NCBI RefSeq assembly: GCF_001697225.1
Contig: NZ_CP014671.1
Span: 2,790,001 to 2,854,000 of the forward strand
From: Immundisolibacter cernigliae
Lineage (GTDB): Bacteria; Pseudomonadota; Gammaproteobacteria; Immundisolibacterales; Immundisolibacteraceae
Reading direction: 5' to 3'
DNA: 64,000 nt
Within the stretch, counting starts at the first letter, position 1; each line of letters starts with the position of its first letter. The position numbers and the translations under genes are program-made. Of this stretch, positions 1 to 64,000 are shown in pieces. The notes under the pieces are model-generated. The model made no database searches. It saw only the letters and a program-made list of their open reading frames with translations, and was not told the origin of the DNA.

Positions 1-325
1 GAGCGAACACGTCAAGCACATTTCTGACGACTCCTTCGAGCAGGATGTCCTGCAGGCGCCGGGGCCGGTACTGGTCGACTACTGGGCCGAGTGGTGTGGC
101 CCGTGCAAGATGATCGCGCCGGTGCTCGACGAGGTCGGCAAGGAGTACGCCGGGCGCCTGACGGTGGCCAAGCTGAACGTGGACGAGAACCCCAAGACGC
201 CGCCGCGCTACGGCATTCGCGGCATTCCGACCCTGATGCTGTTCAAGGACGGCAATGTGGAGGCCACCAAGGTCGGTGCCCTGTCGAAGTCGCAGCTTGC
301 CGCGTGGCTGGACAGCAATCTCTGA
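1..325 (+). CDS. trxA: Thioredoxin (5' end cut by window)
   Basis: Thioredoxin is the cytoplasmic disulfide reductase reduced by thioredoxin reductase. The frame is open from base 2 and reads through the redox motif WCGPC (bases 86-100), then the conserved 'PTLMLFKDG' strand with its cis-proline. Base 1 (g) fits the last base of an ATG or GTG start, so only one or two bases are missing. The length of about 107 residues is normal for TrxA. It lies just upstream of rho, a linkage common in gammaproteobacteria. The identification is firm. Confidence 0.95.
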
Positions 326-589
326 TCCCGGCTTTTTCTCAAGTCGCCCATCGCTGGCGCCGATAGTTCGATTGGCACGAGCGGGCTCTCAATCTTCAGG
401 CCAGCCGCTCAGCTGTAGACGATTCCCGATAAACGTTCTGAAGGTTCAGGGTGTCCGGTTGTTGCCGCGACATGCCAACAACAACAAGTTTTTCGCAGGT
501 TTTCATTCCCGGTCCGTCCCCCGGACTGCCTCTCCAACTGCGCCGCCCCTTCGCTTTCGCGGTGCTCCTCGTCAAATCCGCAAACACAT
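326..589 (+). other. trxA-rho intergenic region / rho leader
   Basis: These 264 bases lack a convincing gene. They should hold the rho promoter and untranslated leader, since rho is autoregulated in many bacteria. No clear hairpin with a T-run was found after trxA, so read-through from trxA into rho is possible. Small reading frames here look like noise. Confidence 0.4.
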
Positions 590-1846
590 ATGAATCTGAC
601 CGCGCTGAAACTCACGCCGGTGGCCGAACTGGTGGCCATGGCCCAGGAATCGCGTCTGGAGGGTGCCTCCCGCCAGCGCAAGGAAGAAATCATCTTTGCC
701 CTGCTCAAGGCCCACGCCCGCAAGGGCGAGGACATCTTCGGCGAAGGCGTGATGGAAATGCTGCCGGACGGCTACGGCTTCCTGCGCTCGAACACCAATT
801 CCTACCTGGCGAGCCTGGACGACATCTACGTCTCGCCCAGTCAAATCCGCCGCTTCGGCCTGCGCACCGGCGACACCATCTCCGGCAAGATTCGCCCGCC
901 CAAGGACGGCGAGCGCTACTTCGCGCTGCTCAAGATCGACGAGCTGAACTTCGAGCCGCTGGAAGCGGCCCGCAACAAGATTCTGTTCGAGAACCTGACG
1001 CCCCTGTTCGCCGACGAGCGCTTCACGCTCGAGCGCGGCAACGGCACCACCGAGGACATCACCCCGCGCATCATCGACATGGTGGCGCCGATCGGCAAAG
1101 GCCAGCGCGGCTTGATCGTGTCGCCGCCCAAGGCCGGCAAGACCATGATGTTGCAGTCGGTCGCCCACTCGCTGACCGCCAACCACCCCGAGATCTACCT
1201 CATGGTGCTGCTCATCGACGAGCGGCCGGAGGAAGTGACCGAAATGCGCCGCACGGTGCGCGGCGAGGTCATCGCCAGCACCTTCGACGAGGCCGCCACG
1301 CGCCACGTACAGGTGGCCGACATGGTGATCGAGAAGGCCAAGCGTCTGGTCGAGCACAAGCGCGACGTGGTGATCCTGCTCGATTCCATCACGCGCCTGG
1401 CGCGCGCCTACAACACCGTCATCCCGTCCTCGGGCAAGGTGCTGACCGGCGGTGTCGATGCCCACGCCCTGGACAAGCCGAAGAAATTCTTTGGCGCCGC
1501 CCGCAACATCGAGGAAGGCGGCAGCCTGACCATCATCGCCACCACGCTGGTCGAGACCGGCTCGCGCATGGATGACGTGATCTACGAGGAGTTCAAGGGC
1601 ACCGGCAACATGGAAATCCACCTCGAACGCAAGATTGCCGAGCGGCGCATCTTCCCGGCCATCAACATCAACCGCTCCGGCACCCGCCGCGAGGAGCTGC
1701 TGATGAAGCCGGACGAAGTGCAAAAGGTGTGGATCCTGCGCCGCCTGCTGGCCTCCATGGACGAGGTCGCAGCCATGGAATTCCTGCTCGAACGCCTCAA
1801 GAACACCAAGAGCAACGGCGAGTTCTTCGCCTCCATGAAGGCCTGA
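590..1846 (+). CDS. rho: Transcription termination factor Rho
   Basis: Rho is the hexameric RNA-dependent ATPase that ends transcription of untranslated RNA. The 418-residue product has the N-terminal RNA-binding region with 'GYGFLR' (residues 61-66), the P-loop 'SPPKAGKT' near residues 178-185, and the Q/R-loop segments typical of the family. Length matches E. coli Rho (419). The ATG follows a long leader, and the start sequence [10 protein letters not shown] is typical. No oddity is seen. Confidence 0.97.
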
Positions 1847-1900
1847 TATCGGCCTGTTCCTTTTATTAATTTAATCCGCAACCCGCTGAGGACCCGTCCC

Positions 1901-2878
1901 GTGAACAAGCCCGTCCGCATCGCTGTCACCGGCTGCGCCGGCAATATCGGCTACGCACTGCTGTTCCGCATCGCCGCCGGCGACATGCTCGGCCCCGACC
2001 AGCCGGTCATCCTGCACCTGCTGGAAGTCACGCCGGCCCTGAAGGCGCTCGAAGGCGTGAGCATGGAACTGCGCGACTGCGCGTTCCCGCTGCTGGCCGA
2101 TATCGTGGCCACCGACGATCCGGCGGTCGGCTTCAAGGATGCCGACTACGCCATCCTGGTCGGTGCCCGCCCGCGCGGTCCGGGCATGGAGCGCAAGGAC
2201 CTGCTGGAGGCCAACGGCGCCATCTTCACCGTGCAGGGCAAGGCGCTGAACGACCACGCCAGCCGCGGCGTGAAGGTGCTGGTGGTCGGCAACCCGGCCA
2301 ACACCAACGCCCTGATCGCCATGCGCAGCGCACCGGACCTGGACCCGCGCCAGTTCACGGCCATGATGCGCCTGGACCACAACCGTGCCATCAGCCAGCT
2401 GGCTGCCAAAACCGGCTCGACGGTGCCGGCCATCCGCCGCATGACCGTGTGGGGTAACCACTCTTCCACGCAGTACCCGGATATTTCGCACACGCTGGTC
2501 GATGGCCGTCCGGCGCCGGAACTGGTCGATCAGGCCTGGCTTGAGACCGACTTCATCCCCACCGTGCAGCAGCGCGGCGCCGCCATCATCGCCGCCCGCG
2601 GCGCGTCGAGCGCCGCCTCGGCGGCGTCGGCAGCCATCGATCACATGCGCACCTGGGCGCTGGGCACCGCCGACGGCGACTGGGTCAGCATGGGCATTCC
2701 CAGCGACGGCAGCTACGGCATCCCGGAGGGCATCATCTATTCCTATCCGGTGACCTGCCGCGACGGGCGCTACGAGATCGTGCAGAACCTCCCCGTCAGC
2801 GCCTTCAGCCGCGCCCGCATGGATGCCACCGCCCGGGAGCTGCTGGAAGAACGTGAGGCCGTCCAGCACCTGCTGTGA
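1901..2878 (+). CDS. mdh: Malate dehydrogenase
   Basis: This enzyme interconverts malate and oxaloacetate with NAD in the TCA cycle. The 325-residue protein has the Rossmann motif '[10 protein letters not shown]' at the N-terminus, the 'NPANTNAL' segment, the substrate-binding 'RLDHNRA' stretch and the active-site His in '[12 protein letters not shown]'. It belongs to the cytosolic-type MDH group (about 325-330 residues) rather than the short E. coli type. The start is GTG at 1901, preceded by a 'tgagga' ribosome-binding sequence. It stands alone between rho and rpmE. Confidence 0.95.
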
Positions 2879-2962
2879 CGTGCGCTAAAACTTGCCCGGC
2901 GGGCCGCTTTCTTCTACCCTACGCGGCCCGCCGCGCCGTGCCCTCCCAACCCAGACCGCGCC

Positions 2963-3169
2963 ATGAAACCCGATATTCATCCCAAGTACGAAGAAGTCAC
3001 CGTCACCTGCAGCTGCGGCAACACCTTCCAGACCCGTTCCGCGCTGGCCAAGCCGGAGCTGGCAATCGACGTGTGTTCCAGCTGCCACCCGTTCTACACC
3101 GGCAAGCAGAAGGTCGGCGACCGCCGCGGCCGAGTGGAGCGCTTCAAGCGCCGCTACGGCATGGCGTGA
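2963..3169 (+). CDS. rpmE: 50S ribosomal protein L31 (zinc-binding type)
   Basis: This is a 68-residue large-subunit ribosomal protein. It begins '[12 protein letters not shown]' and keeps the four-Cys zinc set, 'CSCG' near residue 16 and 'CSSC' near residue 37, so it is the zinc-containing paralogue rather than the Cys-less YkgM type. Its stop codon overlaps the start of the next reading frame by one base (TGATG). Confidence 0.96.
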
Positions 3170-3960
3170 TGCCGGGCCGGTTCGCCGGCCTCGCTCACAA
3201 AGGGCGCCTCCTGGCGCCCTTTGTGTTTCTGGCCGGTGTTCTGTTTGCGAGCAACTCGCCGGCAGCCTGCCGGCCCCCAGGGCCTGTGGAGCAGGGCACC
3301 GTGGCCGGGCACTACGACGGCGACACGCTACGCCTCGCCGACGACCGCCGCGTGCGCCTGCTGGGCATCGACACGCCCGAGATGAACTACCGAAAGGGTA
3401 CGCCGCAGCCGCTGGCGCAGCGCGCCCTGCAGCGCACGCGAAGCTTGCTGCCTCAGGGCGGCCCGGTGCGTCTGGCGCGCGACCGGCAGGTACAGGATCG
3501 CTACGGCCGACTGCTGGCGCATGCCTACCGCCCGGACGGCACCAGCGTGGAGGAAACCCTGCTGCGCGAAGGACTCGCGGTGAGCTTCATCGTGCCGCCG
3601 AACGTCGCCCTGGCGGACTGCCTGCTGGCCGCCGAGCGGCAGGCCCGCGTGGCCCGCCGCGGCCTGTGGGCCTTGCCCGACTACCAGCCGCAGGCGGCCG
3701 GCAAGGTCCTGGCCGACGGCCGCTATCGCCTGGTGCGCGGCCGGGTCACCAGCGCCCTGCAGCGTGGCGACTGGGTACTGCTGAAGCTCGACCGGCGCGT
3801 GCAGCTGCGCATCGCGCGCGCCGACTGGAAAGGCTTCGAACCGGCCGATCACCTGGCCTGGCGTGGCCGGGATGTGATCGCGCGGGGCAAAATCCAGTCC
3901 CGAAACGGCGCTGCGCAGCTGCGTCTGTGGCACCCGGCGCAGATCGACCTGTCCAAGTAG
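3169..3960 (+). CDS. Secreted thermonuclease-like (SNase-fold) nuclease
   Basis: The 263-residue protein has a staphylococcal-nuclease fold and probably cuts nucleic acid outside the cytoplasm. A signal peptide (basic residues, then a hydrophobic core about residues 14-30) precedes the domain. All three catalytic residues are present: R63 and E71 in 'VRLLGIDTPE' and R114 in 'DRYGRLLAHAY', plus the metal-binding Asp of 'YDGDTLRL'. The C-terminal ~100 residues are an extra beta-rich region. The ATG at 3169 overlaps the rpmE stop. An in-frame GTG at 3223, just after the terminator hairpin, is an alternative start but would shorten the signal peptide. Confidence 0.85.
   Translation: MPGRFAGLAHKGRLLAPFVFLAGVLFASNSPAACRPPGPVEQGTVAGHYDGDTLRLADDRRVRLLGIDTPEMNYRKGTPQPLAQRALQRTRSLLPQGGPVRLARDRQVQDRYGRLLAHAYRPDGTSVEETLLREGLAVSFIVPPNVALADCLLAAERQARVARRGLWALPDYQPQAAGKVLADGRYRLVRGRVTSALQRGDWVLLKLDRRVQLRIARADWKGFEPADHLAWRGRDVIARGKIQSRNGAAQLRLWHPAQIDLSK
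3197..3224 (+). terminator. Strong hairpin after rpmE, inside the nuclease signal-peptide coding region
   Basis: A perfect 12-bp stem (ACAAAGGGCGCC / GGCGCCCTTTGT) with tetraloop TCCT lies 28 bases after the rpmE stop, followed by a short T-rich tail (gtttct). It looks like the rpmE Rho-independent terminator, yet lies inside the next gene if that gene starts at 3169. Confidence 0.6.
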
Positions 3961-3965
3961 TCTCC

Positions 3966-5408
3966 ATGCGCAAGTTCCTCACCATTACCGGTCTGTGTCT
4001 GACGCTCGCCGCCTGCGCCACCAACCCGGTCAGCGGCCGGCGCGAGATGGCGCTGATGTCCGAGGCGCAGGAAATCTCCATCGGTCGCGACATGCACCCC
4101 AAGGTGCTCCAGCAGTACGGTCAATACGACGATCCGGCGCTGCAAGCCTACGTGCAGGGCGTGGGCGAGAAGCTCGCCGCCCACAGCCACCGCAGCAACC
4201 TGATCTACCGCTTCACGGTGGTCGATTCCACCGACATCAACGCCTTCGCGCTGCCCGGCGGCTACATCTACATCACCCGCGGCCTGCTGGCATACCTGGG
4301 CAGCGAGGCCGAAATGGCCGGCGTGCTGGGGCACGAAATCGGCCACGTCACGGCCCGCCACGCGGTGCGCCAGTACACCGCCGCCACCGCCGCTCAATTG
4401 GGCATGACGCTGGGCAGCATCTTCGTGCCGGGCCTGGGCAGCAACGTGGGTCAGAACGTCATGGGCGTGCTGGGTCAGGCCATGCTCAGCGGCTACGGGC
4501 GCGAGCACGAACTCGAATCCGACGGCCTGGGCGCCGAATACCTGGCCCGCGCCGGCTACGACCCGCAGGCGATCCTGGGCGTGCTGCGCACGCTCAAGGC
4601 GCAGGGCGATTACGCCGCAGCGCAGGCCAAGGCCGAAGGCCGGCAGCCGCAGTCCTACCACGGTCTTTTCGCCAGTCACCCGGACGAGGACACGCGCCTG
4701 AAGGAGGTGCTCACAAAGGCGTCCTTCCTGGCGCCCGACAAGCCGGCCGACAACGGCCGCGATGCGTTCCTGAAGCACATCGACGGCATGGTGTTCGGCG
4801 ACAGCGCGGCGCAGGGCATCCGCCGCGGCAACCGCTTCTATCATCGCGACCTTAACTTCGCCCTCGAATTCCCGCCCGGCTGGCGGCTGGAGAACCGGCC
4901 CGATCGGCTGCTGGCCATCGCACCCGGCGGCAAGGCCCAGGCGCAGCTCAGCAGCCAGGACCTGAACCAGCGTGAGACGCCGCGCGAGTTCATGATCCGC
5001 CGCCTCGGCATCAAGAACCCGGCCGGCGAGGAAATCAGCCCGGCCGGGCTGCCCGGCTACACCGCGTCACTGAAAATCCAGGGCCGGCCCGGCCGCGTCA
5101 GCGTCATCTTTCATCGCAACCAGGCGTATGTGCTGGCCAGCGTGGCGCTGGACGGGGCGGACAGCCAGGCGGTCGACGCGGCCATGCGCCAGACGGCGCT
5201 GGGCTTTCACCCGCTGCGCGAGGACGAGAAGGCGCTGGCCGAGCCACTGCGCCTGCGCCTGAAAACCGCCGCGGCCGGCGACAGCTTCGCCGCCCTGGCC
5301 AAGGGCTCGCGCCTGCCCGGCGACGCCCAGGCCCAGCTGCGGCTGCTGAACGGCCACTACCCGCAGGGCGAACCGAAGCCCGGCGACATCCTGAAAATCG
5401 TGGAATGA
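3966..5408 (+). CDS. M48-family zinc metalloprotease, lipoprotein (BepA/LoiP-like)
   Basis: The protein (480 residues) begins with a lipoprotein signal ending 'LTLAAC' (lipobox Cys17). The zinc-protease motif HEIGH lies at residues 123-127 and the third-ligand helix 'HELESDGLGAEY' follows, as in M48 peptidases. The extended C-terminal part ends in a LysM-like segment ('PGDILKIVE'), suggesting peptidoglycan contact. Such proteins act in outer-membrane protein quality control in the periplasm. It starts five bases after the nuclease stop and overlaps uvrD by four bases (ATGA), so the three genes are likely cotranscribed. Confidence 0.9.
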   Translation: MRKFLTITGLCLTLAACATNPVSGRREMALMSEAQEISIGRDMHPKVLQQYGQYDDPALQAYVQGVGEKLAAHSHRSNLIYRFTVVDSTDINAFALPGGYIYITRGLLAYLGSEAEMAGVLGHEIGHVTARHAVRQYTAATAAQLGMTLGSIFVPGLGSNVGQNVMGVLGQAMLSGYGREHELESDGLGAEYLARAGYDPQAILGVLRTLKAQGDYAAAQAKAEGRQPQSYHGLFASHPDEDTRLKEVLTKASFLAPDKPADNGRDAFLKHIDGMVFGDSAAQGIRRGNRFYHRDLNFALEFPPGWRLENRPDRLLAIAPGGKAQAQLSSQDLNQRETPREFMIRRLGIKNPAGEEISPAGLPGYTASLKIQGRPGRVSVIFHRNQAYVLASVALDGADSQAVDAAMRQTALGFHPLREDEKALAEPLRLRLKTAAAGDSFAALAKGSRLPGDAQAQLRLLNGHYPQGEPKPGDILKIVE

Positions 5409-7684
5409 GCATGAGTCTCGAACGCCAGATCGAACGCCTGAACCCGCCGCAGCGCGAGGCCGTCACCGCGCCCGGCCAGACCGCCCTGGTGCTGGCCGGC
5501 GCCGGCAGCGGCAAGACCCGCGTGCTGACGCACCGCATCGCCTGGCTGATCGAGGTCGAGCGCGCCGCGCCGCTGGAGATCCTGGCCGTCACCTTCACCA
5601 ACAAGGCCGCGGCCGAAATGCGCGAGCGCATCGGCCAGCTGGTGCCGCTGCCGCCGCGGGGCATGTGGGTGGGCACGTTTCACGGCATCGCCCACCGTCT
5701 GCTGCGCGCCCACTGGCGCGACGCCGGCTTGTCGGAAACCTTCCAGATCCTGGACTCCGACGACCAGCAGCGGCTGATCAAGCGCCTGCTCAAGGAACTG
5801 GGCGACGAGACGCTCAAGCCGGCCCAGGTGGCCGCCTTCATCAATGCCCGCAAGGATGAGGGCCAGCGCGCCCGCCATGTGGACACGCAGGGCTTTGCGG
5901 ATCGCGCCGTGCTGGCCGAGCTGTACCGCCGCTACGAGGCCGCCTGCGAGCGCGGCGGCATGGTGGACTTTGGCGAACTGCTGCTGCGCAGCAACGAACT
6001 GTGGGTGCAGCAGCCGGTGCTGCGCGACCACTACCGGCGGCGCTTCCGCCACATCCTGGTCGACGAGTTCCAGGACACCAACGCCCTGCAATACGCCTGG
6101 CTGCGCAACCTCGCCGGGCCGGACACCAGCCTGTTCGCGGTCGGCGACGACGACCAGGCCATCTACGGCTGGCGCGGCGCCAAGGTGGAGAACATGCGCG
6201 AGTTCGAGCGCCAGTTCCCGAACGTGAAGGTCGTGCGTCTGGAACAGAACTACCGCTCCACCGGCACCATCCTGGCCGCCGCCAATGCCCTGATCGCCCA
6301 CAACCGCGAGCGTCTGGGCAAGAACCTGTGGTCGGACGCCGGCAGCGGCGAGCCGATCCGCCTGTACGCCGCCTACAACGAGCAGGACGAGGCGCGCTTC
6401 GTGGTCGAACAGATCGAAGCCTGGACCGCCGCCGGCAACCCGCGCTCGGAAGCGGCCATCCTGTACCGCTCCAACGCCCAGTCACGGGCGTTCGAGGAAG
6501 CGCTCATGGTGCGGCGCATCAAGTACCGCGTGTACGGCGGCCAGCGCTTCTTCGACCGGGCCGAGATCCGCGATGCACTGGCGTACCTGCGCCTGATCGC
6601 CAACCCGGCCGACGACACGGCCTTCGAGCGCGTCATCAACCAGCCGCCGCGCGGCATCGGCGACAAGACCCTCGACACCCTGCGCGGCGAGGCCCGCGCC
6701 AGCGGTCTGCCGATGTGGGAGGTGCTGACCCGGCTGCTGCAGGGCGGCGGCCTGACGGGCCGCACAGCCGCGGCACTCGGCGGCTTTGCGCAATTGATCC
6801 AGAGCCTGCGCGCCGCCTGCCAGGGCCAGCCGCTGATGGACCAGGCGCTGATGGCCATCCGCGACAGCGGCCTCAAGGAACACCACGCCAAGGACGTGGA
6901 CGGCAGGGGCGAGGGCCGGGTAGAGAACCTGGACGAACTGGTCAACGCCGCCAGCCTGTTCGTGAACGAGGAAGAAGACCTGGACGAGCTGACCGCCTTC
7001 CTGAGCCACGCGGCGCTCGAAGCCGGCGACGCCCAGGGCGAGGCCGGCGCCGACTGCGTGCAGCTGATGACCCTGCACTCGGCCAAGGGGCTCGAATTCC
7101 GGCAGGTGTTCCTGGTCGGGGTGGAGGAGGGCCTGTTCCCGAGCCAGCGCTCCATCGACGACCCGGCCCGTCTGGAGGAAGAACGGCGCCTGTGCTACGT
7201 CGGCCTGACGCGCGCCCGCGAGCGGCTGTGCGTGAGCTACGCCGAGAGCCGGCGCATCCACGGCGAAACCCGCCCGGCCATGGCCTCGCGCTTCATCGAG
7301 GAAATCCCGGCCGAACACCTGACCGAAGTGCGCCTGCGCGGCACGGTCGACCGACCGATGAGCACCCGCCCGAGCGGTGGCTTCGAACGGGGCAGTTACG
7401 GCCACGGCGGCTCGCGTTCGGACTGGAGCCCCGGCCGCCGCGACGGCGGACGTGCCGACCTGCAGCCACCACCGCGCCGCGTCAGCGCCTGGAACGATCC
7501 ACCCAAGGCACCCGACAGCGACAGCGGCCTGTGGGTAGGCCAGCGCGTGCGCCACGGCAAGTTCGGCGAAGGCGTCATCACCGACCTGGAAGGCCAGGGC
7601 CCGCGCACCCGCGTGCAGGTCAAGTTCGCCGGCGCCGGCAGCAAATGGCTGATGCTGGACATGGCGGGCCTGACGCCGGCCTGA
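5405..7684 (+). CDS. uvrD: DNA helicase II (UvrD)
   Basis: This SF1A 3'-5' helicase serves nucleotide-excision and mismatch repair. The 759-residue protein has all family motifs in order: 'GAGSGKT' (about residues 32-38), 'DEFQDTN', 'VGDDDQAIYGWRGA', 'NYRS', 'TLHSAKGLEF' and 'YVGLTRAR'. The C-terminal Tudor-like module 'VGQRVRHGKFGEGVI' distinguishes UvrD from Rep. The ATG at 5405 overlaps the protease stop; a second ATG two codons later is equally possible. Length is slightly above E. coli UvrD (720). Confidence 0.95.
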   Translation: MSMSLERQIERLNPPQREAVTAPGQTALVLAGAGSGKTRVLTHRIAWLIEVERAAPLEILAVTFTNKAAAEMRERIGQLVPLPPRGMWVGTFHGIAHRLLRAHWRDAGLSETFQILDSDDQQRLIKRLLKELGDETLKPAQVAAFINARKDEGQRARHVDTQGFADRAVLAELYRRYEAACERGGMVDFGELLLRSNELWVQQPVLRDHYRRRFRHILVDEFQDTNALQYAWLRNLAGPDTSLFAVGDDDQAIYGWRGAKVENMREFERQFPNVKVVRLEQNYRSTGTILAAANALIAHNRERLGKNLWSDAGSGEPIRLYAAYNEQDEARFVVEQIEAWTAAGNPRSEAAILYRSNAQSRAFEEALMVRRIKYRVYGGQRFFDRAEIRDALAYLRLIANPADDTAFERVINQPPRGIGDKTLDTLRGEARASGLPMWEVLTRLLQGGGLTGRTAAALGGFAQLIQSLRAACQGQPLMDQALMAIRDSGLKEHHAKDVDGRGEGRVENLDELVNAASLFVNEEEDLDELTAFLSHAALEAGDAQGEAGADCVQLMTLHSAKGLEFRQVFLVGVEEGLFPSQRSIDDPARLEEERRLCYVGLTRARERLCVSYAESRRIHGETRPAMASRFIEEIPAEHLTEVRLRGTVDRPMSTRPSGGFERGSYGHGGSRSDWSPGRRDGGRADLQPPPRRVSAWNDPPKAPDSDSGLWVGQRVRHGKFGEGVITDLEGQGPRTRVQVKFAGAGSKWLMLDMAGLTPA

Positions 7685-7705
7685 CGGCTGCGCTAGGCGC
7701 CGCCG

Positions 7706-7886
7706 CGTGGCGCCTGCCATGAAAGTAGATGTATCTTTTCACCCACTGAGCGTACGCACGTTCGGTGCGCAGGCGGTAGTGTTTCAACCGGAGACGATCG
7801 CCAAGCTGATCGAGCAGCCTGGGCGACCGGGGCACCGAAGGGTAGGCAGGACGCGTGTTCATGTGCAGGCGGTGTTTGTCGGGCAT
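7706..7886 (-). pseudogene. Integron integrase (intI) N-terminal fragment 1
   Basis: The translated fragment carries the N-terminal SAM-like DNA-binding domain of integron integrases: 'LLDQLGDRLRLKHY', 'RTERAYAQWVKRY' and 'YFHGRRH'. Homology stops abruptly near 7706, about 20 bases past the uvrD stop. The whole catalytic domain (Arg-His-Arg-Tyr) is gone. The gene points away from the cassettes at 7983-9103, which is the standard integron layout. Start is ATG 7886 or the internal ATG eight codons later. It cannot encode a working recombinase. Confidence 0.85.
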
Positions 7887-7929
7887 GGTGACCGTTATGA
7901 ATCATGAGGTTGGCACATGATGCCCAGAT

Positions 7930-7988
7930 TACCGGACATGTCTGATAACACATTTATTCCGACAAATGTCGGATAACTTACGTTGGGC
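7930..7988 (+). other. attI-like integron recombination site
   Basis: The core GTTGGGC at 7982-7988 fits the GTTRRRY crossover consensus and sits at the junction between the intI remnant and the first cassette. Upstream are two direct repeats, ATGTCTGATAAC (7938-7949) and ATGTCGGATAAC (7966-7977), like the integrase-binding direct repeats of attI sites, plus a perfect 14-bp palindrome CCGACAAATGTCGG at 7959-7972. The identification comes from position and consensus, not from a match to a known attI. Confidence 0.7.
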
Positions 7989-7994
7989 CTCTCG

Positions 7995-8459
7995 ATGACG
8001 ATTGATCCGGTACTCGAAGTTTTGGCTGAAGCTAAAAAGCTTGCTCAGAAATATCGCATCCTTACAGGCAAGCCATTGGGCATAACCGGAGAGGTAGCTG
8101 AATATGAAGCTGCTCGCATTCTTGGGGTTGCACTCACACCCGCGAGGCAGGCAGGCTACGATGCTACCGAAACTCGTAAGGGCAAAGTATTCCACCTTCA
8201 AATCAAGGGTCGGTGTGTGCTTGAAGGTAGCAAACCCGGACAGCGCATGGGTTCCATCGACATCAAGAAAAAATTCGATGCAGTTCTACTCGTTCTCCTT
8301 GACGGCAACTTCGATGCCACAGTCATTTATGAAGCGCCGCGTGAAGCAGTAATAGCCGCCTTGACAAAACCGGGTTCCAAGTCTCGAAACGAGCGTGGCT
8401 CTCTGGGCATATCCCAGTTCAAATCTATCGCCCATGTTCGGTGGCAACGTGCAGCCTAG
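7995..8459 (+). CDS. Integron cassette 1 protein, hypothetical (possible nuclease-fold)
   Basis: I do not recognise this 154-residue protein with certainty. It contains a Glu in 'GEVAEYEAARILG', then 'GYDATE' and 'FHLQIKGR', an E...D...QxK spacing that resembles PD-(D/E)XK nuclease-fold domains of the DUF6998 type. ATG 7995 is preferred over an in-frame TTG at 7983 because the TTG falls in the recombination core. The gene sits alone between attI and attC, with its stop touching the attC site, as expected for a cassette. Its promoter would be an external one in the intI/attI region. Confidence 0.75.
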   Translation: MTIDPVLEVLAEAKKLAQKYRILTGKPLGITGEVAEYEAARILGVALTPARQAGYDATETRKGKVFHLQIKGRCVLEGSKPGQRMGSIDIKKKFDAVLLVLLDGNFDATVIYEAPREAVIAALTKPGSKSRNERGSLGISQFKSIAHVRWQRAA

Positions 8460-8522
8460 GCCCAACCCATCAGTCGAGAGGGACTGCGCAAAAGCGCGCA
8501 GCCCCTCACTTTTACGTTATGT
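8460..8522 (+). other. attC recombination site 1
   Basis: The 63-bp site begins GCCCAAC (8460-8466, RYYYAAC) and ends GTTATGT (8516-8522). Between them is a strong imperfect hairpin, GAGGGACTGCGC / GCGCGCAGCCCCTC around an AAAA loop. The segment TCGAGAGGGA recurs in the cassette-like site near 41565. Confidence 0.75.
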
Positions 8523-8547
8523 TTTCGATATGTGCAAAGGGGGATAA

Positions 8548-9048
8548 ATGAAAATTACATACTTAAAAAGGGATGACCAATGGGGTGAGGATGTTAATTT
8601 TTATGAAGAACTTCCGAAAAATAAGATTCATTATGTATCAGTGGCAATGCCAGGTTTAACTATGGCAAGCAGTTTCATTGATGACGCAGGATTTACTACG
8701 GAAGAAAGATGCGCTTTGATGAATACAGTTAACCAGGCAAAAGAAACTGGCACACTGTATCCTAAAGCCAATATTACACTTTTACCTTCGCCTATTGCAA
8801 AAGATAGAATGGGGTTCAACTTAGATGTTTTTAACGATGGAGATTATTCAAAAAAAGAAATTATATCTCACATGGAAGATGCTTTTAAAGCAAATAAGGA
8901 ATATATAAAAAGTAAGACTATGTATTTCGACTTCAGAAATCTTTGTGTCTCTGAAGAACTTTACCTTGAATATTTGCAATCCACTATCGAGCAATGTAGC
9001 AAATCAGATTTACCAGAAACAATTATCACATGGAATATAAAAACATAA
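8548..9048 (+). CDS. Integron cassette 2 protein, hypothetical, AT-rich
   Basis: No family is recognised for this 166-residue, acidic, soluble-looking protein; no signal peptide or membrane segment is visible. Its base composition (roughly one third GC by eye) and AT-ending codons contrast sharply with the flanking GC-rich genes, which marks recent transfer. A ribosome-binding 'aaaggggg' precedes ATG 8548. The TAA stop is embedded in the first box of attC site 2, as is usual for cassette genes. Confidence 0.8.
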   Translation: MKITYLKRDDQWGEDVNFYEELPKNKIHYVSVAMPGLTMASSFIDDAGFTTEERCALMNTVNQAKETGTLYPKANITLLPSPIAKDRMGFNLDVFNDGDYSKKEIISHMEDAFKANKEYIKSKTMYFDFRNLCVSEELYLEYLQSTIEQCSKSDLPETIITWNIKT

Positions 9049-9103
9049 CCACCTGCTGGTAGGGACGCGCAAATAGCGCGCGGCCCACAGCAGCACGTTA
9101 TGC
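9043..9103 (+). other. attC recombination site 2
   Basis: The 61-bp site begins ACATAAC (9043-9049) and ends GTTATGC (9097-9103), which are inverted complements at six of seven positions. Inside are CTGCTG / CAGCAG arms and the inner stem GGACGCGC / GCGCGCGGCC, giving the folded hairpin needed for single-strand recombination. This is the clearest attC in the window. Confidence 0.85.
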
Positions 9104-9110
9104 CCCAAGA

Positions 9111-9148
9111 AGCCCGCGTAGGGCGGAATAGCGCAGCGTATTCCGCCT
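9111..9148. repeat. REP-like palindrome, copy 1 (RAYT-associated)
   Basis: The unit reads AGCCCGCGTAGGGCGGAATA followed by the inverted arm GCGCAGCGTATTCCGCC. Identical units lie at 9561-9598 and, inverted, at 10176-10213. They bracket the two transposase remnants, as REPs bracket their RAYT genes. Confidence 0.8.
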
Positions 9149-9183
9149 TCCGGTTGCCCCGCCGTCACCGTTACACTCTCGCC

Positions 9184-9489
9184 ATGCCGCATTACGTTCG
9201 TGCTGACATCCCTGGCGGCACCTTCTTCTTTACCGTCGCCCTGCTCGAACGCCGCCGCCGGCTGTTGGTCAAGAACATCGGGACGCTGCGTGAAGCGTTT
9301 CGCGGCGTCCGGCATCGGCATCCTGTCACCATCGACGCCATCGTGATCCTCCCGGATCACCTGCACTGCGTCTGGACACTGCCGGCCGGCGATGCCGATT
9401 TCTCCAGCCGCTGGCGACCGATCAAAGCCGCCTTCGCGCGCGGCATCGCGGCTGGGGAACGGCTGTCCGAACGACGCCAGCCAGCGTAG
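9184..9489 (+). pseudogene. REP-associated tyrosine transposase (RAYT), truncated copy 1
   Basis: RAYT proteins are single-strand transposases related to IS200/IS605 TnpA that move or maintain REP palindromes. This 101-residue product keeps the N-terminus (MPHYVRADIPGGTFFFTVAL) and the HUH metal-binding motif in 'DHLHCVW', but ends after 'GERLSERRQ'. It therefore lacks the helix with the catalytic Tyr. It is nearly identical to the first part of the copy at 9635, so it is a partial tandem duplicate, truncated where another repeat begins at 9483. Confidence 0.85.
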
Positions 9490-9561
9490 GGTGGACAAAG
9501 CGCAGCGTGCCCACGCGGACACGGCGCCAGTCGTCGCATGCGGCTCATCGAAACCTCGTCA
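9483..9561 (-). repeat. Long palindromic repeat family C, copy 1 (inverted)
   Basis: This ~79-bp sequence, containing CGCATGCGGCTCATCGAAAC, recurs in opposite orientation at 33257-33338 and 36952-37036. It separates the two RAYT copies. Its outer arms (gcgtagggtgg / ccacgcgg) form a hairpin. Confidence 0.8.
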
Positions 9562-9598
9562 GCCCGCGTAGGGCGGAATAGCGCAGCGTATTCCGCCT
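9561..9598. repeat. REP-like palindrome, copy 2
   Basis: Same unit and orientation as 9111-9148, placed at the same distance before the second RAYT copy. This supports tandem duplication of a REP+RAYT block of about 450 bp. Confidence 0.8.
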
Positions 9599-9634
9599 CC
9601 CGGGTTGCCCCGCCGTCACCGTTACACTCCCGCC

Positions 9635-10161
9635 ATGCCGCATTACGTTCGTGCCGACATCCCTGGCGGAACCTTCTTCTTCACCGTCGCCCTGCTCGAA
9701 CGCCGCCGCCGGCTGTTGGCCCGGAACATCGGGACGCTGCGCGAAGCGTTTCGCGGCGTCCGGCATCGGCATCCGTTCACCATCGACGCCATCGTGATCC
9801 TCCCGGATCACCTGCACTGCGTCTGGACACTGCCGCCCGGCGATGCCGATTTCTCCACCCGCTGGCGACTGATCAAAGCCGCCTTCGCGCGCGGCATCGC
9901 GGCTGGGGAACGGCTGTCCGAACGACGCCAGCGCACCGGCGAGCGAGGCATCTGGCAGCGGCGTTCTGGGAACACGCGATCCGCGATGCGGCCGACCTGA
10001 CCCGACACGTGGACTACATTCATCACAACCCCGTGAAACACGGCCACGCCGACCGCGTTGTGGACTGGCCGTAGTCGTCGTTTCACCGCTACGTCGAGCG
10101 GGGTGTTTATCCACCGGACTGGGCCGCCGGATCAGCAGTGCGCGGGTTGAGTTTCGAGTAG
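9635..10161 (+). pseudogene. REP-associated tyrosine transposase (RAYT), full-length but disrupted copy 2
   Basis: The reading frame keeps 'DHLHCVW' (HUH motif) and, after a one-base deletion near 9970, continues in another frame as 'FWEHAIRDAADLTRHVDYI' with the catalytic-Tyr region 'YIHHNPVKHG'. A second lesion turns the Tyr codon of 'WPYSSFHRYV' into TAG at 10072-10074. The domain would otherwise end at the TAG at 10159-10161. Two independent lesions show it is dead. REPs flank it on both sides. Confidence 0.85.
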
Positions 10162-10175
10162 CCTTGCTCTCGGAA

Positions 10176-10213
10176 GGCGGAATACGCTTCGCTATTCCGC
10201 CCTACGCGGGCTA
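10176..10213. repeat. REP-like palindrome, copy 3 (inverted)
   Basis: The inverse complement of the units at 9111 and 9561, placed just after the second RAYT remnant, followed by a short duplicated 'ctacgcgggct'. Head and inverted tail copies around a RAYT are the usual BIME-like arrangement. Confidence 0.8.
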
Positions 10214-10227
10214 CGCGGGCTGCGTAA

Positions 10228-10359
10228 GCCGCCAAACTGGCAGCCCGCCTGGCAGAGCAGTTCTCAGGTGATCGCGAGGCCTACACCCAGGCCAAGGCAC
10301 CGTTTGTGCAGCGGGTGCTTTGCCATCAGGCCAGCGGCAGGTCGGGGAAACTCGAGTGA
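10228..10359 (+). pseudogene. GrpB/UPF0157-family C-terminal fragment
   Basis: A 43-codon stretch preceded by an in-frame TAA reads 'LAEQFSGDREAYTQAKAPFV' and then 'QRVLCHQASGR', which matches the conserved C-terminal end of GrpB-type proteins. The rest of the gene is absent; the repeat at 10176 ends where the fragment begins, so the front was probably lost in the rearrangement that brought the RAYT block. Confidence 0.55.
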
Positions 10360-10476
10360 CGTTGTCTTGTCGAACCGGTACCGACAGCGACGTTTACGGC
10401 CCCAACCGGGCGTCTACCCGTCCGGGTGAACCGCCCCGGCTTTCCCGGAGGCTCATTCCCTTGAGAGGATAGAGCC

Positions 10477-12342
<1,866 letters not shown>

Positions 12343-12403
12343 CCGGAAAAATGCGCCCGACGGGAAGCGTGATGGCGGTATGTCCGAGGCGCGTCCTTGC
12401 CGT

Positions 12404-12799
12404 TTAGCCTGCAGACAGCGCTGCAGCAACGCCAGGGAACGCTCGCAATAACTTGCGATCCATCGTCACGAGCCTCGTGCCAAGTTTCATCGCCAGCGCC
12501 ACGAATTCGCAATCGTATGCGGAGCATTCGCTGTCGCGTACCAATTGCAGGACGCTGAGCGAGTCCACGTCGTATTCGGCGCCGTTGAGCAAGTCTTCTG
12601 CCTCACTCTGGAGGTCCTGCGCTTGCTGCAACGTCAGGCTTCCTCGCCGCATATATCCCGCAAGGATGTAACGAATTTCACTTCGCCACAGAACGGGCGC
12701 AGCCCAAACGGGGTCTTTTTCGAGCAGAGTCTCTGCGGCCACGGTGTACTCGCCGGGCAAGTACAGGTACGCCACGATATTCGAGTCGACAACAATCAA
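12404..12799 (-). CDS. vapC: PIN-domain toxin (VapC-like)
   Basis: This 131-residue PIN-domain ribonuclease has the expected acidic residues: D5 in 'VVDSNIVAY', E41, D96 in 'SAYDCEFVALA' and D114 in 'VTMDRKLL'. VapC toxins cleave tRNA or rRNA when freed from the antitoxin. Its ATG overlaps the antitoxin stop by four bases (ATGA), giving translational coupling. The pair reads on the minus strand between the FMN reductase and the acyl-CoA dehydrogenase. Confidence 0.9.
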   Translation of the reverse strand: MIVVDSNIVAYLYLPGEYTVAAETLLEKDPVWAAPVLWRSEIRYILAGYMRRGSLTLQQAQDLQSEAEDLLNGAEYDVDSLSVLQLVRDSECSAYDCEFVALAMKLGTRLVTMDRKLLRAFPGVAAALSAG

Positions 12800-13041
12800 G
12801 GGCGCCCCTGCCGTTTCAGGGTATCCATCTCACGTGCTGGAAATGTCGTCTCGCCCAACCCTGCCCTTAGCTGGCGCGCACGAGCAAGCCGTTCGCTGGG
12901 AGCTGTCGTGGTCGGTGTCAGCACAGCCTCAAGGCACACAATCGCCTCGCTGTTGAGGCTGCGGCGGTGCATCTGCGCTGCAACTTTCAGCCGTTCGTAC
13001 ACATCATCCGGAATGTTCTTCAACGTCAACGTCGTCGGCAT
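12796..13041 (-). CDS. vapB: VapB/FitA-like antitoxin (ribbon-helix-helix)
   Basis: This 81-residue protein has the N-terminal Arc/FitA ribbon-helix-helix 'MPTTLTLKNIPDDVYERLK', which binds operator DNA, and a C-terminal tail to neutralise the toxin. I chose the second ATG of the ATGATG pair because GGAGG ends five bases before it. A longer in-frame start at 13101 lacks such a site. It precedes and overlaps the PIN toxin and probably autoregulates the operon. Confidence 0.88.
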   Translation of the reverse strand: MPTTLTLKNIPDDVYERLKVAAQMHRRSLNSEAIVCLEAVLTPTTTAPSERLARARQLRAGLGETTFPAREMDTLKRQGRP

Positions 13042-13155
13042 CATAACCTCCAACCGTAATGGCACCAAAACGGTTCCATTATACGGCCTGCCTGTTGCCA
13101 ATCTGCGGGCTAAGCCATCGCTGCAGGGCGAGTTCTGCCTTCCGGAAGCGCCGTC

Positions 13156-14319
13156 TTACTTCGGCAAGCCCATCCAGTTGACGATGTTGTTGCGCTGGAT
13201 GGCCGACGAGCCGCCGAAGATCGGTAGCGCCAGCGAGTCGCGCACGTAGCGCTCCATGGGGAATTCGCTGGCGTAGCCGTAGGCGCCCATGACCTTTTGC
13301 GCGGCGAGCGTGATCTCGGTGCAGTACTCGGTGGCCATCAGTTTGGCGATGGCGGTTTCCACGCCGTGGCGGCCTTCGCCGTCCAGCTTGCCGGCCACCT
13401 GGTAGACCAGCGTGCGGGCGGTGTACAGCTTGGCCTGCATGTCGGCCAGCAGGTGGCGGATGGACTGGTACGAACCGATGGCCTTGCCGAACTGCTTGCG
13501 CTCCTGGGCATAGGTCCAGGCGTCTTCGAGCGCCGCCCAGGCGACGCCCAGCGCAATCGCCGCGACTTCGATCTTCTCCACATCCAGGCCCGGGCCGGCC
13601 AGCATTTCCCAGCCGCGGTTCCAGGCTGCCTCGCCGCCGACCAGGTTGGCCAGCGGCAGGCGCACGTTGTCGAAGTTGACGTCCGTGGTGTGGATGCCGC
13701 GCACGCCCATGCACTCGAAGGCGGTGACGGTGACGCCGGGCGCGGTCGGCGGGATCAGCACGAACGACAGGTTTTTGTAGCGCGCACCGGCGCGGTCGGA
13801 GCAGACCAGGGCATAGATGTAGTCGGCCTCGTCGGCGCCGGAGCAAAAGCGCTTGGCGCCGTTGATGATCAGTTCATCGCCGTCGCGCACGGCGGTGGTC
13901 TTGACGCTGCCCAGGTCCGAGCCGACGTCGGGTTCCGTCAGGCCGTAGGCGAAGATCAGCTTGCCCTCGGCGATTTTCGGCAGCAGCTCGCGCTTCTGGG
14001 CCTCGGAGCCGACCTCGGTGATGTTCATGCCGGCGTAGCAGGTGCACATGATGTAGGGCACCGACACCGCCAGCGAGCGGCGCGACAGTTCCTCGATCAC
14101 CGCCATGCAGGCCGGGATGTCCACGCCGGCGCCGCCGTATTCCTCCGGCACCGTCAGGCCGCACACGCCAAGCTCGGCCAGTTTGTCGAACACGGCGCGC
14201 GGGAACACGTCCTCGCGGTCCCAGCGCGCGGCCGCCTCGCGCGGCATTTCCTTATCCACGAAGCGGCGCAGCTGGTCACGCAGCAGGCGGATGTGTTCCG
14301 GTTCGGTCAGTTCGAGCAT
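13156..14319 (-). CDS. Acyl-CoA dehydrogenase
   Basis: This FAD enzyme introduces a double bond next to the thioester. The 387-residue product has the three-part ACAD fold: 'FVDKEMPREAAARWD', 'LTEPDVGSDLGSVKTTA' (substrate/FAD site) and 'GAYGYASEFPMERYVRDS'. At the usual YEGT base position near the C-terminus it reads 'IFGGSSAIQRN', so the Glu found in medium-chain enzymes is Gly. The base may sit elsewhere, as in isovaleryl- and long-chain types. It lies 164 bases downstream of the enoyl-CoA hydratase on the same strand, and both fit a ring-cleavage-product or branched-acid pathway. Confidence 0.9.
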   Translation of the reverse strand: MLELTEPEHIRLLRDQLRRFVDKEMPREAAARWDREDVFPRAVFDKLAELGVCGLTVPEEYGGAGVDIPACMAVIEELSRRSLAVSVPYIMCTCYAGMNITEVGSEAQKRELLPKIAEGKLIFAYGLTEPDVGSDLGSVKTTAVRDGDELIINGAKRFCSGADEADYIYALVCSDRAGARYKNLSFVLIPPTAPGVTVTAFECMGVRGIHTTDVNFDNVRLPLANLVGGEAAWNRGWEMLAGPGLDVEKIEVAAIALGVAWAALEDAWTYAQERKQFGKAIGSYQSIRHLLADMQAKLYTARTLVYQVAGKLDGEGRHGVETAIAKLMATEYCTEITLAAQKVMGAYGYASEFPMERYVRDSLALPIFGGSSAIQRNNIVNWMGLPK

Positions 14320-14483
14320 GGGGTTTCTCCTTGACGTGCGCCGGGTGTCGTTTTGTTTTTTGGATCACCCATGCCTTGCCTGCTGTAGGAGCCCGGCTGC
14401 GCCGGGCGATCAACACCCCGCATCGTCAGGGTCGCCAGCCATCGCCCGGCAAAGCCGGGCTCCTACAAGTGGATGGCCTTGTT
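14320..14483. repeat. Palindromic repeat family B between hydratase and dehydrogenase
   Basis: The gap holds two inverted units, GTAGGAGCCCGGCTGCGCCG (from 14386) and CGCCCGGCAAAGCCGGGCTCC (about 14443-14463). They can fold into a large cruciform or a transcribed hairpin between two cotranscribed genes. Related units lie at 30643, 39235, 50321 and 63421. Confidence 0.75.
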
Positions 14484-15266
14484 TCAGCGATTCTTCCACT
14501 CCGGCTTGCGGCGCTGGCCGAACGAGGCCAGGCCTTCCTGGATGTCCTGCCCGAACACGACCGGGTCCCAGATCTGGCGCTGGAATTCCTCCAGCACCTC
14601 GCGGTTGTACTTGACCGACAGGCGCACCGCCTGCGTGTGGGCGGCCACCGAGCGGGGCGAGTTGCCGGCGATTTTCTGTGCCAGTTTCATGGCCTCGGCC
14701 TGTACCTGGTCGTCCGCCACCACGCGATTGACCAGGCCGCAGGCCTTGGCCTCGGCGGCACCGAACGGCTCGGCGGTCAGCACCTTTTCCATGAACACGC
14801 GCGGGCCCATGAACTTCCACAGGTCCAGGTAGCCCATGGTCGGCATGCCGACCGAGGTTTCCGGGATGCCGAACTTGCACGACTCGCCGGACACGATCAG
14901 GTCGCAGGCGTTGGCCAGCAGCAGGCCGCCGGCCATGCAGTAGCCGTGCACGGCGGCGATCATCGGCTTGGGCGTGGCGCGCACCAGGGCGAAGGCTTCC
15001 AGGCCCTGGCGCGGCATGACGTAGAAATTGGCCGGCTCGTCGCCGATCAGCTCCAGGGCTTCCTTCAGATCCCCGCCGGTGCAGAAGGCCCGGCCCTCGC
15101 CGCGCAGCACGCCGACCCAGGCCTCGTCGTCGGCCGCGTACTGCTTAACCGCGGCGGTGAGGTCGTTGAGCATGGCCACGCTCATGGCGTTCATGGCCTC
15201 GGGGCGGTTCATGGTGATGACGGCAACGTGGCCGTCGCGGGCGTAGGTGACCAGCGGCTCGCTCAT
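14484..15266 (-). CDS. Enoyl-CoA hydratase/isomerase family protein
   Basis: This 260-residue crotonase-fold enzyme has the oxyanion-hole stretch 'GRAFCTGGDLKEAL' and 'VHGYCMAGGLLLANACDLI', followed by 'FGIPETSVGMPTMG' containing one catalytic Glu. The start at ATG 15266 is preceded by AAGGAG at about nine bases. It reads divergently from the extradiol dioxygenase; the 221-base gap holds a palindrome likely to be an operator. Exact substrate is unknown. Confidence 0.88.
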   Translation of the reverse strand: MSEPLVTYARDGHVAVITMNRPEAMNAMSVAMLNDLTAAVKQYAADDEAWVGVLRGEGRAFCTGGDLKEALELIGDEPANFYVMPRQGLEAFALVRATPKPMIAAVHGYCMAGGLLLANACDLIVSGESCKFGIPETSVGMPTMGYLDLWKFMGPRVFMEKVLTAEPFGAAEAKACGLVNRVVADDQVQAEAMKLAQKIAGNSPRSVAAHTQAVRLSVKYNREVLEEFQRQIWDPVVFGQDIQEGLASFGQRRKPEWKNR

Positions 15267-15386
15267 GAGCAGGTTTCTCCTTGGGATTTGCGTTGGGGGC
15301 GATACGTCCGGCGCTTGCCGGACGGTCGGTCGGCAGGATAAGCGATGCCCGCGCGGCCGGTACAGCGCGGCGTGCGACACGCCGGC

Positions 15387-15400
15387 CTGACCTGCGTCAA
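15387..15400 (+). promoter_or_regulatory. Candidate operator, palindrome CTGAC-N4-GTCAA
   Basis: The sequence CTGACCTGCGTCAA lies about 90 bases before the extradiol dioxygenase start, in the divergent gap with the enoyl-CoA hydratase. Near-identical 14-bp palindromes occur before the Rieske oxygenase (20928) and the catechol dioxygenase (40601). Confidence 0.5.
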
Positions 15401-15487
15401 GTGTGGCGCCCGCCTGCGTGGCGTAATGCGGTGCACGCCGGTACCGCTGGGGTTGCGGCGTCAGCCAGTCAACGCACAGAGGACGCT

Positions 15488-16429
15488 ATGGTCAAGGTTA
15501 CCGAACTGGGCTACATGGGCTTCAACGTCACCGACATGGCGGCGTGGGAGCGTTTTGCCACCGAAATCGTCGGCATGGAACTGCACGACGCCGGCGAGGG
15601 CGACCGCAAGTACCTGCGCCTGGACGACTGGCACCACCGCTTCGTGCTGCACAAGAGCAACGAGGACGACATGGCCTACATCGGCTGGCGCGTGCCGGGT
15701 CCGGACGAGCTGGAGGAAATGGCCGCCCAGCTGGAAGCCGCCAAGGTGCCGTACCGCTTCGCGAGTACCGCCGAGTGTGACGAGCGGCGCGTGCTGGGCC
15801 TGCTCAAGCTCACCGATCCGGGCGGCAACCCGACCGAGGTGTTCTACGGCCCGGAGGTGATGACCTTCCGGCCGTTCCATCCGGGCCGGCCGATGTTCGG
15901 GCGCTTCGTCACCGGCGATCAGGGTGTCGGGCACTGCATCCTGCGCCAGAGCGACGTCAAGGCGGCGTATGACTTCTACACCAAGGTGTTCGGCATGCGC
16001 GGCTCGGTGGAGTACAAGCTGCGCCAGCCCGACGGCTCGGTGGTCATGCCGACCTTCATGCACTGCAATGATCGCCAGCACTCGGTGGCCTTCCTGGGCG
16101 GGCCGATGCCAAAGCGCATCAACCACCTGATGCTGGAGTACACGGACCTGAACGACCTGGGCGTGGCCTATCACGCGGTGCGTCAGCACAAGCTGGCGGT
16201 GGGCATCGACATCGGCAAGCACTCCAACGACCAGGCCGTCACCTTCTACTGCGGCAACCCATCCGGCTGGCTGTCGGAACTGGGCTGGGGCGCGCGCTCG
16301 GCGCCGAGCCAGCAGGAGTACTACTCGGCCGACATCTGGGGCCACGAGGTGGAGGCATCCGGCTTCGGCATGGACCTGGACATGGTGGCGCCGGAGGAGG
16401 AAACCGCCGCCAAGGCCGACGCCGCCTGA
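15488..16429 (+). CDS. Type I extradiol dioxygenase (BphC-like, two VOC domains)
   Basis: This 313-residue enzyme should open a dihydroxylated aromatic ring next to its hydroxyls, using Fe(II). The metal triad is clear: H149 ('GVGHCIL'), H213 ('INHLMLEYTD') and E264 ('WLSELGWG'), at the spacing seen in 2,3-dihydroxybiphenyl 1,2-dioxygenase. The N-terminal VOC domain (residues 1-125) lacks metal ligands, as in relatives. ATG 15488 follows an 'agaggac' site. It stands 209 bases before the heme-oxygenase-like gene. The natural ring substrate is unknown. Confidence 0.9.
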   Translation: MVKVTELGYMGFNVTDMAAWERFATEIVGMELHDAGEGDRKYLRLDDWHHRFVLHKSNEDDMAYIGWRVPGPDELEEMAAQLEAAKVPYRFASTAECDERRVLGLLKLTDPGGNPTEVFYGPEVMTFRPFHPGRPMFGRFVTGDQGVGHCILRQSDVKAAYDFYTKVFGMRGSVEYKLRQPDGSVVMPTFMHCNDRQHSVAFLGGPMPKRINHLMLEYTDLNDLGVAYHAVRQHKLAVGIDIGKHSNDQAVTFYCGNPSGWLSELGWGARSAPSQQEYYSADIWGHEVEASGFGMDLDMVAPEEETAAKADAA

Positions 16430-16638
16430 GGCACGCCCGGTGCCGGTGGCCGCCGGGCCGCCGGCACCGATACATCCGATGCGCCGTCCAGGGTCGGGCG
16501 GCAGGACGCTTGCGCAGGACATGCAGGCCGCAGGGATCGCTCGCGGGGCACCACGGACCGGCCACCCGCTCGGCACACGGTTGAAACACACAGCCGCCAG
16601 CCATCCGCCGGCGGTGACATCACATGGAGGAGCAGCCC

Positions 16639-17379
16639 ATGGCTACCGTTGCACACGACGTCCACACCGCTTATCTGATTGACGTAAAGGCCGACTGGCT
16701 CAGGCACCTGAAAAACGACATCCTGGAACCGGTCGCCGCGGCCGCGCTGGCCCATCCGGTGCTCAAGGAAATCGAGGCCGGCCGCCTGCCCAAGGACAAG
16801 TTCGCCCGCATGATGGCCAACCTGTGCTGGGTCATCACCGGTTTCCCGGAGTACGTGTCGGCGCTGGCCGCCGGCTGCCCCAAGAACGACCACGCCGTGA
16901 AAGCCGCGCTGCTGGAGAACGCCTACATCGAGCGCGACCACCCGTTCCTGCTGGCGCAGGCGGTGAACGCGCTCGGCGGCCCCGGCGACGCCATCCTGGA
17001 AGGCCCGGACTGGGTGTCGTTCCAGTTCGATCCCTACATCCACATGCTGCGCATGGTGCTCGAAGGCTACGTGTTCCACCGGCCGTGGATCGAGGGCATG
17101 GCGGCCACCGCGGTGGGCGTGGAAAGCGTGGTGCCGGCCGTGTTCGGTCGCATCGGTGAGGCGGCGGTGAAGCACTACGGCCTGGCCGAGGAAGACGCCG
17201 AATGGTTCCGCATCCACGGCGGCGAGGTGGAAATGGAACACGGCAATGAAGGCCTGCGCGTGCTCGAAAAATACGTGCCGGCCGACGACATCAACGCCCA
17301 GCGGGCGTGCATCGCCGGCGCCAGCCTGGTGGCGAATGCCATCGGCACCGGCCTGTTCGACGCCGTGGCGCGCTGGTAG
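16639..17379 (+). CDS. Heme-oxygenase-like (HDO/TenA/PqqC-fold) protein, copy 1
   Basis: This 246-residue helical protein belongs to the TenA/PqqC/CADD fold group, which includes diiron oxygenases and oxidases such as UndA and CADD. Candidate metal ligands are E98 and H101 ('YIERDHPF', an E-x2-H pair as in UndA), E162, H193 and H201 ('RIHGGEVEMEHGN'). This supports a non-heme iron oxygenase over a cofactorless PqqC role. GGAGG precedes ATG 16639. A ferredoxin-like gene follows four bases after its stop, and both genes are duplicated 1.6 kb downstream. Substrate unknown. Confidence 0.8.
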   Translation: MATVAHDVHTAYLIDVKADWLRHLKNDILEPVAAAALAHPVLKEIEAGRLPKDKFARMMANLCWVITGFPEYVSALAAGCPKNDHAVKAALLENAYIERDHPFLLAQAVNALGGPGDAILEGPDWVSFQFDPYIHMLRMVLEGYVFHRPWIEGMAATAVGVESVVPAVFGRIGEAAVKHYGLAEEDAEWFRIHGGEVEMEHGNEGLRVLEKYVPADDINAQRACIAGASLVANAIGTGLFDAVARW

Positions 17380-17383
17380 ACCG

Positions 17384-17692
17384 ATGGCGCGCATCCGCAT
17401 CAACGGCGGGCCGTGGCGCAAGGTGATGCCCGGCTCGAGCCTGCTGGGCCTGATCAAGGGCCGCGGCGGGGTGCCGATTCACACCTCGTGCGGCCTGGGC
17501 AGCTGCGGCTCGGACATTGTGCTGATCCTGTCCGGCATGGAGCACCTGAGTGCGCCGTTCCCGACCGAGCTGCGCACGCTGGCCGCCGAGGAAGCACCCG
17601 CCAACGCGCGCCTGTCCTGCGTCACCAAGCTGATGGACGGTGATGTCGAGGTAGAGGTGCCGGACTACAGCCTGGAACAGCCGGCGGCCTGA
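17384..17692 (+). CDS. 2Fe-2S ferredoxin-like protein with Asp at one ligand position, copy 1
   Basis: This 102-residue protein has the plant-type ferredoxin cluster loop, but the third Cys is replaced: C36-x4-C41-x2-D44 ('SCGLGSCGSDIVL'), with C79 as the distal ligand ('RLSCVTK'). Ordinary ferredoxins have C-x4-C-x2-C. It may bind a cluster with an Asp ligand, an altered cluster, or none. It starts four bases after the heme-oxygenase-like gene and lacks its own ribosome-binding site, so translation is probably coupled. It is the likely redox partner of that protein. Confidence 0.82.
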   Translation: MARIRINGGPWRKVMPGSSLLGLIKGRGGVPIHTSCGLGSCGSDIVLILSGMEHLSAPFPTELRTLAAEEAPANARLSCVTKLMDGDVEVEVPDYSLEQPAA

Positions 17693-17710
17693 GCCATGTC
17701 TTGATCCGGT

Positions 17711-17748
17711 AGCCGGCCGGTCCCGTGAAGGACCGGCCGGCTTTTTTT
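17711..17748 (+). terminator. Rho-independent terminator after ferredoxin copy 1
   Basis: A perfect 13-bp stem, AGCCGGCCGGTCC / GGACCGGCCGGCT, with loop CGTGAA, runs directly into seven T bases. It ends the first oxygenase-ferredoxin unit. The related terminator at 19357 shows that the duplication included it. Confidence 0.93.
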
Positions 17749-18270
17749 GTAGGAGCGGGCCATGCCCGCGACCGCAACACATCAGCAGGCGGATGCCTGT
17801 GGCGTGATCGGCTCGGTCGGGCCTGTTCTTTCCGTACCACCCGATGCGCCATGCCCGGCCGTCCAGGTCGCGGGCATGGCCCGCTCCTACCAACGCAGGG
17901 TGTGGCCAGCGGCCTGAGTGGCCAACAGAAATTCGAACAAACCGGCCAGCTCCTCGACGGAGCTGGCCGGTTTTTCATGCGTTTGAAGGGGCTGGGGGTC
18001 CGTCTGAGAGTCGGGAACGCGCCTTGTCACTCCCGGCAACCGGGCGCACTATCGGCCACGGGTTCTGAAGCACTGCTTCAAGCATGGAGCCATCGGTGGC
18101 GCGCCATACCGGGCAGGGTTTCAAACCCGATCGCACACCACGGAATCGGTCCGGGGACGTTCCGCGGACCGGGGTGTGGCGCATTTGGACGCGGGATTGC
18201 CGCGGCCAGGGACGGCGCGGCCATTACCAAGATCGATTCTTCAAACACCTGTTTCGAGGAGGAGAGCCCG
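17749..18270. repeat. Intergenic region with inverted repeat family A and a palindrome before copy 2
   Basis: GTAGGAGCGGGCCATGCCCG (from 17749) and its inverse complement ending at 17890 form widely spaced arms. A GC-rich imperfect palindrome, GGTCCGGGG-N4-CCGCGGACC, lies at about 18149-18171, some 100 bases before the next gene, and might be an operator. No gene is supported here. The second unit therefore seems to have its own promoter region. Confidence 0.65.
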
Positions 18271-19011
18271 ATGGCTAGCGTGATTGAAAATGTTCCGACC
18301 GACTATCTGATTGCCGTCAACAGCGACTGGCTGCAGCACATGAAGCGCGACGTGCTGGAGCCGATTGCGGCCCGCGGGCTGGCGCACCCGGTGCTGACCC
18401 AGATTCGCAGCGGTCGGCTGCCCAAGGAAAAATTCGCCCGCATGATGGCCAACCTGTGCTGGGTCATCACCGGTTTTCCGGAATACGTGGCGGCATTGGC
18501 GGCCCGCTGCCCCAAGAACGACCATGTCGTCAAAGCGGCGCTGCTGGAGAACGCCTACATCGAACGCGACCACCCGTTCCTGCTGGCGCAGGTGGTCAAT
18601 GCGCTGGGCGGTCCCGGCGACGCCATCCTGGAAGGCCCGGACTGGGTGTCGTTCGAGCCCGATCCCTACATCCACACGCTGCGCATCGTGATCGAGGGCT
18701 ACGTGTTCCACCGGCCCTGGGTGGAGGGCATGGCGGCCACCGCGGTCGGGGTGGAGACGGTCACACCGGCGGTGTTCGGCTCGCTCGGCAAGGCGGCGGT
18801 CGAACACTACGGCCTGTCCGAGGAGGACGCCGAGTGGTTCCGCATCCACGGCGGCGAGGTGGAGATGGAGCACGGCAACGACGGCCTGCGCGTGCTGGAC
18901 AAATACGTCGCGGCCGACGACATCAACACGCAGCGCGCCTGCACGGCGGGCGCCAGGCTGGTGTCCGAGGCGATCGGGGTCGGCATATTCGATATGGTTG
19001 CCCGCTGGTAA
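18271..19011 (+). CDS. Heme-oxygenase-like (HDO/TenA/PqqC-fold) protein, copy 2
   Basis: This 246-residue paralogue of the protein at 16639 has the same length, no gaps, and about four fifths of residues identical by eye. All candidate ligands are kept: E98 and H101 in 'YIERDHPF', the Glu in 'GVETVTPAVFG', and 'RIHGGEVEMEHGN'. A GAGGAGGAG ribosome-binding site lies just before ATG 18271. Conservation of both active sites suggests two working enzymes, perhaps with different substrates or a heteromer. Ferredoxin copy 2 follows after 17 bases. Confidence 0.8.
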   Translation: MASVIENVPTDYLIAVNSDWLQHMKRDVLEPIAARGLAHPVLTQIRSGRLPKEKFARMMANLCWVITGFPEYVAALAARCPKNDHVVKAALLENAYIERDHPFLLAQVVNALGGPGDAILEGPDWVSFEPDPYIHTLRIVIEGYVFHRPWVEGMAATAVGVETVTPAVFGSLGKAAVEHYGLSEEDAEWFRIHGGEVEMEHGNDGLRVLDKYVAADDINTQRACTAGARLVSEAIGVGIFDMVARW

Positions 19012-19028
19012 GCCCCGGGTAAGCCCAT

Positions 19029-19337
19029 ATGGCGCGCATCCGCATCAACGGCGGGCCGTGGCGCAGGGTGATGCCGGGCTCCAGCCTGCTCGGACTGGTC
19101 CGGGGCCGGGCCGGCATCCCGATCCACAGCTCATGTGGTCTTGGAAATTGCGGCTCGGACATTGTGCTGATCCTGTCCGGCATGGAGCACCTGAGTGCGC
19201 CGTTCCCGACCGAGCTGCGCACGCTGGCCGCCGAGGAAGCACCCGCCAACGCGCGTCTGTCCTGCGTCACCAAGCTGGTGGATGGCGACGTGGAAGTCGA
19301 GGTGCCGGACTACAGCTTGGAACAGCCGGCGGCCTGA
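19029..19337 (+). CDS. 2Fe-2S ferredoxin-like protein with Asp at one ligand position, copy 2
   Basis: This 102-residue paralogue differs from the copy at 17384 at under ten positions. It has the same substitution, C36-x4-C41-x2-D44 ('SCGLGNCGSDIVL'), and C79. The 129 bases from 19149 to 19277 match 17504-17632 with a single difference, silent positions included, while the first third is more diverged. That pattern suggests recent gene conversion. It starts 17 bases after oxygenase-like copy 2. Confidence 0.82.
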   Translation: MARIRINGGPWRRVMPGSSLLGLVRGRAGIPIHSSCGLGNCGSDIVLILSGMEHLSAPFPTELRTLAAEEAPANARLSCVTKLVDGDVEVEVPDYSLEQPAA

Positions 19338-19356
19338 GACGCGTTTTTGATCCGGT

Positions 19357-19394
19357 AGCCGGCTGGCCCTGTGAGGGGTCAGCCGGCTTTTTTT
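19357..19394 (+). terminator. Rho-independent terminator after ferredoxin copy 2
   Basis: The stem AGCCGGCTGGCCC / GGGTCAGCCGGCT (one G-T pair) is followed by a run of T bases. It is homologous to the terminator at 17711. Directly after it a family A repeat starts at 19395, with its inverse at 19468-19491. Confidence 0.92.
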
Positions 19395-19491
19395 GTAGGA
19401 GCGGGCCATGCCCGCGACCGGAACGGCGCGATCGATCGAACCGTTACGTCAGTCCGAAACCTCCGCGGTCGCGGGCATGGCCCGCTCCTAC
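19395..19491. repeat. Inverted repeat family A, copies 3 and 4
   Basis: GTAGGAGCGGGCCATGCCCG starts at 19395 and its inverse complement ends at 19491, the same layout as 17749-17890. The core inverted motif (GCGGGCCATGCCCGC) is itself a palindrome. Another copy lies at 39169. Confidence 0.8.
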
Positions 19492-19511
19492 GGCGGAGTG
19501 GAATGCTTAGG

Positions 19512-20864
19512 TCAGCCGATACGGCTTTGCTGCCCGCTGACACCGCGCCCGATCAGCCGCCGCCACTCGCGGTACTGACCGTAATACAGCGTCTCGTCCA
19601 TGATGTCCGGCCCGCTCGACTCCGGGCTGATACCCAGCGCCTGCGCCATGTCGTCGGCGCCCTTGAGCATGCGCGTCATGCCGCGGTCGTAGCCCTGCTG
19701 CCAGGCCACGTAGCGGGCCTGAAAGCCGTCCTGGCAGGCCTCGAACTCGGTCAGGTCGTCCGGCGTCGCCATGCCGGTGGCGTTGAAGAAATCCTCGTAC
19801 TGGCGAATGCGCCGCTCGCGCTGGCCGCGGCTCTCGCCCCTGGGGGCGATGCAGTAGATCTGCACCTGCGTCAGGCCGGGCGCGATCGGCTGGAACACGC
19901 GGATCTGCGACGAGGCCTGCTCCATCAGGTTCACGTTCGGGTAGACCAGCAGGTTGCGCTGACGGCGCAGCATCCAGTCGGCATACACCTCGCCCATGCG
20001 CGCCCTGACCTCGTCGGCGCTGTCCCACAGCGGGCGGTTTTCCGGCCGCGGGAAGGTGCTCCAGATCATGGCGTGGCCACGGCCGAGGTCATAGCAGCCG
20101 GTGCGCCCGGCCAGGGCGTTCTTGTCGAAGCCGGTCTTGACCTTGTCAGCCCGGTCGCCGTGCTCGGCGCCTTCCAGACGCCGCGTGATGACGCCCACGT
20201 AATTGCCGTGCACGCTGGTGAAGTGGTAGCCGTCGATGCCGTTCTCGCACTGCATCTTCCAGTTGCCGCGGTAGGTATAGGTGGACGAGCCGCGCAGCAC
20301 CTCGACGCCGTCCGGCCCCATGCCGGCCAGCATGTCGATGAACGGCCGCGTGTTGCCCAGATGCGTTTCCAGGTCCGGCACGTCGGCGTTCAGGCTGCCG
20401 AACACGAAACCCTTGTACACGCCCACCCGCGGCACCGGCGCGAGATCGTGGTTGGCGCGCTGGAAGGCGTCCGGATAGGCGCCCTTGTCCTGGTCCTTGA
20501 TGTCCACGTTGCGCCCGGCGCTGTCGAACACCCAGCCGTGATAGGGGCAGGTGATGAACTTCTGGTTGCCATGGGCGGTGCGGCACAGCGCCGCGCCGCG
20601 GTGCGGGCAGGCGTTCAGGAAGGCATGCACGGCGCCGCCCGCGTCGCGCGTGACGATCACCGGCTGGCGGCCCATGCGGGTGCGGAAAAAGTCGTTCGGT
20701 TTGGCGACCTGGCTTTCGTGGCACAGGAAGATCCAGGTGCCCTCGAAGATGTGCTGCATCTCCAGGTCGAACAGTTCCTGGTCCGTGAACAGGCTGCGGC
20801 TGACCTCGAACTGCCAGCTGTCCGGCCGGTCGACGATCAGCCGGTCGATGTCGTTGGGTTTCAT
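19512..20864 (-). CDS. Rieske ring-hydroxylating oxygenase, large (alpha) subunit
   Basis: This 450-residue alpha subunit should add both atoms of O2 to an aromatic ring. The Rieske cluster ligands are C86 and H88 ('CPHRGA') and C106 and H109 ('CPYHGW'). The mononuclear iron site shows D211, H214 and H219 in 'ENGIDGYHFTSVHG'. Overall it resembles the benzoate/anthranilate dioxygenase group (BenA/AntA). No beta-subunit or reductase gene is adjacent. The palindrome TTGACGCGCGTCAA sits 64 bases before the ATG. Electron supply may come from elsewhere or from the nearby ferredoxin-like proteins. Confidence 0.92.
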   Translation of the reverse strand: MKPNDIDRLIVDRPDSWQFEVSRSLFTDQELFDLEMQHIFEGTWIFLCHESQVAKPNDFFRTRMGRQPVIVTRDAGGAVHAFLNACPHRGAALCRTAHGNQKFITCPYHGWVFDSAGRNVDIKDQDKGAYPDAFQRANHDLAPVPRVGVYKGFVFGSLNADVPDLETHLGNTRPFIDMLAGMGPDGVEVLRGSSTYTYRGNWKMQCENGIDGYHFTSVHGNYVGVITRRLEGAEHGDRADKVKTGFDKNALAGRTGCYDLGRGHAMIWSTFPRPENRPLWDSADEVRARMGEVYADWMLRRQRNLLVYPNVNLMEQASSQIRVFQPIAPGLTQVQIYCIAPRGESRGQRERRIRQYEDFFNATGMATPDDLTEFEACQDGFQARYVAWQQGYDRGMTRMLKGADDMAQALGISPESSGPDIMDETLYYGQYREWRRLIGRGVSGQQSRIG

Positions 20865-20927
20865 GTCGCGTTCTCCCGCCTCGGTTATCGATGACGGGAA
20901 ACTGTGGCTGCGCGGCCGGCGGCGGTC

Positions 20928-20941
20928 TTGACGCGCGTCAA
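20928..20941 (-). promoter_or_regulatory. Candidate operator, palindrome TTGAC-N4-GTCAA
   Basis: TTGACGCGCGTCAA is a perfect 14-bp palindrome 64 bases before the Rieske oxygenase start. It matches the sites at 15387 (13/14 scheme) and 40601. Confidence 0.5.
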
Positions 20942-20985
20942 TGCCAACGCCGTCCGGGGCCTGATTGCCCCGGACGGCGAGACGA

Positions 20986-21318
20986 TCACTCCGCCTGCGC
21001 GCCCAGCGCGTCCAGCGGCTGCGCGATCTCGGGCGGCAGTTCGTTGTTGATGGCCACCGCGTACAGCACCACCAGCAGCGCCACCAGCGCGCCGCCGGTC
21101 AGCGCCACCGCGCGGGCCCGCACATAGTTGCGCAAGGCGCGGAAGTTGAGCGCGATGTGCGCCGTCATCGCCGCCACCATCACCAGCCCGAACAGCTTGT
21201 GCACCGGGTGCATCTGGATGGTGAACGATGGCCTTTCGATGAAGAACATCAGCAGTCCGGACGTGGACATGGCGATGAAGGACACGAACAGGGTGACGGC
21301 GACCAGCTTGTAGAACAT
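20986..21318 (-). CDS. Small membrane protein, DUF4405-like
   Basis: This 110-residue inner-membrane protein has three predicted hydrophobic helices. His residues occur in helix-flanking motifs 'MHPVHKLFGLVM' and 'TAHIALNFRALR', the pattern of DUF4405 proteins related to b-type cytochrome membrane domains, so heme binding is possible. It reads toward the Rieske oxygenase gene on the same strand. Function is unknown; a role in electron transfer to the oxygenase is only a guess from position. Confidence 0.7.
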   Translation of the reverse strand: MFYKLVAVTLFVSFIAMSTSGLLMFFIERPSFTIQMHPVHKLFGLVMVAAMTAHIALNFRALRNYVRARAVALTGGALVALLVVLYAVAINNELPPEIAQPLDALGAQAE

Positions 21319-21491
21319 GGCGAACCTCGTGGGTGGTTACGTGGGGCGGCCGGAGTTTAACCAACGCAGCGGGTGCGGTTGGCGTCAGCCATCAGCGCCG
21401 GCCGGCCAGCGTGTAAACTTGCCCGCCGCCGTCCGCGCACACCGGGCGGCGTTTTTGTCTTCAAAACGGCAATACAGCGGAGACTCGTGCC

Positions 21492-22415
21492 ATGGGCATG
21501 GAAGATCGGGATGGCGTCATCTGGTTCGACGGGGAACTGGTCCCCTGGCGCGAGGCCAAGGTGCACGTACTGACCCACTCCCTGCACTACGGCATGGGCG
21601 TGTTCGAGGGCATGCGCGCCTACAAGACGGCGCGCGGCACGGCGCTGTTTCGCATGCCCGAGCACATCGACCGCATGTTCACGTCGGCGCACATCCTGCA
21701 GATGCACATCCCGTTCAGCCGCGAGCAGATCGCCGACGCCTGCGTGGCGGCCATCCGCGAGAACGGCCTGGAGGGCGGCTACGTGCGCCCGCTGGCGTTC
21801 TACGGCTCCGAAGCGATGGGCGTGAGCGCGCCCAACCTGACCGTGCACGTGATCGTGGCGGCCTGGAAGTGGGGCGAGTACCTGGGCGAGGGCGCGCTCG
21901 AGCGCGGCGTGCGCCTGCGCACCTCGTCCTACGCGCGGCATCACGTGAACGTCACCATGTGCCGCACCAAGGCCACCGGCAACTACATCAACTCCATGCT
22001 GGCCCTGCGCGAGGCGCAGGCCTGCGGCTACGACGAGGCGCTGGTGCTGGACGTGGACGGTTTCGTCGCCGAGGGCAGCGGCGAGAACGTGTTCGTCATC
22101 CGCAAGGGCGTGATCTACACGCCGGACATTGCCTCGGCGCTGGAAGGCATCACCCGCGACACGGTCATCACGCTGGCGCGCGAGGCCGGTTACGAGGTGC
22201 GCGAGAAGCGCATCACCCGCGACGAGGTGTACATCGCCGACGAGGCCTTCTTCACCGGCACCGCGGCGGAAGTCACGCCGATCCGCTCCCTGGACGACCG
22301 CCTGATCGGCGAGGGCCGGCCCGGCCCGATCACCAAGCTGCTGCAGGATCGCTACTTCGCCACCGTCAACGGCGAACTGGATGGCCACCTCGACTGGCTG
22401 ACCCCGGTGAAGTGA
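21492..22415 (+). CDS. ilvE: Branched-chain amino acid aminotransferase
   Basis: This PLP enzyme makes and degrades Leu, Ile and Val by transamination with glutamate. The 307-residue product is the fold-type IV class: 'HYGMGVFEGMRAY' at the N-terminus, PLP Lys160 in 'CRTKATGNYINS', and 'EGSGENVFVIRKG' with the conserved Glu. Length matches E. coli IlvE. In Pseudomonas ilvE also sits immediately before waaF, so the neighbourhood is conserved. Confidence 0.95.
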   Translation: MGMEDRDGVIWFDGELVPWREAKVHVLTHSLHYGMGVFEGMRAYKTARGTALFRMPEHIDRMFTSAHILQMHIPFSREQIADACVAAIRENGLEGGYVRPLAFYGSEAMGVSAPNLTVHVIVAAWKWGEYLGEGALERGVRLRTSSYARHHVNVTMCRTKATGNYINSMLALREAQACGYDEALVLDVDGFVAEGSGENVFVIRKGVIYTPDIASALEGITRDTVITLAREAGYEVREKRITRDEVYIADEAFFTGTAAEVTPIRSLDDRLIGEGRPGPITKLLQDRYFATVNGELDGHLDWLTPVK

Positions 22416-22422
22416 GGCTGCC

Positions 22423-22629
22423 ATGACCCGCGAAATTCCGGCCAATGCCGAGAACCGTTACCAGGTCAGCGCACGCGACTTGCCGCTGTGCTGCCCCATG
22501 CCGGGCATGACCAAGTGGAACTCGCACCCGCGGGTGTTCCTGCCGATCCAGGAGACCGGCGAGGAGAAGTGCCCTTATTGCGGCGCGGTCTTCGTGCTGG
22601 TACGCGAGGCTGACCAGACTGCCGCCTGA
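22423..22629 (+). CDS. Small zinc-finger protein (zf-CHCC type)
   Basis: A 68-residue protein with a probable zinc site formed by Cys in 'LPLCCPMPG', a His in 'WNSHPRVFLPI' and 'CPYCG'. This is the CHCC zinc finger found in bacterial homologues of the NDUFS6 family, usually next to ilvE and waaF in gammaproteobacteria. It starts seven bases after ilvE. Its biochemical role is not established. Confidence 0.85.
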   Translation: MTREIPANAENRYQVSARDLPLCCPMPGMTKWNSHPRVFLPIQETGEEKCPYCGAVFVLVREADQTAA

Positions 22630-22645
22630 GGACGCCGTCGGCGCG

Positions 22646-23644
22646 GTGCTGGTGGTCGGCCCGTCTTGGGTCGGCGACATGGTGATGATCGAACCGCTGC
22701 TGGCTTTGCTGAAACAGCGCCGGCCGGCACCGGCCATCGACGTGCTGGCGCCGGCCTGGTCGCGTCCGCTGCTGGCGCGCATGGCGCAGGTGCGCCACGC
22801 CATCGACCTGCCCATCGGCCACGGTGCGCTGGCGCTGGCCGAGCGCTGGCGCCTCGGCCGGCCGCTGCGCGGCCAGTACCGGCAGGCCATCGTGCTGCCG
22901 GGCTCGTGGAAATCGGCGCTGATCCCGTTGTTTGCCCGCATTCGGACCCGTACCGGCTTCGTGCGCGAATTGCGTTACGGCGTGCTCAATGACACCCGGC
23001 GCCTGGACAAGCGCGCGCTGCCGATGACGGTGCAGCGTTTCGCGGCGCTGGGGCTTGATCCTGGCGCGCCGCTGCCGACCGATCTGCGGCCGCGCCTGCA
23101 GTGCGATCCGGCAGCCATGGCCGGCACGCTGGCGGCGCTGGGGCTGGATGGCCGGGCACAGCGCGTGCTGGTGCTGTGCGTGGGGGCCGAATACGGCCCC
23201 GCCAAGCGCTGGCCGGCGCAGCACTTCGCGGCCGTGGCGCGGCATTACCGGGCACAGGGCTGGCAGGTGTGGCTGCTCGGTTCGGCCAAGGATGCGCCGG
23301 CCACGGCAGCCGTCAATGCCGCCGCGGACGATGGCTGCGTGGATCTGGCCGGCCGCACCAACCTTGGCCAGGCCTGCGACCTGATCGCCGCCGCGGACCT
23401 GGTGGTCAGCAACGACAGCGGCTTGATGCACGTGGCGGCCGCGCTTGGCCGGCCGCTGGTAGCGGTTTATGGCTCGTCCGACCCGGGCTTCACGCCGCCG
23501 CTGTCGGATCGCGCCCGGGTGCTGAGTCTTGATCTGCCATGCAGTCCCTGTTTCGAGCGCGAGTGCCCACTCGGCCATCTGCGCTGCCTGAACGATCTGG
23601 CGCCGGCACAGGTGCTGGCCGCCGCCGCGGAGTTGCTGGCGTGA
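22646..23644 (+). CDS. waaF: ADP-heptose:LPS heptosyltransferase II
   Basis: This GT9 enzyme adds the second L-glycero-D-manno-heptose to the LPS inner core at the cytoplasmic membrane. The 332-residue protein has the family start 'GPSWVGDMVMIEP', 'LPGSWKSALIP' and the donor-binding 'DLVVSNDSGLMHVAAALGRP'. The GTG at 22646 is chosen because it places the first motif at the N-terminus as in relatives. Its stop overlaps the next start (GTGA). Confidence 0.93.
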   Translation: MLVVGPSWVGDMVMIEPLLALLKQRRPAPAIDVLAPAWSRPLLARMAQVRHAIDLPIGHGALALAERWRLGRPLRGQYRQAIVLPGSWKSALIPLFARIRTRTGFVRELRYGVLNDTRRLDKRALPMTVQRFAALGLDPGAPLPTDLRPRLQCDPAAMAGTLAALGLDGRAQRVLVLCVGAEYGPAKRWPAQHFAAVARHYRAQGWQVWLLGSAKDAPATAAVNAAADDGCVDLAGRTNLGQACDLIAAADLVVSNDSGLMHVAAALGRPLVAVYGSSDPGFTPPLSDRARVLSLDLPCSPCFERECPLGHLRCLNDLAPAQVLAAAAELLA

Positions 23645-24666
23645 AGCTGCTCCTGGTCAAGACCTCGTCGCTCGGCGATGTGCTGCACGCCCTGCCGGCG
23701 CTGACCGAGGCCCGCGCGCGGGTGCCGGCGCTCGAATGCCACTGGGTGGTGGAGGAATCCTATGCCGCCATCCCCGCCTGGCACCCGGCGGTGACGCGCG
23801 TGATCCCGGTTGCGCTGCGGCGCTGGCGGCGCGCGCCGCTGGCCGCCTTGCGCAGCCGGCAGGTGCCGGACTTCCTGCGCCAGTTGCGGGCCCAGCGCTA
23901 CGACTGCGTGCTGGACGCGCAGGGCCTGCTCAAGACCGCGCCGGTGACGCTGCTGGCGCGCGGGCCGCGGGTAGGTTTCGACCGGCGCAGCGCGCGCGAG
24001 GGACTGGCGGCCTTCGTCTACGACCGCGCGGTGCCGGTGGATCGTCGCCAGCATGCGGTGCAGCGGCTGCGGGTGTTGTTCGGCGGTGCGCTCGGCTACC
24101 GGCCGGGACCGGATCAGCCCGATTACGGCATCGACCGCACGCGCCTGCCGCCGTCGGTGGCGAACGGCGATTATCTGGTGTTCCTGCACGGCAGCACCTG
24201 GCCGAGCAAGCTGTGGCCGGATGCCCACTGGCGGGCGCTGATCGAGCGCGCCGGGCAGGCCGGCCGGCGGGTGCTCCTGCCGTGGGGTGATGCCGCGGAG
24301 CGCGCCAGGGCCGAGCGACTCGCAGGTGGCCACGCCCATGCACAGGTGCTGGCGCCGCTTCGCCTGCCAGAACTGGCCGCGACCCTGGCCGGCGCGCAGG
24401 GCGTGATCGGCGTCGACAGCGGCCCGACCCACCTGGCGACTGCGCTGGGGGTGCCGACGCTGGCCCTGTACGGCGCCACCGATCCGGAACTGACCGGCAC
24501 CTGGGGCGCGCGTCAGCGGCGGGCGCAGGCGGTGTATCCGTGCGCGCCGTGCCTGCGCCGGGTGTGCCGCTTCGCGGCCGAGGGCGCCGTGCATCCGCCC
24601 TGCTACGGGCAGCTTGGCCCGGATGCCGTGTGGGCGCAGCTGGGCGAGCTGCTGGAGGCGGCGTGA
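23641..24666 (+). CDS. waaC: ADP-heptose:LPS heptosyltransferase I
   Basis: This enzyme adds the first heptose to Kdo2-lipid A. The 341-residue GT9 protein begins 'MKLLLVKTSSLGDVLHALPA', the WaaC signature, and has 'LHGSTWPSKLWPDAHW' and 'GVIGVDSGPTHLATALGVP' for donor binding. It starts at the GTG overlapping the waaF stop; upstream in-frame starts lie within waaF. It overlaps waaG by four bases. Confidence 0.94.
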   Translation: MKLLLVKTSSLGDVLHALPALTEARARVPALECHWVVEESYAAIPAWHPAVTRVIPVALRRWRRAPLAALRSRQVPDFLRQLRAQRYDCVLDAQGLLKTAPVTLLARGPRVGFDRRSAREGLAAFVYDRAVPVDRRQHAVQRLRVLFGGALGYRPGPDQPDYGIDRTRLPPSVANGDYLVFLHGSTWPSKLWPDAHWRALIERAGQAGRRVLLPWGDAAERARAERLAGGHAHAQVLAPLRLPELAATLAGAQGVIGVDSGPTHLATALGVPTLALYGATDPELTGTWGARQRRAQAVYPCAPCLRRVCRFAAEGAVHPPCYGQLGPDAVWAQLGELLEAA

Positions 24667-25775
24667 GGATCGCCTTTTGCCTGTTCAAGTACTTTCCCTA
24701 CGGCGGCATGCAGCGCGATGCGCTGCGCATCGCGCGCCTGCTGCTGGCGCGCGGGCATGCGGTGGAGTTCTTCACCATCGCCTGGCAGGGCGAGCGCGAT
24801 CCTGAGCTGCCGGTGCATCTGCTGCCGGCGCGGGGTTTGAGCAACCACGCCCGCTACGGCGACTTCGCGCGCGCCTTCGCCGTGGCGGCGCGGGACTTCG
24901 ACGGCCGGGTGGGCTTCAACAAGCTGCCCGGGCTGGATGTCTACTACGCGGCCGACACCTGTTACCTGGCGCGCATGGCGCGGCGGCCGTTCTGGCACCG
25001 CCTGTCCGGCCGCTACCGGGCTTTCGTGGCCGCCGAGAAAGCGGTGTTCGACCCGGCCGGGCGCACGCAGATCCTGGCCATCTCCGACGCCGAGGCCGCC
25101 CGCTACCGGGCTGCCTGGCACACGCCGCCGGCGCGCTTTCACCTGCTGCCGCCGGGCATCACCCCGGATCGGCGCGCCGGGCCGGACGCGGCCGAGCTGC
25201 GCGCCTCGCTGCGGGCCGAGTTCGACATCGGCCAGGACGACTTCCTGCTGCTGCAGGTCGGCTCGGGCTTTCGCATGAAGGGCCTGGACCGCAGCCTGCG
25301 CGCGCTGGCGGCGCTGCCGGCGGGGCTGCGCGCGCGCAGCCGGCTGATCGCCATCGGCCGCGACAAGCCCGGTCCGTTCCTGCGCCTGGCGCAGCGCCTG
25401 GGCATCGGCGGGGCGCTCACCCTCCTGCCCGGCCGGGACGACATTCCGCGCTTCCTGCAGGGCGCCGACCTGCTGTTGCACCCGGCCTATTACGAGAACA
25501 CCGGCGCGGTGCTGATCGAGGCGGTGGTGGCCGGGCTGCCGGTGCTCACCACGGCCGCCTGCGGCTATGCCGAGCACGTGGCGGCCAGCGGCTGCGGACG
25601 GGTGTTGCCGGAGCCGTTCCGGCAGGCCGACATGGATGCGGCCCTGGCGCGCATGCTCGGCGGCGACGAGCGCCCCGCTTGGCGGCAGGCCGGCATCGCC
25701 TACGGGCGCACGCAGGACCTGTGGCATCTGCACGATCGCGCCGCCGACGCGATCGAACAGGTGCTGCGCCGATGA
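24663..25775 (+). CDS. waaG: LPS core glucosyltransferase I
   Basis: This GT4 enzyme (370 residues) adds the first outer-core hexose. The N-terminus 'MRIAFCLFKYFPYGGMQRD' and C-terminal 'HPAYYENTGAVLIEAVVAGLP' are typical of WaaG, with the nucleotide-binding 'GSGFRMKGLDRSL'. The GTG start overlaps the waaC stop. The sugar donor is probably UDP-glucose or UDP-galactosamine, depending on the organism's core. Confidence 0.92.
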   Translation: MRIAFCLFKYFPYGGMQRDALRIARLLLARGHAVEFFTIAWQGERDPELPVHLLPARGLSNHARYGDFARAFAVAARDFDGRVGFNKLPGLDVYYAADTCYLARMARRPFWHRLSGRYRAFVAAEKAVFDPAGRTQILAISDAEAARYRAAWHTPPARFHLLPPGITPDRRAGPDAAELRASLRAEFDIGQDDFLLLQVGSGFRMKGLDRSLRALAALPAGLRARSRLIAIGRDKPGPFLRLAQRLGIGGALTLLPGRDDIPRFLQGADLLLHPAYYENTGAVLIEAVVAGLPVLTTAACGYAEHVAASGCGRVLPEPFRQADMDAALARMLGGDERPAWRQAGIAYGRTQDLWHLHDRAADAIEQVLRR

Positions 25776-26602
25776 GGCTGGAGCTCGATCCGGCCGTGCG
25801 GGGCGCGCTCGGTGCCGATCCGTTTGGCGCGCTGATGAGCATGCCCGGCGAGGTCTACCGCCAGACCGGCGGCCGGCAGACGCTGCGCGTGGCGATCGCC
25901 GGCCAGGATTATTTCCTGAAGCGTCACCACGGCGTCGGCTGGCGGGAAATCTTCAAGAACCTGCTGCAACTGCGCCTGCCAGTGCTGGGCGCTGGCACCG
26001 AGGTGCGCGCCATCCGCCGCCTGGAGGCGCTGGGCATCCCGACCCTGCAGCTGGCCGGCTGGGGGCAGCGCGGCCGCAACCCGGCCCGGCACGCCTCGTT
26101 CGCGCTCACCGTGGCGCTGCAGGACACGGTGAGCCTGGAGGATCTGTGCGCCCGCTGGGGTGAGCGGTCGCACTGGACTGCCGAGCAGTTGATCCTGAAG
26201 CGCCAGCTGCTGCGGCAGCTGGCCAGCACCGCCCGCACCCTGCACGAGCACGGCGTGAACCACCGCGATTTCTACCTGTGTCACTTCCTGCTGCGGCAGG
26301 ACAGTCCGGGTCTCACGCAGCCCGGCGGCCGGCTCGACCTGCACCTGATCGACCTGCACCGGGTGCAGCTGCGTGGGCGCACGCCGCGGCGCTGGCGGCT
26401 GAAGGACATTGCCGGCCTGTATTTCTCGGCCCTGGATGCGGGGCTGACGCGTCAGGACTGTTACCGCTTCATGCGCCTGTACGGCGGCACGCCGCTGCGG
26501 GCGCAGCTGGGCCGTCGCTTCTGGCGCAAGGTGAGCCGGCAGGCGGTTTTTCTGTATCGCAAGGCGCACGGGCGCACTCCGCGCCTGCCGGTGCCGGCGT
26601 GA
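25772..26602 (+). CDS. waaP: LPS core heptose(I) kinase
   Basis: This kinase phosphorylates heptose I of the LPS core, which is important for outer-membrane integrity. The 276-residue kinase-like protein has 'GQDYFLKRHHG' with the ATP-binding Lys, the catalytic loop 'HEHGVNHRDFYLCHFLL' and the metal Asp in 'LIDLHRVQLR'. It overlaps waaG by ATGA and the next gene by GTGA, showing tight translational coupling along the operon. Confidence 0.92.
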   Translation: MRLELDPAVRGALGADPFGALMSMPGEVYRQTGGRQTLRVAIAGQDYFLKRHHGVGWREIFKNLLQLRLPVLGAGTEVRAIRRLEALGIPTLQLAGWGQRGRNPARHASFALTVALQDTVSLEDLCARWGERSHWTAEQLILKRQLLRQLASTARTLHEHGVNHRDFYLCHFLLRQDSPGLTQPGGRLDLHLIDLHRVQLRGRTPRRWRLKDIAGLYFSALDAGLTRQDCYRFMRLYGGTPLRAQLGRRFWRKVSRQAVFLYRKAHGRTPRLPVPA

Positions 26603-27978
26603 CCAGCCTGCCGGCGTTGCCCTCGCGGATCGCGGTGCCGGAACTGGGGTTCCTGCACTGCGACCGTGCCTTGCGCACCCTGCCGGGCCGCCGCTGGACG
26701 CTGGCCGGCACCCTGGAGCGCGATCAGCGGCCGGTGGTGGCCAAGCTGTTTCTGGCCGGCCGGCAGGCGCGGCGACACTTCGAGCGCGAGTGGCATGGCT
26801 TCGAGGCCCTGCACCGACGCGGCATCGCGGCGCCGGACGTGCTTTACGCGGGCGCGCTCGATGAACCGCCGGGCTGGCTGGTGCTGACCGCCTGGCTGCC
26901 CGGTACCGGCGCCGACGCGCTGGCCGAGGCCGCCTTGCCGGCCGTGCTGCGGGCGGTGGCTTCCCACCACGCCGCCGGCGTCGAGCAGCGCGATGCGCAT
27001 CTGGCCAATTTCCTGGTGCGCAGCGGCGTTGCCTTTACGCTGGATGGCGCCGGCATCCGCACATCGGCTCAGCCGCTGCCGGCTCGGCGGGCGCTTGGCA
27101 ACCTGGCCCTGTGGCTGGCGCAGTTCCCGCCGGCCGTGGATGAGCGCATGGGCGAGTGGTGCGCGCTGTACGGCGCCATCGCCCGGCCGCTGCCGCGCGA
27201 TGACCTGCAGCGCCAGGTCGAGCGCGCGCGGTGCCGGCGCGAGGCTCGGCACATGGACAAGGCGCTTCGCAGCTGTACGGCCTTCGAGGCCCGCCGCACG
27301 CTGCGTCGGCTGCAGGTGCTCGATCGCCGTGACGACACGCCGGCGATGCGCGCGTGGCTGGCCGCGCCGGATGCACCGTTAGAGAGCCTGTCCGCCGACT
27401 GGCTCAAGCGCGGCAACAGCGCCAGCGTGGTGCGGGTCGATATCGACGGCCGGCCACGGGTGATCAAACGCTACAATTTGAAGACGTTCGGCCACTGGCT
27501 GCGCCGCTGCTGGCGACCCAGCCGCGCCTGGCACAGCTGGCGCAATGCGCAGCGTCTGGTTTTGTGGGGGCTGCCGACGCCGCGGCCGGTGGCACTGCTG
27601 GAAAGCCGTTTCGGCTGGCTGCGCGGGCGAGCTTTCTACCTCAGCGAGCATGTGCCGGGGGAACCGCTCGGCGCCGCGCTGGCGGCCGCCGATCCGGGGC
27701 GTCGGGAGGCGCTGCTGGACCGCCTGTGCGCGCTGCTGCGGGACTTAAGGCGCCTGAATCTGAGTCACGGTGACCTCAAGGCCACCAACCTGCTGGTCGA
27801 CCAAGACGACAACCTGATGCTGCTGGACCTCGATGCCCTGCGCCGCCACCGGCGACGCCTCGCGTTCGAGCGGGCCTTTGCCCGCGATCTGGCGCGCCTG
27901 CGCGCCAACTGGGCCGATTGGCCGGCGCTGCTGACCGAACTCGACCAGGCACTGACCGACGCCGGGCTCGCGCCATGA
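26599..27978 (+). CDS. Tandem (two-domain) LPS-kinase-like protein
   Basis: The 459-residue protein seems to be two kinase-like halves fused. The first (about residues 1-215) has 'VVAKLFLAGRQARRHFEREW' and a degenerate catalytic loop 'GVEQRDAHLANFLV'. The second (about 235-450) has 'RVIKRYNLKTFGHWLRR' and a complete loop 'SHGDLKATNLLV' with 'MLLDLDAL'. In Pseudomonas separate small kinases (WapP/WapQ-like) occupy this position, so this is probably a fusion. The second half looks active; the first retains Asp and Asn but with altered surroundings. GTG 26599 overlaps waaP. Confidence 0.8.
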   Translation: MTSLPALPSRIAVPELGFLHCDRALRTLPGRRWTLAGTLERDQRPVVAKLFLAGRQARRHFEREWHGFEALHRRGIAAPDVLYAGALDEPPGWLVLTAWLPGTGADALAEAALPAVLRAVASHHAAGVEQRDAHLANFLVRSGVAFTLDGAGIRTSAQPLPARRALGNLALWLAQFPPAVDERMGEWCALYGAIARPLPRDDLQRQVERARCRREARHMDKALRSCTAFEARRTLRRLQVLDRRDDTPAMRAWLAAPDAPLESLSADWLKRGNSASVVRVDIDGRPRVIKRYNLKTFGHWLRRCWRPSRAWHSWRNAQRLVLWGLPTPRPVALLESRFGWLRGRAFYLSEHVPGEPLGAALAAADPGRREALLDRLCALLRDLRRLNLSHGDLKATNLLVDQDDNLMLLDLDALRRHRRRLAFERAFARDLARLRANWADWPALLTELDQALTDAGLAP

Positions 27979-29717
27979 TCGTGCTCGGACTGTCCGGCGC
28001 GGTCAGCCACGATGCCTCGGCCGCGTTGCTGGTCGACGGCGAACTGGTGGCGGCGGCCGAGGAAGAGCGCTTCATCCGCGACAAGCACGCCAAGGGCCGC
28101 CAGGCGCTGCACGCGGCGCGGTTTTGTCTGGACCGGGCCGGCATCCGGCCGGATCAGGTCGACGCGGTGGCCTATCCGTATGCACCCATCGGCCTGGGTT
28201 CGCCGGCGCGTTGGCATTACGCGGCGCGTCACTGGTACGCGCCGGACCGGGCGCTGACGGCGCTTTTCGACGGCAACCGGCGTTTCCGGCGCAACCGCCG
28301 CCAGGCGCTGGCCATGCTCGGCGAGCTCGGTTTCGAGCAGTCCGGCGTGCGCTTCGTGCCGGTCGAGCACCATCTGGCGCATGCGTCGAGCGCGTATCAC
28401 CTGTCCGGTTTCGACGGCAAGGTGGCGATTCTCGGCATCGACGGCCGTGGCGAGTACGCAACCACCTTCTTCGGCTACGGCGAGGGCGGGCGCATCCACA
28501 GGCTGGCCGAGTTCTACGAGCCCGATTCGCTCGGCGGCCTGTACGGGGCGATCACCGAGTACCTGGGCTTCGAGATGCTGGACGGTGAGTTCAAGGTCAT
28601 GGGTATGGCGCCCTACGGCGACCCGGGCCGATTCGACTTCTCGCGCCTGCTGCGCAGCGACGGCCGCCGGCTGCGCGTGAACAACCGGCTGGTCAACGTG
28701 GTCGGCCTGCGCCGCTACAAGCGCGGCGGCAAGGGCTATTTCTTCAGCCCCGAACTGATCGAGTGGCTGGGACCGCCGCGTGAGGGCGACGCCATCGACG
28801 AGCCGTACATCCACTACGCCGCGGCGGTGCAGAAACTGCTGGAGGAAACCGTGCTGCGGCTGGTGCAGGCGCACCTGGGTCCGGTGCTGGCGCAGGGCGG
28901 CAAGCTGGCCTACGCCGGCGGCGTGGCGCTGAACGTGAAGCTGAACCAGCGCCTGATGGCCCTGCCGCAGGTGCAGCAGCTGTTCGTGCAGCCGGCCGCC
29001 GGCGATGCCGGCACGGCCATCGGCGCGGCGACCTACGTGGCCGCCGCGGCCGGCGACCCGATCAAACCGCTGCAGCACATGTACCTGGGTCCGGACTACA
29101 GCACCGAGGAGTGCCTTGCCGCTTGCGCCGCACACCCTGCCCGGCCGCAGTACCGGCGCCTGGACGACACCATCGCCACCGCCGCCGACATCCTGGCCGC
29201 CGGCAACCCGCTGGCCTGGTTCCAGGGGCGCATGGAGTTTGGCCCGCGGGCGCTGGGCAACCGCAGCATCCTGGGCAATCCCTCGCACCCCGGCGTGGCC
29301 GAGCGCATCAACGCGCAGATCAAGTACCGCGAGCGCTGGCGGCCGTTCTGCCCGTCGGTGTCGGAACGCGTGGCGGCGGACATCATCGGCACCGACCACC
29401 CGGCGCCGTACATGACCTTCACCTTCGACGTCGCCCCGCACTGGAAAAACCGCATCCCGGAAGTGGTGCACGAGGACGGCACCGCCCGCGTGCAGATCGT
29501 CAGCGCCGCCAGCAACCCGCGCTATCACGCGCTGCTGGATGCGATGGCGGCGCGCACCGGTAACGCCGTGCTGCTGAACACCTCGCTGAACCGCCGCGGC
29601 GAGCCGATGGTGTGTTCGCCGCAGGATGCGCTCGACATGTTCTTCGGCTGCGATCTGGAGTATCTGATCCTGGAAGACGTGCTGGTGACCAAGCCCGGTG
29701 TCAGCGGCGGCCAATGA
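27975..29717 (+). CDS. NodU/CmcH-type carbamoyltransferase (probable LPS-core modification)
   Basis: This 580-residue enzyme transfers carbamoyl from carbamoyl phosphate, via a carbamoyl-adenylate, to a sugar hydroxyl. The N-terminal Kae1/YrdC-like ATPase domain shows 'MIVLGLSGAVSHDASAALL' and 'EHHLAHASSAYHLSGF' (metal-binding His), and the C-terminal domain has 'GRMEFGPRALGNRSIL'. A carbamoyltransferase occupies the same position in the Pseudomonas core cluster, where the heptose is carbamoylated (WapO). It overlaps the preceding gene by ATGA. Confidence 0.88.
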   Translation: MIVLGLSGAVSHDASAALLVDGELVAAAEEERFIRDKHAKGRQALHAARFCLDRAGIRPDQVDAVAYPYAPIGLGSPARWHYAARHWYAPDRALTALFDGNRRFRRNRRQALAMLGELGFEQSGVRFVPVEHHLAHASSAYHLSGFDGKVAILGIDGRGEYATTFFGYGEGGRIHRLAEFYEPDSLGGLYGAITEYLGFEMLDGEFKVMGMAPYGDPGRFDFSRLLRSDGRRLRVNNRLVNVVGLRRYKRGGKGYFFSPELIEWLGPPREGDAIDEPYIHYAAAVQKLLEETVLRLVQAHLGPVLAQGGKLAYAGGVALNVKLNQRLMALPQVQQLFVQPAAGDAGTAIGAATYVAAAAGDPIKPLQHMYLGPDYSTEECLAACAAHPARPQYRRLDDTIATAADILAAGNPLAWFQGRMEFGPRALGNRSILGNPSHPGVAERINAQIKYRERWRPFCPSVSERVAADIIGTDHPAPYMTFTFDVAPHWKNRIPEVVHEDGTARVQIVSAASNPRYHALLDAMAARTGNAVLLNTSLNRRGEPMVCSPQDALDMFFGCDLEYLILEDVLVTKPGVSGGQ

Positions 29718-30622
29718 CCGGCGTGCTGTTCATCGTCGGCGCCAGCCGCAGCGGCAGCACGCTGCTGGAACGGTTGCTCAACGAACTGCCGGGCGTGATG
29801 TCGGTCGGCGAGCTGCAGCGGATCTGGCGGCGGGGTTTCATCGAGAACCAGCTGTGCAGTTGCGGGCAGCCGTTTCAGGATTGCCCGTTCTGGGGCGGCG
29901 TGCGCCAGCGGCTTGAGGCCGACGGGGTCATTGATGCCGGCGCCGTCGACGCGCTCAGTCGCCGGGCATTCAGGCGCGGGCTGCGGCCGCTGCCTGACGG
30001 CGAGGCGATTCTGACCCACTGGAGCCGCCTGTTCCGGGCCATCGCCGATGTATCCGGCGCCCGCTGGCTGGTGGATTCATCAAAGGACCCGGTCTACGCG
30101 GCACAGCTTGCTCACTTGCCGGGTTTTCAGACCCGCTACCTGCACCTGATTCGCGATCCGCGGGCGGTGGCCTATTCCAAGATGCGGCGGCGCCTGCGCC
30201 CGGAAATCCACTGGGCCGAGGCTTACATGGCAACGCGCTCGGCCTGGGGCAGCGCCGGCAGCTGGAACCGGACCCACCGTCTGGCGGAAGCGGTTCACAA
30301 GGCCGTCGACCGGCCCTGGCAGCGCCTGCGCTACGAGGACCTCGCAGCCGACCCGCGGGCCGCGCTGTCGCCGATGGTCAGCGCCTTGAATCTGCCGGTG
30401 ACGGATACCGATCCGCTCGCCTTCCTGGGCCAGGGCGTGGCGCGGGTCGGCATCGGCCACTCGGTGTCGGGCAACCCGATGCGTTTCGATCACGGCGAGC
30501 TGCGCGTGGTACCGGACCAGGAATGGCGCCATGCCCTGCCTCGGCGCAGCCGTTTCGAGGTCAGCCTGCGCTCGTATGCCGGGCTGCGCCGCTACGGCTA
30601 CATCGGCGACAAGCACGACTAG
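29714..30622 (+). CDS. Sulfotransferase, PAPS-dependent (probable LPS or glycan)
   Basis: This 302-residue protein has the 5'-phosphosulfate loop 'IVGASRSGSTLLERLL' and the 3'-phosphate-binding motif 'HLIRDPRAVAYSKM', the hallmarks of PAPS sulfotransferases. It overlaps the carbamoyltransferase by four bases and is the last gene of the LPS-core operon, where Pseudomonas has a glycosyltransferase. A Cys pair 'CSCGQPFQDC' near residue 50 is typical of bacterial family members. Sulfation of the LPS core is the simplest reading, but the acceptor is not shown. Confidence 0.85.
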   Translation: MTGVLFIVGASRSGSTLLERLLNELPGVMSVGELQRIWRRGFIENQLCSCGQPFQDCPFWGGVRQRLEADGVIDAGAVDALSRRAFRRGLRPLPDGEAILTHWSRLFRAIADVSGARWLVDSSKDPVYAAQLAHLPGFQTRYLHLIRDPRAVAYSKMRRRLRPEIHWAEAYMATRSAWGSAGSWNRTHRLAEAVHKAVDRPWQRLRYEDLAADPRAALSPMVSALNLPVTDTDPLAFLGQGVARVGIGHSVSGNPMRFDHGELRVVPDQEWRHALPRRSRFEVSLRSYAGLRRYGYIGDKHD

Positions 30623-30980
30623 ACTGAGGCCCGATAAGGACAGGAGCGCAGCTTCGCTGCGCGATGATCGCCCGGCACAGCCGGGCTCCTACACCATGTA
30701 GCCTGGATGAAGCGCAGCGGAATCCGGGACTTCCTTGCTCGGCCCGAAGGCATCGCCCGGCACAGCCGGGCTCCTGCAACCGATCCCCGTCGTGGCCGCG
30801 GCGCCGGGTGATGGCGCAACCGTCACCCCCTTGCAGGGGCGAAAAATCTTTCGCCCCTGTCTTGCGTCATTGGTTCATGCCGGGGCATCCTGCCCCGGGC
30901 GGGAAGGGCTGCACAAACCAGCGCGTGGGCTGCCTCGTCGCGCCCGGCGACGACGTCCAGACAACCAACGAGGAGGGGGC
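30623..30980. repeat. Gap with palindromic repeat families B and E upstream of pdxA-like gene
   Basis: No gene is supported in these 358 bases. They hold family B units (CGCCCGGCACAGCCGGGCTCC at about 30671 and 30754) and a family E unit, GTAGCCTGGATGAAGCGCAG (about 30700), also found at 50390. 'aggaggggg' at 30971-30979 is the ribosome-binding site for the next gene. Confidence 0.7.
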
Positions 30981-31946
30981 ATGACACCGGTAGTGGCGAC
31001 GGTGATTGGCGATCCGTGCGGCGTCGGTCCGGAAGTCGTGCTCAAGGCACTGGCCACCGGGCAGCCGCAGGCCATGTCCCGACCGCTGTTGATCGGCAGC
31101 CTGGCGGCGCTGGAAAAAACCCGCGCCGCCTGCGGCATCGACATCGCGCTGCGCGCCGTTGCCGACAGTGTCGACGCGCGTTACCAGCCGGGCGTCATCG
31201 ACGTGCTGGACCAGGTGCCGCTCGACCCGGCGCAGCTGGTTTTTGGCCGCGCATCCGCCGCCTGCGGCGAAGCCGTCCTGCACTGGCTGGAGACTGCCGA
31301 GCGCCTCGGCCGGGCCGGCGTCGTGCAGGCCAGCATCATGGCGCCCATCGACAGCACCGCCATTCGCCTGACCGGCAAGCTGAAGGAACTCGACGACCTG
31401 CAGCCGGCCGGTACCTGGCTGCTGCGCGTCAGCGATGGCCTGCGCGTGGTGCCGATCGCCGAGCACGTGCTGATGCGCGACGTGCCGGCCACGGTCACGC
31501 AAGCCAATGTGCTGGCCCTGCTGCGGCTGCTCGACGACACCCTGAAACGCTTTGGCCTGGCGCAGCCGCGCATCGCCGTGGCGGGCCTGAACCCGCATGC
31601 GATGGGTCCGGAAGACCGCGAGCAGATCGCCCCGGCGGTGGAGCAGGCGCGCGCCGAGGGCATCGACGCCAGCGGCCCGGTGTCGCCGGACGCGGTGTTT
31701 CGCCAGTGCATCGAGGGCCGCCACGACGCGGTCGTGTCCATGTACCACGACCAGGGGCAGATCGCCGTCAAGACGGCCGTGTTCGAGGGCGCCTGCTCCA
31801 TCTACATCGGCCTGCCGTACGTGCATCTGTCGATCCCGCACGGCAGCGCGTATGACATTGCCGGCAAGGGCATTGCCCAGCACAAAAGCATGTTGTCGGC
31901 CATGTTGACGGCCGCCGCGCTGGCCGCCGGGCGCGGGTTTCTGTAG
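30981..31946 (+). CDS. PdxA-family dehydrogenase (4-hydroxythreonine-4-phosphate dehydrogenase-like)
   Basis: This 321-residue protein is of the PdxA/PdxA2 fold. It keeps 'IGDPCGVGPEVVLKAL', 'LNPHAMGPEDREQI', 'MYHDQGQIAVKT' and 'HGSAYDIAGKG', including two metal His residues. The central GHTE motif of true PdxA is replaced by 'LTGKLKELDDL', so one His ligand seems missing. It is probably not the vitamin B6 enzyme; PdxA-like proteins also act as dihydrodiol dehydrogenases (TphB) or sugar-acid phosphate dehydrogenases. A strong aggaggggg site precedes the ATG. It converges on an SDR gene. Confidence 0.8.
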   Translation: MTPVVATVIGDPCGVGPEVVLKALATGQPQAMSRPLLIGSLAALEKTRAACGIDIALRAVADSVDARYQPGVIDVLDQVPLDPAQLVFGRASAACGEAVLHWLETAERLGRAGVVQASIMAPIDSTAIRLTGKLKELDDLQPAGTWLLRVSDGLRVVPIAEHVLMRDVPATVTQANVLALLRLLDDTLKRFGLAQPRIAVAGLNPHAMGPEDREQIAPAVEQARAEGIDASGPVSPDAVFRQCIEGRHDAVVSMYHDQGQIAVKTAVFEGACSIYIGLPYVHLSIPHGSAYDIAGKGIAQHKSMLSAMLTAAALAAGRGFL

Positions 31947-31951
31947 CGCCG

Positions 31952-32917
31952 TCAGTCCGGATAGCGCTGCGGGTGGGCAGCCAGATCGGCCAGGAAATCG
32001 TCCAGCATCCGCGCGGTCTCGAAGGCCGGATTCCAGCCCCATTCGTCGCGCGCGAAGCGGTCGTCGACCGGTTTCATGAGCCGGTCGACGAAGGCTTGGC
32101 GCTTCGCATCGACCCGAAAATCGATCCGCGCCCCCGGCACCCGCTCGCGCACCAGATCGGCCAGGGCCTCGGCGCTGGGCGTCGGCGGCACGCCGTTGAT
32201 GAGGTAATTGAACTGCTTGAGCTGTTCCCGCGGCGCGCGGGCCAGTTGCAGCACGCCGCGGGCGGCATCCTTCACGTAGACGATGGGCACGCGCGTGTGC
32301 GGCGCCACCTCGATCGTGTACGGCCGGCCCTTGGCGCATTCCTCGACCACCCAGGAATGGAACTGCGCCGCGCCCGGCGTGCGCACGCCCGGGCCGCAGA
32401 TGCCCGGAAAACGGATGCCGCGAAAGTCCAGCCCGTAGCGGTGGCGGTAGAAGTTGCCGGCGCCCTCGCCGAACAGCTTGGCGGTGCCGTAGAACGACAG
32501 CGGCCGCTGCAGCGTCAGGTCGTCGATGCGCTCGCCGGTCATGCCGAGTGCGTAGGTGCCGATGGTGCTGGCGAACAGCACCTGCGGCACGTCCAGAATG
32601 CGCGCGGCTTCCAGCACGTTGAAGGTGCCGTTCACGTTGGCGTGCATGGCCGCCGCGGGGTCCAGGTCCGAGGCCGTGGACAGGATCGCGCCCAGGTGAA
32701 AGATGGCCTCTGGGCGGGATTGCTTGACCGCGTCCAGCACGTGGCTGACGTTGCCCACATCGCCGCGGATCAGCGTCACGCGGTCCGCGATGTCCGCCAG
32801 GCGCTGCTGCGCGCCGCTGACGTGGAACACGGCGATCTGGTGCCCGCCTTCCGCAACCAGCTGGCGCACGACTTCGGCGCCGATGAAACCGGTGCCGCCG
32901 GTGATCAGAACTCGCAT
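31952..32917 (-). CDS. Extended SDR, NAD-dependent epimerase/dehydrogenase (threonine-dehydrogenase-like)
   Basis: A 321-residue Rossmann protein with 'MRVLITGGTGFIGAEV' (GxxGxxG), the active-site 'SFYGTAKLFGE' (Tyr and Lys) and 'FRGIRFPGICGPG'. It resembles SDR-type L-threonine 3-dehydrogenases and sugar epimerases. It converges with the PdxA-like gene, five bases apart; such pairs occur in sugar-acid pathways such as erythronate use, but that is inference. Substrate unassigned. Confidence 0.8.
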   Translation of the reverse strand: MRVLITGGTGFIGAEVVRQLVAEGGHQIAVFHVSGAQQRLADIADRVTLIRGDVGNVSHVLDAVKQSRPEAIFHLGAILSTASDLDPAAAMHANVNGTFNVLEAARILDVPQVLFASTIGTYALGMTGERIDDLTLQRPLSFYGTAKLFGEGAGNFYRHRYGLDFRGIRFPGICGPGVRTPGAAQFHSWVVEECAKGRPYTIEVAPHTRVPIVYVKDAARGVLQLARAPREQLKQFNYLINGVPPTPSAEALADLVRERVPGARIDFRVDAKRQAFVDRLMKPVDDRFARDEWGWNPAFETARMLDDFLADLAAHPQRYPD

Positions 32918-33339
32918 GGCGTTTCTCCTGTGTCGCTGTCGTTATGCGTCCCGGCGCGGCGTTGCGTTGTGCGCCCGCGGCCAGCCAGGGTGCTGTGCGG
33001 ATGATGATCCACAAACAGGCCTGTTTGATCGTCCGACGATGAAATCGCTGCGCCCGGCATCGACTGCCTCGCGCGTCGTATAGTCGGGCATGGTGCGGGC
33101 CGACTGTACGACGCAATGCGGTGCGCTTATTGCTCCCCCACGCGGGCTCCCACACCCCCTGTGGGAGGCCCGCCCTCGGGCCGAACAGGTGGCCTGCCAA
33201 GATTCGCGGCGGGGGGCGCCGCTCCCACAGAGCCGGCCTTTATCAACCGCCAGTTCTGACGAGGTTTCGATGAGCCGCATGCGGCGACTGGCGCCGTGTC
33301 CGCGTGGGCACGCTGCGCTTTGCCCGCCCTACGCTGGCT
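32918..33339. repeat. Gap containing repeat mosaic, including family C copy 2
   Basis: No gene is supported in 423 bases. Present are a palindromic unit (GACGCAATGCGGTGCGCTTA at about 33112, recurring inverted near 41662), a run of G/C hairpins (CTCCCACACCCCCTGTGGGAG, 33148-33168), and family C at 33257-33338. The mosaic lies at the outer edge of the helicase element. Confidence 0.7.
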
Positions 33340-33341
33340 CG

Positions 33342-36300
33342 TTAGACCCCATTGGCAGAGGCCATTGGTGTTTCATTATCACCGTTGGATGTGCAAATCT
33401 CATTAAGATTGTCGGTAATGCATCTCCACTCGCCGCCATCCACTAAGAATTGAGCAATTGCTGTGTCGGTATCATCAAATATGCGCACATCAATGCCGTC
33501 TGCGGGTTCCGACCACACTTCCGACTTGAGGATGTCGGTTCTGAATCCCTCGGCAGGAAAACTCTTTGCCCAGCCAGGCCAACCATTCGACTGCCACTGA
33601 TATCCTGAGGCTTTGAGGAAATCTTTTATTGCGAAAGTGGGTGCGCCACCACGCTGTTCCTGATTGCCGACTTTTACGACTAGGCGAGTCGTAAGCCCAC
33701 GCAACGGAGGGTAATCAGCCCATTCGACGGCTGCTAGAGGGATTTCGCGCTCCAGCTCTTCGAGGAATGGCGACTTGCTTCTGCGCTCCGTAAAAACAAC
33801 CAATGTATCTGCCGCGCGAGTCAGCGCCACGTACAGCAGCCGCCGTTCTTCTTCCGTAATCTTCTGTGGACTGTCACCGAGTATCCTAGAAAATGCCCAG
33901 TCTGGATGTATGAGCGGATAACTCCGCGCAACAAGATCAAGTACGATCACCATTGGCTTTTCCAGGCCTTTGAACTTGTGTGCGGTAGAGATGCTGATGC
34001 GCTCTCTTAGGCCATTTGGAAAAAAAGATCGAACCAGGTCAAGATATCTTGCGAGGCCGCGACCGCTTCCAGCAGATTGATCCTGGAAGTTGACGAACCA
34101 TGGCAGCCCGTTTCGGCGACAAAGCATCACTACGTCGGTGCCAGCAGCCAGTGCATTATTTGCAAGTCGTAAAACAGCAGGGGTGATGATGTCGCCGGGA
34201 TGGCGCTGTTTCTCAATCAGAGAAGGTTCAAAATCATTTAAATCAGACGCCAAAACCTTACCGACGGCCTTCTTGCTTGCGGAAGCGGGTTTGCCTAGGC
34301 CCGACATAAGGGCGTTGCCAACAGCAACAATTGAACTCGCGGATCGATAATTCGTCGAAATGTATAAGCAGCGTGATTTCCCAACATACCGCCCAAATTG
34401 GTTGAAAAATCTTAAATCTGATCCAGCGAATCCATTGATCGCCTGCCAATCATCGCCCACGCAGAATAATTCGACTTGAGGCGTAACCTTTCTGATGGCG
34501 ACAAGGAGCCGATAGAAAAGGTCTGAAAAATCCTGAAACTCATCGATGCATACATACCGCAACGAGGCCAGATCTCCTCCGCCCGATTTTCGCTGGAAGC
34601 TGGCGACCCCGTCCTCCACTGCTTGCGCGGCACGCTGCATCAGGCCGTCAAAATCCTCCTCGCCGGTAGATGACAGGCGATTCAGATAGGCAGCGTAAAG
34701 TGAATAAACAAGATCAAGAAACATGCCCTCAACAGGGGACAGAGGGGAATAGCTCTTGATTTTATCCAGCAGTTCAAGAGGGGATAACGACTGTTTTCGA
34801 CACCGGCCAACGAATCCAACGGATGCAGTCGTGAATCTGTCGATTGCTCTGTCACGAACGCGATTCCAAATCTCGTCTTCAGATAAGCGCGTACATTGAA
34901 TACCTTGATCTAACAAGGTGGTCTTAAATCTTTCTAGAAATGCAGCCGACCCCTCGTTAGCGATGTCTTCGGGGGTGACTTCGATAAGAGTCCAGCCTGA
35001 CTTGGTTTTCCAGTATTCGCGCTTGCTCTCTGACATTTCGTCATAATCAGGGTCACCTATGAGTCCGAAATACTCAATAATTAGACCGCTTTTTGGCGTG
35101 ACGAAAATTGTAAAGTCTGGTCGGTAGTTGGCCCCACTCCACCAATGATTTCGCTCGTATTTGTATGTAATGGCGTGCTCGAATAAAAAGTCGGCGATAA
35201 TCTTTTCGCCATACGACTTGACGTATTCTCCACCAAGACTTTCTCGCGGCAGGGATCTGCGAAATCGTAGAAATTCTTCTTTGCTTTGGTCGTGCCGACC
35301 CTCGACAATTCGGTCCCAGTCCTCGCGGAAGTGAGCAAGCATTAGTTCGCGGATTTTTTCTCGGAATGCCGGCTCCCTCAGGTGATCGTCGATCACCTGT
35401 TGAAACGCTCGACTCAGCCCTTGAGATTCTCCTTCAGTTCCGTTGTATAAAAGGCTTTCTTCTGGATGGACAATGGCGTAGGCCAAGGCATGGAATGTCA
35501 TTACGTGCGGCAGCGTGATCTTTAATTGGGAGGCGATGGTGTCTACTGCGCCTTCTTCAATCTCCTCCAATTTGAGGTGCTGTTTTTGTCCCGCATTTTT
35601 GCGTCGATTAATCTCATCGACTATCTCTGATTCAGCGTTCTGATCAATCAAAACAAGTAGTCTTCTACGAACCTCCAAAACTGCTTTGCGGTTAAAGGCG
35701 AGGATCAGTATCTCCGCCGGTGCAATGCGACAATGCTTGAGGAGAAACAGTACGCGACTGACAAGCGTCGTCGTTTTGCCGCTACCCGCGCGGGCAACGA
35801 CCTGTACGTGCCCATGGACAGCGGAAATGGCAGCAATCTGCTCATCATCCGGAACTTGTTTTGGGCCATTTACCTTTATCCAACTTTTTACGAATGAAAA
35901 CTTCTCGGCCTCGAACTCTTGTTCGGTCAGGATGCCAGCACACGTTTCAAAAAAATAGGGAGTCGCGCTAAGAAAGTCGGAGTTAAAACGCCGGCGAAGC
36001 TCGTGCAGCATTGCAGTGCGACGCTCTTCAGCTTGTTTTCGGATCTGGTCCTGCCGAATGCGTTCTCGAGCTTCTTCTTCTCTTTTCTGTGCGGCGATGC
36101 GCTCCGCCTCTTGCCTTTCCCTTTCTAGCATTTCACGCCGCAGACGTTCGCTTTCAATCTCGCGAAGAATCCCTTTGCGCTTCTCCGCAATCATTTGCGG
36201 CAGTTCGTTCCATTCCCTTTCGCTCAGCTGAGGCCGGAGTGCTGAAAGAATCGATCGTTCCGTTTCATCGCCGCTTTGTGGGCTAACCACAAGACGCGGG

Positions 36301-36440
36301 GCCAGCACTGTCAAATAAAAGACTTCATAATCGTCCCAGCATGCCCAATGCTTCATGAGGTCTTCAATTAGTTCAGGTGCTGTTTTTGCGACTGACAATG
36401 CAAAGACTCCGAGGTTTAGGGAAACGCTGAATAAATCCAT
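33342..36440 (-). CDS. SF1 helicase with nuclease-like insertion (helicase IV-like)
   Basis: The product is about 1032 residues from ATG 36440, or 1040 from 36464. Order: N-terminal domain, a charged coiled coil (about 90-160), the Walker A 'VVARAGSGKTTTLV', a PD-(D/E)XK-like insertion ('GEKIIADFLFEHAI', 'YRPDFTIFV', 'IIEYFG') as in HelD, 'CIDEFQDFSDLF', 'VGDDWQAINGFAGSD', 'NYRS', 'ISTAHKFKGLEKP' and 'LYVALTRAAD'. It is clearly lower in GC than its neighbours, consistent with transfer. The start codon lies in a dispersed repeat. A DNA-repair or anti-phage role is possible but unproven. Confidence 0.85.
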   Translation of the reverse strand: MDLFSVSLNLGVFALSVAKTAPELIEDLMKHWACWDDYEVFYLTVLAPRLVVSPQSGDETERSILSALRPQLSEREWNELPQMIAEKRKGILREIESERLRREMLERERQEAERIAAQKREEEARERIRQDQIRKQAEERRTAMLHELRRRFNSDFLSATPYFFETCAGILTEQEFEAEKFSFVKSWIKVNGPKQVPDDEQIAAISAVHGHVQVVARAGSGKTTTLVSRVLFLLKHCRIAPAEILILAFNRKAVLEVRRRLLVLIDQNAESEIVDEINRRKNAGQKQHLKLEEIEEGAVDTIASQLKITLPHVMTFHALAYAIVHPEESLLYNGTEGESQGLSRAFQQVIDDHLREPAFREKIRELMLAHFREDWDRIVEGRHDQSKEEFLRFRRSLPRESLGGEYVKSYGEKIIADFLFEHAITYKYERNHWWSGANYRPDFTIFVTPKSGLIIEYFGLIGDPDYDEMSESKREYWKTKSGWTLIEVTPEDIANEGSAAFLERFKTTLLDQGIQCTRLSEDEIWNRVRDRAIDRFTTASVGFVGRCRKQSLSPLELLDKIKSYSPLSPVEGMFLDLVYSLYAAYLNRLSSTGEEDFDGLMQRAAQAVEDGVASFQRKSGGGDLASLRYVCIDEFQDFSDLFYRLLVAIRKVTPQVELFCVGDDWQAINGFAGSDLRFFNQFGRYVGKSRCLYISTNYRSASSIVAVGNALMSGLGKPASASKKAVGKVLASDLNDFEPSLIEKQRHPGDIITPAVLRLANNALAAGTDVVMLCRRNGLPWFVNFQDQSAGSGRGLARYLDLVRSFFPNGLRERISISTAHKFKGLEKPMVIVLDLVARSYPLIHPDWAFSRILGDSPQKITEEERRLLYVALTRAADTLVVFTERRSKSPFLEELEREIPLAAVEWADYPPLRGLTTRLVVKVGNQEQRGGAPTFAIKDFLKASGYQWQSNGWPGWAKSFPAEGFRTDILKSEVWSEPADGIDVRIFDDTDTAIAQFLVDGGEWRCITDNLNEICTSNGDNETPMASANGV

Positions 36441-36461
36441 CCTGGATTTCTCAGCGCCCGC
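36426..36461 (-). repeat. Repeat family D copy 1, supplying the helicase start codon
   Basis: The element contains TGAATAAATCCATCCTGGAT and TTCTCAGCGCCCGC. Other copies are at 50270-50304 and, inverted, 63493-63525. The helicase ATG at 36440 (and ATG 36464 beside it) lies in or next to this repeat. Confidence 0.75.
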
Positions 36462-36487
36462 CATCGGAAAAGCGTGGTTTTCCGATG

Positions 36488-36528
36488 GCTTACAAGATCA
36501 GCAGCTTACAGCCGCTGATCTTGTAAGC
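36488..36528 (-). promoter_or_regulatory. 15-bp perfect hairpin in the helicase leader
   Basis: GCTTACAAGATCAGC and its exact inverse complement flank an 11-base loop, 48 bases before the helicase start on the minus strand. No T-run follows, so it could be an operator or an mRNA stem rather than a terminator. A smaller stem (GGAAAAGC...TTTTCC) lies next to it. Confidence 0.55.
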
Positions 36529-36663
36529 GCGTCCCTGCGCTGCGGGAAACGCTGAATACTTCAGCATTTCCTTAGGGCAATGGGGTCTAACGTAATTTGT
36601 ACACCATTTGGCGCACAATCTGGTATGGGTTTCCGACACAGTTTTTATAAATCAGCAAGTTGA

Positions 36664-36914
36664 ATGGCCATGCCGGATTATCCACCGTTGTCCCTCTCAC
36701 TTCGCCGCCCAAGCTGCTGGACTAGGTTCGGAACCGGGTCCGGCGGCTGGGGTACGCCAAGCGGACCGAGACTTCCTACGTCCACTGAATAAAACGATAC
36801 ATCCTTTTCCACGGCAAGCGCCACCCCCGGGAGAAGGGCAAAGCCGAGGTGGAAGCGTTTCTGACCAAGCTGGCGGTGGAGCGCCACGTGGCGGCAGCCA
36901 CTCAGTCAGCGTAG
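36664..36914 (+). pseudogene. Integron integrase (intI) N-terminal fragment 2
   Basis: Read across one frameshift, the sequence gives 'PKLLD', stop, 'VRNRVRRLGYAKRTETSYVH', stop, 'IKRYILFHGKRHPREKGK', then 'AEVEAFLTKLAVERHVAAAT'. That is the SAM-like N-terminal domain of integron integrases, with Gln to TAG and Trp to TGA mutations. Homology ends at about 36905, where a repeat begins. It reads away from the helicase unit, as intI reads away from cassettes. It is distinct in sequence from the fragment at 7706 and extends further. Confidence 0.82.
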
Positions 36915-37036
36915 GGTGGGCAAAGGCCATAAGGCCGTGCCCACGCGGTTCTGACGAGGTTTCGATGAGCCGCATGCGGCGAGTGGCGCCGTGTCCGCGT
37001 GGGCACGCTGCGCTTTGCCCACCCTACCGCTGGCTC
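36909..37036 (+). repeat. Family C repeat copy 3 with adjoining hairpin
   Basis: A hairpin GCGTAGGGTGGGC / GCCCACGCGG (36909-36949) precedes the family C unit (36952-37036), which is nearly identical to 33257-33338 in the same orientation. The two direct copies flank the helicase and intI remnant, about 3.7 kb apart. Confidence 0.8.
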
Positions 37037-37054
37037 ACGCGCCCCGATGCGGCC

Positions 37055-38626
37055 TTAGCCGCCCTCCGCCATCTGCCGCAGTGCCCGCCGGTTGGTCTTG
37101 CCGCTGTTGCCGCGGGGCAGTTCGTCCAGAAAACGGTATTCGCGCGGGCGCTGGTAGCCGGGCAGGTCGGATTGCTGCACCACGGCGTCCAGGGCGGCAT
37201 CGTCGAGGGCGGGATTCTTGCGCACTACGAAGGCGACGATGCGCTGGCCCCACTGCGGGTCCGGCAGGCCGACCACGGCCGCCTCGGCCACGTCCGGGTG
37301 CGCCAGCAGCACGTTCTCGACCGGCCCGGGCATGACGTTGATGCCGCCGGAGATGATCATGTCGTCGACCCGGCCGCGCACGTACAGATAGCCGTCGGCG
37401 TCGAAGGTGCCCAGATCGCCGGAGCGCCACCACGGGCCGACGAATTTTTCCCGCGACAGCGGCGGGTCGCACCAGAACTCCTGCGCCAGCGACGGGCCGG
37501 CGATGAGGATTTCGCCTTCCTCGCCGGGCGGCAGTTCATCGTCCGGGCTGCCGCCGGCCGCCACCACGCGCACTTCGGAATTCAGCAGCGGTTTGCCGAC
37601 GCTCTCGATCTTGTCGGGCCGGGCGAGGTCCTCCGGGAACATGGCCGTGCCGCCGGACACGGCGGTCTCGGTGGTCGAATAGCAGTTGATGATGCGCGGG
37701 CAGATGCGGCGGCGGATGGCCTCCAGCGTCGGCAGGTCCATCACCTCGCCGGCAAAGCCGACCTGGCGCAGCGAGGACAGGTCGTGGCTTTCCACGTCCT
37801 CGCGCAGCAGCAGGCGCCACATGGTGGGCACCAGCAGCAGGTTGGTCAGGCGCTCCTCGGCAATGGTGCGCAGCACGCGCTTCGGGTCCCAGTGGTCGTG
37901 GAACACCTGCCGGGCGCCGATGTTGAAGTAGGGCAGGGCCAGGTTCGACCAGCCCATGAAGGACGTGGTGAACATGTTCAGCGTGCTGCTGTGCGGCGTC
38001 AGACCGAACGGGTAGACGGCCGCCCGGCAGCTTTCGACCAGCTTGGCGTGGGTGTGCAGCACGCCCTTCGGGATGCCCGTGGTGCCGGAAGTCAGCACGA
38101 TGGCGGCCAGGTCGTGCCCGGCCAGCGCCATCGGCTCGAAGTCGAGCGGGTAGCGGTCCAGATCATCCGGGATCACCGGCTCGTTGCCGCTGCGGATCTT
38201 GTCGGGCGGCGTGGCCTCGCTGCGGGCGCGCACGTAGCCGGTGATCAGCGGCACCTGGGCGCGAATGTGCGCCACCTGATCGGCGAAGCTGCCGTCGTAG
38301 ATCAGGGCCCGCGGCGAGATGCGCTCCAGCGTCTTGACCAGCACCGGCAGTTTCTCGCGCACGTGCAGGGCCACCGGCACGGCGCCCAGTTCCCAGCAGC
38401 CGTACAGCGCGATCGGGTGGATGGTGGACGGCAGCATCATCAGCGCCACCCGGTCGCCCTTGCGCACGCCCAGGCCAAACAACAGGGCGGCGGTCTGCTG
38501 CGCGCGCGCCAGCATCTGCCGGTAGGTGTAGCGGTGCTGCGAGTCCGCCAGCGCCTCGTTGTCCGCGTGGTGGCGGGCGGTGCGGTGCAGGGCCTGGCGC
38601 AGGTTCGGGCCGCGGGATTCGGGCAT
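37055..38626 (-). CDS. AMP-forming acyl-CoA synthetase / aryl-CoA ligase
   Basis: This 523-residue ANL-superfamily ligase activates a carboxylic acid to its CoA thioester through an acyl-AMP. Motifs: P-loop 'VLTSGTTGIPKGVLHTH', 'CYSTTETAVSGG', the hinge 'RSGDLGTFDADGYLYVRGR' and the catalytic Lys in 'LPRGNSGKTNRRAL'. The family includes cyclohexanecarboxylate and benzoate-type ligases; the exact acid is not predictable. It could feed the acyl-CoA dehydrogenase and hydratase at 13-15 kb. Confidence 0.9.
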   Translation of the reverse strand: MPESRGPNLRQALHRTARHHADNEALADSQHRYTYRQMLARAQQTAALLFGLGVRKGDRVALMMLPSTIHPIALYGCWELGAVPVALHVREKLPVLVKTLERISPRALIYDGSFADQVAHIRAQVPLITGYVRARSEATPPDKIRSGNEPVIPDDLDRYPLDFEPMALAGHDLAAIVLTSGTTGIPKGVLHTHAKLVESCRAAVYPFGLTPHSSTLNMFTTSFMGWSNLALPYFNIGARQVFHDHWDPKRVLRTIAEERLTNLLLVPTMWRLLLREDVESHDLSSLRQVGFAGEVMDLPTLEAIRRRICPRIINCYSTTETAVSGGTAMFPEDLARPDKIESVGKPLLNSEVRVVAAGGSPDDELPPGEEGEILIAGPSLAQEFWCDPPLSREKFVGPWWRSGDLGTFDADGYLYVRGRVDDMIISGGINVMPGPVENVLLAHPDVAEAAVVGLPDPQWGQRIVAFVVRKNPALDDAALDAVVQQSDLPGYQRPREYRFLDELPRGNSGKTNRRALRQMAEGG

Positions 38627-38820
38627 GGACGTTTCCTCCTGAGTCCGGCCGGGTTCGTGCCCGGCTCGATGGTGGTTGGCTGTGTCGTCCGTGACCGGCG
38701 CGGGCCACGAGGGTGGCGATGCAATCAGGATAGTGCCACGGCGGCGGCGTGGCAGGCGGGTCTTCGCGCTACCATCGGCGCGCCGGATTTGCCTGGCAAA
38801 CGTACTGGAGGGATTGGCTT

Positions 38821-39117
38821 ATGCGTGGCATGTATGGGGCGAGCCTGGCGCTGATCGGCCTGTTTTCGACCCCGCTGCGGGCGCACGACTGCGTGACGAC
38901 GGGGCATTACGCCAACTGCAACGACGGCACCAGCTACACCTACCAAGGCGGGGCGATGGTCGGTTCGGACGGCACCACCGTGATCCGCACGCCGGACGGG
39001 GTCTACGTCGGGCATCAGCACCCGCAGGGCGTGCGCCCGCCGGTCCGCGACCCGCGCCTGGGCAACGAGGCGCATCCGGGCTGCAAGACAGTCAAGGGTC
39101 GCGAGGTGTGCGGCTGA
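38821..39117 (+). CDS. Small secreted protein, unknown function
   Basis: The 98-residue precursor has a signal peptide cut near 'PLRAHD' and four Cys in the mature part ('HDCVTTGHYANCND' and 'HPGCKTVKGREVCG'), suggesting two disulfides in the periplasm. The middle is Gly/Thr/His-rich. GGAGG precedes ATG 38821. No family is recognised. The gene diverges from the acyl-CoA ligase. Confidence 0.7.
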   Translation: MRGMYGASLALIGLFSTPLRAHDCVTTGHYANCNDGTSYTYQGGAMVGSDGTTVIRTPDGVYVGHQHPQGVRPPVRDPRLGNEAHPGCKTVKGREVCG

Positions 39118-39412
39118 GCGGGCCGACGTCATGGATGGATCGTCTTTACCCAGGCCGTGCAGCTTGGTGTAGGAGCGGGCCATGCCCGCGACGGTGTCTT
39201 GCGCAACGCCCACCCGTCCGCGGGATTCCGGTGTAGGTGCCCGGCTATGCCGGGCGATGGGCCGGCGGCACACGGCCACTGGCAAGGCGATGGCGGCCAG
39301 CCACGCCCCGCCATCGCGCAGCACAGCTGCGCTCCCACAGGTGATGGGGCGCTTGCGTGGTGGTGATCGGATGGTTCAAGCCAGACAGGCGGGCCGGTAC
39401 ATATCCGGCAAT

Positions 39413-39457
39413 AAAAAAGGTGGCGTCCCCGCTCCCCCACAGATAAGGGACGCCACC
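39413..39457 (-). terminator. Rho-independent terminator for the catechol dioxygenase transcript
   Basis: An 11-bp perfect stem, GGTGGCGTCCC / GGGACGCCACC, is followed on the minus strand by six T bases (complement of 39413-39418). It lies about 160 bases after the dioxygenase stop. Confidence 0.85.
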
Positions 39458-39585
39458 CCATCCCTGGACCGCGGCGCGGCCGATCGGGATAACCATTACC
39501 GCCACCGTTGCGGTGGCGTCCGGGCGCCGGCAGATTGCCGGCACCCAATGCGCAGCCATCGTTTCACGCCCGTCCCGCGCCCGGC

Positions 39586-39599
39586 TTGACCCAGGTCAA
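39586..39599. promoter_or_regulatory. Palindrome TTGACCCAGGTCAA downstream of catechol dioxygenase
   Basis: It has the same TTGAC-N4-GTCAA form as the upstream sites at 20928 and 40601, but lies just after the gene. It could be a second operator allowing looping across the gene (about 1 kb to 40601), or chance. Confidence 0.35.
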
Positions 39600-39619
39600 C
39601 GCCGGATGCGTGAGGTCGC

Positions 39620-40528
39620 TCAGGTCAGCGCGGAACCGAAGCTCGGAATCATTTCCCGGCCGTGGAAGAAGATGGCCCGCGCTGCCTCGTCCTCGGTCCA
39701 GGTCACCACGTCGTTGTCGTAGTGGGGGAAGGTGCCGCCGGCGTAGGTTTCGTTGCGGTTGCCGGACGGGTCGAAGAAGTAGGTGGTCAGGCCGCGCGTG
39801 AGGCCGTGCCGGGACGGGGTCAGTTCGGTACGCACGCGGTGGCGGGATTGCAGGTCGGCCGCGCGCAGCACGTCGTCCCAGGTCTCCACATAGAAGCCGA
39901 CGTGGTGCAGCTTGCCGTTCGGGCCCTTGATGAAGGCGATGTCGTGCGCCTTGTTGGTGACGTGCAGGAAGCTCGCCAGCAGGCCGCCTTCCTTGTTGAT
40001 CAGCCGCTCGCTCTGGTGAAAGTCGAGTCCCTCCACGAAAAAGCGCGTCACGCCTTCCAGATCCTCGCCGGTCAGCAGCACGTGGTCGAAGCGGTTCACG
40101 CCCACGCCACGCCGGTCGTCCGGCCACGGTTCCGGGTTGGTGTTGCCGACCGCGATGCCGACCCGTTCCATCTGCTGGTAGAACTCGATCCGGTGCCCGG
40201 TGGGCAGCGTGGTGGCCACGGCCTCGCCCTCGCCGATGCGGCTGCCGGCGGACACGCGCTGCACCGGAAAGCCGAAGCGCTCGCAGGTGCTCTCGATGCG
40301 CGCCAGATCGTCCGGAAAACGCACCTTGAAGGCCAGGTGGTCCAGGCCCGCGCGGTCGTTTTCCTTGAGGATCACGCTGTGGTGGTCGTACTCGTCCCAG
40401 CCCTTGAAATAGGCGGTGCCGGGCGCGCTGGCGGTTTCGGTAAGGCCCAGAAACTCGCCGTAGTGCCGGCGCGCCTCGGCCAAGTCCAGGACATTGATGG
40501 CGACTTTGCCGATACGCAGGATGCTCAT
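39620..40528 (-). CDS. Catechol 2,3-dioxygenase (XylE-like)
   Basis: This 302-residue Fe(II) extradiol enzyme has two VOC domains. The ligands H149 ('NRFDHVLL'), H209 ('KLHHVGFYVETWDD') and E260 ('DPSGNRNETYAGG') keep the exact spacing of XylE (153/214/265). ATG 40528 has AGGAA upstream; the much longer open frame to 41041 has no such support. The candidate operator TTGACGGCTGTCAA is 73 bases upstream. It is the second extradiol dioxygenase in the window and the one closest to true catechol 2,3-dioxygenases. Confidence 0.92.
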   Translation of the reverse strand: MSILRIGKVAINVLDLAEARRHYGEFLGLTETASAPGTAYFKGWDEYDHHSVILKENDRAGLDHLAFKVRFPDDLARIESTCERFGFPVQRVSAGSRIGEGEAVATTLPTGHRIEFYQQMERVGIAVGNTNPEPWPDDRRGVGVNRFDHVLLTGEDLEGVTRFFVEGLDFHQSERLINKEGGLLASFLHVTNKAHDIAFIKGPNGKLHHVGFYVETWDDVLRAADLQSRHRVRTELTPSRHGLTRGLTTYFFDPSGNRNETYAGGTFPHYDNDVVTWTEDEAARAIFFHGREMIPSFGSALT

Positions 40529-41042
40529 GGCGGAATTCCTCGCTTGGCTTGCCGGAGCAAGCGGACGGCAGTCATTCTGCGGCGCCGTCACGGCGGGGGA
40601 TTGACGGCTGTCAAGGGTGCGCCCCGGCAACCGGGAAGAGCCCAACCGATGGCCCATGTGACGAATCCTCCGGGCTTGTTTGCGCTGTATGTTTGAACTG
40701 CATAAGATCGCGACACGGTGGGCAACACTGTCCCCTAACCGGCGCGGCTCTACCTTGAACCCGCCGGCCGAACGGGGCGCGCCGGCCGTCAAGCCGCTCA
40801 CTTCCCCGCCGGGGCCAGGGTTGGCGGGAACAGACCCATGCGGGGTATACGGAAATGTTCCGGAATTTCCCTGAACTCGGCTCGTATCGAGGGGGGACGA
40901 ACGGCCTATAAGGGAGTGTGCAGGTGATTGTTCCGAAAACGTGTTTCTTGGTTTGGCTGCCCTGCACGACACGCGCCAGCTCGGGTGCGGGTTATGCAGA
41001 AATGTTTCGTTGTTAACCAGGGCACATTTCCAGATATTCAAT
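40529..41042 (-). promoter_or_regulatory. Catechol dioxygenase upstream region with TTGAC-N4-GTCAA site
   Basis: The palindrome TTGACGGCTGTCAA lies at 40601-40614. The remaining ~430 bases up to the cassette-like lipoprotein hold no gene I can support; composition becomes more AT-rich after about 40670, marking the edge of acquired DNA. Confidence 0.5.
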
Positions 41043-41049
41043 GTTAGGC
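41043..41049 (+). other. GTTRRRY-type integron core site before lipoprotein gene
   Basis: GTTAGGC matches the attI/attC crossover consensus and lies 25 bases before the start of an AT-rich gene that ends at an attC-like sequence. A seven-base match alone is weak; the paired site downstream adds support. Confidence 0.4.
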
Positions 41050-41074
41050 AATCAAATCAGGAGAAATTACGAGA

Positions 41075-41542
41075 ATGAAGCGTCTATTTTCAATCGTCGC
41101 GACACTAATATTGACGGCATGTGGCACAACGTTACCGGGCAAGCTCTACTCACTGCAAGATGGTGTGGTGATGGATTTTCAAATTGAGAAGAGCCACGGA
41201 ACTGGAGGGATGTACGCGCAGAACAATAAGACTGGGGAGAAATTTACGGGCCAATACACCGGTACATACAAAGGTGGTGGTATGGAAACAACAATTGGCA
41301 GTGGATCCTACCGAGGATCGTCCACCAGCTATACGACGGGGAGCATGTACCAGCACTCTGGAAATATCTCTTCTAGTAGCACTAAATTCATGCCACCCTC
41401 AGACGCAACAGCGCGCGGAGTTCTAATGGGAGACAACGGGACTGTCATAGAGTTGTATATGGAAATTCGTCCGGGCATCGTTCCAAAGGGCCATGGTGAA
41501 GGGATAGATAACAAAGGCAATCGCTATCAAGTTCAATTTTGA
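41075..41542 (+). CDS. Putative lipoprotein, hypothetical; cassette-like
   Basis: This 155-residue protein has a lipoprotein signal 'LFSIVATLILTACGTT' (lipobox Cys near residue 16) and a Gly/Ser/Thr/Tyr-rich mature region ('GKYTG...GSGSYRGSSTSYTTG' style). It is AT-richer than the flanking genes. 'caggaga' lies before ATG 41075. It sits between a GTTRRRY core and an attC-like structure, so it is probably an integron gene cassette separated from its integrase. Function unknown. Confidence 0.72.
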   Translation: MKRLFSIVATLILTACGTTLPGKLYSLQDGVVMDFQIEKSHGTGGMYAQNNKTGEKFTGQYTGTYKGGGMETTIGSGSYRGSSTSYTTGSMYQHSGNISSSSTKFMPPSDATARGVLMGDNGTVIELYMEIRPGIVPKGHGEGIDNKGNRYQVQF

Positions 41543-41558
41543 GAACATAAGGACTAAT

Positions 41559-41638
41559 GTCTAATAAGCGCTTCGAGAGGGATGCTCCAACAGCCGGCTT
41601 TGCCGCCTGTTTCCGCGCTCCTCAATCTAAACGGTAAC
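41559..41638 (+). other. attC-like site, degenerate, after lipoprotein gene
   Basis: It begins GTCTAAT, contains TTCGAGAGGGA (shared in part with attC site 1 and with Vibrio cholerae-type attC arms) and the hairpin AACAGCCGGC / GCCGCCTGTT, then GCGCTCCTC. The expected final GTTRRRY is only approximated (GGTAACT), so the site looks decayed. Confidence 0.5.
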
Positions 41639-41639
41639 T

Positions 41640-41839
41640 AAAGGATAATTCTGTGAGCCCGCGGCGCAATAAGTGCACCGCATTGCGCCGTATTGCGTTT
41701 GCGCGGCGCGGACATGGCGAAGGTTCCGATCGCGATCCGGCGGGTTATGGCTTCGCCCAACTCGTCCTGAGCGAACTGGTTTGACACTGTCGGCAGCGAG
41801 CGTAATTCCCAGGCCAGCTTGCGCCCGCAGAGCAATCGG
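41640..41839. other. Gap with inverted GCAATAAGTGCACCGCATTG-type repeat
   Basis: About 200 bases without a gene. A palindromic unit at about 41658-41698 is the inverse of one near 33112. The remainder shows no recognisable element. Confidence 0.4.
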
Positions 41840-43666
41840 TCACTCGGATGACGGTTCTTCCACGCGGTGCTGACGCAGTTCCGGCGCGCGGCGCGAGGGT
41901 TCGCCCGGCCGGCGATCGTAGACGCCGCCCTCGCCCGACACCCGCATCTCCTGCACCACCAGCTGTGTTTCATGATCCGCCACACCCAGGCTGCGCAGGG
42001 CGTAATCCACCAGCCCGAAGGCCAGTTCGCGCTCGCCCATGATGGCCACGCCAACGCCCTGTTGCATCAACTGGGCGACTTCGGCCTCGGTGTGGGTACG
42101 CACGGCGGTGTCGATGTCCGGATTCAGGTTGCGCGCCAGCTCGATGACACGCCGCGTCTGGTAGCCAACCGGCGTGGCGATCACGAGCAGGCGTGCCGTG
42201 TCTGCGCCTGCTGCTTCGAGCACGCCGGGAATGGTGGCGTTGCCGTGAACCGCCTGCGCGCCTCGCTCACGCAGCGCCTCGATGCGCCGGCGATCCTGGT
42301 CGATCACCACAATCGGGATGCCTTGGCCTTGCAGCCCCCGTTCAACCACCCGGCCGACCCGGCCATAGCCAACAATGATCACGTGATCGGACGGACCCTC
42401 GCCGCCCTCCGTAGGCAGCGTGGACAACCGCTCGGCGCCGCGTCGTTCCAGACGCGCCAGCAGGCCGCCGTGGGTGCGAGTCCGGATGGCAATCCGGTGA
42501 AGCCCTGCAAACACCAGCGGATTGAGCGTAATCGACAGCAGCGCGCCGGCGAGGATCAGGTCTCGACCCTGCGGCGGCAAAAGGCCGAGTGCCACGCCCA
42601 GCCCGGCCAGGATGAACGAGAACTCGCCGATCTGCGCCAGGCTTGCCGAAACGGTGAATGCCGTCGATGCGGGATAGCCCAGCGCCATGACAATCCCGAA
42701 CGCCGCCAGCGACTTGCCAAGGACAATGACCAGCACCACGGCCAGCACGGCCAGCGGCTCGCGCAGCAGAATGGTCGGGTCGAACAACATGCCCACCGAC
42801 ACGAAAAACAGCACGGCAAAGGCGTCCTGCAACGGCAGCGAGTCGGCCGCCGCCTGATGGCTGAAGTCGCTTTCGCTGAGCACGACGCCGGCAAAAAACG
42901 CCCCCAGCGCAAACGACACGCCGAACAGCACAGCCGAACCATAGGCAATGCCAAGCGCGGTTGCGAGCACCGACAGCGTGAACAGCTCGCGCGAGCCGGT
43001 ACGCGCGACGTGCGCCAGAAGCCACGGGATCGCTCGCGTGCCAACGACCAGCACCAGTGCCAGAAACAGCCCAACCTTGCCCAGCGTCAGCGCCAGCACC
43101 ACCCAGAGAGGATCGCCGGCGGTTGCACCGGGAACACCACCCAGCCGGCCCGCGAGTGCAGGCAGCAGCACCAGCGCCAGCACCATCGCCAGGTCTTCAA
43201 CGATCAACCAGCCGACGGCGATGCGCCCGTTCGGCGAGTCGAGCACGCCGTGCTCCTCCAGCGCACGCAGCAGCACCACCGTGCTGGCGACGGACAGCGC
43301 CAGGCCGAACACCAGGCCGGCACCGAAGGTCCAGCCCCACAGATGCGCCATGCCGACACCCAGCGCCGTGGCGACCGCGATCTGCCCGACCGCTCCGGGG
43401 ATGGCCACCCGCCGGACGGCCAGCAGATCCTTGATCGAGAAATGCAGCCCGACCCCGAACATCAACAGGATGACGCCGATTTCGGCAAGCTCGGCCGCGA
43501 GCTTTTCGTCGGCAACGAACCCTGGCGTAAACGGGCCGACCGCGACGCCGGCCAGCAGGTAGCCGACCAACGGCGGCAGTTTGATCTTGCTGGCAAGAAA
43601 CCCGCCGACAAACGCGAGCAGCAACCCCATCACGATGGTGGGGATGAGTGTGGTTTCGTGAGGCAT
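41840..43666 (-). CDS. Kef-type K+/H+ antiporter with TrkA-N domain (YbaL/RosB-like)
   Basis: This is a 608-residue CPA2-family antiporter. The N-terminal ~390 residues form about 12 membrane helices ('GVILLMFGVGLHFSIKDLL', 'LSVASTVVLLRALEE', 'FFVSVGMLFDPTILL'), followed by a cytoplasmic TrkA-N domain with the NAD(H)-binding 'HVIIVGYGRVGRVVERGL' and a TrkA-C end. The start at ATG 43666 has GGGAG upstream. It exports potassium or admits protons under redox or pH control. It reads in the same direction as rnk, 192 bases downstream. Confidence 0.9.
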   Translation of the reverse strand: MPHETTLIPTIVMGLLLAFVGGFLASKIKLPPLVGYLLAGVAVGPFTPGFVADEKLAAELAEIGVILLMFGVGLHFSIKDLLAVRRVAIPGAVGQIAVATALGVGMAHLWGWTFGAGLVFGLALSVASTVVLLRALEEHGVLDSPNGRIAVGWLIVEDLAMVLALVLLPALAGRLGGVPGATAGDPLWVVLALTLGKVGLFLALVLVVGTRAIPWLLAHVARTGSRELFTLSVLATALGIAYGSAVLFGVSFALGAFFAGVVLSESDFSHQAAADSLPLQDAFAVLFFVSVGMLFDPTILLREPLAVLAVVLVIVLGKSLAAFGIVMALGYPASTAFTVSASLAQIGEFSFILAGLGVALGLLPPQGRDLILAGALLSITLNPLVFAGLHRIAIRTRTHGGLLARLERRGAERLSTLPTEGGEGPSDHVIIVGYGRVGRVVERGLQGQGIPIVVIDQDRRRIEALRERGAQAVHGNATIPGVLEAAGADTARLLVIATPVGYQTRRVIELARNLNPDIDTAVRTHTEAEVAQLMQQGVGVAIMGERELAFGLVDYALRSLGVADHETQLVVQEMRVSGEGGVYDRRPGEPSRRAPELRQHRVEEPSSE

Positions 43667-43858
43667 CAATCTCCCGCTGCAATGCTGGGCGCGCGGTCCG
43701 ACGATCGGGTGCGCAGCCGCTCCTTGCGGCATCGTATCTTGACCGGCACGCATGGGCCGCTGCGCCAGCACGGTGGATCGACATTGACCACCGTGCGAGC
43801 GGCGATCGGCACCAACACGTACAGCCACCGCCCCCCCCACGGCGGCAGCAGGCCGGGC

Positions 43859-44272
43859 TCAGCGGTGGTACTCGCCCGCCCGCTCCGGCTGGTAGACCAC
43901 CTCCTCAATGCGCACCTTCAGCATGCCGCCGCCCGGGCTCGGCCACTCGATCTCGTCGCCCTGGGCAAGCCCCAGCAGCGCGCTGCCCACCGGAGCGAGG
44001 ATGGAGATCTTCTCCCCGCTGGCGTCCAGACCCTTCGGGTAGACCAGCGTCAGGCGGAACTCCTCGTTGGAGGAGGACACCCGGAAGCGGACCGTGGAGT
44101 TCATGGTGACCACGTCGGGCGGCAGCTCCTTCGGGTCCACGATCTGCGCCCGGTCGAGCTCGGCCCGCAGGGCCGCCTTGCCGGGAAAACCATCCGCCGG
44201 CAGGGACTCGAGCAGCCGGTCCAGGCGCTCGTAGTCCTGTTCCGAGACGATGATCTTGGGTTTGCTGTTCAC
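43859..44272 (-). CDS. rnk: Nucleoside diphosphate kinase regulator Rnk (GreA/B-like)
   Basis: This 137-residue protein has an N-terminal helix ('YERLDRLLESLP') and a GreA/GreB C-terminal domain ('VTMNSTVRF', 'LAPVGSALLGLAQGDEIEWP'). Rnk binds RNA polymerase near the secondary channel. GTG 44272 is chosen as start: AGGAG lies seven bases upstream and the N-terminus then matches the family length. An ATG between them is out of frame. Confidence 0.9.
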   Translation of the reverse strand: MNSKPKIIVSEQDYERLDRLLESLPADGFPGKAALRAELDRAQIVDPKELPPDVVTMNSTVRFRVSSSNEEFRLTLVYPKGLDASGEKISILAPVGSALLGLAQGDEIEWPSPGGGMLKVRIEEVVYQPERAGEYHR

Positions 44273-44439
44273 GTCATTACTCCTAATCAGGCCCGTCGGA
44301 CCATCCGGCGGGCGATGCGACACGCCCGTCCGGCCGGACGGGTCTACTGCCGTTCGCCGCGCAGCTCGCGGTGGCGAAAGCAGGTGGTGAGGTGGTCGTT
44401 CACCAGGCCTACGAACTCCAGGTAGGCATGGCAGATGGT

Positions 44440-44607
44440 GGAACCCGCGAAATTGGAGCGGGGCTTCTTCGAGGTCTTGGGCGTTACAGCTACCAGCAGA
44501 TCGGCGCGCACTTGGCGCTTCACCACGGTTGTGAAGGTGGTGCGGAGAGCGAAGGGGAGGGTGTTACCGCATAGTCTAAATGCTAGACCTGACCCCGGTT
44601 TTTGCGT
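44440..44607 (+). pseudogene. Probable transposase C-terminal remnant (RAYT/IS200-like)
   Basis: Across a one-base shift near 44524 the plus strand reads 'YSYQQIGAHLALHH' then 'TTVVKVVRRAKG', resembling the C-terminal helix-turn-helix of long REP-associated transposases. It ends near TAGACCTGACCCC, a sequence often found next to these genes. It abuts the decayed substrate-binding gene and probably truncated it. The call rests on a short match. Confidence 0.35.
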
Positions 44608-44992
44608 GATGTCGGTTCGGGCAGCCTGCGTCACGATCACGCCGGCCATCTGGGTAGTGCTCTGACCGGCCGCCTGCCGGACCACGGTGGCCAGCACTCC
44701 GCCGAGGCTGTGCTGACTGCGTAACAGCAGAAACGAGCCGGGGTTGGTCAGCACCAGGTCGAGGCGATTGTCGGCAACCGCGTCGGTCAGCTGCTCGTGG
44801 TCCAGAACTTCCAGCCGCACCGGCGTGCCATGCAGCTACGCCGACAGGTACTCCATGAGCGGGCGATAGCGGGCCTCGACGACTTCGCCCGGCTGCTCCG
44901 CCAGGACACCGAAGGTGAGGCCTTGCGCCGCCTGGGTGGTCCCGGCAGTCAGCAGCAAGGCGATGCCGAGGCGCCTGGCCGGGCGCGCTCAT
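44607..44992 (-). pseudogene. PhnD-like periplasmic substrate-binding domain, decayed
   Basis: The original ATG (44992) overlaps the stop of the upstream gene. After an early frameshift, the frame reads a signal peptide-like 'LGIALLLTAGTTQAAQ', then 'LTFGVLAEQPGEVVEARYRP', a TAG in place of a sense codon after 'LMEYLSA', and 'VRLEVLDHEQLTDAVADNRL' with 'DLVLTNPGSFLLLR'. This matches the phosphonate-binding-like sensor domains. Homology stops near 44607 at a transposase remnant. Such domains often head sensor kinases; here the rest is lost. Confidence 0.7.
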
Positions 44993-45957
44993 GGTCCGCG
45001 CGCCTCCTGCAGCGGCAGGTAGTCGGCACTGAACAGGCCCTCCAGCGGGTCCGGCCGGGGCAGCATGCGGCGTTCGATCATCAGCGCATGCAGCTGTTGC
45101 ACGGCAGCGTCGAAGCGCGATCCGGGCGTTAGCGCATAGCGGTTGCCGGCCAGCCAGGGCTGGACGATGCCGTCCAGGGCGCGCAGCACCTCGTCGCCGG
45201 AGATGCCGTGGTAGGCGGCGATGCGGTGCGCCGCGTCCTGGCGGTTCTGCCGGATGTAGTCCAGCGCCCGAAAATGCGCTGCCAGCAGTTCGCGCAGCAC
45301 GCTCTTGTGTCCCGCCAGCCGGTCGCTGCGAACCGCCAGCACGTCGAAGATGGTCTCGGGCATCTGCCGGCTGTCGAACAGCTGCACCGCCCCTTCGCGC
45401 AGCAACTGCGCCGCTATCGGCTCGTAAGTCACCACGGCATCGACCTGGCCGCTGCGCCAGGCCGCAATCTGTCCGGGCGGACTCAGTTCCACCAGCGTGA
45501 CCGACTCTGCGGTCAGCCCGGCCCGTTGCAGCACTTCGCGCAGCACAAGACTGCCTACGGCAGTCGGTTCGTAGGCAATGCGTCGGCCGGCCAGGTCGGC
45601 CAGGCGGCTTATCGGCGGGCGCGCCAACAGCACATCCGCCCCGGCCGAGCTGTCGAACACCAGCACCACCGTCAGTGGCACTCCCTGGGCACGGGCCTGC
45701 AGAACCTCATCCAGGGTCAAGGCTGCCGCATCGAGGGTGCCAGCCCGCAGGGCGGACAGGGAATTGCCGGCGCTGGTGTGCTCGCTCAGGCTGACGGCAG
45801 GCGGCAACCAGCCCAGATCGCGCGCCAGGCGCAACGACTCGTAGCCGACCCAGGAGTGCGTGCCGACGCGCAGCGGCTGTCCAGGGTTACAGGCGGCCAG
45901 GCACAGCGACAGGCCGAGCAGGGCGAGGGCGCGCGTGAACAGGGGGAGTATTCGCAT
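44989..45957 (-). CDS. ABC-type substrate-binding lipoprotein (SsuA/TauA/THI5-like)
   Basis: The 322-residue protein has a lipoprotein signal ending 'LSLCLAACNPG' and the NMT1/THI5-like fold: 'RVGTHSWVGYESLRLARDLG', 'SLSALRAGTLDAAALTLDEV' and 'QVDAVVTYEPIAAQLL'. Relatives bind sulfonates, nitrate, taurine or pyrimidines. No permease or ATPase genes are adjacent; instead a PhnD-like domain followed (now a pseudogene), so this may have been a ligand-sensing pair rather than a transporter. Confidence 0.82.
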   Translation of the reverse strand: MRILPLFTRALALLGLSLCLAACNPGQPLRVGTHSWVGYESLRLARDLGWLPPAVSLSEHTSAGNSLSALRAGTLDAAALTLDEVLQARAQGVPLTVVLVFDSSAGADVLLARPPISRLADLAGRRIAYEPTAVGSLVLREVLQRAGLTAESVTLVELSPPGQIAAWRSGQVDAVVTYEPIAAQLLREGAVQLFDSRQMPETIFDVLAVRSDRLAGHKSVLRELLAAHFRALDYIRQNRQDAAHRIAAYHGISGDEVLRALDGIVQPWLAGNRYALTPGSRFDAAVQQLHALMIERRMLPRPDPLEGLFSADYLPLQEARGP

Positions 45958-46129
45958 CGTGGCCTGCGTGTTCTTGATCCGGACCCTTGTCGGCCCGCTG
46001 GCGCATGACTTGAACCGCGTTTGGCGGCTCGCCGCGGGGCGCCGGCGCAGCCGGTCGGTCAACACATACCCGGCCGATGCGCGCAGCGCCTGCCTGTGGT
46101 GTGGAAAGGCCGAATACTTCGGCGCTTCG

Positions 46130-47269
46130 CTACGCCTCGCGGACCACCATCTGCTCCATCAGCGCGCGGATTTCGTCCGGAATGCGCACTTCGGTCAGGT
46201 CGAGCTTGCCGTGGATCAGATCCGCGTGGAAGCACTTGCTGACCGGCGGCAGGTGACTTGCGATCTGGCGCCATTGTTTACCCTCGTCCTCGGTCAGCCA
46301 GACCTCGCCGTCGGTGTTGCCGATGAACACGCGGCAGGCGTCGCCCAACGCTTCGAGGCTCATGGCCTCGACCGAGGGCTTGAACTCGTCCGGCAGGCCG
46401 CCGCGCGCGTATTGCCAGCTGTCGCCGCCGTCGTGGGAGCGGGCGATGCTGACGTTGGCGCTGCCCTTGACCCAGGTGTCCGGCGTGGCGAAGGCGCCGC
46501 TGACGAACATCGTCTCCGGCCGCCGCGGGTGGTAGACCAGCGGGTCCGCGTAGCCGATTTTCTGCGTCTGTTCCTTCATCTCGAACCAGGTCTTGCCGCC
46601 GTCGTCACTGCGGTTGAAGAAAAAGCCGTTGGCCAGGAACAGCCGCCCCGGCCGGGTCGGGTGCAGCAGCACGCGGTGGGCGTCGTTGGGCATGCCGGCG
46701 GTGTGTTCGGTCCAGGTTTTGCCGGCATCCGGGCTGCTGTATAGGCCGCCCTGTTCCACGCAGACGTAGATCAGGTCCGGGTTTTGCGGGTGGATGGCGA
46801 TCTGCTTGATGTGGGCGATGAACGGCGGCGCCGGGAACATCCAGCCGTCACGGCCGGTGGTGGCCTCAAGGCCGGTCAGGCGCTGCCAGGACTGGCCAAA
46901 ATCCCGGCTCTCGAACAGTGCCGCAGGTTCCGTGCCGGCATACAAACGTACCGAGCCATCCGGGCGGCGCACGCTGGCCATGCTGAACACGTTGCTATGT
47001 TCCAGGCCCTGGCTGGCGGGTTGCCAGTGGCGTCCGTCGGGGCTTACGAACACGCCGGCGTCGTGGGTGCCGGCGTAGTAGTTGCCGCTGACCGGCTCGC
47101 CGATCAGGGCGCACACGTGGTGGTCGGCAAGACCCCGGCCGGCCTCGCGCCAGCCGGCGGCGGTTTCTTCAAGCTCGACAACGCCGCCCTGGGTGCCGAC
47201 CAGCAAGCGTCCGGCCGCGATGGGCGAGTCGTAAACGGCGCTGCCGCCGGGGGAAAGGCACGGGTACAT
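46130..47269 (-). CDS. BNR/sortilin-like beta-propeller protein
   Basis: This 379-residue protein has repeated Asp-box motifs ('SPDGRHWQP', 'SRDFGQSWQRL', 'SSPDAGKTWTEH', 'SDDGGKTWFEM', 'SHDGGDSWQYA', 'TEDEGKQWRQI'), the signature of BNR/exo-sialidase and VPS10-type propellers. No signal peptide is seen from ATG 47269, which has GAGGAG upstream. Enzymes of this shape include sialidases and photosystem-assembly factors, but no catalytic set is recognised here. It diverges from the large secreted protein at 47484. Confidence 0.8.
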   Translation of the reverse strand: MYPCLSPGGSAVYDSPIAAGRLLVGTQGGVVELEETAAGWREAGRGLADHHVCALIGEPVSGNYYAGTHDAGVFVSPDGRHWQPASQGLEHSNVFSMASVRRPDGSVRLYAGTEPAALFESRDFGQSWQRLTGLEATTGRDGWMFPAPPFIAHIKQIAIHPQNPDLIYVCVEQGGLYSSPDAGKTWTEHTAGMPNDAHRVLLHPTRPGRLFLANGFFFNRSDDGGKTWFEMKEQTQKIGYADPLVYHPRRPETMFVSGAFATPDTWVKGSANVSIARSHDGGDSWQYARGGLPDEFKPSVEAMSLEALGDACRVFIGNTDGEVWLTEDEGKQWRQIASHLPPVSKCFHADLIHGKLDLTEVRIPDEIRALMEQMVVREA

Positions 47270-47483
47270 GGTGTCGCTCCTCTTGGTCGTGGTTTGTGCT
47301 GCATCGATCCGTCGTTCGGTGCGGGCTAGCTTAATCCAGCGTCGGCGTGGGCAACCGCCACGCTGCACTGTGCGCCTGAGGCGCTGCGTCCGGCCGGTGT
47401 CACGTCGGCGAAATATTCCCTTTTTAGGGTGCGCTGCCCCTGCGCGATGGTGCGTGCGGTCGAGCCCTGCCGGAGTGATAAGC

Positions 47484-50264
47484 GTGAAAATTCGAAAAAG
47501 TTCCGTTTTTGGCATCTGCATGCCCTTGTTGGTCGCCGCCGCGGGGGCGCAGGCGCTGTCGCTGGAGCCGCTCGGTCGCTATGACACCGGCCTGATTCAG
47601 GCCGGCCAGGGCACCGCCGGTGAGACCGCCGCGCTGCGCGGCGACCGGCTGTACGTGACCAACGCCGATGACGTGTCGCTGGACATCGTGGACGTGTCGA
47701 ACCCGGCCCAGCCGTACCTGCTGCGTCGGGTGCCACTGGCGGCGTACGGCGGCAGCGTCACCAGCGTCGCCGTGTCCTCCAAGAACCTGATCGCCGTGGC
47801 GGTCGCGGCGGTCACAAAAACCGATCCGGGCAGCGTGGTGTTCCTGACCCCGGCCGGGCAGGTGATCCGCACCGCCACCGTCGGCGCGTTGCCGGACATG
47901 GTGACTTTCACGCCGGACGGGAAAAGGTTGCTGGTGGCCAACGAAGGCGAGCCGGACTGCTACGGCGCCGGCTGCACCGACCCCGAGGGCACGGTGAGCA
48001 TCATCCGCGTGGTGCCGATGCTGCCGCAGCTGCCGGTGCAGACGGTGGACTTCGGCGGCGTTGCCATGCCCGACGGTGTGCGCATTTTCGGCCCCGGCGC
48101 GACGCCGGCGCAGGATGTCGAGCCCGAATACATCACCATCGATCCGACCGGCGCCAGGGCCTTCGTGACCCTGCAGGAGAACAACGCCATCGCCGAGATC
48201 GACATCCGCACCGCCCGGGTCACGGGCATTCGTGCCCTGGGCTTCAAGGACTTCGACCCGGCCCCCGTGGTGGAAAGCTTCGAGGTGACCGGCCTGCCCG
48301 GCATCGGTGCTACCGCCGCCGGCCAGGCCTTGTCGCTGGGTGGCTTCTCGGGCTTGTTCTACGAGGGCAAGACCGACGACGGCAAGCTCAAGTTCGTCAC
48401 CCACACCGACCGCGGCCCCAACGGCGAGCCGACCGGCTCCCTGCGCCCGTTCCTGCTGCCCGATTTCAGCCCGCGCATCGTGCGCCTGGAGCTGGACCGG
48501 ACCACCGGGCAGGTAGAGGTCACTGGGCAGGTGGCGCTGCGCCTGCCGGACGGCAGCGCGCTCACCGGCCTGCCTAACACGGCCATTGCCGGTGCCACTG
48601 CCAGCACGCCCTACAACGACGAGGTGCCGGTCGATCTGCACGGCAACGTGCTGTCGACCGATCCGCTGGGGGCGGACCTGGAAGGCGTCGTGGTCGATGC
48701 CAATGGCCATTTCTGGATGGCCGACGAGTACCGTCCGGCGATCTATCACTTCGATCGGGAGGGTCTGCTGATCGAACGCCTGGTGCCGATCGGCACCGCC
48801 GCGGCGGCCGGGGCCCCGGCCGACACCTTCGGCACCGAGGTGCTGCCCGCGGTGCTCGCCCAGCGGCGCCAGAACCGCGGCTTCGAAGCCATCGCCGTGC
48901 AGGACGGCAAGGTCTACGCCTTCGTGCAGAGCCCGCTGCGCAATCCGGCCACGCTTGCCAACGGCGCGCTCAACGCCATGCGCAACATCCGCGTGGTGGA
49001 GTTCGATCCGGCCACGCAGGCGACGCGCCAGTTCATGTACGTGATGGACAACCCGGCGCCGCTGAACGCCGATGACAGCATCGCCGACAAGATCGGCGAT
49101 GCTGTGGCCATGCCCGGCGGCGGCTTCCTGGTGGTCGAGCGCGACGATGATGCGGTGCCGGCTGACCCGGCGGCGCAGATCACCAAGAAGGTCTACGCCT
49201 TCAGCCTGACCGGCGCCACCGACATCACCGACAAGGACGTGCTCTACGACCTGGACCAGATGAGCACCAGCGAGCTGGCCGCCGTCGGCGTGACGCCGCT
49301 GGCCAAGGTGCTGCATGTGGACCTGGCCAGCGCCGGCTACGACACGGTGCAGAAGGTCGAAGGGCTGGCGTACATCGACGCCAACACCCTGGCGGTCATC
49401 AACGACAACGATTTCGGCGTGGCCGGTATCAGCATCGACACTGCCACCGGCACCTTCGTACTGTTGCCCGATTACCAGCCGGAGCCGACGCTGTTGGGCA
49501 TCGTCAGCACCTCCGGTCTGGACGCGTCCGACCGCGACAATCTGGTCAACATCCGCAACTGGCCGGTGTACGGCATGTACCAGCCGGACGCCGTCGCCAG
49601 TTTCACGGCCGGCGACCGGACGTATCTGATCACCGCCAACGAGGGCGATGCCCGCGACTACGACGGCTTCGCCGAAGAAGTGCGCGCCCGCAGCGTGCGC
49701 AGCAGCTATCCGGCGGCCATCCAGCCGGTGCTGAACGACAACCTGCAGCTGGGGCGGCTGACGGTCACCCGTGCGCCGCCGGGTGGCGACTATTCGCGGC
49801 CCTACGTGTTCGGCACGCGTTCGTTCTCCATCTGGGATGCTGCCAGCGGGGATCAGGTGTGGGATTCCGGCGCCGAGCTTGAAGCGCGCACCGCGGCGGC
49901 CGTCCCGCGCAACTTCAACAGCAACAACGACGAGAACACCTTCGACGACCGGTCCGACAACAAGGGGCCGGAGCCGGAAGGGGTGGCGGTGGGCACGGTG
50001 GCCGGCCGCAGCTATGCCTTTGTTGGCCTGGAGCGCATCGGCGGCGTGATGGTCTACGACGTCACCGATCCGGCGGCGCCGGACTTCGTGGATTACGTCA
50101 ACCCGCGCAGCTTCGATGGTGAGGCGGTCGGTCCGGACAGCGGGCCGGAGGTGGTGCGCTTCATCGAAGCCAAGGACAGCCCCACCGGCACGCCCATGCT
50201 GGTGGTCGCCAACGAGATCACCGGCACCGTGAGCCTGTGGCGTCTGACGCCATCGGCCCCGTAG
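47484..50264 (+). CDS. Large secreted choice-of-anchor/phytase-esterase-like protein
   Basis: The 926-residue precursor starts at GTG 47484 (GGAG nearby) with a signal peptide ('SSVFGICMPLLVAAAGAQA'). An N-terminal beta-propeller-like region (about 25-270, 'LYVTNADDVSLDIVDVSNP') and a matching C-terminal region (about 640-926, 'LITANEGDARDYDGFAEE') resemble the choice-of-anchor I family. Between them lies an 'esterase-like activity of phytase' domain ('THTDRGPNGEPTG', 'DLEGVVVDANGHFWMADEYRP', 'NRGFEAIAVQDGKVYA'), so one domain is nested in another. It probably releases phosphate from organic phosphates outside the cell. Confidence 0.8.
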   Translation: MKIRKSSVFGICMPLLVAAAGAQALSLEPLGRYDTGLIQAGQGTAGETAALRGDRLYVTNADDVSLDIVDVSNPAQPYLLRRVPLAAYGGSVTSVAVSSKNLIAVAVAAVTKTDPGSVVFLTPAGQVIRTATVGALPDMVTFTPDGKRLLVANEGEPDCYGAGCTDPEGTVSIIRVVPMLPQLPVQTVDFGGVAMPDGVRIFGPGATPAQDVEPEYITIDPTGARAFVTLQENNAIAEIDIRTARVTGIRALGFKDFDPAPVVESFEVTGLPGIGATAAGQALSLGGFSGLFYEGKTDDGKLKFVTHTDRGPNGEPTGSLRPFLLPDFSPRIVRLELDRTTGQVEVTGQVALRLPDGSALTGLPNTAIAGATASTPYNDEVPVDLHGNVLSTDPLGADLEGVVVDANGHFWMADEYRPAIYHFDREGLLIERLVPIGTAAAAGAPADTFGTEVLPAVLAQRRQNRGFEAIAVQDGKVYAFVQSPLRNPATLANGALNAMRNIRVVEFDPATQATRQFMYVMDNPAPLNADDSIADKIGDAVAMPGGGFLVVERDDDAVPADPAAQITKKVYAFSLTGATDITDKDVLYDLDQMSTSELAAVGVTPLAKVLHVDLASAGYDTVQKVEGLAYIDANTLAVINDNDFGVAGISIDTATGTFVLLPDYQPEPTLLGIVSTSGLDASDRDNLVNIRNWPVYGMYQPDAVASFTAGDRTYLITANEGDARDYDGFAEEVRARSVRSSYPAAIQPVLNDNLQLGRLTVTRAPPGGDYSRPYVFGTRSFSIWDAASGDQVWDSGAELEARTAAAVPRNFNSNNDENTFDDRSDNKGPEPEGVAVGTVAGRSYAFVGLERIGGVMVYDVTDPAAPDFVDYVNPRSFDGEAVGPDSGPEVVRFIEAKDSPTGTPMLVVANEITGTVSLWRLTPSAP

Positions 50265-50476
50265 GGAAGCTGAATAAATCCATCCCGGATTTCTCAGCGC
50301 CCGCTAACGAAAAACCTTGTGGGAGCGCAGCTTTGCTGCGCGATGATCGCCCGGCGCAGCCGGGCTCCCACAGAAATCGTAGCCTGGATGGAGTGCAGCG
50401 GAATCCGGGACCCCCATCACTCCCCGAAGGAAATCCCGGATTCCGCTGTGCTGCATCCGGGCTACACGCTGCGCGC
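50265..50476. repeat. Gap with repeat families D, B and E in series
   Basis: Family D at 50270-50304 is followed by a family B pair (50321-50374) and family E at 50390-50420 with an inverse copy ending near 50464 (CCCGGATTCCGCTG...). The same D-B association recurs at 63421-63525. No gene is supported. Confidence 0.75.
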
Positions 50477-53400
50477 TCAGGCGGGCTGCGCGTCCGCCTC
50501 GGCGCCACCGGCGGGTGTGCTGATCCGTGCGCTGCGCAGCATGGCCAGTGCTTCCTGCGCCGCGTATTGCTCGCCCGCGAAGCGCTCCACGAAGCGGCCG
50601 CCGCGCAGCTCGCCGCGCGCCTCCAGCCGGCGGTAGACATACAGCAGTTCGCGCCACGGTGGCGCGCAGTTCTCGGCCTCCAGCGCGGCACGAAACACGA
50701 TGCCGTGGCGCAGCAGCAGGGTGTGCGCGACGTGCTCGATGGCCGCATCGCGGGTCCTGGAGTCGGCATCGGCGAGCGTGGGCAGCAGCGACCAGCGTCC
50801 GGCGGCACCCACGCCGCTGACGCGCGGCCGCGGGCTGCGGTAACGGCGCGGGGCGAAGCTCGGCCGCTGGCTGGCCGGGGCGATCAGCGTGCGCAGGCCC
50901 GAGAAACTGTCCGACGTGACCAGGCCGAGCGCCACCAGCTCGGCCAGAGCCGATTCCACCTGCGTGCGCAGCAGGCCGGTGGCCGCGACCAGTTCGGCAA
51001 AAAACGAGGCGCCCAATTCCGCCAGGGCATCGCGCACCCGGCCGGCGGGCGAGGACAGTTCGGCCGCCACCGGCGGCGTCGGTGCCAGCACGCGCCAGAA
51101 CGCCAGATGCTCGCGCGGCAGCAGCACGATCGGCGTGCTGCGCACCGGCGTCACGGCGCGCGGCCGGTCGCGGGACAGGCGCGGCGGCAGCAGGCGCAGC
51201 CAGGCCACGCGGCCCTCGGCGCACAGTTGATCCAGCCAGAACGGCAGATAGCCGCTCATGCGCGCAGGCAGGATCTGGCCCTCCCAGGCCGCCGCTGGCT
51301 GGGACAGGCCCTCCAGTTGTTCGATGAGGGCGTACAGCGCCTCCGGGCCCTCGACCGGTTCGTCCAGACCCTGCCAACGGCGCAGGAAACGTCCGTATTC
51401 AGCCTCGCTGACCGGCGCGATTTCGCGTCGGCGCCGATCCAGGCTGTAACGGTGGATGCGCGCCAGCAGGCCGCGCTCGCACCATTCCTCCTCGTGGGTG
51501 CCCGGCGTGTAGCGCCCGCGCAGGACGAAGCCTTCGCCTTCGAGCGCCAGCAGCGCCGCTTCAATGGTCGCCGGCGGCAGGCCCAGCGGCGCCGCAAGCT
51601 GCGGCGCGGTCACCGGGCCCAAGCCCTCGAGCCGGCCGCGCAGCAGCTCGCGCAGGGCATCTTCGGCGGGCGGAGGCGGGCCGTCGGCAATCGCGGCGAT
51701 CGGCGGATTGGCCACGCCATCGGGCCGCACGGCGCGGGCTTCCGCCAGGCGTTCGGCGGCCACCCACAGGGTGCCATCCAGGCAGGTGGCGCGCCCGTCC
51801 AGAGCCAGCGCGGCCAGCCCATCCGGCCAGCCGATCTCGCGCGCCGCCTCGCCGCTGGTCACGAAACCGAGCAACAGCAGGGCATCGTGCAGCTCGTCCG
51901 TGCCGCGGGCCTGTGGCCAGGCTTCGGCGCGTACCCGGTCGATGGCGTCCTGCTGCAGCACGCCCAGCGTGGCGGCAGTGGCCATGTCGGCCGGCGCCGG
52001 GCGCACGGCCAGCGTGCGCCGCTCCTCGGCCGGCACATCGTCCAGGAACGCATACGGCCGGGCGCTTAGGATTTCTTCCGCCAGCGGCGAGGGGGCAGTC
52101 AGGTCGCGCGTCAGGATGCGGACGGTGCCCGCCTCGATGCCGGCCAGCACGGCCAGAAACCCGTCCACGTCCATGGACTCGGTCAGGCAGTCGGTAATCG
52201 CCTGGCGCACCAGCGGGTGGTCCGGCACGCTGCGCTCGGCGTTGAGGTTCTCGGCGCAGGCGATCTGGTCCGGGAACACCGCCGCGACCAGATCCTGGGC
52301 ATCGCTCCGCTGCCACTGTGGCGGCGTGCGCCGGCCGGCCCGCTGGCGCAGGATGGCCAGCGCCGCGGTCGCCACCCAACGCCAGCGGGCCTCGAACAGC
52401 GGCGCGGCGATCACGGCCTGGATCAGCACCTCACGCGCCGTGGCGCTGTGCAGATAGCCGGCCGGCTCGTGCAGCGGAAAGCTGTGCACGCTGCCCAGCG
52501 AGATGACGATGCTGTCCTCCAGCGCCGCTGCCTGCAGCTCGAAGTTGAAGCGCCGGCAAAAGCGCTTGCGCAGCGCCAGGCCCCAGGCCTTGTTGATGCG
52601 CGAGCCAAACGGCGCATGGATGACCAGATGCTGGTCGCCGGTTTCGTCGAAAAAGCGCTCGAAGATCACCGTGTCCTGCGTCGGCAGCGTGCCGAGCGCC
52701 GCCCGGGCGGCGGCCAGATACTCGATCAACTGGCGCGCCGCGGCGGGTGGCACCGGCAGCTGCGCTTCGAGCCGGGCCTGCGCCAGCGGCATGCCGCCTT
52801 CGTCCAGCCATGTCGAGACGTCCGCCCGCAGGCGCGACACGGCGCCGGACAGCTCCAGCGTGCGGCCGGGCGCCTCGCCGAACCAGAACGGGATGTTCGG
52901 TGGCTGGCCGTGCGCGTCCTGGACGAACAGGCGCCCGGTTTCCACTTTGAGGATGCGGTACGAGGTGTTGCCCAGCTGAAAGATGTCGCCGGGCAGGCTC
53001 TCGAAGGCGAAATCCTCGTTCACGCTGCCGATGCGCAGCGCCTCGGGCGTCAGCAGCACGTCGCAGTCGAACTGGTCCGGAATCACGCCGCCGGAGGTCA
53101 CTGCCGCCAGCGCCGCGCCGCGCCGGGCGCGCAGCCGGCCGTGCACGCCATCGCGGTGCAGCCAGGCGCCGCGCCGGCCACGGCGGGTGGTGTAGCCCTC
53201 GGCCAGCATTTTCACCACGGCGGTGAAATCGGCCGGATCGAGCTGCCGGTAGGGGGCGGCGGCGTGAAACGCATCGAACAGCGCCCGCTCGTCCCACTCG
53301 CGGGCCGACACCTCGGCCACGATCTGCTGCGCCAGCACGTCGAGCGGCGCCTGCGGCATGACGATGGCGTCGAGCTCGCCGCGCCGCACCGCGTCCAGCA

Positions 53401-54556
53401 GCGCCGCGCATTCCACGAGATCGTCGCGCGACAGCGGAAACAGTCGCCCCTTGGGCAGGCCGCCGACGGCGTGGCCGGAGCGCCCAACGCGCTGCAAAAA
53501 GGTGGCGATGGACTTCGGCGAGCCGAGCTGGCAGACCAGGTCCACGTCGCCGATGTCGATGCCCAGCTCCAGCGATGCGGTGCACACCAGCGCCTTCAGT
53601 TGCCCGGCCTTCAGGCGCTGCTCGGCATCCAGCCGGTGGCGGCGGGCCAGGCTGCCGTGGTGCGAGGTCACGAATTCTTCGCCCAGGCGCTCGGCCAGAT
53701 GCCGCGCCGCGCGCTCGGCCAGGCGGCGGGTGTTCACGAACACCAGCGTCGTGCTGTGTTCGGCCACCAGGGCCGCCAGGCGGTCGTAGACCTCGGTCCA
53801 GACCTCGTTCGCCATCACCGCCGTCAGCGGTGAGTCCGTGACCTCGATGGCCAGATCCCGCTCGCGCCCGTGGCCGGTGTCGATCACCGTGCAGGTGCCG
53901 CCGGCGCCGACCAGATAGTCCGCAATCCGCCCGATCGGCTTTTGCGTGGCCGACAGGCCGACGCGCTGCGGCGGTCGATCAGTCAGCGCCGACAGACGTT
54001 CGAGCGACAGCATCAGGTGCGCGCCGCGTTTGTTCGCCGCCAGCGCGTGAATCTCGTCCACGATCACCGTGCGCACGCCGCCCAGCATGGCGCGGCCGGA
54101 CTTGGACGTCAGCAGGATGTACAGCGACTCGGGCGTCGTGACCAGGATGTGCGGCACCTGCCGGCGCTGGCGCACCCGCTCGGCCTGCGGCGTGTCGCCG
54201 GTGCGCATGCCCGTGCGGATGGCCACATCCGGCAGGCCGTGCAGCAACAGTTGGTCGCGAATGCCGGCCAGCGGGGCTTCCAGATTGCGCTGGATGTCCG
54301 CCGACAGCGCCCGCAGCGGCGACACGTACAGTACCTGCACCGCGTCCGGCAGCGGACCGGCCAGTCCGGCGCGAACCAGATCGTCGATGGCGGTCAGAAA
54401 CGCCGCCAGCGTCTTGCCGCTGCCGGTGGGCGCCGCCAGCAGCGTGTGCCGTCCGGCGCGGATGGCCGGCCAGGCCCCATCCTGAGCCGGTGTGGGCGCG
54501 GAAAACGCCTGTCCGAACCAGGCGGCGACGGCGGGATGAAAATCGGCCAAGGGCAT
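50477..54556 (-). CDS. lhr: Lhr-type ATP-dependent helicase, long form
   Basis: This 1359-residue SF2 helicase has N-terminal motifs '[17 protein letters not shown]' (residues 41-57), '[14 protein letters not shown]', '[19 protein letters not shown]' and '[12 protein letters not shown]', followed by the Lhr-specific winged-helix region and the long C-terminal extension with HTH domains. Lhr is a 3'-5' helicase linked to DNA damage responses. ATG 54556 is the start that leaves the helicase domain complete. The divergent PPK2 gene begins 159 bases away. Confidence 0.92.
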
Positions 54557-54714
54557 GCTGCGCACTATGCCGCAGCGATGCCGGCAGGGACAGGCCGGCC
54601 GACCGGCGTCGGCCGCAGCCGCAATGCACGGCGCGAGAGGCGGGCGGGTGGGGCGTGGTACGTTCTGGCCGACCGCCCCTGAGGGCGCCTTCTCGGGACC
54701 AGGAGCCACGCCGC

Positions 54715-55482
54715 ATGAAGCGCGATGCCTACGAACGCCACCTCGAACCGATGCTGCTGGAGCTGAACAACCTGGCCCGCTGGCTGGCAGCCACCGGCAA
54801 GCGCATCGTGGTGCTGCTGGAAGGTCGCGACACCGCCGGCAAGGGCGGCACCATCGCGGCCATCACCGGCAAGCTGAACCCGCGCCAGGTGCGCGTGGTG
54901 GCGTTGCCCAAGCCGGACCCGCGCGAGCTCACGCAGTGGTATTTCCAGCGCTACATCGCGCACCTGCCGGCGGCTGGCGAACTGGTGCTGTTCGATCGCA
55001 GTTGGTACAACCGGGCCGGGGTGGAGAAGGTGATGGGCTTCTGCTCGCCGGACGAGTACCAAACCTTCCTGCGCGAGACGCCGTATTTCGAGCGCTCACT
55101 GGTCGAAAGCGGCATTCTGCTGCTCAAGTACTGGCTGGCCGTGGACCAGGCCGAGCAGGAAGCCCGCTTCGCGGAGCGCGCCGAAGACCCGCTCAAACGC
55201 TGGAAGCTGTCGCCGATCGACCTGGTGGCACGAGAAAAATACCGCGACTACGGCAAGGCGCGGGACGCCATGTTCGAGGCCACACACCGCCCCGGCGCGC
55301 CGTGGGTGGTGGTCGACTACAACGACCAGCGCACCGGCCGGCTGACCCTGATCCGCCACCTGCTCGACCACGTGCCCGACTACCGGCTGCCCGACGAGCC
55401 GATGCAGCTGCCGCCGCTCAAGAAAAAGCCGGCAAAAGAGCGCTTTCGCGGGCCGGTCAAGCCGATCAAGCCTGCGTTCTGA
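54715..55482 (+). CDS. ppk2: Polyphosphate kinase 2
   Basis: The 255-residue one-domain PPK2 transfers phosphate between polyphosphate and nucleotides. Motifs: Walker A '[17 protein letters not shown]' (about residues 34-50), Walker B '[19 protein letters not shown]' and the lid '[14 protein letters not shown]'. The length and '[10 protein letters not shown]' suggest class I, which mostly makes GTP or ATP from the diphosphate. 'aggagcc' precedes ATG 54715. Confidence 0.93.
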
Positions 55483-55628
55483 CTGAGCCCGCCTGTTGGC
55501 CGGTGGCGCCTGAGCCTGCCGACGAGTTACGTAGCCTATTACCCTGGCCGCAATTTCTACTGTCCGCGTCATCGCGTACCGAGCTCCAAGCATTCCCGGA
55601 TTGCGCCAATCCTGCCCGGCCCTCCTCT

Positions 55629-56378
55629 TTATTCGCCCAGCGCCCACGGTGGCGTGTGTGGTCGCGTTGCGCGCCGACGAATTCGTGCCATGAGGTGAAT
55701 CAGCGGTCGTTCAGGCTTGCCGTTGATTCGCTGGATGCACGCTTCGACCTCGCCGGTCGCCACCAGGTCACGAATCGCCGGAGCTTGCTGACGAGGCACA
55801 TAGCCGATGCGCTGGTCGTGAATTTCCACCGCTACCGCCATCGGATCGTGCAGGTTGTCTGGCTGGATGACCAATGAGACCGGCTCGCCGACGTAAAGCA
55901 GCTGCGGGCCAACCGGCGATACGTGCCGAAAGCCCGCGACTTCCAGGAGCACGTCGCAGCATTCGCCCACATCTTCCAAGGGGTCGAGGATGCTGAACCC
56001 GTCGCTTGGCAGCTTGGCGCCGGTGTAGCCGAGCAGCGCAAAGTCGCTGATTAGCGTTTCCGGGCGCAGGCGAAACTGTTCCAGATACTGCGCGTAGTCG
56101 CCGCGCGACCTGGGTGGCAGGCGGCGCATGAAGGTCTCGACTACGCCCAGATCGTACATGGCATGCAGCTTTCGGAAGGCAACGAAGTTGATGAAGCCTT
56201 CGGACTTCGCGGCCTCGAAATCGGGCGTGTCAGTCAGGTAGCGAAACTGCACCCGCTCGGCCGAATCCCGCAGCAGTTCCGCCACGGCGCGCCGTACGCG
56301 GGCGGCACCGTCTTCCTCCGACCGCTGCCAGACCAGCAGCAACCGGCGCGGTTCGTGGACGTGTTCGATGTAGTTCAT
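55629..56378 (-). CDS. HIRAN-domain protein
   Basis: The 249-residue protein has an unassigned N-terminal region ('FINFVAFRKLHAMYDLGVVE') and a C-terminal HIRAN domain ('SLVIQPDNLHDPMAVAVEIH', 'RIGYVPRQQAPAIRDL'). HIRAN domains bind DNA ends or damaged DNA in eukaryotic helicases. The ATG overlaps the stop of the HipA-like kinase gene (ATGA), so the two are coupled. The pair is inserted near tRNA-Leu and is lower in GC than its neighbours. A defence or toxin-antitoxin role is inference. Confidence 0.8.
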   Translation of the reverse strand: MNYIEHVHEPRRLLLVWQRSEEDGAARVRRAVAELLRDSAERVQFRYLTDTPDFEAAKSEGFINFVAFRKLHAMYDLGVVETFMRRLPPRSRGDYAQYLEQFRLRPETLISDFALLGYTGAKLPSDGFSILDPLEDVGECCDVLLEVAGFRHVSPVGPQLLYVGEPVSLVIQPDNLHDPMAVAVEIHDQRIGYVPRQQAPAIRDLVATGEVEACIQRINGKPERPLIHLMARIRRRATRPHTPPWALGE

Positions 56379-57448
56379 GGCGATGTCAGCGCGCTTCGAA
56401 GGTAATCACGCCTTGCGAGAAGCAGGCGCAGCATAAACCCGGCGCGCCCCGGGCTCAACGCGACCGGGATCGACAGCGCCGTAAGCGCGACAAGACGCCG
56501 GTCCAGTTCGGTGGCATCGAACGCCAGCACAGCGTCCATGGCTGGGCGGGAGTCCGGGTACTTTTCGACCAGTCTCAGCAGCAACTCCGCGTGGCCCGCA
56601 GATTTGGCGTCCCCCGCCTCCCATTTCATGTGGTGGCGGCCCTTGTGGATGTAACGATGCAGGTATTTCGCGTCAGTGAAGCGGCCAAACTGATCCTTCG
56701 ACCACTCATGCCCGAGGCTGGTGCCGTTGTCGAAGGCAGGCGCGAGGCTATACGTTGCCGACACCGGGTCAACCAACCGGGTGACCCTGAAGCCCCAGTT
56801 TTCGTGATGCCGGTCCGTGTTTCCGATCAGAGCGTCGAACGTGAGCATCCGAGCCCATGCCTGTGGCCAGTCCTGGCCTAGCCGGGGGCGGCCACCCTTG
56901 GGGTTTGCCAATACCTGGCACAACATTTCAATGCTAGCGAAGTTGTGCTGCCGTCCGCGCTTGAGATCGTAGTCCTTGATGAGGGTTTTCATGAACAGGC
57001 CGCCAGACAGGAAGCTTTCCATGGGCTTGCCCGGATGACCGTAAAACCACTCGACTAACGCTGCACATTCGCCAGTCCGCGAGTCCCAGGCAGGAAATAC
57101 GGGGGGCACCGGCACCCCGCAAACCCGACCGACGTGATATGCGACAACCTCAGCCCAGAATTGCTCCGGGTAGACCCTTCGTGATTTTTTGAACAGATAC
57201 CGATGCCGAGGAATGAGGGCGGTATGCGTCACGTCGGCCGGGCAGCGCAACAGACGCTTGTCACGCGAGCCCTCGGGGAAGTATGGGTACTCTTCATCTG
57301 GCTCCCATTCCGCCACGTCGAATGCTGCAAAGTGGGTGGCGACGATCACGTCCAACGCGCTTGCATGTGGGATCGCGGTAGCCAGGCAGCGTGGCGACCT
57401 ACGGCAGCTGCAGAACGTGTGGTCATGCAATCGGACCGTGAGAAACAT
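56375..57448 (-). CDS. HipA-like (CtkA/PI3K-fold) protein kinase
   Basis: From ATG 57448 the product is 357 residues. It has the ATP-binding '[20 protein letters not shown]', the catalytic '[13 protein letters not shown]' (D212 to N217) and the metal-binding '[14 protein letters not shown]' (D240). These match the HipA/CtkA serine-threonine kinase group. The first ~30 residues look non-native, so a start further in (TTG about 57355, before '[16 protein letters not shown]') is possible. The downstream gene encodes a HIRAN protein, coupled by ATGA. No HipB-type HTH gene is present. Confidence 0.8.
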
Positions 57449-57767
57449 CGGCGTAGGCGTTGAGCGCGGCTTTTTTAACGGCTTGCCGTCTGAGGCCTTG
57501 GGAGGTGCTGTTACCCAGCGTTGGCGCTTGTGTATGGTGCAGGCTGTAAGCCTTGCGCAGCGCCTCGTCCGGCAGGCTCTGCATGCCGACCAGCACCCGT
57601 GCCTGCTCGCCAGCATCGCCCGACCAGCGACCGACCAGGTCATCCACCGCGCGCCAACCGCGCAGATTGAAGTAGCCAACACAAAAATCTGCGCGTTGCG
57701 ACAGCGCCAAGGTTTCGCGCAGCGCCGGCAGGAGCGGGAGTTCAATGTTGTCGAAAATGCGGGGCAT
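57423..57767 (-). pseudogene. N-terminal fragment of a PLD-domain helicase
   Basis: The 114-codon frame begins '[20 protein letters not shown]' and '[20 protein letters not shown]', which matches the N-terminal phospholipase D-like region of large SNF2-type defence-associated helicases. Homology ends near residue 80 and the tail overlaps the start of the HipA-like gene. AAGGG lies five bases before ATG 57767. The rest of the helicase is missing, apparently replaced by the kinase-HIRAN pair. Confidence 0.7.
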
Positions 57768-57829
57768 GAGTCCCTTGGGGTTGCCCGCCCGGCGCGGGGC
57801 GCCTCGGTCGGCCGGTTTAATACTGGTAA

Positions 57830-57916
57830 TGGTGCCCGGAGCCGGGCTCGAACCGGCACGGCCGTGAGGCCGAGGGATTTTAAGTCCCTTGCGTCTACCT
57901 GTTTCGCCATCCGGGC
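57830..57916 (-). tRNA. tRNA-Leu (anticodon UAA)
   Basis: On the minus strand a complete 87-nt tRNA starts GCCCGGA and ends TCCGGGC-A-CCA, so CCA is encoded. The anticodon stem GGGA / TCCC encloses CTTAAAA with anticodon TAA. A long variable arm (CGGCCTCACGGCCG) and the GGTTCGAGCC T-arm confirm class II tRNA-Leu. Its 3' end faces the accessory genes at 55.6-57.8 kb, a usual integration side. Confidence 0.95.
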
Positions 57917-58046
57917 GGCCGGTGCTGGCGCGGGCATGGTAGCGCGGCGGCGCACATCGGGACCGCCTTTCAGGGCCGCGGCTAGGTACCTGGCGCGCTT
58001 TTGTGTTGGCCGGTCTGCGCCGGGTCGCCGCATAATTGCTGGCACC

Positions 58047-59855
<1,809 letters not shown>

Positions 59856-59862
59856 CGGCTGC

Positions 59863-60864
59863 TCAGCCGCCAGTCATCGACATGAAACGGATGACCTTTT
59901 CCGGCTTTTCGCGGAATTCGTGCCGCTCGGGCTTGAGACCAATGGCAGTGCGGATGGCGGTTTCCAGTTCCGCGTCGCTGGCGCCGGCGCGCAGCATGGG
60001 CCGCAGTTCATAGCTGTTGTCCTGGCCCAGACACAGGTACAGCGTGCCGTCGGCCGCCAGACGCACGCGGTTGCAGGTTTCGCAAAAGTGCTGCGAGATC
60101 GGCGTGATGAAGCCGATGGTGGTTTTCGAGCCGGCCACCCGGTAATAACGCGCCGGGCCGCCGCCGGGCAGGATGTCCGGGATCAGATCGAAACGCTCGG
60201 TCAGCCGTTCGCGCACGGATTGCAGGTTCAGGTACTGGCCGGTGGCGTTGCGACCGGTGTCGCCCATGGGCATGGTTTCGATCAGGCGCAGGGTGAAATC
60301 GCGCTCGGCACAGAACGCGACCATGTCTTCGATTTCGTCGTCGTTGACGCCGCCCATGGCGACCATGTTGATCTTGACCGGAGCCAAGCCGGCGGCGTGG
60401 GCGGCGTCCAGGCCGCGCAGCACCTTGTGCAGCTTGCCGCCGCCGGTGATTTCGGCGAACCGCTCGGGGTTCAGAGAGTCCAGGCTCACGTTGACGCGCC
60501 GCACGCCGGCCGTCTTGAGCGCAGCGGCGTACTTGTCCAGGCGCACCGCGTTGGTGGATAGCGACAGGTCGGTCAGGCCGGGCAGTGCCGACAGGCGCGC
60601 GGCCAGCTCCGGCAGGTCGCGACGCACCAGCGGCTCGCCGCCGGTCAGGCGAATGCGCTGCACGCCCAGGCGCACGAAGGCGCCGACCACGCGTTCGATC
60701 TCGCTGAAGGTGAGCCAGTCCTCGGGCTCGTGAAAGCCGTCGAAGCCCTTGGGCATGCAATAGCTGCAGCGCAGATCGCAACGATCCGTGACCGACACGC
60801 GCAAGTACTCGATGCGCCGCTGGAAGGGGTCGATCAGGGTGGGCGTGGGACTGCTGGTGCTCAT
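59863..60864 (-). CDS. moaA: GTP 3',8-cyclase (molybdenum cofactor step 1)
   Basis: This radical-SAM enzyme converts GTP to 3',8-cH2GTP for molybdopterin. The 333-residue protein has the N-terminal cluster C29-x3-C33-x2-C36 ('DRCDLRCSYCM'), the SAM 'LTGGEPLVRRDL', the second cluster 'CETCNRVRLAADGTLYLC' and the C-terminal Gly-Gly essential for activity. It ends seven bases from recQ, convergently. Confidence 0.95.
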   Translation of the reverse strand: MSTSSPTPTLIDPFQRRIEYLRVSVTDRCDLRCSYCMPKGFDGFHEPEDWLTFSEIERVVGAFVRLGVQRIRLTGGEPLVRRDLPELAARLSALPGLTDLSLSTNAVRLDKYAAALKTAGVRRVNVSLDSLNPERFAEITGGGKLHKVLRGLDAAHAAGLAPVKINMVAMGGVNDDEIEDMVAFCAERDFTLRLIETMPMGDTGRNATGQYLNLQSVRERLTERFDLIPDILPGGGPARYYRVAGSKTTIGFITPISQHFCETCNRVRLAADGTLYLCLGQDNSYELRPMLRAGASDAELETAIRTAIGLKPERHEFREKPEKVIRFMSMTGG

Positions 60865-60871
60865 CGCCGGA

Positions 60872-61906
60872 CTATAGCAAAACGCCTGTTCGGGACGCCG
60901 CCGTCAGTTCCGCCAGCGGCCAGCGCGCGCGGGCGCCGCAGTCGGACGGCGCGCGCTCGCCGGCCTGCAGGCGCAGACAGCCGGCGAAGGCCACCATGGC
61001 ACCGTTGTCGGTGCACAGCTCGGGCGGTGGGTAGTGCACCGCAAAGCCGTCGCTGGCTGCGGCGCTGTCCAGGGCCGTGCGCAGGTGGCGATTGGCACTG
61101 ACGCCGCCGGCCACCACCAGCGCGCCCAGGCCGGTCTGCGCCAGCGCGCGCCGGCACTTGATCAGCAGCGTGTCGACCACGGCGTCCTCGAAGGCGCGGG
61201 CGATGTCGGCGCGGTGTTGCGGCTGCGGGTGCGCCTCGATCAGCAGGCGCACCTGCGTCTTGAGGCCGCTGAAGCTGAAATCGAGGCCGGGTTTGGCGGT
61301 CATCGGTCGCGGCAGGGTGAAGCGATCGCTGCGACCGTCCTGCGCCAGTGCGGCCAGCGCCGGCCCGCCGGGGTAGGGCAGACCGAGCAGCTTGGCGGTC
61401 TTGTCGAAGGCCTCGCCGGCGGCATCGTCCACCGACTCGCCCAGAATCGTGTACTGGCCCAGGCCGTCGACCTGCACCAGCAGCGTATGGCCGCCCGATA
61501 CCAGCAGGGCCAGGAACGGAAAGTGCGGCCGGCTCGCGGGATCCAGCAGCGGCGAGAGCAGGTGCGCTTCCATGTGATGTACGCCGACCGCCGGTATGCC
61601 GAGCGCGAAGGCCAGGCTGCGGCCGATGCTGCTGCCGACCAGCAGCGCGCCGATCAGGCCCGGGCCGGCGGTGTAGGCGATGCCGTCCAGCTGCGACAGA
61701 CCGGTGCCGGTCTGGTCAAGAAGCTCGCGCAGCAGCGGCACGGTGCGGCGCAGGTGATCGCGCGAGGCCAGCTCCGGCACCACGCCGCCGTGCGGTGCGT
61801 GCAGGCCGACCTGGCTGTGCAGCGTGTGGCCGAGCAGGCCGCGATCGCTGTGGTACAAGCCAAGGCCGGTTTCGTCGCAGGAAGTTTCGAGGCCAAGAAC
61901 CAGCAT
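60872..61906 (-). CDS. tsaD: tRNA threonylcarbamoyladenosine synthesis protein TsaD
   Basis: This protein makes t6A37 in ANN-decoding tRNAs with TsaB, TsaC and TsaE. The 344-residue protein starts '[18 protein letters not shown]' and has the metal-binding '[10 protein letters not shown]', plus '[12 protein letters not shown]' and '[13 protein letters not shown]'. ATG 61906 is chosen over an upstream frame because it matches the family N-terminus. It is divergent from rpsU, the classic gammaproteobacterial order. Confidence 0.95.
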
Positions 61907-62040
61907 GGAAGGCGCAATCGGGATCGGCGGGCGGGGGCGACTTTCGCCACAGGCGCAAGTGCAGCTAGAATCTAGCACTTTTCTTCGCCCCGGCTTTTGG
62001 GTTTTGCCCCGGGCCGGCTTAAGGTTTCCAGAGGTATTGC

Positions 62041-62271
62041 ATGCCGATCGTTCAACTGCGCGAAAACGAACCCTTCGACGTCGCCCTGCGCCGCTTCAAG
62101 CGTACCTGCGAGAAAGCAGGGGTGTTGTCCGAATCGCGGCGGCGCGAGTTTTACGAAAAGCCGACCCAGGAACGCAAGCGCAAGGCCGCCGCGGCGGTCA
62201 AGCGGCACCAGAAGAAAGTCTCCCGCGGCGGTCGCAGCGTGCGCCGCGTGCGCGGTGCGCGCCTGTCCTGA
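62041..62271 (+). CDS. rpsU: 30S ribosomal protein S21
   Basis: The 76-residue basic protein '[20 protein letters not shown]...' is typical S21, with the Arg/Lys-rich C-terminus. In many gammaproteobacteria it is followed by dnaG and rpoD; here yqeY follows and dnaG is not in the remaining window. Confidence 0.97.
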
Positions 62272-62276
62272 GCGCC

Positions 62277-62723
62277 ATGTCCCTCAAGCAGCGCCTTGAC
62301 GACGACGTCAAGGCCGCCATGCGGGCCCGCGACCGGGACCGCCTCGGCACGCTGCGACTGATCACCGCCGCCATCAAGCAGCGCGAAGTCGACGAGCGCA
62401 TCGTGCTCGACGACGCGCAGGTGCTGGCGGTGCTCGACAAGATGGTCAAGCAGCGGCGCGAGTCGATCGCGCAGTTCGATGCCGCCGGGCGGACCGATCT
62501 TTCAGACAAGGAACGGTTCGAGCTGGGCATCCTGCAGGAGTTCCTGCCGGCCGCGCTGACAGCGGCCGAAATCGACCGCTTGATTGCCGATGCCATCACA
62601 GCCAGCGGCGCGCAAGGCGCCCGCGACATGGGTGCCGTGATGGCGCTGCTGCGCCCGCAGGTGCAGGGCCGGGCCGACATGTCGGACGTCAGCCAGCGCG
62701 TGAAGGCGCGCCTCGGCGGCTGA
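62277..62723 (+). CDS. yqeY: GatB/YqeY-domain protein
   Basis: This 148-residue protein is made of two helical bundles ('SLKQRLDDDVKAAMRARDRD' and 'ELGILQEFLPAALTAAEIDR'). YqeY resembles the tRNA-binding tail of GatB, but its function is not established. It starts five bases after the rpsU stop and is likely cotranscribed. Confidence 0.93.
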   Translation: MSLKQRLDDDVKAAMRARDRDRLGTLRLITAAIKQREVDERIVLDDAQVLAVLDKMVKQRRESIAQFDAAGRTDLSDKERFELGILQEFLPAALTAAEIDRLIADAITASGAQGARDMGAVMALLRPQVQGRADMSDVSQRVKARLGG

Positions 62724-62743
62724 TTCGTCGCCAGGTACCGGCC

Positions 62744-63400
62744 ATGAAGAGTCTCATGTGCCGGATTGTTGCTCCCCTGTTAGTGCTTGGCGCGGCCCTT
62801 TGCGGTAGCGCTGCGGCTGCGCCGCTGATCGAACTGCAGGCCGTGCTCGGACAAAGCGCGGTGCTGCAGGTGGACGGCGTGCGGCGCACGTTGCGGGTCG
62901 GACAGACCAGTCCCGAAGGCGTGCGCCTGCTGGCGCTCGGCTCTGCCAGCGCGCGGCTGCAGGTGGACGGTCAAACGCACGAAATTCCGCTCGGCGGGCG
63001 CGCTGGAGGAGCTTTACCGGCTGCGCCGACAGCGACCGTGCGCATACCCCGCGGTGACAGCGGCATGTATCACACGGCGGGCACCATCAACGGCCAGTCG
63101 GTCGAGTTTCTGGTCGACACCGGCGCGACGACCGTGGCCATGAACGATGCCACCGCCCGCGCCCTGGGTATCGACTACCGGGCCGGCAGCCGGGGATTGG
63201 TGGAAACTGCCAGCGGCATCACCGAAGCCTACGCGGTCACTCTGCGCGAGGTGGGTGTCGGCAGCATCCGGCTGCCGAATGTGCAGGCGGTGGTGATCCG
63301 CGGCGCCCAGCCGAGCCGAACGCTGCTGGGCATGTCGTTTCTGTCGCGCACGCAGATCGAGCATGCGCAGGACGCGCTGGTGCTGCGCCGCAAGTACTGA
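62744..63400 (+). CDS. Periplasmic retropepsin-like aspartic protease
   Basis: The 218-residue precursor has a signal peptide ('VAPLLVLGAALCGSAAAAP'), an SH3-like N-terminal part, then a single retropepsin domain with the catalytic D125 in 'FLVDTGATTVAM' and the conserved 'RTLLGMSFL'. It belongs to the bacterial single-domain aspartyl protease family (TIGR02281-like), active as a dimer. It begins 20 bases after yqeY. Confidence 0.87.
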   Translation: MKSLMCRIVAPLLVLGAALCGSAAAAPLIELQAVLGQSAVLQVDGVRRTLRVGQTSPEGVRLLALGSASARLQVDGQTHEIPLGGRAGGALPAAPTATVRIPRGDSGMYHTAGTINGQSVEFLVDTGATTVAMNDATARALGIDYRAGSRGLVETASGITEAYAVTLREVGVGSIRLPNVQAVVIRGAQPSRTLLGMSFLSRTQIEHAQDALVLRRKY

Positions 63401-63420
63401 GGCCAGGCAAACTCGGAGAA

Positions 63421-63525
63421 CTGTGGGAGCCCAGCCCGGCTGTGCCGGGCGATCATCGCGCAGCAAAGCTGCGCTCCCACAATTTCTGGGTGGCGGGCGC
63501 CGGGAAATCCAGGATGGATTTATTC
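63421..63525. repeat. Repeat families B and D between protease and folE2
   Basis: The pair CCCGGCTGTGCCGGGCGATC / GCGCAGCAAAGCTGCGCTCC (63427-63476) is a family B unit. It is followed by family D inverted at 63493-63525. The same association occurs at 50270-50374, in the opposite order. Confidence 0.75.
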
Positions 63526-63539
63526 GGCGCGATCCTACT

Positions 63540-64000
63540 TTAGCCGGCGCGGACCGGCTTTTCGATCAGCGCGTAGGCGGAGTGGTTGTGGATGGACTCG
63601 AAGTTCTCCGCTTCCACCACGTAGCCGGCCAGGCGCTCGTCGGCGTTCAGCGCGCCGGCGATGTCGCGCACCAGATCCTCGACGAACTTCGGATTGTCGT
63701 AGGCATGCTCGGTGACGTACTTCTCGTCCGGGCGCTTTAGCAGGCCATACAGTTCGCTTGAGGCCTGCGCCTCCACCAGTTCGATCAGTTCCTCGATCCA
63801 CACCGGCGTGCCCAGGTGGGCGGTCAGGGTCACGTGCGTGCGCTGGTTGTGGGCGCCGTAGTCGGAAATCTTCTTCGAGCACGGGCACAGGCTGGTGACC
63901 GGGATCACCAGTTTGGCGGTCAGGCGCTCGGCCTGGCCGTGCGCGATTTCGCCGATGTAGCTGACCTGGTAGTCCATCAGGCTGGTCACGCCGGTCACTG
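63540..64000 (-). CDS. folE2: GTP cyclohydrolase FolE2 (5' end cut by window)
   Basis: This is the type IB GTP cyclohydrolase that starts folate synthesis and is used when zinc is scarce. The C-terminal 153 residues visible contain the catalytic Cys region '[20 protein letters not shown]', '[19 protein letters not shown]' and '[18 protein letters not shown]'. The full protein is about 260 residues, so the N-terminal third or more lies outside the window. The apparent GTG start at 63998 is internal. Confidence 0.93.

Follow-up and report, generated by a model that had tools for sequence, protein, structure and literature searches.

A tandemly duplicated unit of a heme-oxygenase-like protein and a ferredoxin in Immundisolibacter cernigliae: a candidate diiron oxidase/oxygenase with a dedicated electron donor

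Which enzyme does a small ferredoxin serve when its gene directly follows that of a predicted heme-oxygenase-like diiron oxidase/oxygenase (HDO), and does such a ferredoxin carry a cluster? This question is raised by a duplicated locus in Immundisolibacter cernigliae, which we analysed in a window of 64,000 nucleotides (the whole stretch of DNA under analysis; positions 2,790,001 to 2,854,000 of the single 3.24-Mb contig NZ_CP014671.1). A sequence-only reading of this locus had interpreted the two proteins, partly by inference, as a joint system, and we find this interpretation plausible. We used a combination of gene annotation, structure prediction and comparative genomics to evaluate the two proteins, their conservation as a pair, and the other ways in which the locus might be explained.

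Organization of the two units and their setting

On its + strand the window holds two units in tandem. Each consists of an HDO gene, a ferredoxin gene, a strong intrinsic terminator, and REP-like elements in an inverted pair. The HDO genes (copy 1, 16639..17379; copy 2, 18271..19011) encode proteins of 246 residues and the ferredoxin genes (copy 1, 17384..17692; copy 2, 19029..19337) encode proteins of 102 residues; open reading frames and Pfam assignments agree with the sequence-only reading on the adjacency of the units and on the sizes, order, and strand of their genes. The HDO stop and the ferredoxin start are separated by 4 nt in unit 1 and by 17 nt in unit 2, and the two proteins of each unit are probably co-translated. 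The related terminators previously noted after the units were both recovered by a terminator scan, with stems at 17711..17742 and 19357..19388 (both + strand), and fold far better than shuffled sequences (z -5.2 and -5.4). These are followed by the inverted pair of REP-like elements of copy 1 (GTAGGAGCGGGCCATGCCCGCGA; 17749..17890) and by an inverted pair of the same element after copy 2 (19395..19491).

The neighbours were also as had been described, namely an extradiol dioxygenase, a Rieske oxygenase, and CoA-ester enzymes. The first is a BphC-type 2,3-dihydroxybiphenyl 1,2-dioxygenase (15431..16429, + strand; TIGR03213, 373.9 bits with a cut-off of 366.45). The second is the alpha subunit of a BenA-like Rieske oxygenase (19512..20864, - strand), a convergent gene whose end lies 175 nt beyond copy 2, and the last are an acyl-CoA dehydrogenase (13156..14319, - strand) and an enoyl-CoA hydratase (14484..15269, - strand). 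Aromatic or acyl catabolism is thus the likeliest setting, as judged from neighbours within the genus, although outside it these are not all conserved and most of the context is lost. No ferredoxin reductase gene was seen near the units. Genes for the oxidation of aromatic compounds are very numerous in this organism.

A predicted diiron site with a variant ligand helix

Both HDO proteins match PF14518, the haem-oxygenase-like iron-containing redox enzymes, with scores over the gathering threshold (E 4.4e-11 and 3e-12). An AlphaFold (AF2) model of the HDO, built from an alignment of 14 sequences, reached a pLDDT of 90.8 and a pTM of 0.87 and has the heme-oxygenase-like fold. Its top structural matches are HDO/TenA/PqqC folds. 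The best solved structure is PSPTO1738 (Z 23.9), and close behind it come CADD (Z 23.8, with 209 residues superposed at 2.2 A) and UndA (Z 23.5, with 222 residues at 2.3 A).

Five residues had been put forward as iron ligands: E98, H101, E162, H193, and H201. All five are present and conserved, but a sixth, E198, had been missed. In a profile alignment, E98, H101, E162, H193, E198, and H201 correspond to E81, H88, E142, H174, D178, and H181 of CADD, which places the proposed ligands on known diiron positions. The six are invariant in 14 of 14 HDO homologues, a set that reaches down to a Candidatus Tectomicrobia protein of 39% identity in which all of them are kept, and copy 2 has the same predicted ligand set as copy 1. 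We infer from this structural and sequence equivalence to CADD that the six residues cluster in space, and that the HDO carries a complete predicted 3His/3carboxylate diiron set, which is the majority HDO type (2026 HDO review, PMC13108848).

The last ligand motif has a one-residue insertion after H193 (HGGEVEMEH), by which H-x4-E-x2-H replaces H-x3-D-x2-H and the third carboxylate becomes Glu198 instead of the usual Asp. The model breaks the helix at this insertion, with helices at residues 184-193 and 196-212. As predicted from the aligned proteins, this H-x4-E-x2-H ligand helix is a new variant within the HDO superfamily.

A ferredoxin with an aspartate at the third ligand position

The description of the 102-residue proteins as ferredoxin-like holds in that both match Fer2 (PF00111) over the gathering score (E 1.3e-6 and 4.8e-7), but it had overlooked that they contain exactly three cysteines (36, 41, and 79) and an aspartate, Asp44, in both copies. 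Asp44 sits opposite the third ligand cysteine of Ferredoxin-4 (9i2a) and of other solved ferredoxins; this position rests on sequence alignment, the AF2 model of the ferredoxin being poor (pLDDT 44 from six sequences). The plant-type four-cysteine pattern C-x4-C-x2-C-xn-C is broken at its third cysteine, which is Asp44 in six of six homologues, and the three cysteines and Asp44 are invariant among these homologues down to 59% identity. Asp44 may possibly serve as a ligand of the cluster.

The rarity of the motif was evaluated with a DNA pattern for C-G-x-G-x-C-G-S/T-D, scanned over the window and 318 other genomes of the phylum. It matched the two window ferredoxin genes and two other places (in G173 and G175), both outside Fer2 proteins, and no other Fer2 protein with the Asp motif was found in the 318 sampled genomes of the phylum. 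The Cys version of the pattern was matched in 29 genomes, and in 24 of these the match fell in a recognisable Fer2-type protein. A review of Fe-S proteins gives Asp-ligated examples for [4Fe-4S] clusters and none for a [2Fe-2S] ferredoxin (PMC11138216). The predicted Asp-for-Cys ferredoxin is new, and a natural Cys3Asp [2Fe-2S] ferredoxin, if true, would be a useful oddity in itself.

Age of the duplication

Copies 1 and 2 share 80.1% amino acid identity in the HDO and 92.2% in the ferredoxin, and the DNA of the two units is alike from the first codon of the HDO gene to a point shortly after the terminator, the regions upstream being unrelated. Because dN is well below dS for both the HDO (0.13 vs 0.53) and the ferredoxin (0.04 vs 0.34; NG86), both genes encode selected proteins under purifying selection. 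The single copy seen in G001 shares 98% identity with copy 1, and the copy of G002 shares 96%. In the tree, copy 2 falls outside the group formed by copy 1 and these two genes (support 85/94), which led us to reject a recent duplication. The duplication thus probably predates the split of the window species from those of G001 and G002 and was probably followed by a loss in G001; the G002 contig ends too soon to tell loss. Within the ferredoxin genes, two blocks of 60 nt that adjoin each other are near-identical between the copies (60/60 and 58/60), which suggests later gene conversion between them.

Conservation of the pair

The joint-system idea had been made to depend on co-conservation of the two genes in other genomes, and this is what we found. 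A redox-partner gene lies adjacent to the HDO gene in six copies from five genomes: twice in the window genome (G000) and once each in G001, G002, G003, and G005, all of one family, Immundisolibacteraceae. The flanks of the pair in G003 and G005 differ from those in the window; the two genes thus move together between settings. HDO paralogues with no such ferredoxin beside them occur in G000, G001, G003, G004, and G006 (classes b and c), and the Tectomicrobia gene likewise has none beside it; the ferredoxin is therefore not essential to the chemistry of the family.

A contig scan for HDO relatives returned the same family and one Candidatus Tectomicrobia only; none were found at E 1e-15 in other sampled genomes of the phylum, nor in viral contigs or plasmids. 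For the ferredoxin, a search at 1e-9 of 369 genomes of the class gave no relatives beyond the family. Phages gave none either, and plasmids gave one weak match (34.9% identity).

Recurrence of HDO-ferredoxin pairs

Other HDO-ferredoxin loci were found by sampling PF14518 genes. In G375, an HDO gene is followed 4 nt on by a Fer2 ferredoxin gene and soon afterwards by a second one. The same HDO/two-Fer2 set occurs nearby in G344 and on plasmid pSBC2-4 of Caballeronia sp. SBC2, and all three clusters include a Fer2/FAD/NAD reductase and an aldehyde dehydrogenase. In G835, the HDO gene is followed by that of a Rieske-type ferredoxin. The Fer2-pairing label needs two changes on the HDO tree; the pairing of HDOs with [2Fe-2S] carriers arose again in other HDO branches. 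The one HDO-redox-partner pair tested by experiment so far is MboAB (2026), described as perhaps the first dedicated pair to be characterised, in which full turnover by the HDO, MboA, depends on its partner, the reductase MboB (PMC13185094). Since the HDO superfamily and this one pair were already known and other HDO-ferredoxin loci exist, to call the locus a candidate for a new oxygenase system was too strong; the recurrence of HDO-ferredoxin pairs, however, is among the new findings. These loci and MboAB support the assignment of the window ferredoxin as the donor of its HDO.

Alternative roles for the two proteins

The ferredoxin could instead deliver its electrons to the BenA-like Rieske oxygenase encoded next to it, with the HDO being a separate enzyme or an accessory of that Rieske system. 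BenA-type oxygenases normally receive their electrons from a plant-type Fer2 domain. A Rieske gene lies within 1.5 kb of an HDO of this clade at seven loci (the window, G001, G005, G004b, G000c, G001c, and G006c). In the window genome, three of the five HDO loci have one at this distance (P about 0.005; 0.01-0.02 at 2-3 kb, the values ranging from 0.005 to 0.018 over the distances used). Rieske neighbours come cheaply, however, in a genome with 78 Rieske domains and 20 relatives of the BenA-like alpha subunit at E < 1e-100. No Rieske gene lies within about 10 kb of the pair in G003, and the class c HDOs adjoin Rieske genes without any such ferredoxin. In addition, the ferredoxin gene shares an operon with the HDO gene, downstream of it; the Rieske gene, by contrast, is oriented convergently or divergently. 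We consider the Rieske oxygenase an unlikely client, though one to keep in view.

The missing third cysteine, seen in all six ferredoxin homologues, may also be read as loss of the cluster, in which case the protein would be a structural or regulatory partner of an HDO that is reduced by unspecific donors. This would fit with the clade members that have no ferredoxin and with other HDOs, which have been assayed, and function, with chemical reductants or mediators (PMC13185094). It fits poorly with the invariance of the three cysteines and of Asp44 (itself a possible ligand) down to 59% identity, the low dN/dS of the ferredoxin genes, and a Fer2 score over the gathering threshold, and we regard loss of the cluster as rather improbable. 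It is very improbable that the HDO acts in a cofactor pathway, be it as a self-sacrificing p-aminobenzoate synthase of the CADD type or otherwise, and not as a catabolic oxygenase. Its best PDB sequence matches are 4-aminobenzoate synthases, and the pairs of G003 and G005 lie beside genes that by eye resemble MetF, SahH, and MetK. To make p-aminobenzoate, however, CADD sacrifices two residues of its own, Tyr27 and Lys152 (PMC13108848), and p-aminobenzoate synthase was rejected because the two HDOs have Leu42, Val161, and Ile172/Leu172 at the positions of CADD Tyr27, Tyr141, and Lys152 and the CADD-family model TIGR04305 gives 35.9 and 28.6 bits with a cut-off of 200.

Proposed mechanism

On balance, we lean towards the duplicated unit being an HDO diiron oxidase/oxygenase that is fed by a dedicated [2Fe-2S] ferredoxin, with Asp44 as third ligand, and that oxidises a carbon substrate in aromatic or acyl-CoA breakdown. 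In this explanation we infer the metal content, the cluster and its Asp ligand, the electron flow, and the reaction. The HDO would bind two irons through the three histidines and three carboxylates named above, and the 102-residue protein would be a plant/Isc-type [2Fe-2S] ferredoxin with Asp44 in place of the third Cys ligand. A reductase whose gene lies in another part of the genome would re-reduce the ferredoxin, which would return the diferric HDO to the diferrous state. The diferrous HDO would then bind O2 and, as other HDOs do (PMC13108848), pass to a peroxo-diferric species, which would oxidise the carbon substrate by hydroxylation, desaturation, or oxidative C-C cleavage, probably as part of the breakdown of aromatic or acyl-CoA compounds. 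Several features count against this explanation: without its third cysteine the ferredoxin might hold a cluster poorly or not at all, the BenA-like Rieske oxygenase beside copy 2 could be its client, paralogues of the HDO clade have no such ferredoxin beside them, the model of the ferredoxin is poor, and no reductase gene was seen nearby.

More tentatively, the units may represent a catabolic class of two-component diiron oxygenases that combines an HDO with an H-x4-E-x2-H helix, a dedicated ferredoxin, and a Cys3Asp cluster whose Asp tunes its potential or lability. The HDO-ferredoxin pair described here, together with the ferredoxin/reductase clusters, would make the physiological electron path of HDOs directly testable. 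The window pair would also take HDOs from biosynthesis into catabolism.

Comparison with known systems

MboA, the HDO acetylenase of mangotoxin, and its dedicated reductase MboB (PMC13185094) resemble the window pair in having a [2Fe-2S] partner encoded in the same operon, an E-x2-H first motif (MboA E86 and H89), and a 3His/3carboxylate ligand set. MboB is, however, a flavin plus [2Fe-2S] reductase and not a small ferredoxin, and MboA acts on a peptide substrate in natural-product biosynthesis and has an Asp in its last helix where the window HDO has a Glu. The fatty-acid decarboxylase UndA shares the fold of the window HDO and is near-collinear with it over residues 12-246, but at only about 14% identity, and no dedicated ferredoxin is mentioned for UndA in the HDO review (PMC13108848). 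CADD is alike in fold, has a ligand set that can be aligned, and is the closest in PDB sequence similarity; it differs by its sacrificial Tyr and Lys, by Asp178 in place of Glu198, and by having no extra residue behind the first His of its last motif.

Among the electron carriers, the plant-type and Isc-type ferredoxins, of which Ferredoxin-4 (9i2a) is the nearest solved example, belong to the same Fer2 family as the window protein and share three of its four cluster positions as cysteines, whereas their third Cys is replaced by Asp44 in all members of the window type. The clusters of the Caballeronia/Cupriavidus type (L079, L080, and L084) likewise place Fer2 ferredoxins adjacent to an HDO, but their HDOs form a separate branch with the H-x3-D-x2-H motif, their ferredoxins have four cysteines, and a reductase is encoded within the cluster.

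Further HDO genes and Rieske content of the genome

The genome of I. cernigliae carries several further genes for heme-oxygenase-like diiron oxidases/oxygenases (HDOs). One of these, with an H-x3-D-x2-H motif, lies at locus L042 (6885-8823) and is followed on the same strand by a gene for a Rieske oxygenase alpha subunit, about 29 nt downstream, and by what appears to be an aldehyde dehydrogenase gene. A third paralogue of the window HDO (L036:6474-8879) adjoins a BenA-like Rieske gene that is broken by a TAG stop, while its counterpart in the compared genome G001 (L039) is intact. An additional HDO gene has an AMP-binding ligase gene on one side and a short-chain dehydrogenase gene on the other (L043:6015-8985). 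Across the whole 3.24-Mb genome, 78 matches to Rieske domains were found, which is an unusually large set.

Repeats and other elements of the window

Exact 23-nt REP-like elements were found at window positions 17749-17890, 19395-19491, and 39169-39191, with two inverted pairs placed after the two HDO-ferredoxin units. The ORFs at 9100-10000 resemble one another, and one has a weak, below-cut-off match to an IS200-like Y1 transposase; they are possibly remnants of a REP-associated transposase. A PIN-domain toxin and FitA-like antitoxin pair is encoded on the minus strand (12404-13101).

HDO genes with electron carriers in other genomes

In a relative of the Tectomicrobia genome, an HDO gene is directly followed by a gene for a Rieske-type [2Fe-2S] ferredoxin (L078:1441-2479). 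Genomes G375 and G344 and the Caballeronia plasmid pSBC2-4 have conserved clusters (L079:2242-9030, L080:4289-12034, and L084:6783-11864) in which an HDO gene is accompanied by two genes for Fer2 ferredoxins, one for a Fer2/FAD/NAD reductase, and one for an aldehyde dehydrogenase. Close relatives of this HDO are also carried by Cupriavidus megaplasmids. The clusters look like a full electron chain from NADH to the HDO in a catabolic setting.
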